A stretch of 26,157 nt of DNA from a virus, in the IMG/VR virus record IMGVR_UViG_3300044904_000297, positions 1 to 26,157 of that record; one strand, given 5' to 3'. Positions 1 through 26,157 of this stretch are shown one piece after another. Position 1 is the stretch's first letter, and each line of letters opens with the position of its first letter. Position numbers and translations under genes: made by a program. The notes beneath the pieces are model-generated. The model did no database searches and was not told the DNA's origin. It was given only the letters and a program-made list of their open reading frames with translations.

Positions 1-132
1 ATGAAACTTTTTGAACATCCCGACTTCGCGCAGGCGATTAGCATGGCAAATATCGTTGGCCACACAATTAACATTTTTACACCAAAAATAGATCGATCGT
101 TTTCCAAAAGATATGGTAAAATATTTACATGA
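1..132 (+). CDS. 43-residue ORF, AbiEii-like N-terminal remnant or hypothetical
   Basis: A short ORF begins with ATG on the first base of the window and ends in a TGA that overlaps the next ATG (ATGA). It may continue in frame upstream, so the start is uncertain. The first residues (MKLFEHPDFAQAI) resemble the N-terminus of AbiEii/AbiGii-type nucleotidyltransferase toxins, where a HPDF..AI segment precedes the conserved EKDY motif. That motif and the whole catalytic domain are absent here. This suggests either a decayed toxin remnant or chance similarity. The coupling to the next ORF argues that both are translated together, but coding evidence is weak. Confidence 0.3.
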   Translation: MKLFEHPDFAQAISMANIVGHTINIFTPKIDRSFSKRYGKIFT

Positions 133-332
133 CTAATTTTGGAACCGGACCAACCTTGAAAGAGGCTTTCCCTTGGCTTCGCGATGATGAAGCTAGGATC
201 GATCGAATTATTACGGTAACGGAAATTAATAGCGTAATCGAGGGTTTACCGCCTCTTCAAGAGGACATTCGGCAGAAGATGAAAAATGATCTTATGGGTC
301 TGTCTGGGCACACTTCATCGCCTGTCGAATGA
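129..332 (+). CDS. Hypothetical 67-residue acidic/helical protein
   Basis: The start codon overlaps the stop of the preceding ORF (ATGA), which suggests translational coupling. The protein is soluble and predicted helical, with a central VIEGLPPL segment followed by an amphipathic helix (EDIRQKMKNDL). There is no signal peptide, membrane segment or cysteine. I do not recognise the family. It is separated from the virion genes by about 320 noncoding bases, so it may belong to an older or early operon rather than to the late module. Confidence 0.45.
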   Translation: MTNFGTGPTLKEAFPWLRDDEARIDRIITVTEINSVIEGLPPLQEDIRQKMKNDLMGLSGHTSSPVE

Positions 333-651
333 TATTCACTATCGGCATATACTGTCTTTTGAAAGCTGCAAGTGCGGCTGCAATATATGCCTCTTGCCCC
401 TCCTTACTTGGTCGTTAATATGAAACGGTCTTCCCGTCTGCACAGCCAATAGATCAGTTAACAATATGATCGTCATGGTTTTTCTTTCGCGGAAAAGGTG
501 AATATCAAATAACTCACCTTGTATTTCGCCTAATCTTGATTTGCCGCGTCAATATATTTTTCACAGATTTTGGCTCAAATTCTTTATTTTTTTCTCTTCT
601 ATATGTGGCTATCTAAAGTGACGCAGCTACTTCTCGATGAGAATTTAGAAA
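333..651 (+). other. Noncoding A/T-rich region upstream of the late genes
   Basis: About 320 bases hold no convincing ORF on either strand. The region is richer in A/T than the coding sequence around it and contains the long imperfect inverted repeat at 489-529. A short direct repeat (GCTGCAA at 365-371 and 377-383) is present. No clear sigma-70 -35/-10 pair with correct spacing was found. Position and composition make it the natural place for a late promoter or operator, but that is inference. Confidence 0.5.
489..529 (+). promoter_or_regulatory. Long imperfect inverted repeat / RNA hairpin
   Basis: The arms 489-501 (GCGGAAAAGGTGA) and 514-529 pair over 13 base pairs, including one G-U, with a 3-nt bulge (521-523) and a 12-nt A/T-rich loop. 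The inner 7 bp (AAGGTGA / TCACCTT) is perfect. It lies in a gene-free gap between the first two small ORFs and the late genes. It could be a repressor or activator operator, a leader RNA structure or a transcription-end structure; it has no downstream U-tract, which weakens the terminator reading. Confidence 0.4.
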
Positions 652-810
652 ATGGCAAAGGATTGGATTCCGGCTTCAATCAAGCATCCCGGTGCTTTAA
701 CTGCCCAAGCCAAAAGGGCAGGCATGACTGTCTCACAGTACATCAATAATCCGCACAGGGGCATCACGGCAACTACCAAGCGCCGGACCGATGAGGCTAA
801 GACACTGTAG
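652..810 (+). CDS. Small conserved phage protein (KHPGAL type), 52 residues
   Basis: This short ORF encodes 52 residues with the pattern IKHPGALTAQAKRAGMTVSQYI followed by a basic tail rich in T, R and K. The KHPGAL-x(n)-AKRAGM signature is one I recognise from very short phage proteins in many tailed phages, usually near virion or packaging genes; their function is not known to me. The protein is small, basic and likely helical, with no cysteine or membrane segment. The upstream AT-rich sequence has only a weak purine stretch as ribosome binding site. It stands alone, with 74 noncoding bases before the next gene. Confidence 0.75.
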   Translation: MAKDWIPASIKHPGALTAQAKRAGMTVSQYINNPHRGITATTKRRTDEAKTL

Positions 811-884
811 AAGTTGCACAAGTAACCTTTACTGCCTCTGTTACACGCTCATTTCAGCGAATATTTCTTTTTTCCTGCAAACCG

Positions 885-1481
885 ATGTTTTTTCGGCAAC
901 AAAATATTGCGCCCAATATCAAAGCTGGCGATTTAATCGCCTTTAGCGGCAACTCGTTTATAAGCGATCTTGTTAACATCGCCACTTACGGGCTGCCTCG
1001 TTGGGGCATCAGTCATGTGGGAATAATGGGCGAGGCCGCGGATGGCCGTCTTTTGCTTTTCGAGTCCACGACTCTCGACGGCTTGCCTTGTGAAATTGCA
1101 GGCCTTCCGTTCAATGGAACTCAAGCCCATACGCTTGATGCAGTTATCAAGTCGTACCAAGGGAAAATTTGGCATTATCCCTTATACAGGGAACTGTATG
1201 AAAGCGAGAAAAAACGCCTCACGCAGTTCTTGATGGAGACGATCCACACGCCCTACGACGAACTAGGGGCGATGCGATCGGCGGGCATTGGCTTGTCATA
1301 CATCGAGTCGTTGTTCCGGCAGCAGGATTTGAACAGCATCTATTGTTCAGAATGGCTGGCCGCCGCATACGCCAATATTGGCATCATGCCAACTGACAAT
1401 GCTTCCCGCTGGAATCCCAATCATCTTGTAAGGCATCTTCGTCGGCATGAAATACTGCTAAAGGCTTGGAGACTTAAATGA
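885..1481 (+). CDS. YiiX-like permuted papain-fold cysteine hydrolase (NlpC/P60 superfamily)
   Basis: The protein has 198 residues. It starts with a GDLIAF segment (residues 15-20), followed by SHVGI with the likely catalytic His44, an acidic residue after a hydrophobic strand (FES, Glu60), and a late YCSEW motif with the likely nucleophile Cys154. This His-before-Cys order is the circularly permuted papain arrangement of YiiX/YebB-like proteins in the NlpC/P60 superfamily. Such enzymes cleave amide bonds in peptidoglycan peptides or lipids. There is no signal peptide. In this phage context a cell-wall hydrolase role (lysis or entry) is plausible but inferred. No clear Shine-Dalgarno precedes the ATG. 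The stop overlaps the next gene by ATGA. Confidence 0.75.
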   Translation: MFFRQQNIAPNIKAGDLIAFSGNSFISDLVNIATYGLPRWGISHVGIMGEAADGRLLLFESTTLDGLPCEIAGLPFNGTQAHTLDAVIKSYQGKIWHYPLYRELYESEKKRLTQFLMETIHTPYDELGAMRSAGIGLSYIESLFRQQDLNSIYCSEWLAAAYANIGIMPTDNASRWNPNHLVRHLRRHEILLKAWRLK

Positions 1482-2023
1482 GAAGAATCATTATTGGTTT
1501 CATATTGATTTTGGCGGCAGTAAACGGAATTGAACCGACATTTCGGCTGTTACAAAAAATATATCCACCTGAACGCCCGACAATTAATATTCCATTGGCG
1601 TTAAGGGAGCAAAACTGGGGTGGTGGCAGTTGTGTTTGGGCTTCCACCATCCCATTGCTTAGATGGCAGGGACAGAATGAACTTGCCGACAAAGTGCGGA
1701 AAACCTACAGCGGCGGTGAATATCCCGAAGATCACAATGCCAAGATGAACAAACTTGGGATCAGGTATGCCTACACCACAAACGGCGACGTGGATTTCTT
1801 GGAATGGGCGATAAAAACTCGCCGCGGTGCGGGCGTCACCGTGATGGGCGGAGCTCACATGGTCGATCTTGTGGCGCTTGATGATAAATATGCTTGTCTT
1901 TTGGACAACAATCACATTGATAAATTCTTGTGGGTTCTTCGAGAGTCTTTTTTAGCCGAATGGAAAAGTTCATACGGCTGGGCTGTAACGCCTGTGTATT
2001 CTCCGGCGGCTCCTTTACCTTAA
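1478..2023 (+). CDS. Membrane-anchored papain-like cysteine peptidase (NWGGGSC type)
   Basis: This 181-residue protein begins with an Arg-Arg pair and a hydrophobic segment (residues 4-16) that fits a signal anchor or signal peptide. The body has Gln45 and NWGGGSC with the likely nucleophile Cys52, then GGAHMVD with His127, then LLDNN (Asp143/Asn144). This Gln-Cys-His-Asp/Asn order is that of the papain/C39 superfamily. I recall NWGGGSC...TYSGGE proteins from planctomycete phages and genomes, which I could not verify here. It is coupled to the preceding papain-fold gene, so two differently arranged papain-like enzymes are made together. The likely site is the cell envelope, acting on peptidoglycan peptides or on a protein. 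It could be a lysis enzyme or a host-directed peptidase. Confidence 0.75.
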   Translation: MRRIIIGFILILAAVNGIEPTFRLLQKIYPPERPTINIPLALREQNWGGGSCVWASTIPLLRWQGQNELADKVRKTYSGGEYPEDHNAKMNKLGIRYAYTTNGDVDFLEWAIKTRRGAGVTVMGGAHMVDLVALDDKYACLLDNNHIDKFLWVLRESFLAEWKSSYGWAVTPVYSPAAPLP

Positions 2024-2048
2024 TTTCCTCTTAATTCGGGAGATTTCT

Positions 2049-2732
2049 ATGCGCAACATTGTGTTTTTAGTGGCACTCTTGGCATCGTCCGTAGCTTTTG
2101 CACAAGATTTTGGCGTTCTTGCCAAAGAACATGTCGTGAATCTGCCGCAGGACCAGGCGAAATGGCACATTTCAGTTGTCGGCGATGGAAAAGACGCCCG
2201 TTATCAGGAAGTGCTTGGTTGGTTCGACAACACACAAAAAATGAAATCGCTGAAGACCAGCGCGCATTTTCATCCTGTGACGACTGATAGCGCCGTGTAC
2301 AAGGAACGCTACGCCACAAATGAGGGCAGTGCGAAAATTACGGCTTTACCCTGTGTACGAGTGCAAAACGCTGAAGGCGTGATTGCTTATCAAGTGTGCG
2401 GAAATCAGATACCCATGACGGCCGAGGGATTATATGCCGCGATTTCGGATGCTGTGAATTATGCCACGAATGGAACAGGTGATAGGAAAGAAATCCTGCC
2501 CTGGCGTCGCAATCACAGCAATCCGACGCCCCAGCCAGCCCCTGAACCTACACCAGAGCCGGCCCCGGAACCAATTATTCCCGATACTCCTGATACTCCG
2601 GCAGTTGAACCTGATAGTTCAAATTCAACCATAATTGGCATCGCTGCTTGCATTGCAGGTTTAGTAGTCGGCATCGGCATTGGCCAGTGGAAAAAGTTAC
2701 AAGATAAAATCGCTCAAAAGGCCAAGTCTTAA
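2049..2732 (+). CDS. Exported thioredoxin-like protein with Pro/Glu linker and C-terminal membrane anchor
   Basis: The 227-residue protein has a typical signal peptide (residues 1-19, ending AFAQ). A globular domain (about 35-135) has the order strand WHISVVG, helix, strand, then LPCVRVQ with a probable cis-proline at 101, and a G-rich turn (QVCG), which fits a thioredoxin-like fold. No CXXC is at the usual place; Cys102 and Cys117 remain, so redox activity is doubtful. A Pro/Glu-rich spacer (158-190, with PEPTPEPAPEP) leads to a transmembrane helix (about 193-213) and a basic tail inside the cell. A GGGAG-like site precedes the ATG. Its place beside two papain-like proteins suggests an envelope role. 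Confidence 0.65.
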   Translation: MRNIVFLVALLASSVAFAQDFGVLAKEHVVNLPQDQAKWHISVVGDGKDARYQEVLGWFDNTQKMKSLKTSAHFHPVTTDSAVYKERYATNEGSAKITALPCVRVQNAEGVIAYQVCGNQIPMTAEGLYAAISDAVNYATNGTGDRKEILPWRRNHSNPTPQPAPEPTPEPAPEPIIPDTPDTPAVEPDSSNSTIIGIAACIAGLVVGIGIGQWKKLQDKIAQKAKS

Positions 2733-2750
2733 CAATTGGAGACATAGAAA

Positions 2751-3176
2751 ATGAGTATTTTCATGTGGGTGCTTGTGGTTTTGGGTTGTATTCTGGTCGG
2801 CACCGAGGCCGGCAAATTGCTGTTTGTCGGCAACGATAAATTGGCTGTTAAGAAACGGGCCATTCAATCTTTGTCGGTGGCCTTGCGGGAGATCGGGATG
2901 CGAATCATTCCCGATGCCCTCGATGAATTTGTAATCGCTGACGCCAATGGCCTGTTGGAAAAGCTGCACGACCTATCCACGGTGCTAAAAGCGGGCAACG
3001 AGACCATGATAAAAGAGGTCCAGGCGACTTTTGACAGTATGCTCAATAAGAAACTCTCAACGCCCGAAGGTCGGGCCTTGATCGAGGCTAAACTTGCCGA
3101 GGCCAAGAAGATTGCTGATGTAGTAGTTCCAATTGCTATGACGGCGGCCAAGGTTGCGGCAACCGCGGCGGTATAA
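2751..3176 (+). CDS. Membrane protein, holin-like position (141 residues)
   Basis: The protein starts with a hydrophobic helix (about residues 3-27), continues with a charged, largely helical region, and ends in a hydrophobic Ala/Val-rich segment (IADVVVPIAMTAAKVAATAAV-type, split here for length). A GGAG sequence lies upstream of the start. Size, membrane helix and position after likely wall hydrolases would suit a holin or an accessory lysis protein, but I recognise no holin family. It could equally be a small virion or membrane protein. No cysteine pair or catalytic motif is visible. Confidence 0.55.
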   Translation: MSIFMWVLVVLGCILVGTEAGKLLFVGNDKLAVKKRAIQSLSVALREIGMRIIPDALDEFVIADANGLLEKLHDLSTVLKAGNETMIKEVQATFDSMLNKKLSTPEGRALIEAKLAEAKKIADVVVPIAMTAAKVAATAAV

Positions 3177-3181
3177 ATCTC

Positions 3182-3433
3182 ATGCCACCGCGAAATAAAC
3201 GCTGCCATAATTGTCCCCAGCCCGTAATAAAGCCGGTCCCTCCGACCACCATCAATCTAGTATTGTCGAGCGAAGGCGAGGGTAAAAGGATTTGGGAGCA
3301 CGTCGAAACTGCAACAGCCCTGTGCATTGGCATGATGGAAGGCTACATGCAATTTGGGTTATCCGGGGCTTCGCGTGAGGCACTTTTGGCACTGCGGACA
3401 AGATTGGATTCGTTGATTGATTCCTTGACATGA
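3182..3433 (+). CDS. Small protein next to terminase, possible packaging factor (83 residues)
   Basis: This short ORF begins five bases after the previous stop and ends six bases before the terminase start, so it sits where a small terminase subunit often lies. The protein has an N-terminal basic stretch with CHNCPQP, a CxxC pair that might bind metal but lacks a second pair, and a helical second half (WEHVETATALCIGMMEGY; LALRTRLDSLIDSL). I see no helix-turn-helix. TerS is therefore only a positional guess, and the protein is otherwise hypothetical. No obvious Shine-Dalgarno is present; translation may be coupled. Confidence 0.5.
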   Translation: MPPRNKRCHNCPQPVIKPVPPTTINLVLSSEGEGKRIWEHVETATALCIGMMEGYMQFGLSGASREALLALRTRLDSLIDSLT

Positions 3434-3439
3434 CAAGCG

Positions 3440-5113
3440 ATGCACAAACTTCAGGACGAATTCACCCGGGCAATCGCCAATGGGATGACCACGCGCACGC
3501 TCACGACTTGCTCGCGTTGGGCATCCCATCGCCGTGTGATGGGCGAACCGTTTCCAGGACCTTATTCCTGGAAATATCACCCGTGGGTCAAGGAACTGCA
3601 TGATTCATGGGCGCCTTTCAACTATGTAATGAAAGGCGCTCAACTCGGTGTCACCGAGGTGGCCATCAACAGGGCGCTTTATACACTCGACAGCCTGAAA
3701 CGAGATGTGCTTTATGTGCTGCCGACCACGCTTAATGCGAATCGATTCAGCAAATCCAGGTTCGTGCCGGCATTGAATCTAAGCCCGTATATTCGGGCGA
3801 TGTTCACGGACATAAATTCAATCAACCTTAAACAGACCAGTAGCAACAGTCTGTTTATAAACGGATCACGAGGTGATAGCAATCTGAAAAACATCCCTGC
3901 GTCCGAGTTGATCTTGGATGAAGTGGATGAGATGGAGCAAAAACAAATCTGGCTGGCCTTAGAACGTTTGTCCGGCCAGTTGCACAAGCATGTGTGGGGT
4001 ATTTCCACTCCGACCGTTCCCGATCATGGCATTCACAAGCTCTACAAGGGTTCAACACAAGAGCATTTTGTATTTTGTTGTCCAAGTTGTGGACGATGGA
4101 CTGAACTCATTTGGCCAGACTGCATTGAGATCTTCGGCGAGCATTCAACCGATGTGCGCTGCAAAGAATCGTTCCTGAAGTGCAAAGAGTGCAAAGGAAG
4201 GTTGGAGCATGAAGCGAAACCGGAGTTCCTTTCATCTGGCCAGTGGAAGTCGATGGCTGCGAATGCCAACCCGGAGGTGCGGGGCTTTTATATAAATCAA
4301 CTCTACAGCTTCACAGTCACGCCCGGTGAGTTGGTAGAAGCCTATTTTCGCGGTTTTGGGGATGAGTGGGCGGCCAAGGAGTTCAATAACAGCAAATTAG
4401 GTATGCCTTTCATTGGTGATGGCGCTAAAGTCACCGATGAGATGATCGAACGGGCGGTGAAAAATCATTCGATGGATGATTTACGCCCGGCACGTGGTGG
4501 TGATTGTTTGATTACCTTGGGGGCCGATCAGGGACAGATTGTGTGTCACGCAGTCGTGTGTGAGTGGCTCTTTACCTCAGAGCCAGGCAAGGACATAAGC
4601 GCTGCGGCTATTTGCAAGGTGCTTTGGGCCGGGAAATTCGCTGGAGAGGATTGGGATTTTCTTGACCGACTGATGTGCGAGTGGCAGGTAATGTACGCCG
4701 TGGTGGATGCCGATCCTCAGATAAACGAAGCCCGAAGGTTTGCCAGGAGATTCCCAGGTTTTGTGGGCCTGTGCAGATATCGGCGGAATCAAACTGCAAA
4801 GGAGATCACAGTTACCGAAGAGGAGACCGGGGCACCGATGCTGACTGTTGACCGCACTAATTGGCTCACGGCTTCGCTCGGTCGATTCAAAAGCAGCCCC
4901 TCCAGGATTTGGCTGCCCCGAGATATACCGATGGAGTTCAGGGAACACTGTAAAAATCTAGTGCGAACTTATCAGCGCGATGAACATGGCAATCCCATAG
5001 CCGTTTTCGCCGAAACCGGGCCGGAACATTATGCACACGCCTTAACCTACGCGGAAATCGCATTGCCATTCGCCCCACAAGCGATTGGTCAGAATATCAG
5101 CAAGTTCATGTAA
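3440..5113 (+). CDS. terL: Terminase large subunit, GpA family
   Basis: The 557-residue protein is the ATPase-nuclease that cuts and packages phage DNA into the prohead. The ATPase domain has a Walker A-like KGAQLGVTE (65-73) and a Walker B with LILDEVDEME (157-166), followed by the coupling-region WGISTP (186-191). A zinc-binding insert has CPSC (214-217) and CKEC (248-251). The nuclease domain shows GADQGQ (Asp363) and VVDADPQ (Asp423, Asp425) as likely metal ligands. Length and domain order fit the GpA (lambda-type) family. The next gene follows after two bases. No small subunit is recognisable nearby. Confidence 0.93.
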   Translation: MHKLQDEFTRAIANGMTTRTLTTCSRWASHRRVMGEPFPGPYSWKYHPWVKELHDSWAPFNYVMKGAQLGVTEVAINRALYTLDSLKRDVLYVLPTTLNANRFSKSRFVPALNLSPYIRAMFTDINSINLKQTSSNSLFINGSRGDSNLKNIPASELILDEVDEMEQKQIWLALERLSGQLHKHVWGISTPTVPDHGIHKLYKGSTQEHFVFCCPSCGRWTELIWPDCIEIFGEHSTDVRCKESFLKCKECKGRLEHEAKPEFLSSGQWKSMAANANPEVRGFYINQLYSFTVTPGELVEAYFRGFGDEWAAKEFNNSKLGMPFIGDGAKVTDEMIERAVKNHSMDDLRPARGGDCLITLGADQGQIVCHAVVCEWLFTSEPGKDISAAAICKVLWAGKFAGEDWDFLDRLMCEWQVMYAVVDADPQINEARRFARRFPGFVGLCRYRRNQTAKEITVTEEETGAPMLTVDRTNWLTASLGRFKSSPSRIWLPRDIPMEFREHCKNLVRTYQRDEHGNPIAVFAETGPEHYAHALTYAEIALPFAPQAIGQNISKFM

Positions 5114-5115
5114 CG

Positions 5116-6906
5116 ATGGCTAACACGACTGATAAAAAGCGAATCATCGACTCTCGTCATCCAGCCTGGCTGGCCTGCTCAGGGGACTGGGAGAAATGGA
5201 GATTAGCTTATGAAGGCGGAGATGCCTTTAAGAATCGTTACTTGGAGAAATTCTCCACCCGGGAGGACGAAAACGATTTCCTCAGCCGTCAATCGCTTAC
5301 ACCTGTGCCTGGTTTTGCCAAAGCGGCGATCAATGACATTCGCAACGCCATTTTCCAGCGCTTACGAGATATTGTGCGCACCGGTGGCAGCCAGAATTAT
5401 CAGAAAGCAATTGCCGGATTGAACGGCGGGGTCGATCGTCGTGGCTCAACGATGAACGTCTTTCTCGGCGTAAAAGTTTTGACAAACCTGCTTGTGATGG
5501 GAAAAGTCGGCGTGTTCGTTGACAATCCAGTGGTCCAAGGCACGCGAATGAGTGACGCTTTGGGGACTCGCCCATACCTTTATCCCTACCAGATTGAGGA
5601 CATCCTATCCTTCAGTTGCACCAAGGCCGATGAGCCGTCCGAGTTTCAAACAATCCTCTTGCGTGACACTTGCATGGAATACGACGGTGCCACTGGATTA
5701 CCAACAACGGTGGTTGAGCGTTATCGGCAATTGTGGATCAATGAAGAAGGCAAGGTCAACCTCCAATTTTACAATGAAGATGGTCTTGAGATTGACCCCG
5801 ACGGAATTCCCGGCGGTCCCATCGAACTGGAACTTACTCGCATTCCGTTTGTGCTCTTGGATATCGGCGATTCACTCATCAAGGACGTGTGCCAGCATCA
5901 AATCGCGCTTTTGAACCTGGTCAGCAGCGATGTTAATTATGCAATTCGGGCCAATTTTCCCTTTTACACCGAGCAGAAAGACGGGCGGGCTGTCGGCAGC
6001 CACCTGAAACAAATCGCCACCGATGATGGCACGGCCACTGCTGGTGGGCAAGCCGCTGATAATGTCAATGTGAAGGTTGGGGTGGTGCAAGGCCGGTATT
6101 ACGACATCAAGGCCGAGCGTCCTGCATTTATAAATCCATCACCCGATCCCTTGCGAGCCTCAATGGAGCTTCAAGAGAAGCTGGAGGCCGACATTCGCAA
6201 GCTAGTCAACCTGGCAGTAATGACACTTGCCACGCGGGCCTCGGCCGAGTCGAAGCAAGTGGACAACCAGGGACTTGAGTCGGGATTATCCTATATCGGC
6301 CTGGTACTCGAAAGCGCAGAGCGGCAGATTGCCGAGTTTTGGGCAGCTTACGAAGAGCGAAATCCGCTGCAAAGGTCCATCCCAATAATAAAATACCCGG
6401 ATCGCTACAGCCTCAAGACGGATACGGATCGGATTGATGAATCCACAAAACTCTCCAAGTTGATGAATAGTGTCCCCGGGCAGACCGTGAAGCGGGAGAT
6501 CGCCAAGTGCATGGTGCAATCGCTCCTAGGCGGCAAGGTGGCCGTGGACACAATTGAGACGATCAATAAAGAGATTGACGTCGCGCCTTATACCACCAGT
6601 GATCCCGACACGATCATTCAAGCCTCTCAGGCGGGACTGGTCGGCGAACAAACCGCTTCGTTAGCCTTGGGCTTTGGCGAGAAAGAATATTTGCAGGCTC
6701 GTGAAGATCATGCGGCGCGAGTTGCAAGGATCGCGGAAGCCCAGGGCATCGGTCAATCCACAAGTGATCCGGCATCCCGTGGAGTGTCTGATCTGTCTGT
6801 GAATCAAAATGCCGGAACTGAGGAAAAGGCCACAAGCAGGAACACTGATCTACAAGACACCACTGCGCCGCGAGTTCGTGGTGTAGGTGCAAATAAAGAG
6901 AACTAA
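5116..6906 (+). CDS. Portal protein, DUF4055-like
   Basis: This 596-residue protein directly follows the terminase, the usual portal position. Its N-terminal part shows a DUF4055-like pattern: a Trp-rich start, YEGGDAFKNRYLEKF, then R..Y..R-like spacing and a helix with IFQRLRDI. The centre is mixed alpha/beta with a stem-like helical section (LQEKLEADIRKLVNLAVM), and the C-terminus is a charged, low-complexity tail (about 540-596) that is probably flexible. Portals form the dodecameric ring through which DNA enters and leaves the capsid. The family assignment rests on pattern memory and position, not on a search. Confidence 0.85.
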   Translation: MANTTDKKRIIDSRHPAWLACSGDWEKWRLAYEGGDAFKNRYLEKFSTREDENDFLSRQSLTPVPGFAKAAINDIRNAIFQRLRDIVRTGGSQNYQKAIAGLNGGVDRRGSTMNVFLGVKVLTNLLVMGKVGVFVDNPVVQGTRMSDALGTRPYLYPYQIEDILSFSCTKADEPSEFQTILLRDTCMEYDGATGLPTTVVERYRQLWINEEGKVNLQFYNEDGLEIDPDGIPGGPIELELTRIPFVLLDIGDSLIKDVCQHQIALLNLVSSDVNYAIRANFPFYTEQKDGRAVGSHLKQIATDDGTATAGGQAADNVNVKVGVVQGRYYDIKAERPAFINPSPDPLRASMELQEKLEADIRKLVNLAVMTLATRASAESKQVDNQGLESGLSYIGLVLESAERQIAEFWAAYEERNPLQRSIPIIKYPDRYSLKTDTDRIDESTKLSKLMNSVPGQTVKREIAKCMVQSLLGGKVAVDTIETINKEIDVAPYTTSDPDTIIQASQAGLVGEQTASLALGFGEKEYLQAREDHAARVARIAEAQGIGQSTSDPASRGVSDLSVNQNAGTEEKATSRNTDLQDTTAPRVRGVGANKEN

Positions 6907-6907
6907 G

Positions 6908-7495
6908 ATGGACATTACGCAAGAATCGGTGAGCGAGTTTTTCGTCGGGCACGGCGGCGCGGATATTGTCAGCAAACCCATTGTGGCTGCCAACTATGCC
7001 TGCAAGGCATATAAAGGCATTCGCGTTCGGGCAAAAACAACTAACACAATCGTAATTCATTTGGGACCTCAGGGCGTGAGCGAGGTTACCGGCTATCCGC
7101 TCCCAGCTGGCGAAGAAGTAACGCTGCCAATTGATAATCCATCAAAGGTCCATGTGATTGCCACGCCTGTGGGCAATTCACAGCAGGTCGTTACTCTCAC
7201 TGACGCTGAAGCGGGCGACACCTTTACTTTGACTTTCGAAGGTGAGACTACGACCGACATCTCTTATGACGCCAATGCGACGGTCGTAGACTCTGCCTTG
7301 GAAGCATTATCAACTATCGGCACCGGCCATATAAATGTATCGGGCAATGCGGGTGGTCCTTGGACAGTTGAATTTATTGGATCATTTGCCAAAAAGGATG
7401 TTTCACCTTTGATCGGAAACGGAACAGGCTGCACAGTTGCTATCACAAAAACAGACGCCAGTTCTGGCAGTCAATATTCATGGCTTTCAGTGTAA
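6908..7495 (+). CDS. Two-domain beta-rich virion protein (decoration or head-associated candidate)
   Basis: I chose the ATG at 6908 because AAAGAG lies seven bases upstream; an in-frame GTG at 6887 would overlap the portal gene. The 195-residue product has two parts. Residues 1-90 form a beta-rich module (GIRVRAKTTNTIVIHLG, PLPAGEEVTLPID). Residues 92-182 match a repeat module I recognise from phage and planctomycete proteins: VVTLT..EAGDTFTLTFEGETT, then SALEALSTIG, VSGNAGGPWTVEFIG. The module probably forms a small beta domain. Position between portal and connector suggests a head-decoration or stabilising protein, but the exact role is unknown. Confidence 0.65.
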   Translation: MDITQESVSEFFVGHGGADIVSKPIVAANYACKAYKGIRVRAKTTNTIVIHLGPQGVSEVTGYPLPAGEEVTLPIDNPSKVHVIATPVGNSQQVVTLTDAEAGDTFTLTFEGETTTDISYDANATVVDSALEALSTIGTGHINVSGNAGGPWTVEFIGSFAKKDVSPLIGNGTGCTVAITKTDASSGSQYSWLSV

Positions 7496-7504
7496 GGCGA
7501 TTAA

Positions 7505-8026
7505 ATGGCAATCGATACGACTTACTACGGCACGCTTGATGAAGCCAATCAATACTTTGCCAATCGGCTGCATGAGTCAGCTTGGTCCAATGCCGATCCG
7601 GCGGATCGTCCGAAGGCCCTTTGGGCAGCTACACAGATTATTGACACCCTGAACTTCAAAGGGCATAAGCATCCAGTTTATGAATTGTTGCAGCAGAATT
7701 CACAGGCGACGACCGTTGAGATTCAAGCAGCCGAAGCAGCACAAGCATTAGAGTTTCCTCGCGGCATTGACACCGAAGTGCCCGAAGCGATTTGCCGGGC
7801 GTGCTATGAAATCGCCCATTCGCTTCTGGATGGCAAAGATCCGGAGTTGGAGTTGGAGGCTTTGGGGATCTCAAGCCAAGGCTATTCGTCGGTGAAAACG
7901 ACCTATTCGCGTGAGCACGTCCCTATCGAACATATCGTCAATGGCGTGCCAAACGCGATGGCCTGGCGGCTTATCCGCCTGTTCTTGCGCGACGCGGATG
8001 AAATCAAATTGAGCCGCATTAGTTAA
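7505..8026 (+). CDS. Head-tail connector/adaptor, DnaT_2-like (gp6-type)
   Basis: The 173-residue, mostly helical protein has the pattern of the family labelled DnaT-like in databases, which in phages is a head-completion adaptor: YYGTLDEANQYFANRLHESAW near the start, KALWAATQIIDTLNFKG, LEFPRG, and then EAICRACYEIAHSLLDG. Such adaptors form a ring beneath the portal and join head to tail. Placing it between portal and scaffold, before the coat gene, is less usual than after the coat, but adjacency to head genes supports the role. An AT-rich gap (8027-8111) follows with a small inverted repeat, TGACC-ATTC-GGTCA. Confidence 0.75.
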   Translation: MAIDTTYYGTLDEANQYFANRLHESAWSNADPADRPKALWAATQIIDTLNFKGHKHPVYELLQQNSQATTVEIQAAEAAQALEFPRGIDTEVPEAICRACYEIAHSLLDGKDPELELEALGISSQGYSSVKTTYSREHVPIEHIVNGVPNAMAWRLIRLFLRDADEIKLSRIS

Positions 8027-8111
8027 TCATTTTTGACCATTCGGTCACTATCGTTTGCTGATTCACCTGGAATTAGCGACAAACAAATTTCTTTTTCTCA
8101 GGAGAACTTTT

Positions 8112-8948
8112 ATGTGCATTGATTGGTATTTATCTCCGGTAGCGTTGGCTTGTTACGAGGGCGAGAACGAACAGGATCAGAATCTTGAAACAGATAAGGC
8201 CGTTGAGCCGGATAAGATTGTCGAACCAGGCCGCACATTCACACAGGAGGAAGTCAACAAATTCGTAGCCGAGGACCGGCGGAAGACAGAGGCCAAGTAT
8301 AAAACTCAATTGGAACGGGCGGAAAAAACATACAACGAAATGTTGGAAAACAAGAACCTTAGCGACGCCGACCGCGCCCGGCTGGAGGAATCCTTGGAGG
8401 ATGTGCGCAAGCAATTGCGAACCAAGGAGCAGCAGTTGGCCCACGAGAAAAAGCAGTTAGAGGACCAGTACGCCGGTCGGCTGGCAGATGTCGAAAAACG
8501 CGCCCATGACTGGGAAGGCCGCTTCCGCGAGTCACAAATCATACGTGCATTGCAAGACGCGGCCGTGGCGAACGACGCCTACAACGCCCAGCAGGTCGTC
8601 CGGCTGCTCAGGCCGATGTCGAAGATGGTGGAGGAAGTGGATGAAAAAACCAGCAAGGGAACCGGCCATTACAAAGTGGTGGTGGATTTGGACGATCTTT
8701 CCACCGATGACAACAAACCCATTGTCACTCAACATACACCCGACGGCGCTGTGAAGCGCATGAAAGACGTTCCCGTTTTGTACGGGAATCTTTTCAAATC
8801 CAATGTCAGGTCGGGGATCGGAGCGAATTCGGCCACCGGTGGCCTGATGCCGGGCGCGAAAGGTAGCCTCGATTTGGAGCGGATTGCCCAAGACCCGAAG
8901 CTGTATCGCAAGATTCGAGCGGAGCACCCTGAGTGGCTCGGTCTATAG
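8112..8948 (+). CDS. Capsid scaffolding protein
   Basis: The start is the ATG at 8112, preceded by AGGAG at 8100-8104; an in-frame TTG at 8055 lacks such a site. The 278-residue protein begins with a short peptide containing SPVALACYE (8-16), then an acidic linker, then FTQEEVNKFVAEDRRK typical of DUF4355-like scaffolds, and a long charged coiled coil (about 45-140). A C-terminal helical part includes RALQDAAVANDAYNAQQV, a pattern common in scaffolds, and ends in EHPEWLGL. It precedes the coat gene, as scaffolds do. The SPVxLACYE peptide recurs at the coat N-terminus. No protease gene is visible to remove it. Confidence 0.85.
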   Translation: MCIDWYLSPVALACYEGENEQDQNLETDKAVEPDKIVEPGRTFTQEEVNKFVAEDRRKTEAKYKTQLERAEKTYNEMLENKNLSDADRARLEESLEDVRKQLRTKEQQLAHEKKQLEDQYAGRLADVEKRAHDWEGRFRESQIIRALQDAAVANDAYNAQQVVRLLRPMSKMVEEVDEKTSKGTGHYKVVVDLDDLSTDDNKPIVTQHTPDGAVKRMKDVPVLYGNLFKSNVRSGIGANSATGGLMPGAKGSLDLERIAQDPKLYRKIRAEHPEWLGL

Positions 8949-9008
8949 GAGTGTATCAGGGGTTGGATTTGGTCAAAGACAAAGTTTCTTCTTAGGAGTG
9001 TGACATCA

Positions 9009-10418
9009 ATGAATCCTTTGTATGAATCCCCAGTGCAGTTGGCGTGCTATGAAAACGACGTGCGCGCGTTGATTCCGCAAATGTGGGCGGCGGAAGGCGT
9101 GGCCATTCTCGAGGAGAACATGGTAGCCCCGTATCTTGTTCACCGTGATTTTTCTCCGGCAGTCGCCCGAGTGGGCGAGACGGTGCATACACACAAGCCC
9201 GGCGAGTTCAAGATTCGCCGAAAGACCGATGGATCGCCGGTGGCCGCGCAAAGCATCATCGCCGCCGACATCCCGGTAACTCTGAATCAATGGTTTGTCC
9301 AAAAATTCGTGGTCCGGGATGGCGAAGGTTCTATGGCCTTTAAGGACTTGGTGACGCTTTACCTTCGCCCGGCGATGAAAGCCATTGCCACAAGTATCGA
9401 CCGCGTGCTTTTGGGACGCATTCACGCCTATCTCGGCACGCCGGCAAAGCGCGTGGGCCGGTTGAACAATCTCACCGCCGCCAACGCTTACGAGTGCGCG
9501 GTGGAACTGGACAAGGTTTTAAACGTCAATAAGGCTCCGGTTGATGGCCGCAACCTGGTTCTTTCGGCGGCCTCCAAGGCATCCATGTTGCTATGCGACA
9601 AATTCGTCAAAGCCAATGAACGCGGGGATGGCGGACTCGCTCTGAGGACAGCCCGGCTTGGCGACATTCTGGGCTTTGCGACCTACATGGATCAGAACGT
9701 CAACTGCATCCAGACCGGCGCTGATATTGCGACTCACACCGTCACTGAGCCGTATGCGACGGAATACAACGGCGCGCAGGCTTGCGCAGGAATCGGCGCT
9801 CTTGCATCGGTGGGAGAGTATCTGGTGGTCGCGGGCAACGATCAGCCGACCTGGGTGTCGGCCAAGGACACGGATACCTTCACGCTCAACGAGGCCAACA
9901 AATACGCCACGTTGGACAACGCAGTCGCCACCCGCTACAAAAAGTGCGCGGTGGAAGGTGGCGATTTGTCATCCTATCCGGCTGGTTGGAGCAAGGCCAT
10001 TATGGTCAAGAGTTACACGGCTGGCAAGGCACCGCAAGTCGGACAGTTGATTGCCTTCGGCACTTCCACTAGGCACGTTTATACAATCATCGAGTCCGAA
10101 GATGCCGGCTCGACGTGCTCGATTCTTCTCGACCGGCCGCTGGAATACGCAGTGGCGGACGAGGCGGAAGCCTATCCCGGCCCATACGGGTCGTTGAATA
10201 TGCTTTTCCATCAAAACGCCCTGGCCTTGGTCACCCGACCGTTAGCACCGCCCGATCCGGGGTCCGGCGTCAAGGTCGGCATTGCCGAGTACAACGGCGT
10301 CGGAATGCGAGTACTCATGCAATACGACATGGACGAGGGCGGCACCAAGGTTCAATGCGATCTGTTGGCTGGCGTTGCTGTACTTGATAGCGCGCTGTGC
10401 GTCCCGCTGTTGGGCTAA
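9009..10418 (+). CDS. Major capsid protein, P22-coat-like
   Basis: The ATG at 9009 is ten bases after AGGAG (8994-8998), which favours it over the GTG at 9000. The 469-residue product fits the P22 coat family (HK97 fold with an extra inserted domain): long N-terminal helix (ALIPQMWAAEGVAILEENMVAPYLVHRDF), G(E/D)TV followed by FKIRR, a DIPVTLNQWFVQKFVVRD strand pair and LRPAMKAIATSIDRVLL helix. The segment around 225-370 (QTGADIATHTV through LLDRPLEYAVAD) looks like the inserted beta domain. The N-terminus (7-15, SPVQLACYE) shares a peptide with the scaffold. This is the main shell protein, and no separate protease is seen. Confidence 0.9.
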   Translation: MNPLYESPVQLACYENDVRALIPQMWAAEGVAILEENMVAPYLVHRDFSPAVARVGETVHTHKPGEFKIRRKTDGSPVAAQSIIAADIPVTLNQWFVQKFVVRDGEGSMAFKDLVTLYLRPAMKAIATSIDRVLLGRIHAYLGTPAKRVGRLNNLTAANAYECAVELDKVLNVNKAPVDGRNLVLSAASKASMLLCDKFVKANERGDGGLALRTARLGDILGFATYMDQNVNCIQTGADIATHTVTEPYATEYNGAQACAGIGALASVGEYLVVAGNDQPTWVSAKDTDTFTLNEANKYATLDNAVATRYKKCAVEGGDLSSYPAGWSKAIMVKSYTAGKAPQVGQLIAFGTSTRHVYTIIESEDAGSTCSILLDRPLEYAVADEAEAYPGPYGSLNMLFHQNALALVTRPLAPPDPGSGVKVGIAEYNGVGMRVLMQYDMDEGGTKVQCDLLAGVAVLDSALCVPLLG

Positions 10419-10437
10419 TCTGTTTGCTAATCAGGCT

Positions 10438-10464
10438 GCCTGCCCAAGCAAAACTTGGGCAGGC
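10438..10464 (+). terminator. Perfect 11-bp hairpin after the capsid gene
   Basis: GCCTGCCCAAG (10438-10448) pairs perfectly with CTTGGGCAGGC (10454-10464) around a 5-nt CAAAA loop, 20 bases after the coat stop and just before the strong AGGAGG of the next gene. The downstream sequence lacks a T-tract, so a full intrinsic terminator is doubtful. It could be a partial terminator, an RNA 3'-end stabiliser or an RNase-processing site that raises coat mRNA over downstream genes. Confidence 0.6.
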
Positions 10465-10487
10465 GACCCTCTCTAGGAGGAACAACG

Positions 10488-10814
10488 ATGGACGTGTCTT
10501 CCGCACTGACGCTCTTGAAGGAATGGGGACCGGTGTTCGGCCCGGCGCTTCTTGTGCTGGTCTTCTTCCTTTGGAAGGACTGGCGCAGGGAGAATCGTCT
10601 GCAAGACCGGGTGGAAGCCCTGGAAAAAGAGCAAAAGGAAGTATTGCTTCCCATGATTGAACGATGCGCCACAGTTATTGCACAGAACACAGCCGTGATG
10701 ATACGGCTGGAAAAGGTGATAGACCGGCTGGCTGTTCTGGCTGGGCAGGAAGAACGGTGCATCCTTGACCAGTTGATCGAGGATGCGGCAGAGCATCGCA
10801 AGGAATCAGTGTGA
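10488..10814 (+). CDS. Small membrane protein with coiled coil (108 residues)
   Basis: The start at 10488 is set by a near-consensus AGGAGG at 10475-10480. The protein has one N-terminal transmembrane helix (GPVFGPALLVLVFFLW, about 15-30), a basic stretch (KDWRREN) and a coiled coil (RLQDRVEALEKEQKEV onward to LEKVIDRLAVL). This layout resembles XhlA-like and other small phage membrane proteins tied to lysis or to membrane tethering. Its place between coat and neck genes is unusual for a lysis gene. The role is unknown; holin or holin-accessory is one option. The stop overlaps the next ATG (TGATG). Confidence 0.6.
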   Translation: MDVSSALTLLKEWGPVFGPALLVLVFFLWKDWRRENRLQDRVEALEKEQKEVLLPMIERCATVIAQNTAVMIRLEKVIDRLAVLAGQEERCILDQLIEDAAEHRKESV

Positions 10815-11236
10815 TGGCTACGCAACTTCAACGGATGTCGCAATTGGTCCTCTATAAGCTCAAGCGGGATTATGGTGGGCCAATCGATATTTACAAACTG
10901 GTGAATTCGCAGACGGATGTGAAAACTGGCCAGAAGGTTGTGACAACCAGTGTAAATCATATCCATCGGGCAATTATCCTGCCTGCTGGTTGGTCGCGGG
11001 TAAGGATGCCGGCAATATCTTCAGCAAATAAGGATTTTCCCGTCGGGGGCGCTCACGACTCGAATGTTCGTGAGTTTATTGTGGACCGCAAGGACGCGCC
11101 GGGACTGACTACGCTTACTGCGGACGATTGGATCGTATACCAGGGACGAAAGTATCAAATCAGCAAAGTTGAATCCTTTGAGTTCGATTCAGGCTGGATC
11201 ATTACGGCCAAGGAACTTGTGGGCGAGGTGCCATGA
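10814..11236 (+). CDS. Neck / head-closure-like protein (140 residues)
   Basis: The gene starts in a TGATG overlap with the previous stop. The beta-rich product has the late pattern DDWIVYQGRKYQISKVESFEFDSGWII, a fold signature like those of phage head-closure or head-tail joining proteins, where a strand-turn-strand presents D.(V/I)...G..Y.I. Order in the cluster (connector, coat, this protein, tail-completion, tail tube) supports a neck role. The exact family (for example SPP1 gp16-like) cannot be fixed by eye. Its stop overlaps the next start (ATGA). Confidence 0.6.
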   Translation: MATQLQRMSQLVLYKLKRDYGGPIDIYKLVNSQTDVKTGQKVVTTSVNHIHRAIILPAGWSRVRMPAISSANKDFPVGGAHDSNVREFIVDRKDAPGLTTLTADDWIVYQGRKYQISKVESFEFDSGWIITAKELVGEVP

Positions 11237-11742
11237 TGGCTCAGAAAGACTGGGCGCGATGGATATTTGCTTCCGTGGCCAATTATCTAAAGCAAGTGGC
11301 CTTGGAGCAAAACCTGCCTATATTGGTCGAGCACCTGGATGAACGCACTGAAAGCTTCATGCGATCCACCGACCGCGCTGAAATCCGCATCACTGGGCCA
11401 TTCACTCAAGAGTTAAGCAAAAACTACTTTCGGGTCTACGTCGACGTCAACGTGCTCTTGACCAGCCGTTACGACGGCGACTCGAAAAACGCATACGGCA
11501 TTCTCATATATGCGGGCACATTCCACGAGGCAATGGACATGCCCATCGGCGTATGGAACTACGGAGGAGAACCAGGCGATTACGTCGAAGGCCAGCCCGA
11601 AATGCAAAAGTTTTTGGGCTGTCTCAAACCGCGACCTGGGCAGGATGTGCGGGTAATGAATTTCGGCCAGACCGATCTCGTTGAAAAGCTCAAACAAACC
11701 GAAATCGACGCCCGCTACGTGATGGAAATTTATGAACGGTAA
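11233..11742 (+). CDS. Tail-completion / tail-terminator-like protein (169 residues)
   Basis: Tandem ATGs at 11233 and 11236 overlap the previous stop, so the start is one of these two. The protein opens with a helix (WARWIFASVANYLKQVA), then a strand with LPILVEHLDERTE, RAEIRITGPF and YFRVYVDVNVLLTSR. The combination of N-terminal helix and long beta strands just before the tail tube gene is typical of tail terminators (gpU-like) that cap the tube below the neck. The C-terminal half (PGQDVRVMNFGQTD onward) is less recognisable. Confidence 0.6.
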   Translation: MMAQKDWARWIFASVANYLKQVALEQNLPILVEHLDERTESFMRSTDRAEIRITGPFTQELSKNYFRVYVDVNVLLTSRYDGDSKNAYGILIYAGTFHEAMDMPIGVWNYGGEPGDYVEGQPEMQKFLGCLKPRPGQDVRVMNFGQTDLVEKLKQTEIDARYVMEIYER

Positions 11743-11769
11743 ACCTTCTATCAAGTGGAGATAAACACT

Positions 11770-12513
11770 ATGGGGAGGATCGAACTACGTGACTGTAATA
11801 TCTATATCCAAGACGGACTGGCCGGCACGGCCTTGGTGAATGAACCGACTACGCCCCCGGCCGAAAGCGATACAAACTTCGACATCGACACTATTGTCTT
11901 GAATGCGACCGACCCTGATCTTGTTCCAATCGGCGCTCGCTTTACGGTTGCGGGTGAGACTGCACAGACTGTTCACACGGTCACGGCGCGCACTCCGACT
12001 GGCACCAGTCCCACAACTAACATCGTCTTTACACCGGCTCTTGGGGCTGGTACTTATGCGGACGGGGCCACGGTGACATTTCAATCGCAGCGGATTGAAA
12101 TCAAGATGGGCGACGGTGATGCAAAGTGGTCCGAAGCCGATGAGTACAAGTACGATCTTGATCGCGGCCATCTGGACACAGTTCGTAAGGGCAATGACGT
12201 GCCGTTGGAGCTATCGTTAAACGGTGTTTTCGAACACATCAAGTCCAAGGCAGGTGAGCCGATTACGCCCATCGAGGCTTTAAAGGGAATTGATGCGGCT
12301 AGCCAGTGGGTCTCGACATCCATCTCCTCTTGCGAACCTTACTCAGTGGATATTGTGATCGAACACAATCCGCCTTGCGGTCCAGTGGGTCAGACCACGT
12401 ATCTCTTCCCTGATTTCCGCAGTGAAAAACGTGATTTCAATATCAAAGATGCGAGTGTGGCATTTTCCGGCAAGTGCAATGCCGTTGAGCCTATTATCAC
12501 TCGCGCGGCGTAA
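11770..12513 (+). CDS. Major tail tube protein with inserted beta module
   Basis: GGAG at 11757-11760 favours the ATG at 11770. The 247-residue product combines an N-terminal strand (RIELRDCNIYIQDGLAG), an inserted module (about 34-106: FDIDTIVLNATDPDLVPIGARFTVAGE through VTFQS) and a tube-protein core (IEIKMGDGDAKWSEADEYKYDLDRG, then LELSLNGVFEHI). The core position and strand pattern match phage tail tube proteins, the ring subunits that stack to form the tail channel. The inserted module, with VPIGARFTVAG and IVFTPALGAG, probably projects from the tube. Two Cys near the C-terminus (EPYSVDIVIEHNPPCG; GKCNAVE) are noted. The chaperones and tape measure follow. Confidence 0.8.
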   Translation: MGRIELRDCNIYIQDGLAGTALVNEPTTPPAESDTNFDIDTIVLNATDPDLVPIGARFTVAGETAQTVHTVTARTPTGTSPTTNIVFTPALGAGTYADGATVTFQSQRIEIKMGDGDAKWSEADEYKYDLDRGHLDTVRKGNDVPLELSLNGVFEHIKSKAGEPITPIEALKGIDAASQWVSTSISSCEPYSVDIVIEHNPPCGPVGQTTYLFPDFRSEKRDFNIKDASVAFSGKCNAVEPIITRAA

Positions 12514-12547
12514 TTTATAAAACTCCTCGGCCTGTAAGACGGTTATC

Positions 12548-12563
12548 GAAGTGGTGCCGCTTC
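12548..12563 (+). other. Weak hairpin in the 108-nt gap after the tail tube gene
   Basis: The gap 12514-12621 has no gene. GAAGTG (12548-12553) can pair with CGCTTC (12558-12563) with one G-U pair; an alternative stem is AGTGGT (12550-12555) with ACCACT (12573-12578). A pyrimidine-rich run follows to the AGGAG of the chaperone gene. Position after a highly expressed gene suggests a partial terminator or mRNA-processing site, with low confidence. Confidence 0.3.
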
Positions 12564-12621
12564 ATCGCTGAAACCACTCATTCTTTGTCTTTTCACTTCC
12601 TTTCTTTAGGAGCTATATGTT

Positions 12622-13092
12622 ATGAAGATTGGCGGAATTGATCCCAAAACTTTGCCAGTTGAGGAAATCTTCGTGCTTCCGCGTGGGGACGAACGGATTG
12701 TATTTCGCGCCAGCGGGCTGAAAGACATGGAGGAGTTCAAGAAACTCTGCCCCGAACCGATCCCGCCCAAGAAGACCACCAGGGATGGCGTGATCGCCGA
12801 CACGGACGACCAGGATTATAAGACTGTTCTGGCCGGCTATCTGAAACGGCGGATGGCATACATCGTCGTGCATTCATTGCTTCCCAGCCAGATCGAATGG
12901 GACGCGGTGAAGCTTGACAATCCGGCGACTTGGACCAATTGGGAAACGGATCTTAAGAACGCCGGGCTTTCAGAGGTCGAGTGCAATCGCGTTTTGGGGC
13001 TGGTGCTTGAGGCTAACTGCCTGGACGAAGCCAAGCTCTCGAAGGCCCGCGAGGTTTTTCTACAAGGGACGCCGAAGGAGTCAGGCACGTAG
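12622..13092 (+). CDS. Tail assembly chaperone G (156 residues)
   Basis: An AGGAG at 12608-12612 precedes this ATG; a closer ATG at 12617 is followed at once by a stop. The product is the shorter of two chaperones. It carries MKIGGIDPKTLPVEEIFVLPRG near the start, a charged middle with PPKKTTRDG, and helical C-terminal parts (LAGYLKRRMAYIVVHSLL and EVECNRVLGLVLEANCLDE). Position between tail tube and tape measure fits lambda gpG, which binds the tape measure during tail assembly. A -1 frameshift near its end yields the longer gpGT form. Confidence 0.8.
   Translation: MKIGGIDPKTLPVEEIFVLPRGDERIVFRASGLKDMEEFKKLCPEPIPPKKTTRDGVIADTDDQDYKTVLAGYLKRRMAYIVVHSLLPSQIEWDAVKLDNPATWTNWETDLKNAGLSEVECNRVLGLVLEANCLDEAKLSKAREVFLQGTPKESGT
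13053..13059 (+). promoter_or_regulatory. Candidate -1 ribosomal frameshift site
   Basis: The heptamer GGTTTTT (zero frame G GTT TTT) lies in the only region where the two frames are both open: the -1 frame opens after a TGA at 13008-13010 and the zero frame stops at 13090. A Phe tRNA on TTT can re-pair perfectly after slipping back one base; the Val codon GTT re-pairs imperfectly. No other good slippery heptamer is seen between 13011 and 13089. Confidence 0.55.
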
Positions 13093-13289
13093 TCTGGCCA
13101 GAGTATCGGACCGGCACCTATGCCATCTGGAAAGCCTGCGTTCGCATCGGCGTCCGCCCGCCAGGAATACCTGAATGTTGGGAGGATTGCAGCGCGTGGC
13201 AGCAAGCCTTGATCCTGGCATTCGATCAGACATGCACCCACGATGAAGATGATCGTGCGGCTCAACTTGCTGGGGCACGGATGCCATAG
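13059..13289 (+). CDS. Tail assembly chaperone T extension, expressed as gpGT by -1 frameshift
   Basis: A 76-codon open stretch in the -1 frame has no start codon of its own near its beginning, so it would be made as a fusion. Slippage at TTT (residue 146 of gpG) gives a product of about 222 residues. Its sequence includes WPEYRTGTYAIWKACVRIG, RPPGIPECWEDCSAWQQALI and HDEDDRAAQLAG, the pattern of the T part of phage gpGT proteins (tyrosine/glycine turn, PPG, W...A...Q.L, acidic helix). The T part recruits tail tube subunits to the tape measure-chaperone complex. It ends at TAG 13287-13289, 10 bases before the next start. Confidence 0.78.
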   Translation, partial: STRDAEGVRHVVWPEYRTGTYAIWKACVRIGVRPPGIPECWEDCSAWQQALILAFDQTCTHDEDDRAAQLAGARMP

Positions 13290-13299
13290 GGAGCGAGCA

Positions 13300-13824
13300 A
13301 TGCACCTTTCAGCCAAGTTTCAAGTCCCTCGTGTAAATATCAATCGCTATCGACAGGTGCTCCACGAAAACCTTTCGGAAACACTTGCCCAGGTAGGGAT
13401 GATCTGGCTCCATGCCACTGCCACGGAGATCGTACCGGTGTGGAGTGGAGCATCACGTGCCACGTTCTCGCCATTGGCCAGTTACGTGGGGTACGTGCTG
13501 TCGCTATCTCCAGTTGGTAATGCACCCAATCGGGTCCAATTGGGAATCAATAACGGTGAGGCTACGTTCGAGGCCAACCCTGATACAGGAATTTATAGCT
13601 TCAGCTACAGCACCATGCTGCCGCATCTGATTATCAACGAATATTACAACGCCAATACATTCATCAATCCCCTAACCGGCCAGCAGTATTTTCATCTTAT
13701 AAATCCGGGGCCTTACCACTTCCAAGAGGCTGGCCGGCGAGCCTTCGAGCGCTTTGCCGCCAACGACATTCAATTGCCTAGCTGGCAAAACATTGTGGAC
13801 ACCGTGCAACTAAGTGCAGGATAG
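13300..13824 (+). CDS. HK97 gp10-like tail/neck completion protein (174 residues)
   Basis: I placed the start at ATG 13300, preceded by AGGGAG (13288-13293); the longer in-frame start at 13243 would lie inside the T extension. The product begins with a basic and helical part (NINRYRQVLHENLSETLAQVGMIWL), followed by EIVPVWSGASRATFSPLASYVG, which fits the helix-PV.(T/S)G.(L/S)R.S pattern of gp10-like minor head-tail proteins. The C-terminal part has aromatic strands (YSFSYSTMLPHLII, YHFQEAGRRAFERFA). In this cluster it lies between chaperones and tape measure. The family call is pattern-based. Confidence 0.6.
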   Translation: MHLSAKFQVPRVNINRYRQVLHENLSETLAQVGMIWLHATATEIVPVWSGASRATFSPLASYVGYVLSLSPVGNAPNRVQLGINNGEATFEANPDTGIYSFSYSTMLPHLIINEYYNANTFINPLTGQQYFHLINPGPYHFQEAGRRAFERFAANDIQLPSWQNIVDTVQLSAG

Positions 13825-13829
13825 CATCT

Positions 13830-16800
13830 ATGCCCGATGAAATTCGGCAAAAGATCGAATTAAACGCCCAGCAGGCGCTTGACGAGCTTGGAAGGCTCGA
13901 TCAAGCCTTTGTTGGTTTTGGCAATCAGTTGACTACGACGGTCAACCGGCTCAACTATTTTAATGACAATGCCGGCAAGACGGTTGCGGCATTAAAACAG
14001 ATCACCAAAGAAGCAGAATCGACGTTTAGTCATTTTTCTAAATTCAGCAATATCTCTATCCCATCCTTTGACAATCTTCTTAACAGCCGTGTCTATCGCG
14101 GCGAGCTACCTACCACCGGTCTATTGAAAGGCGGAGACGCAGCCAAACAGTTTAACGATTGGTTTGATTCCATTCAGAAAACAGGCAGCGCAGCACAAGC
14201 GACGGAACAAGCAATCAATAATCTTGGCCAGACCGGCAAAAAATCAGGTGAAAGTGTCACTCTAAGTTGGCAAACCTTTGCCCGAGTGCTCCAGACTCAA
14301 GCCCTTGTGCGCGGACTGAACATGGTCCGCGATGCGTTTACAGAGTCTTATGACGCCGCATTGGAATTTTCCAAGCAGGTAGGTGAGATTCGGGCTATTG
14401 ATCCTGATCGCAGTTTTGGACAAATCGCCGCCAATATCAGGCAGCTTTCAGATGCGTTCAATCAACCTCTTTCACGAGTTGCCGAGGCCCAGTATCAGAC
14501 GATTTCCGATCAATTTGTCACTGCTGCCGACCGTGCGAACATCCTTTCAGCGGCAAACCTACTTGCTAAGACCAGTAATCAAGATTTGGCCGAATCGGCT
14601 CAACTTCTAACTGGCGCGCTAAATGCCTACGGCGAGTCGTCAGACATGGCCGGACTGCGCGCCGCTCAGTTCTTCAAGACTGTTGAGTTAGGCCGCCTGC
14701 GCATGGGCGAGTTGGGTACGGCTTTGGGACGCATCCAATCCATTGGGCACGAGCTTGGTGTAAGCATGGAGGAATTGGACGCCGCGCTTGTTGCCACGAC
14801 CATTGGCGGAGTGAAGGCCAACGAAGCCGCTACGCAATTGCGCGGAGTGATGACCGCCTTATTAAAGCCTTCGGATGGGATGAAGGAGGCATTTCGTCAC
14901 ATCGGCGTTGATTCTGGTGAGGCGGCAATTGCCACCTGGGGCCTTAAAGGCACGCTGGAGCAGTTGCAAAAAACCACCGACGGCTCGGCCACAGCGATGG
15001 CGACTATGTTCCAAAACGTGCGGGGTCTGGCCGGTGCGTTACGATTGGCCGAATCAGGCGCACAAAAATACGACGAGGCGATAAAGAAGCTCCATGAGGT
15101 CGATCAATCTACTTTGCGCAAACTGTTTGAGGAATTTACCAGCACCGACGCCGAGAAACTGACTGTTGAACTCAACAAAATCAAGAATTTCTTCACTGCC
15201 GAGTTTGGAGCCGATCTTGTCAAGTCAGTTAGACAGGTTATGGGTGTGTTTGGCGGTGCGGACGGCATGGTGCCGGTCTTGCGGGCCTTCACTAATCAAT
15301 TAGGTCCAATGGCGGCGGGCCTTGGGACAATGGGACTTGCCCTTGCAGGCATGGCCGCGCATGCTCGACTGGCGAAACTGGAAATCGGCGGCTTGAATTC
15401 CGCACTATTATTTCTCATTGGCCTGCCCGCCGCTAAGGCACTGGGAGAAATTCTGGGGGAACGGATTTATGGCGCAATAAAAGCCCCACAAGAGGCCCTG
15501 CGCCAAGAGGCCGCTCAGGAATTGGAGGTCCGCAAGCAGCAAACCGAGGCCGCGATCCGGGAGAACGACCGCAAGAATAACGAGCTTATCAAAGGGCTGC
15601 GGCAATATCTCACTGAGGCCAACAAGCTGTACCTGCGAGATGCGGAGAATTTCAAATCCGCCTTGAAGATCGAAGAGCGGGTGGTCCAAATGGCCTTCGA
15701 CCGGATCATGCAGTTGCGCCAGAAGATGACCCAAGAGTGGTTCTCGGCGGCCGAGGAGGCATCAAATAAGGCTGCTGAAATCCCCCGCGAGATTGCGGAA
15801 ATTCAACGGAATATCGCCGACCGCGAACTTACTAAATGGATTTCAAAACTCGGCATTGACCTTGAACGACAGTTTGCAATTTATAAGCACCAGGCGGAGC
15901 AATTTTCTTCTGAAGCCGCAAAACTCCAAGGCACGGCAAAGTCATCCGATCAGGACAAAATCGCCGACACGATTTGGAAGCACGCCGAAGGCTATGCCAA
16001 GCAGACACAGGAGATTGCCAAGCAAATCGGTGATGCGCAATTGCTTAGACAGGCGGAGTGGGTGCTGCTTGATCTGGACAATAAGCGGATAGGCGCGCTG
16101 AAGGAGCAAATCAAGACCCAAGAGCAAGTCGCCAAGGAGGCTGAAAACCGGGCGCATCAGGCCGAGGCCCACAATCTGGAATTGGAGGGGATGCGGGAGG
16201 CTATTGAAGGAAAGCTCAAGGCCACGACCAAAGACGCCGAGGGAACAGTCCAGTTTAAGGGCAAGGAACAATTCAAACGCGATCTAAGCGACGCCGAGAA
16301 GCTGATTGCCAGTTTCGTCCAGAAGCTAAGGCAATATAGCGAAGAGGATTTCACCAAGAATTTTCTAGGCGATCCAAAGGCTTTTCAGTCGCTAAGGCGC
16401 GAGGCTGAGATGATGCTAGCCGGCATGAACCTCGAAAAGGTCGAGGCCGCGCCCAGAACGATTGCCGGCATGTTCGATCAGTTCCAGAAGCACCTTGATC
16501 TTGTAAAACTGCAAGCCCCTGTGCTGGTGAAGATTGAAAAGGTCACGGGATTGGACATTCTCTCCAACGGCCTGCAAAAGGTGATCGACGCCTATGAAAA
16601 GAAACTCAATGAGGCCACGGCCCGGGCTATCAAACAGCCGCTGTTGTCTGCCGGTTTGATGGCGGTTACAGACGAATATCAGGCCGCCCATAAAACCTTT
16701 GACCAATTCAGCGGAACATTAACGAACTTTGATGTTCATCAACTGGGTCAAGAAAAGGCAACTGACATACTCAAGGAGCGCACCAAGCTGTGGTCATTAG

Positions 16801-17579
16801 TGGTCGAATATGACCAATTGAGTAAAAGCCTTGAAATCACCGACCAGAATCTTTGCAAGCTAAACACGGACCAGCAGGCCGTTGACCTGGGAAAGACCTT
16901 CTTTGGCCCGACTGATCGCGCCCGGATAGCTGAGGCGCTAAACACAATGCGAGAAGCCTTGCTTCAGCGCAAGACGATCTTGGAACAGCAAAAGGGAAAC
17001 GTAATACCCAAAGACGAGAATCTGGATGAGCTAAATGCAATTAAGCAGCAGGTCGAGGAGATTAATCGCAAGAAGGACGCCGAGGGCACGACGAAGGCAA
17101 TCATTGACGACCAATTCAGCGCCATCAACAAGGTCATCGACAGTGTAAACACCTTGGCCGCGTCTTGGGGAGCAGTCGCTAATGCTGCAGGCAACGCCAC
17201 CTTGGCGATTACGGGCGATGGGTATGGTCTTGAGTCCCAATTTGCCTCTGTTGGCGGATTGATTCAACGTTTGGCCAAAGGCGGCTCAGTCCATTTCTTT
17301 GACGGCGGCGGTTTTGCACCTCATGGCACTGATTCAATTCCGGCAATGCTCTCGCCAGGAGAATTCGTAATTAACGCCGCTTCGTCTAGGCGTTTTGCAT
17401 CGCAGCTTATAGCGATGAATGCCGGGATCAAGCCCGCCTTTCGCAGCGAGGGCGGCAGCGTGACCAACATCGGCGACATCAACGTCACCGTGTCCGGCGG
17501 CGGATCGAGCCGCCAAACAGCCCGGTCCATTGCCACGGAATTGCGCCGTGAGCTGCGGCGCGGCACAGCAATCTTATAA
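13830..17579 (+). CDS. Tail tape measure protein (1249 residues)
   Basis: The longest gene of the tail module. The N-terminal half contains the TP901-type tape-measure core (about 160-420): TESYDAALEFSKQVGEIR, LTGALNAYGESS, FFKTVELGRLRMGELGTALGRIQSIG, ATTIGGVKANEAATQLRGVMTALLKP. Two hydrophobic segments lie at about 490-510 and 525-540. A long charged coiled coil follows (about 550-1100), and the C-terminus has GTDSIPAMLSPGEFVI (about 1165-1180), a motif often found at the end of tape measures. Tape measures fix tail length; at roughly 1.5 angstrom per residue the tail would be near 185 nm. A short gap with AGGAT precedes the start. Confidence 0.9.
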   Translation: MPDEIRQKIELNAQQALDELGRLDQAFVGFGNQLTTTVNRLNYFNDNAGKTVAALKQITKEAESTFSHFSKFSNISIPSFDNLLNSRVYRGELPTTGLLKGGDAAKQFNDWFDSIQKTGSAAQATEQAINNLGQTGKKSGESVTLSWQTFARVLQTQALVRGLNMVRDAFTESYDAALEFSKQVGEIRAIDPDRSFGQIAANIRQLSDAFNQPLSRVAEAQYQTISDQFVTAADRANILSAANLLAKTSNQDLAESAQLLTGALNAYGESSDMAGLRAAQFFKTVELGRLRMGELGTALGRIQSIGHELGVSMEELDAALVATTIGGVKANEAATQLRGVMTALLKPSDGMKEAFRHIGVDSGEAAIATWGLKGTLEQLQKTTDGSATAMATMFQNVRGLAGALRLAESGAQKYDEAIKKLHEVDQSTLRKLFEEFTSTDAEKLTVELNKIKNFFTAEFGADLVKSVRQVMGVFGGADGMVPVLRAFTNQLGPMAAGLGTMGLALAGMAAHARLAKLEIGGLNSALLFLIGLPAAKALGEILGERIYGAIKAPQEALRQEAAQELEVRKQQTEAAIRENDRKNNELIKGLRQYLTEANKLYLRDAENFKSALKIEERVVQMAFDRIMQLRQKMTQEWFSAAEEASNKAAEIPREIAEIQRNIADRELTKWISKLGIDLERQFAIYKHQAEQFSSEAAKLQGTAKSSDQDKIADTIWKHAEGYAKQTQEIAKQIGDAQLLRQAEWVLLDLDNKRIGALKEQIKTQEQVAKEAENRAHQAEAHNLELEGMREAIEGKLKATTKDAEGTVQFKGKEQFKRDLSDAEKLIASFVQKLRQYSEEDFTKNFLGDPKAFQSLRREAEMMLAGMNLEKVEAAPRTIAGMFDQFQKHLDLVKLQAPVLVKIEKVTGLDILSNGLQKVIDAYEKKLNEATARAIKQPLLSAGLMAVTDEYQAAHKTFDQFSGTLTNFDVHQLGQEKATDILKERTKLWSLVVEYDQLSKSLEITDQNLCKLNTDQQAVDLGKTFFGPTDRARIAEALNTMREALLQRKTILEQQKGNVIPKDENLDELNAIKQQVEEINRKKDAEGTTKAIIDDQFSAINKVIDSVNTLAASWGAVANAAGNATLAITGDGYGLESQFASVGGLIQRLAKGGSVHFFDGGGFAPHGTDSIPAMLSPGEFVINAASSRRFASQLIAMNAGIKPAFRSEGGSVTNIGDINVTVSGGGSSRQTARSIATELRRELRRGTAIL

Positions 17580-17604
17580 CCTTTTTACCTATAGAGGAGC
17601 ATCC

Positions 17605-18210
17605 ATGAACAGCAAGCGATTGAACATTCATCAAAGGGCGGGTTGCAGTGTGGTCCGTGTCCGCAAGGTTGAAAACCTATTCCTACCACAAGGCCGGTTT
17701 GTGGTCGAACATTTTCGCAACGGTGAAAAAGTCGGCCAATACGAATTTCCTAACGGGATTACGAACGAAGGCAAAAACAAGCTATTGGATGTTATGTTTC
17801 ATGCCACTGCGGCAATAACGACGTGGTATCTGGGCATGATCGCCAATAGCGGCTACACGGCCTTAGCCGCCACAGACACCTATGAAAATATCAACCAGAC
17901 CGGCAACGGTTGGGACGAATTCACCGACTACACAGACGCGGCCAACGGAGGCAGCGCCAGCACTCGGCCGCAGTGGACCGAGGGCGCGGCGGCCAGCCAA
18001 GCCATCACCAACGCCAGCCCAGTGATCTTCGATATCACTGCCAGTGGCACGGTAAAGGGCCTTTTCCTCGCAGGCGGCACCGCCGGTTCACAGAATAAAG
18101 GCAACCATGCGGCAGGTGCAATTTTATGGGCGACTGCCTTGTTCACTACCGGCGACGTGCCTATCAATACTGGCGACCAACTCAAAGTTACTTATACGGT
18201 CAGTGCGTAG
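17605..18210 (+). CDS. Conserved phage virion / tail-tip protein (201 residues)
   Basis: The start at 17605 follows AGAGGAG (17593-17599); an in-frame ATG-like start upstream would lie inside the tape measure gene. The protein has the pattern FVVEHFRNGEKVGQYEFPNGITNEGKNKLLDVMF, then AAITTWYLGMIANSGYTALAATDT, WDEFTDYTDA and ITNASPVIFDITASGTVKGLFLAGG. I recognise NG(I/V)(T/V)NEG...LLD...WYLGLI-type proteins from many phages as structural proteins of unknown detail, generally in tail or head-fibre gene sets. The second half is a beta-sandwich-like region. It probably is displayed on the virion; a receptor or decoration role is inferred. Confidence 0.65.
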   Translation: MNSKRLNIHQRAGCSVVRVRKVENLFLPQGRFVVEHFRNGEKVGQYEFPNGITNEGKNKLLDVMFHATAAITTWYLGMIANSGYTALAATDTYENINQTGNGWDEFTDYTDAANGGSASTRPQWTEGAAASQAITNASPVIFDITASGTVKGLFLAGGTAGSQNKGNHAAGAILWATALFTTGDVPINTGDQLKVTYTVSA

Positions 18211-18226
18211 CACTTGAGGAATCACA

Positions 18227-19204
18227 ATGGCTTATGAACGATTCGCAAATGGCGGACTCTCGTCGCTGGCCGGAGCGATTGACAGTGATGATCTCAGCCT
18301 GACGGTCAAGTCGGCTGTTGGATTTCCCCTTGGCGGCAACTTTCGCATCATCGTCGAAAGTGAGATCATGCTGGTCACCGACGTGCAAGGCCGGACATTT
18401 ACTATTGCACGGGCACAGGAAGGGACTTCGGCTGCAAGCCATGGTGCTGATACAGCCGTCTTTCATGTACTTACGGTCGGTGCCTTGGCTCAGCGGGACA
18501 TCGAGCAGTTCGCCGCCGGCTCAATCGTCAACCGCGATGCGCCCGGACAGGCAGGGCGGCTGTATTTGCCGACCGATGGTTTCCTTACCCAAGACGACGG
18601 TTCGGCTTGGAATTCACTGCCTTTTTGGCGCATGACGCCGCCGGTCATTGGCGATTTCACATGGGTCAACCAGGGTACTTCGACGGTCACCAGTCGTGGC
18701 GGCATGATGGTCCTTGAACCGCAGGCAGTGGCATCCGCTGATAGTTTACGCTTGCTTGTCAAGTCCGCTCCCGCGACTCCTTATAAGATAACAGTGGCCA
18801 TGTTGGCCCAAAGCCATTATTACACTGCTGGGGATGTCGAGCAATTCGGCGTCTGTTGGCGGGAAAGCGGCTCGGGCAAGATCATTGCTTATGGTTTTAA
18901 TTCGGGTCAATATTATTCGCTGTATTTTCGTTCACAACAATGGACAAATCCAACCACTGTATCATTCAGTATTCTAAATTTTAGGGCACCGAGGCATTAT
19001 CCCTTGTGGCTGCGTTTTGGCGATGACGGGACAAATCGACTGGTTGAAATCTCCAATGATGGCCTGAGTTTTGAGCCGATTGCACCTCCACAATCTCGAA
19101 CGACATTCATCACGGCCGATCAGGTCGGAGTATTCGCCAACAGTTGGAAAACCTCGTATGGTATACCGCGAGTTGTCTCTTTTTTGCATTGGAGTCAATC
19201 ATAA
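18227..19204 (+). CDS. Tail fibre / receptor-binding paralogue A (325 residues)
   Basis: First of three tandem paralogues. The N-terminal module (1-90) has FRIIVESEIMLVTDVQGRTFTIARAQEGT and VFHVLTVGAL. A linker (about 105-130) has GRLYLPTDG and DDGSAW. The C-terminal 200 residues, starting with WVNQGTST, form a probable concanavalin-like/LamG-type beta sandwich (YPLWLRFGDDGTNRLVEISNDGLSFEPI, QVGVFANSW, FLHWSQS), a fold often used to bind sugars. Its place beyond the tape measure suggests a tail-tip or fibre protein that contacts the host surface. TGAGGA lies upstream of the start. The stop overlaps the next start (TAATG). The lectin role is inference. Confidence 0.7.
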   Translation: MAYERFANGGLSSLAGAIDSDDLSLTVKSAVGFPLGGNFRIIVESEIMLVTDVQGRTFTIARAQEGTSAASHGADTAVFHVLTVGALAQRDIEQFAAGSIVNRDAPGQAGRLYLPTDGFLTQDDGSAWNSLPFWRMTPPVIGDFTWVNQGTSTVTSRGGMMVLEPQAVASADSLRLLVKSAPATPYKITVAMLAQSHYYTAGDVEQFGVCWRESGSGKIIAYGFNSGQYYSLYFRSQQWTNPTTVSFSILNFRAPRHYPLWLRFGDDGTNRLVEISNDGLSFEPIAPPQSRTTFITADQVGVFANSWKTSYGIPRVVSFLHWSQS

Positions 19205-20187
19205 TGGAGCGATTCAAAAATTTAGCCAGCACACAGCTTAACGGCGCGATTGACAATGCAGTCAACACGATCATCGTGGACAGTGCAATGGGCTTTACTG
19301 GTGGTGATTTTCGCATTCTGATTGACAGCGAGATTATGAAGGTTACTGGCGTTAGTGGTTTGAATTTTACAGTGACGCGCGGTGCGGAGGGCACTGTTCC
19401 CACTTCTCATGCCGACGACGCACTAGTGCGCCACATATTGACCGTAGGTGCGCTTGACGCCCATGACCAGAACGATCTAGCTGTTTATGATGCTTCCGTA
19501 AATAAACCGGCGGCTGGAGTGCCGGGTCGCATATTTCTTCCAACGGACGCCGTTTATTTTGAACGGGACAACGGTTCCGCATGGGAGAAGTTTGGGCCGC
19601 TTTGGTCGCTTACGCCCCCGCAGGTTTCAGACTTTCCCACGTGGGTGAATCAAGGATCTGCGACCGCTGTTGATAATAAGGGGGCGATTTTCATGCAAAC
19701 ATTGGGCACGATAAGTGCCACTAATGTTCGAGCAATAGTAAAGAATTACCCCGCTCCGCCCTTTATCGTGGAAATGGCTTTTATCCCTTATGTATTCAGA
19801 GGGGATTATTATTATTCTACTGTCGGCGGGCTTTGCATTTATGATAACGTCTCCGCCAAATTGCAAACTTACGGCCTATATGAAGCATATCCATATCTTC
19901 GCGGCTACAATTACACCTCACCCACTGCGGCCGCTAGCTTAATAACAGGTTGGCCCTCGGGTAATTATCCTTCCCAGCACGTCAATCTTATTTGGTTGAA
20001 ATATGAGGACGACAATACTAATCGGAAGATTTCAGTTTCCATAGATGGTTATTCTTGGTCGCAATTAGTCAGCCTCTCCAGAACAGATTATCTTACTCCG
20101 ACCCATATCGGGCTATTTCTTGAGGCTTATCAATATTCATACACTTCTTATCTTGGCAGCACCACTGTTCATTGGAAGCAATACTAA
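19204..20187 (+). CDS. Tail fibre / receptor-binding paralogue B (327 residues)
   Basis: Second paralogue, coupled by TAATG to the first. The same modules appear in the same order: FRILIDSEIMKVTGVSGLNFTVTRGAEGT, HILTVGAL, GRIFLPTDAV, NGSAW, then WVNQGSATAV and a C-terminal beta domain with VNLIWLKYEDDNTNRKISVSIDGYSWSQLV, HIGLFLEAY and TTVHWKQY. Aromatic residues are frequent in the middle of the C-terminal domain (GDYYYSTVGG, YPYLRGYNY), which would suit sugar stacking. The N-terminal half is closer between paralogues than the C-terminal half, so the exposed domain may be diversifying. Confidence 0.7.
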   Translation: MERFKNLASTQLNGAIDNAVNTIIVDSAMGFTGGDFRILIDSEIMKVTGVSGLNFTVTRGAEGTVPTSHADDALVRHILTVGALDAHDQNDLAVYDASVNKPAAGVPGRIFLPTDAVYFERDNGSAWEKFGPLWSLTPPQVSDFPTWVNQGSATAVDNKGAIFMQTLGTISATNVRAIVKNYPAPPFIVEMAFIPYVFRGDYYYSTVGGLCIYDNVSAKLQTYGLYEAYPYLRGYNYTSPTAAASLITGWPSGNYPSQHVNLIWLKYEDDNTNRKISVSIDGYSWSQLVSLSRTDYLTPTHIGLFLEAYQYSYTSYLGSTTVHWKQY

Positions 20188-21149
20188 TGGAAGCTTTTGC
20201 CAATCAGGCAGTCTCTACTCTTTCGGCTGCCATCACCACGGCCACCGCCGCAAGTTGCTCAGTCGTTGACGCCACTGCGTTTCCGGCCACGGGGAATTTC
20301 CGTATAAAAATTGATGACGAATTGCTCATTGTAACCGCCGTGGCCGGAAATACTTTTACGATTATTCGCGGGGTTGAGGGCACCACTGCGGCCACGCACG
20401 GCAGTGGCGCGAATGTCATTCATCTTTTGACTAAGGGCAGCTTGGAAGCACGGGTCGCCAATCGGTTCATCTCCGACATTTACGACAATAAGCCGTCAGC
20501 CGGAGTCAAGGGACGCCTTTTTCTGCCCACGGATGGATTATTTCTGGAATACGATGATGGATCGGCCTGGCACAAGTATGGGCCATATAAACGTCTCAAA
20601 GCGCCGCCTCAAACTGGCTGGATATGGGTAAATCAAGGTAATGCCACGGCTACGCATACGGGCAGCACTTTGATATTGGAAGACCCTGATCTTGATGCCA
20701 CAAATCCGCAACTTCGCGTATATGTGCGATATCCGTCGAAATGGCCCGTGACAATCACAATGGCTTACACTTTTAACGGGATCGTAAGCAATGTCTCTTA
20801 CATGGGCTTTTGTTTTCGTGAAATTGGCGGTGATAGTGACGGCTATATTACGACCTTTGGTTCTGAACAACCCACGGATCAATTTTCCCAGCGCAGTTGC
20901 AGATATAGTTCTCCAACAGTGAAACTAACGGATAATTTTACTAATTATAAATTCTGGCCTAGACAAATTATCTGGTGGCGGCTGGAAATTCTGGGAAATA
21001 AACAAAGAATATCCAGTTCGGCGGATGGAGTTAATTTCCTGCGAGTAGTCGAAATACAAAATGATCCAGACCAATTCGGCATCTTCATCGATCCTACCAA
21101 CAACAGCCAAAAGGTTTCCATGAGTTTGGTTCATTGGGAAGAGAGTTAA
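20187..21149 (+). CDS. Tail fibre / receptor-binding paralogue C (320 residues)
   Basis: Third paralogue, coupled by TAATG to the second. It repeats the modules: FRIKIDDELLIVTAVAGNTFTIIRGVEGT, HLLTKGSL, GRLFLPTDGL, DDGSAW, WVNQGNAT, then a beta domain ending FGIFIDPTNNSQ and SLVHWEES. Compared with A and B, the C-terminal domain has two extra cysteines (GFCFRE and RSCRYSS). It is followed after three bases by the repeat-rich tail protein. Role and fold are inferred as for its neighbours; a search by structure would tell whether all three bind sugars. Confidence 0.7.
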   Translation: MEAFANQAVSTLSAAITTATAASCSVVDATAFPATGNFRIKIDDELLIVTAVAGNTFTIIRGVEGTTAATHGSGANVIHLLTKGSLEARVANRFISDIYDNKPSAGVKGRLFLPTDGLFLEYDDGSAWHKYGPYKRLKAPPQTGWIWVNQGNATATHTGSTLILEDPDLDATNPQLRVYVRYPSKWPVTITMAYTFNGIVSNVSYMGFCFREIGGDSDGYITTFGSEQPTDQFSQRSCRYSSPTVKLTDNFTNYKFWPRQIIWWRLEILGNKQRISSSADGVNFLRVVEIQNDPDQFGIFIDPTNNSQKVSMSLVHWEES

Positions 21150-21152
21150 ACA

Positions 21153-22931
21153 ATGACACAAACCGGCAAATTGGGCACTGCTGATTCCCAACTGGGCAAT
21201 ATGCCGCCGGCCTTTGCCTGTTTAGACGATGCTTTGCCCTCGACGGGTATGATGAGCGGTAAGCTTGGCATATCTGCCTCGATGCTGGGGAATGTTCTTT
21301 TTGCTCTTAGCGGACCAGATAGCCCGAAGGTCATACACCTTTGGACCCAAAGCTTATTGTTGCTTACGCATTCAGCCGTGTGTGAAGCAGAGTTCGTGCC
21401 TCATGCATCTCCGGCATGGGCATTGGGCGGCTTTGATTCCCGATTGGGCAATAATCTGCTTGCTTTTACTGGCGCAGATGCTCCGGGTCCATTAACCGGT
21501 TCTATTACCGGCAGGCTTGGCACCGCCAATTCGACACTGGGCAATATGCGCCCTGCCTTAGGCAATGAAGAAGGTGAAAGCGACGCCGGTATCATCAATG
21601 TTTCCGCCGATAGCGTTCTATCGCTTACACAATCCGCCAGATATCAAGCTGTGTTTGCGCGCAATGCGTCCTGTGCATTATCGCTGGACCATACGGTCTT
21701 GCTAACTACCATGCTTACGGCCTCCGCCGATAACACGCTTGCCTTGGAATATGAAGCCGTTGGGATGCTGGGCGGCATCCATATTCTCTCTGCTGAAAAT
21801 ACTCTTGACCTGGAACAGGCAGTTGGTGCCGCAGTTGTTTTGAATTTATCCGCCCAAAGCACCCTAACTCTTATTCAGAATGCAATTGGAGCAAATGGAC
21901 GCGAGTATGAGCTTGATGCCGAAAGTGTGCTTGACATCGAACAGGATTGCACCGCCTTTCATACATTCAATGTAGCGGCGGAAACTCCACTTTTGCTTTT
22001 CCAAGGCGTGGCAGTCAGCCGGCCTTGGCATTTGTCGGCCGAAAGTGTCTTGCAGGAAACTCATTGGGAATTTTCGCCCGCTACACTTGGACTTGTCGAG
22101 GTCATTGTTGGGCTTAACGATTCGGCGGAACTAGCACGCCCGTTATCATTGGAAGCTGGCAATGTAGTTCCATTGATGCAAACGGCCAGCGCCGTCTGCG
22201 TCAAACCGACCGCGATTAATCTGTCCGCCGAGAACATAATCGCACTAATCGATGGTGTCGATAAGAATCAAGCAGCTAGCGCCTCAACCTGGCTTGCGTT
22301 TTCACAGACTGCCGCGATTGATACTTGCAAGCCGCTTGAGTCCGAGTTGGAGTTGACATCGGAGGCGGCAGCGTCGATTGTTCGTAAGTGTAGTGCGGCA
22401 TCGGCCCTAACGCTCACTCAGTCGGTAACGTTCACTATTGTTAAAGGTGACATCCAATATCAATATCATCCATTCATTGGCGAGGGATCGCCAAATGCAC
22501 CAGCGCCGCCACCTGCTACGTTGGCTGGACCACTGGAGGGCATAACAACCCCGTTCCAACTTCTATATCCCGCCACAGGCGATGCGACTGATTATGTAAC
22601 CTTGCGAGCGCCTGATTTCGGTAACAAAGATCGGCTCAGCTTCAATCGTGTCCTTCGCGAGACTAGGGGTGGAACGCTTATTGTCTATGCTGATCCGATC
22701 TGGCCCAAGATTCAGACCCTAGTATTGAATTTTTCCGGTTTGCCAACTGTCAAAGCCAGACAACTGCTCGATTTTTTGGACGGCCATCTGGGCGAGGAGG
22801 TCGGCCTCATGGATTGGGAGCATAGATACTGGCGAGGAGTGGTCACCACGCCCGATGATCCCGTGGTTCAGGACGGTCCAGACAGCTTTTCGGCCAGCTT
22901 TGAGTTCGAGGGCGAATTGGTTCCTGCATAG
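21153..22931 (+). CDS. Repeat-rich minor tail protein (592 residues)
   Basis: The protein is modular. Residues 1-135 contain four copies of a G(K/R)LGTA(D/N)S.LGNM-type motif (5-17, 36-48, 92-101, 120-132). Residues 149-423 hold about 12 copies of a 19-22-residue unit, best seen as LSAENTLDLEQ, LSAQSTLTLIQ, DAESVLDIEQ. A proline-rich hinge (448-456) leads to a C-terminal domain (467-592) with FGNKDRLSFNRVLRETRGGTLIVY, LDGHLGEEVGLMDWEHRYWRGVV and a final FEFEG, a pattern of phage minor tail proteins that also occurs in the next gene. The repeats may build an elongated beta solenoid or fibre at the tail tip. Function not recognised. Confidence 0.65.
   Translation: MTQTGKLGTADSQLGNMPPAFACLDDALPSTGMMSGKLGISASMLGNVLFALSGPDSPKVIHLWTQSLLLLTHSAVCEAEFVPHASPAWALGGFDSRLGNNLLAFTGADAPGPLTGSITGRLGTANSTLGNMRPALGNEEGESDAGIINVSADSVLSLTQSARYQAVFARNASCALSLDHTVLLTTMLTASADNTLALEYEAVGMLGGIHILSAENTLDLEQAVGAAVVLNLSAQSTLTLIQNAIGANGREYELDAESVLDIEQDCTAFHTFNVAAETPLLLFQGVAVSRPWHLSAESVLQETHWEFSPATLGLVEVIVGLNDSAELARPLSLEAGNVVPLMQTASAVCVKPTAINLSAENIIALIDGVDKNQAASASTWLAFSQTAAIDTCKPLESELELTSEAAASIVRKCSAASALTLTQSVTFTIVKGDIQYQYHPFIGEGSPNAPAPPPATLAGPLEGITTPFQLLYPATGDATDYVTLRAPDFGNKDRLSFNRVLRETRGGTLIVYADPIWPKIQTLVLNFSGLPTVKARQLLDFLDGHLGEEVGLMDWEHRYWRGVVTTPDDPVVQDGPDSFSASFEFEGELVPA
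21597..22421 (+). repeat. Protein-level tandem repeat, about 20 residues x 12
   Basis: In-frame units of roughly 60 bases encode [hydrophobic]-S/D-A-E/D/Q-(N/S)-(T/V)-L-x-L-x-Q. The best-preserved units start near protein residues 189, 211, 231, 253, 273 and 293, with spacings of 20 or 22. DNA identity between units is low, so it is an old repeat kept at the protein level. Confidence 0.7.
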
Positions 22932-22954
22932 TTAATCAATTATATATATAGCCC

Positions 22955-23353
22955 ATGTTTCAGCTTTCCGCCCCTTATCCGCTGCTTCAGACTACCACGC
23001 TTTTGTCCAATCCGCAGTTTAGCGACCAAGAGGGGCTTACTGCGTCCGTAACTCGCAAGACAGCAATGGACGGCACACGATACACCTACGTCAAGCGAAA
23101 GAACAACCGACGAAAATTAAAATGGTCGTTTAGACTTACTCGTAACAAGGCCCTTGAACTAAGGACCTTTATCTATGCCTACTTCGCCTCGTATGTAAAA
23201 ATCATCGACCATAATGGCCGGGTGTGGATTGGTAATTTCACAAACAATCCTTTTGAGTTTGACACGCCCGAGCGGGCTGCCCCTGCGATCAGCCCCATGC
23301 CGCGCGGTGAAGTGCAGACAATAGATTTAGATTTTGAGGGAGTCGAGCGATGA
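22955..23353 (+). CDS. Minor tail protein (132 residues), related to the end of the preceding protein
   Basis: The product is basic in its middle (YVKRKNNRRKLKWSFRL) with LRTFIYAYFASYVKIIDHNGRVWIGNFTNNP, followed by EVQTIDLDFEG. This strand-helix-strand order (aromatic/basic stretch, F...Y...G.W.G...NP, F.FEG-like end) parallels the C-terminal domain of the upstream 592-residue protein, so both may share a fold. The A/T-rich gap 22932-22954 has no clear Shine-Dalgarno. The stop overlaps the hub gene start (ATGA). A role at the tail tip is inferred from position. Confidence 0.6.
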   Translation: MFQLSAPYPLLQTTTLLSNPQFSDQEGLTASVTRKTAMDGTRYTYVKRKNNRRKLKWSFRLTRNKALELRTFIYAYFASYVKIIDHNGRVWIGNFTNNPFEFDTPERAAPAISPMPRGEVQTIDLDFEGVER

Positions 23354-26157
23354 GGAACATTTCCCAGGCGGGCTTAACAAAACTGGCACAGCGCCACGGC
23401 AACGAATCAATAATTATTATCGAGGTAGATTGGGTTGCCGGAAGCACCTCGGCATATGCGGATCGGACCGTGGGATCGATTCCCGGCCGAATCGTCGAGC
23501 TTGGGGATTTAGACAATATTATTAATGTCAGCAATTCCAGCGGTTCGCAGGAACTTTCCCTCATATTGGACGACACAGACGGCACAATAAAGGCCATCTT
23601 CGACGCACACGACATCCACAAGCGGACAGCGCGAGTTTATCAGTATTTTAGCGGCCTTGATCTCACTGATAAATTTCTGCTATTTAGCGGTAAAGTCTCG
23701 TCACCGATCGTCTGGAACGAACGCGACCGCACCTTTAGCTTCACCATTCTTTCGCAACTGGAAGACAAAGAGATCGGCTTTAGCGCGGAAGAAGGCCAAT
23801 TCCCATACCTGCCGGCAGACATGGTTGGCAAGGCCTGGCCCATGATCTTCGGCAAGGTGATGAACTGCCCCACACTGCAAGTCAATAAGGCCGTGACCGG
23901 CACCACTCTGACCGGCGCTGGCATTCTCAGCGGCCTCGATCTCTGGGCAAAGCTGCCCGATGGTGCCGACGATTCGGCATATTTTTCAAGCCTGCTTCAG
24001 ATGGTGGTGCAGATTAACCATCTTAAAAAGGCCAAGGACTGCTGGGCACCATTTGGCCACCAGCCAATAGATGCTGTGAAAGCTGCCGATATCCAGAAAC
24101 AAATCGACACCTTGCAGCAACAAATGATTGAGGCCGCCGCAAACCGCAGTAAGCAACAAGCCTGCGCCCTTGCACGTCGGCAGCAACAGATCGACGATGC
24201 CAACTCCCAAGGACTAGGTGCCAACCCGATCAACATCCTCGGCGGAGAGGATTTTCCCCAAGGCCGCACCGTTACCATCAATATTGGCGGCGGCCTTTTT
24301 ACTGGCCACTTTGCAGGTAATTTATTTTACGTGGATAGTCGTCAACACCCCGCCGATGATGCAACGGCCGTCAGCGCCTATGCAAGTAAGACGCAAGAAC
24401 CGGCGGTTTGCGCAGATGTCACTCAGCGAACTTACTACCGATACGAGACAAAAGTACCAAAGGGCTGCGGCAATGACAACGGTATTATGGGAGGCGAGTA
24501 CGTCATTGACGAAGGTGTCTTAATTACCACGAGGGACGCCACAGTTAGCGAGATGGACACCGAGCCTGTCGCGCAACAGTTCTGGACCGACGCCGGGGCT
24601 ACGGTCACAGTTGCCGAGGACGAACCCATCACCTATATCATTTCCATTGTGCCCGGCACGGTGCTGGCAGTAAAAGCCTACAAGCAACTTTCCGGCGAGC
24701 GCAGGCTGGTGGACGTGCCCACCAACCTTTACACGATCGCAACAAAGACTTATGGCACCGTCACTGCCGTTCAAGTCACGGTTGCCAAGCCGCTTAGTTC
24801 CATTACGGATCAAGGCTGGAGCGACGATCTGTATGTGACCTTCGAGTCCAACGTCGGCCCCGACATTGTGGAAATTCTCAAGTATATCATCGCAAATTAT
24901 ACGGACTTGACCTGGGATATAGATTCCTTTGACTATGTTCAAGAGAAACTCCAGCCATTTCCAGCGAATTTTCCTATTTTAGAAAGGAAGAACACGCTTG
25001 AAGTGCTGCAAGAGATTGCCTTTCAGGCACGCTCAGCTATCTGGATAAGCAACGGTGTGTTCTATTTGAAATATCTGCCAGAAGAACCAACGTCGGTCGA
25101 TGCAATCACTATAAGCGACATTGACGCCGAAAAAGGCATTGAGGTGGAATTGACCAGTACGGAAGACATTGTGACAAAGATGGTGATAAAATGGCGGCTG
25201 AGTTTGGCCGCACTCTCGGACCGGTCGAAAGAGACCAACGAAAAGTCGATCATATTGCGCAACAATGTAGCCAGGTACGGCACGCAGGAACAGGAGTATG
25301 ATTTCTACATCTACAATCAGCCTGACATTATATATAAGTGTGCGACGTTCTGGCTAATTCGCAAGTCAAACACCTGGAAAAGGATCAAGTTCAAGACCTT
25401 CTTGAACAAGCTGAATCTGGAAACGTTCGACGCCGTGATGTTGGATTTTGCTGATCCTTACGTAGCCAATGGTAGTATTACAGCGATTGTCGAGAAGGCC
25501 AATTACAACTCAGCTGAGAATTGTGTGGATTTCGAGTGCCTGCTGCCAGTAGCAGCGGGCACAATGGAAAAGTATCGTTTCTTCTGGCCGGCGGCTTTGC
25601 CACCTACGGACACCTGGCCACCGGCAAACGAGATTGCAGCCGGAAACGGCGGGGGCGGCGGCATCGGCGCTGGGGCAGTTGGCGATCTGCCCGTAGGCGG
25701 CACGGCAACCATTCCCGAAGGCGGAGTGATTTTTGTGGGCGGTCCGAATATCGTCTTCCGTTCGCAAAGTGATCGTGGCGACCGCACCCCGACCGATGTT
25801 GGTTTCACGCCTCAGTCTGTTGTAGACACCGCGACATACATAAATTTATCGCCTGGTTCCCGACCACGACTGAACCTGCGTATCTATCCCCGGCGCAGCC
25901 TGCCTGCTATTCCTCTGAAAAAACCGGAAGGCAGTGTCTTTACTGTCGACCTCCACAACACTAAAATTCTCGACACCTCTGGCGCGGAAACGAAGGTGGG
26001 AACTCTATCGGACGTTCTGGCATTTGGCCCGGATTATTTAGGTCTCCGCTCCGACGTTTCCATCGAAGATGGAACCAACGGTGAGCATGAGTTCGACTTC
26101 CAATACGATGAAGAAAGTGGCAAGTTCGGCGCGGGAACAGCATTTTTACAAGATTGA
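23350..26157 (+). CDS. Tail tip / hub protein (935 residues)
   Basis: The stop codon is the final base of the window, so the gene is complete. The first 180 residues (IIIIEVDWVAGSTSAYADRTV, GRIVELGDLDNIINVSNSSGSQELSLILDD, FSGKVSSPIVWNERDRTFSFTILSQLEDKE) look like the N-terminal hub domain of tail-tip proteins of the J/gp27 type (DUF2163-like pattern). A helix-rich insert lies at 243-285. The middle (about 490-740) carries EILKYIIANYTDLTWDI and LEVLQEIAFQARSAIWISNG, common to hub proteins. A Gly-rich linker (766-784) leads to a separate C-terminal domain (about 785-935) with many beta strands, perhaps a fibre attachment or receptor-binding domain. Confidence 0.8.
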   Translation: MRNISQAGLTKLAQRHGNESIIIIEVDWVAGSTSAYADRTVGSIPGRIVELGDLDNIINVSNSSGSQELSLILDDTDGTIKAIFDAHDIHKRTARVYQYFSGLDLTDKFLLFSGKVSSPIVWNERDRTFSFTILSQLEDKEIGFSAEEGQFPYLPADMVGKAWPMIFGKVMNCPTLQVNKAVTGTTLTGAGILSGLDLWAKLPDGADDSAYFSSLLQMVVQINHLKKAKDCWAPFGHQPIDAVKAADIQKQIDTLQQQMIEAAANRSKQQACALARRQQQIDDANSQGLGANPINILGGEDFPQGRTVTINIGGGLFTGHFAGNLFYVDSRQHPADDATAVSAYASKTQEPAVCADVTQRTYYRYETKVPKGCGNDNGIMGGEYVIDEGVLITTRDATVSEMDTEPVAQQFWTDAGATVTVAEDEPITYIISIVPGTVLAVKAYKQLSGERRLVDVPTNLYTIATKTYGTVTAVQVTVAKPLSSITDQGWSDDLYVTFESNVGPDIVEILKYIIANYTDLTWDIDSFDYVQEKLQPFPANFPILERKNTLEVLQEIAFQARSAIWISNGVFYLKYLPEEPTSVDAITISDIDAEKGIEVELTSTEDIVTKMVIKWRLSLAALSDRSKETNEKSIILRNNVARYGTQEQEYDFYIYNQPDIIYKCATFWLIRKSNTWKRIKFKTFLNKLNLETFDAVMLDFADPYVANGSITAIVEKANYNSAENCVDFECLLPVAAGTMEKYRFFWPAALPPTDTWPPANEIAAGNGGGGGIGAGAVGDLPVGGTATIPEGGVIFVGGPNIVFRSQSDRGDRTPTDVGFTPQSVVDTATYINLSPGSRPRLNLRIYPRRSLPAIPLKKPEGSVFTVDLHNTKILDTSGAETKVGTLSDVLAFGPDYLGLRSDVSIEDGTNGEHEFDFQYDEESGKFGAGTAFLQD

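Follow-up and report, generated by a model that had tools for sequence, protein, structure and literature searches.

The repeat gene and its neighbours

The window, the whole 26,157-nucleotide stretch of DNA that we analysed (IMG/VR record IMGVR_UViG_3300044904_000297), contains a 592-residue open reading frame that consists, from N- to C-terminus, of LG motifs, a repeat array, a proline-rich linker and a gpM-like domain (Table 1). In 34 relatives M1 hardly varies, which supports its ATG start. The gene follows the tape measure gene, with tail-fibre-like genes interposed, and precedes two genes for a 132-residue paralogue of the gpM-like domain and a 935-residue protein. The latter, which has no family match and follows in relatives too, is by position the tail hub or host-specificity protein, and in relatives the repeat gene adjoins the paralogue and hub genes. 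The three tandem tail-fibre-like genes are 31-42% identical, and a fourth copy is present in relatives L012 and L018-L020. Near the start of the window, a 198-aa protein (885-1481) matched PHROG 1128 (E 2e-12); it may have a small cysteine-peptidase-type fold.

Table 1. Position of the repeat gene, its parts and its neighbours in the window
Feature	Position	Strand	Residues and remarks
Tape measure protein (PhageMin_Tail)	13830..17579	+	upstream
Three tandem paralogous tail-fibre-like genes	18227..21149	+	between tape measure and repeat gene
Repeat gene	21153..22931	+	592 aa, ATG start
LG motif 1, GKLGTADSQLGNM	21165..21203	+	aa 5-17
LG motif 2, GKLGISASMLGNV	21258..21296	+	aa 36-48
Isolated repeat-like stretch, KVIHLWTQSLLLLTHSAVCEAEFV	21327..21398	+	aa 59-82; relatives have VIHLSAESVLAIAQTADPAPTF here
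LG motif 3, degenerate, ALGGFDSRLGNN	21420..21455	+	aa 90-101
LG motif 4, GRLGTANSTLGNM	21510..21548	+	aa 120-132
Array of 14 units, ~20 residues each	21606..22454	+	aa 152-434
Linker, PNAPAPPPATLAGP	22464..22538	+	aa 438-462; proline run; Y438 and P440 invariant
gpM-like distal-tail domain	22539..22928	+	aa 463-592
Paralogue of gpM-like domain	22955..23353	+	132 aa; directly after repeat gene
Putative hub gene	23350..26157	+	935 aa; cut by window end

We found no match for the 592-aa protein in Pfam, PHROGs or NCBIfam, nor by sequence search of the PDB, so that for this protein the remark in the initial annotation that no described fold is recognised for the repeat stands. Nor did the PDB yield anything usable when it was queried by sequence with the C-terminal domain, array, paralogue and hub. 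Across 50,697 deposited phages, neither the whole protein nor the C-terminal domain, the paralogue or the hub had a match; the arrays of two relatives also had none there, though the low-complexity filter may hide array matches.

Repeat units and their predicted fold

The N-terminal region had been described as carrying four G(K/R)LGTA(D/N)S.LGNM motifs. A relaxed form of this pattern is present at all four places, but the exact pattern occurs only at the first and last. The relaxed pattern gave two hits in only 1 of 20,000 shuffles, so these motifs are not a product of chance. In the isolated repeat-like stretch between the second and third motifs, AlphaFold2 (AF2) placed strands at aa 59-65 and 69-74.

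To delimit the array, we built a unit profile from other phages only and chained units at a spacing of 17-25 residues. The resulting 14-unit chain scored 157, compared with a mean of 7 and a maximum of 12 for shuffled sequence; 13 of the units scored above 2 and one was negative, with successive spacings of 20, 20, 22, 20, 22, 20, 20, 19, 20, 24, 18, 18 and 20 residues. Without any outside profile, self-similarity of the window protein peaked at lags of 42 (z 5.05) and 20 (z 4.9), the largest shuffle maximum being 4.4. The array of roughly 20-residue units reported initially is therefore real, but the earlier count of about 12 units becomes 14 when weak units are included, plus the lone unit-like segment around aa 59-82. 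Each unit follows the consensus A-E-S-[TA]-L-x-L-x-[DQ]-x-A, after which come nine variable residues; A, S and T are abundant in the units, and indels cluster around positions 11-19. Pfam matches of array segments to TraI_2B and similar families were discarded as composition artefacts.

Large or small hydrophobic (inward-type) residues occupy the odd unit positions throughout both predicted strands. Positions 1-12 were used in scoring and are hence partly biased, whereas positions 13-20 were unscored; among the latter, the share of V/I/L/M/F/W was 0.41, 0.36, 0.44 and 0.50 at positions 13, 15, 17 and 19, compared with 0.20, 0.11 and 0.07 at positions 14, 18 and 20, position 16 (0.49) being the exception. 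In our view, a pair of sheets packed face to face around a core would explain this pattern better than a tight hairpin would.

We then predicted the structure of the first seven units with AF2, picking alignment rows that stayed in register, since MAFFT had slid units in the 117-row alignment. This model reached a pLDDT of 73.5 and a pTM of 0.70, with two strands of 5-8 residues in each unit. The full-length model had a mean pLDDT of 49.6 and was poor except for aa 145-265 and the C-terminal domain, with aa 321-442 below 50. Foldseek of the repeat model gave no significant match to a solved fold (best E 0.34, probability at most 0.05); its weak, non-significant matches were mostly to parallel beta-helix proteins (LpxD, GlmU, pectate lyases, ice-binding proteins, bactofilin and a tail spike). 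The hydrophobic pattern fits a two-sheet beta-solenoid. Of the initial suggestion of a beta-solenoid or stacked-strand fold we can say that the AF2 strands and the odd-position pattern favour it but do not prove it, and the topology is a putative one.

The gpM-like domain, its relatives and a probable host

The initial annotation placed a minor-tail domain behind a proline hinge. The proline-rich linker is real, and what follows the array is a separate, conserved C-terminal domain with 71% mean column identity and invariant ETRGG, WPK and DW motifs. AF2 predicted strands and one helix (aa 532-545) for this domain with a pLDDT of 79-89. Using hhalign, we compared the domain (22 relatives) with 14 proteins of the lambda gpM family and obtained a probability of 95.3% (E 2e-8, 80 columns), while negative controls against the same family gave 0.2% for the hub and 0.03% for the repeat array. 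Only the family profile matched: the lambda gpM and TP901-1 Dit sequences, taken singly, gave no match. With the full model as query, the Foldseek matches were distal tail and tail-tube proteins, at high probability but modest E values of 0.02-0.1; they included TP901-1 baseplate chains (probability 0.96-0.99), distal tail proteins in BFVD (1.00) and, from phage Lana, a tail protein of 109 aa (TM by target 0.60). In the Lana genome a gene of this length occupies the gpM position, following a large tail-protein gene and preceding gpL, K and I. One pairwise profile comparison, together with Foldseek matches of weak E value, thus supports assignment of the domain to the gpM / distal-tail group. 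The description of a tail protein with two repeat families and a minor-tail domain is in this way borne out, and the domain can be named. In lambda, gpM forms the hexameric distal-tail ring between tail tube and hub (PMC10721106).

The 132-aa protein encoded directly downstream is homologous to the gpM-like domain (94.8%), and the domain profile also matches the paralogue in relatives. It was present in 49 of 51 loci examined, where it precedes the hub gene, and it had no direct match to the lambda gpM family (2.9%). Given this adjacent paralogue, these phages may have two stacked distal-tail rings or a specialised second ring protein.

Searching IMG/VR, we found the C-terminal domain encoded at 46 loci (40-79% identity) and a relative of the 132-aa gene at 133 places, all of it uncultivated material. 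About 80 related loci have the same gene and neighbours; 78 of 80 loci fetched by the 132-aa gene match the C-terminal profile of the repeat gene, although in some truncated loci this match is to the paralogue only. Every complete copy of the repeat gene has at least 6 recognisable units, the longest about 35, and no complete relative lacking an array was found among the roughly 80 loci. Unit number varies even between close relatives: L010, L012 and L038 are 94% identical in the gpM-like domain, and their proteins have 626, 829 and 1024 residues with 20, 22 and 32 units respectively, counts that are approximate because of weak units. Loss of the repeat gene, which we considered for L112 and L113, was rejected, as the L113 record has the gene elsewhere and the L112 record is a 30-kb piece. 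In these two loci (L112:1-3676 and L113:172-5695) the usual site of the gene is taken up by genes for a tail protein with collagen-like (GPSGPTG) sequence and for a second large protein.

The N-terminal modules differ among relatives. LG motifs are carried by the window protein and by L003, L005-L007, L009-L012 and L014, RVTRQ..EVL-type motifs stand at the N-terminus of L015, L025, L036 and L052, and DUF2341 is the N-terminal module in L126 and L130. By Pfam, an F5/8 type C domain is present in L026, L104, L129, L130 and L134, and LamG in L130 and, just under the cut-off, in L016; these F5/8-type or LamG-type domains, found in six relatives, sit N-terminal to or inside the array. A Pfam search recognised no lectin domain in the window's own protein. 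Such swapping of N-terminal modules is what one would expect where a protein contacts the host. At the other end of the protein, the gpM-like domain of L015, L016, L017, L024, L030 and L031 is followed by a further module of about 160 residues (e.g., AESDDTIVAGQPVYI...).

To look for a host, we searched 84,980 prokaryote genomes and obtained five matches, in four Planctomycetota MAGs and one Kiritimatiellae MAG. In L051 and L052 the phage genes are part of long contigs (290 and 444 kb), each of which also encodes a terminase; elsewhere these contigs carry ordinary bacterial genes (DUF1501, FG-GAP, sulfate permease, amino-acid permease and outer membrane efflux protein), and one of the two has an integrase gene about 31 kb from the repeat gene. 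L051 and L052 look like prophages of Planctomycetota, and from these prophage-like relatives we infer that the window virus, too, has a Planctomycetota host.

A putative repeat arm at the tail tip

We propose, with a probability of roughly 0.6, that the window protein is a gpM-type ring protein whose repeat array serves as a spacer and adhesin arm at the tail tip. The C-terminal domain would form or join a ring at the tail tip, perhaps of six copies, and the N-terminal extension would project from it as a narrow two-sheet beta-solenoid of roughly 20-residue strand-arc-strand units. Placed around the ring, such arms would act as variable-length spacers and adhesins, so that outer modules (the LG motifs in the window; in relatives, lectin domains of the F5/8 or LamG type) reach the host surface ahead of injection by the hub. 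The word fibre, used in the initial annotation, is less apt: as the array extends the N-terminus of a ring-type protein, several short arms around the tail tip are likelier than one central fibre.

The array could instead be a flexible spacer, largely disordered or made of single-layer antiparallel strands with no solenoid, leaving the gpM-like domain as the only compact part. The low pLDDT over aa 321-442 in the full-length model, the lack of a solved-fold match and the A-, S- and T-rich units agree with this idea, which we nonetheless consider unlikely, since the seven register-aligned units reach a pLDDT of 73.5 and a pTM of 0.70 with strictly two strands each and hydrophobic or small residues fill the odd positions of both strands, the unscored positions 13-19 included; a hairpin with a two-residue turn would be expected to put the odd positions on opposite faces. 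It is likewise improbable that the gene encodes a tail fibre or receptor-binding protein in its own right, in which the gpM-like domain is an anchor only and the 132-aa paralogue makes the ring. That paralogue is indeed homologous to the domain, nearly always present and placed before the hub, and tail-fibre-like genes lie directly upstream of the repeat gene. However, the gpM family matches the domain of the repeat protein and not the paralogue (95.3% versus 2.9%), and nearly all relatives retain the repeat gene, even where it has moved (L113).

A further explanation would make the repeats an amyloid-like module of the curlin type, through which virions would attach to one another or to the matrix of a biofilm instead of a receptor. 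In curlin, too, the repeats are strand-arc-strand units, 23 +/- 5 residues long, that stack into a two-sheet beta-solenoid (PMC10192328), and many units of the window protein have an S-x-L-x-L-x-Q spacing similar to that of curlin motif a. Set against this likeness, 33 array segments gave no Curlin_rpt (Pfam) match at E values up to 5, and the N/Q ladders of curlin are not conserved at matching places of the second strand, which makes this explanation very unlikely. The array nevertheless shares with curlin (CsgA) and other two-sheet beta-solenoids a unit of about 20 residues, two predicted strands in each, alternating inward residues and a variable unit number; it differs from these in being part of a phage tail protein, and it has no sequence or significant structural match to them.

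Returning to the ring protein with an arm, its closest counterparts are distal tail proteins. The window protein resembles lambda gpM and the Dit ring in its C-terminal domain, by profile and predicted fold class, and in a gene position between tape measure and hub. Lambda gpM, though, is 109 aa long and armless, whereas the window protein has about 460 residues before the domain and a second paralogous gene follows. To TP901-1 Dit we found no sequence relationship. Evolved Dits of lactococcal and other Gram-positive siphophages are distal-tail ring proteins enlarged by extra modules, as we propose for the window protein, in some relatives of which such modules are of sugar-binding type; evolved Dits with carbohydrate-binding insertions aid adsorption (PMC10688798; PMC6669499). 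There the CBM is an internal insertion, whereas in the window group the array, with 6 to about 35 units, is N-terminal and is accompanied by N-terminal modules. As far as sequence comparison indicates, the repeat and its fusion to a gpM-type domain match no named family in the libraries searched, and the type of device would be a known one. Searching the literature, we came across no paper that describes distal tail proteins with solenoid arms.

It is possible, although we rather doubt it, that a previously undescribed, expandable 20-residue beta-solenoid forms the distal-tail-ring arms of widespread uncultivated Planctomycetota siphophages, with unit number tuning the reach of a lectin tip and host surface layers selecting arm length. 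The assignment proposed here would name a repeat protein that lacks matches in Pfam, NCBIfam and the deposited phages, and would give it a place that can be tested, the tail-tip ring; its virus group occurs at over 130 places in IMG/VR, and we link it to Planctomycetota. Evolved Dits would then comprise not only rings with one extra sugar-binding domain but also rings with a modular arm, the length of which varies by whole units among phages whose ring domains hardly differ. PHROG 12240, a family with no assigned function, has no match to the window's own array, but its profile matches the arrays of L034 (E 3e-12), L026 and L031.
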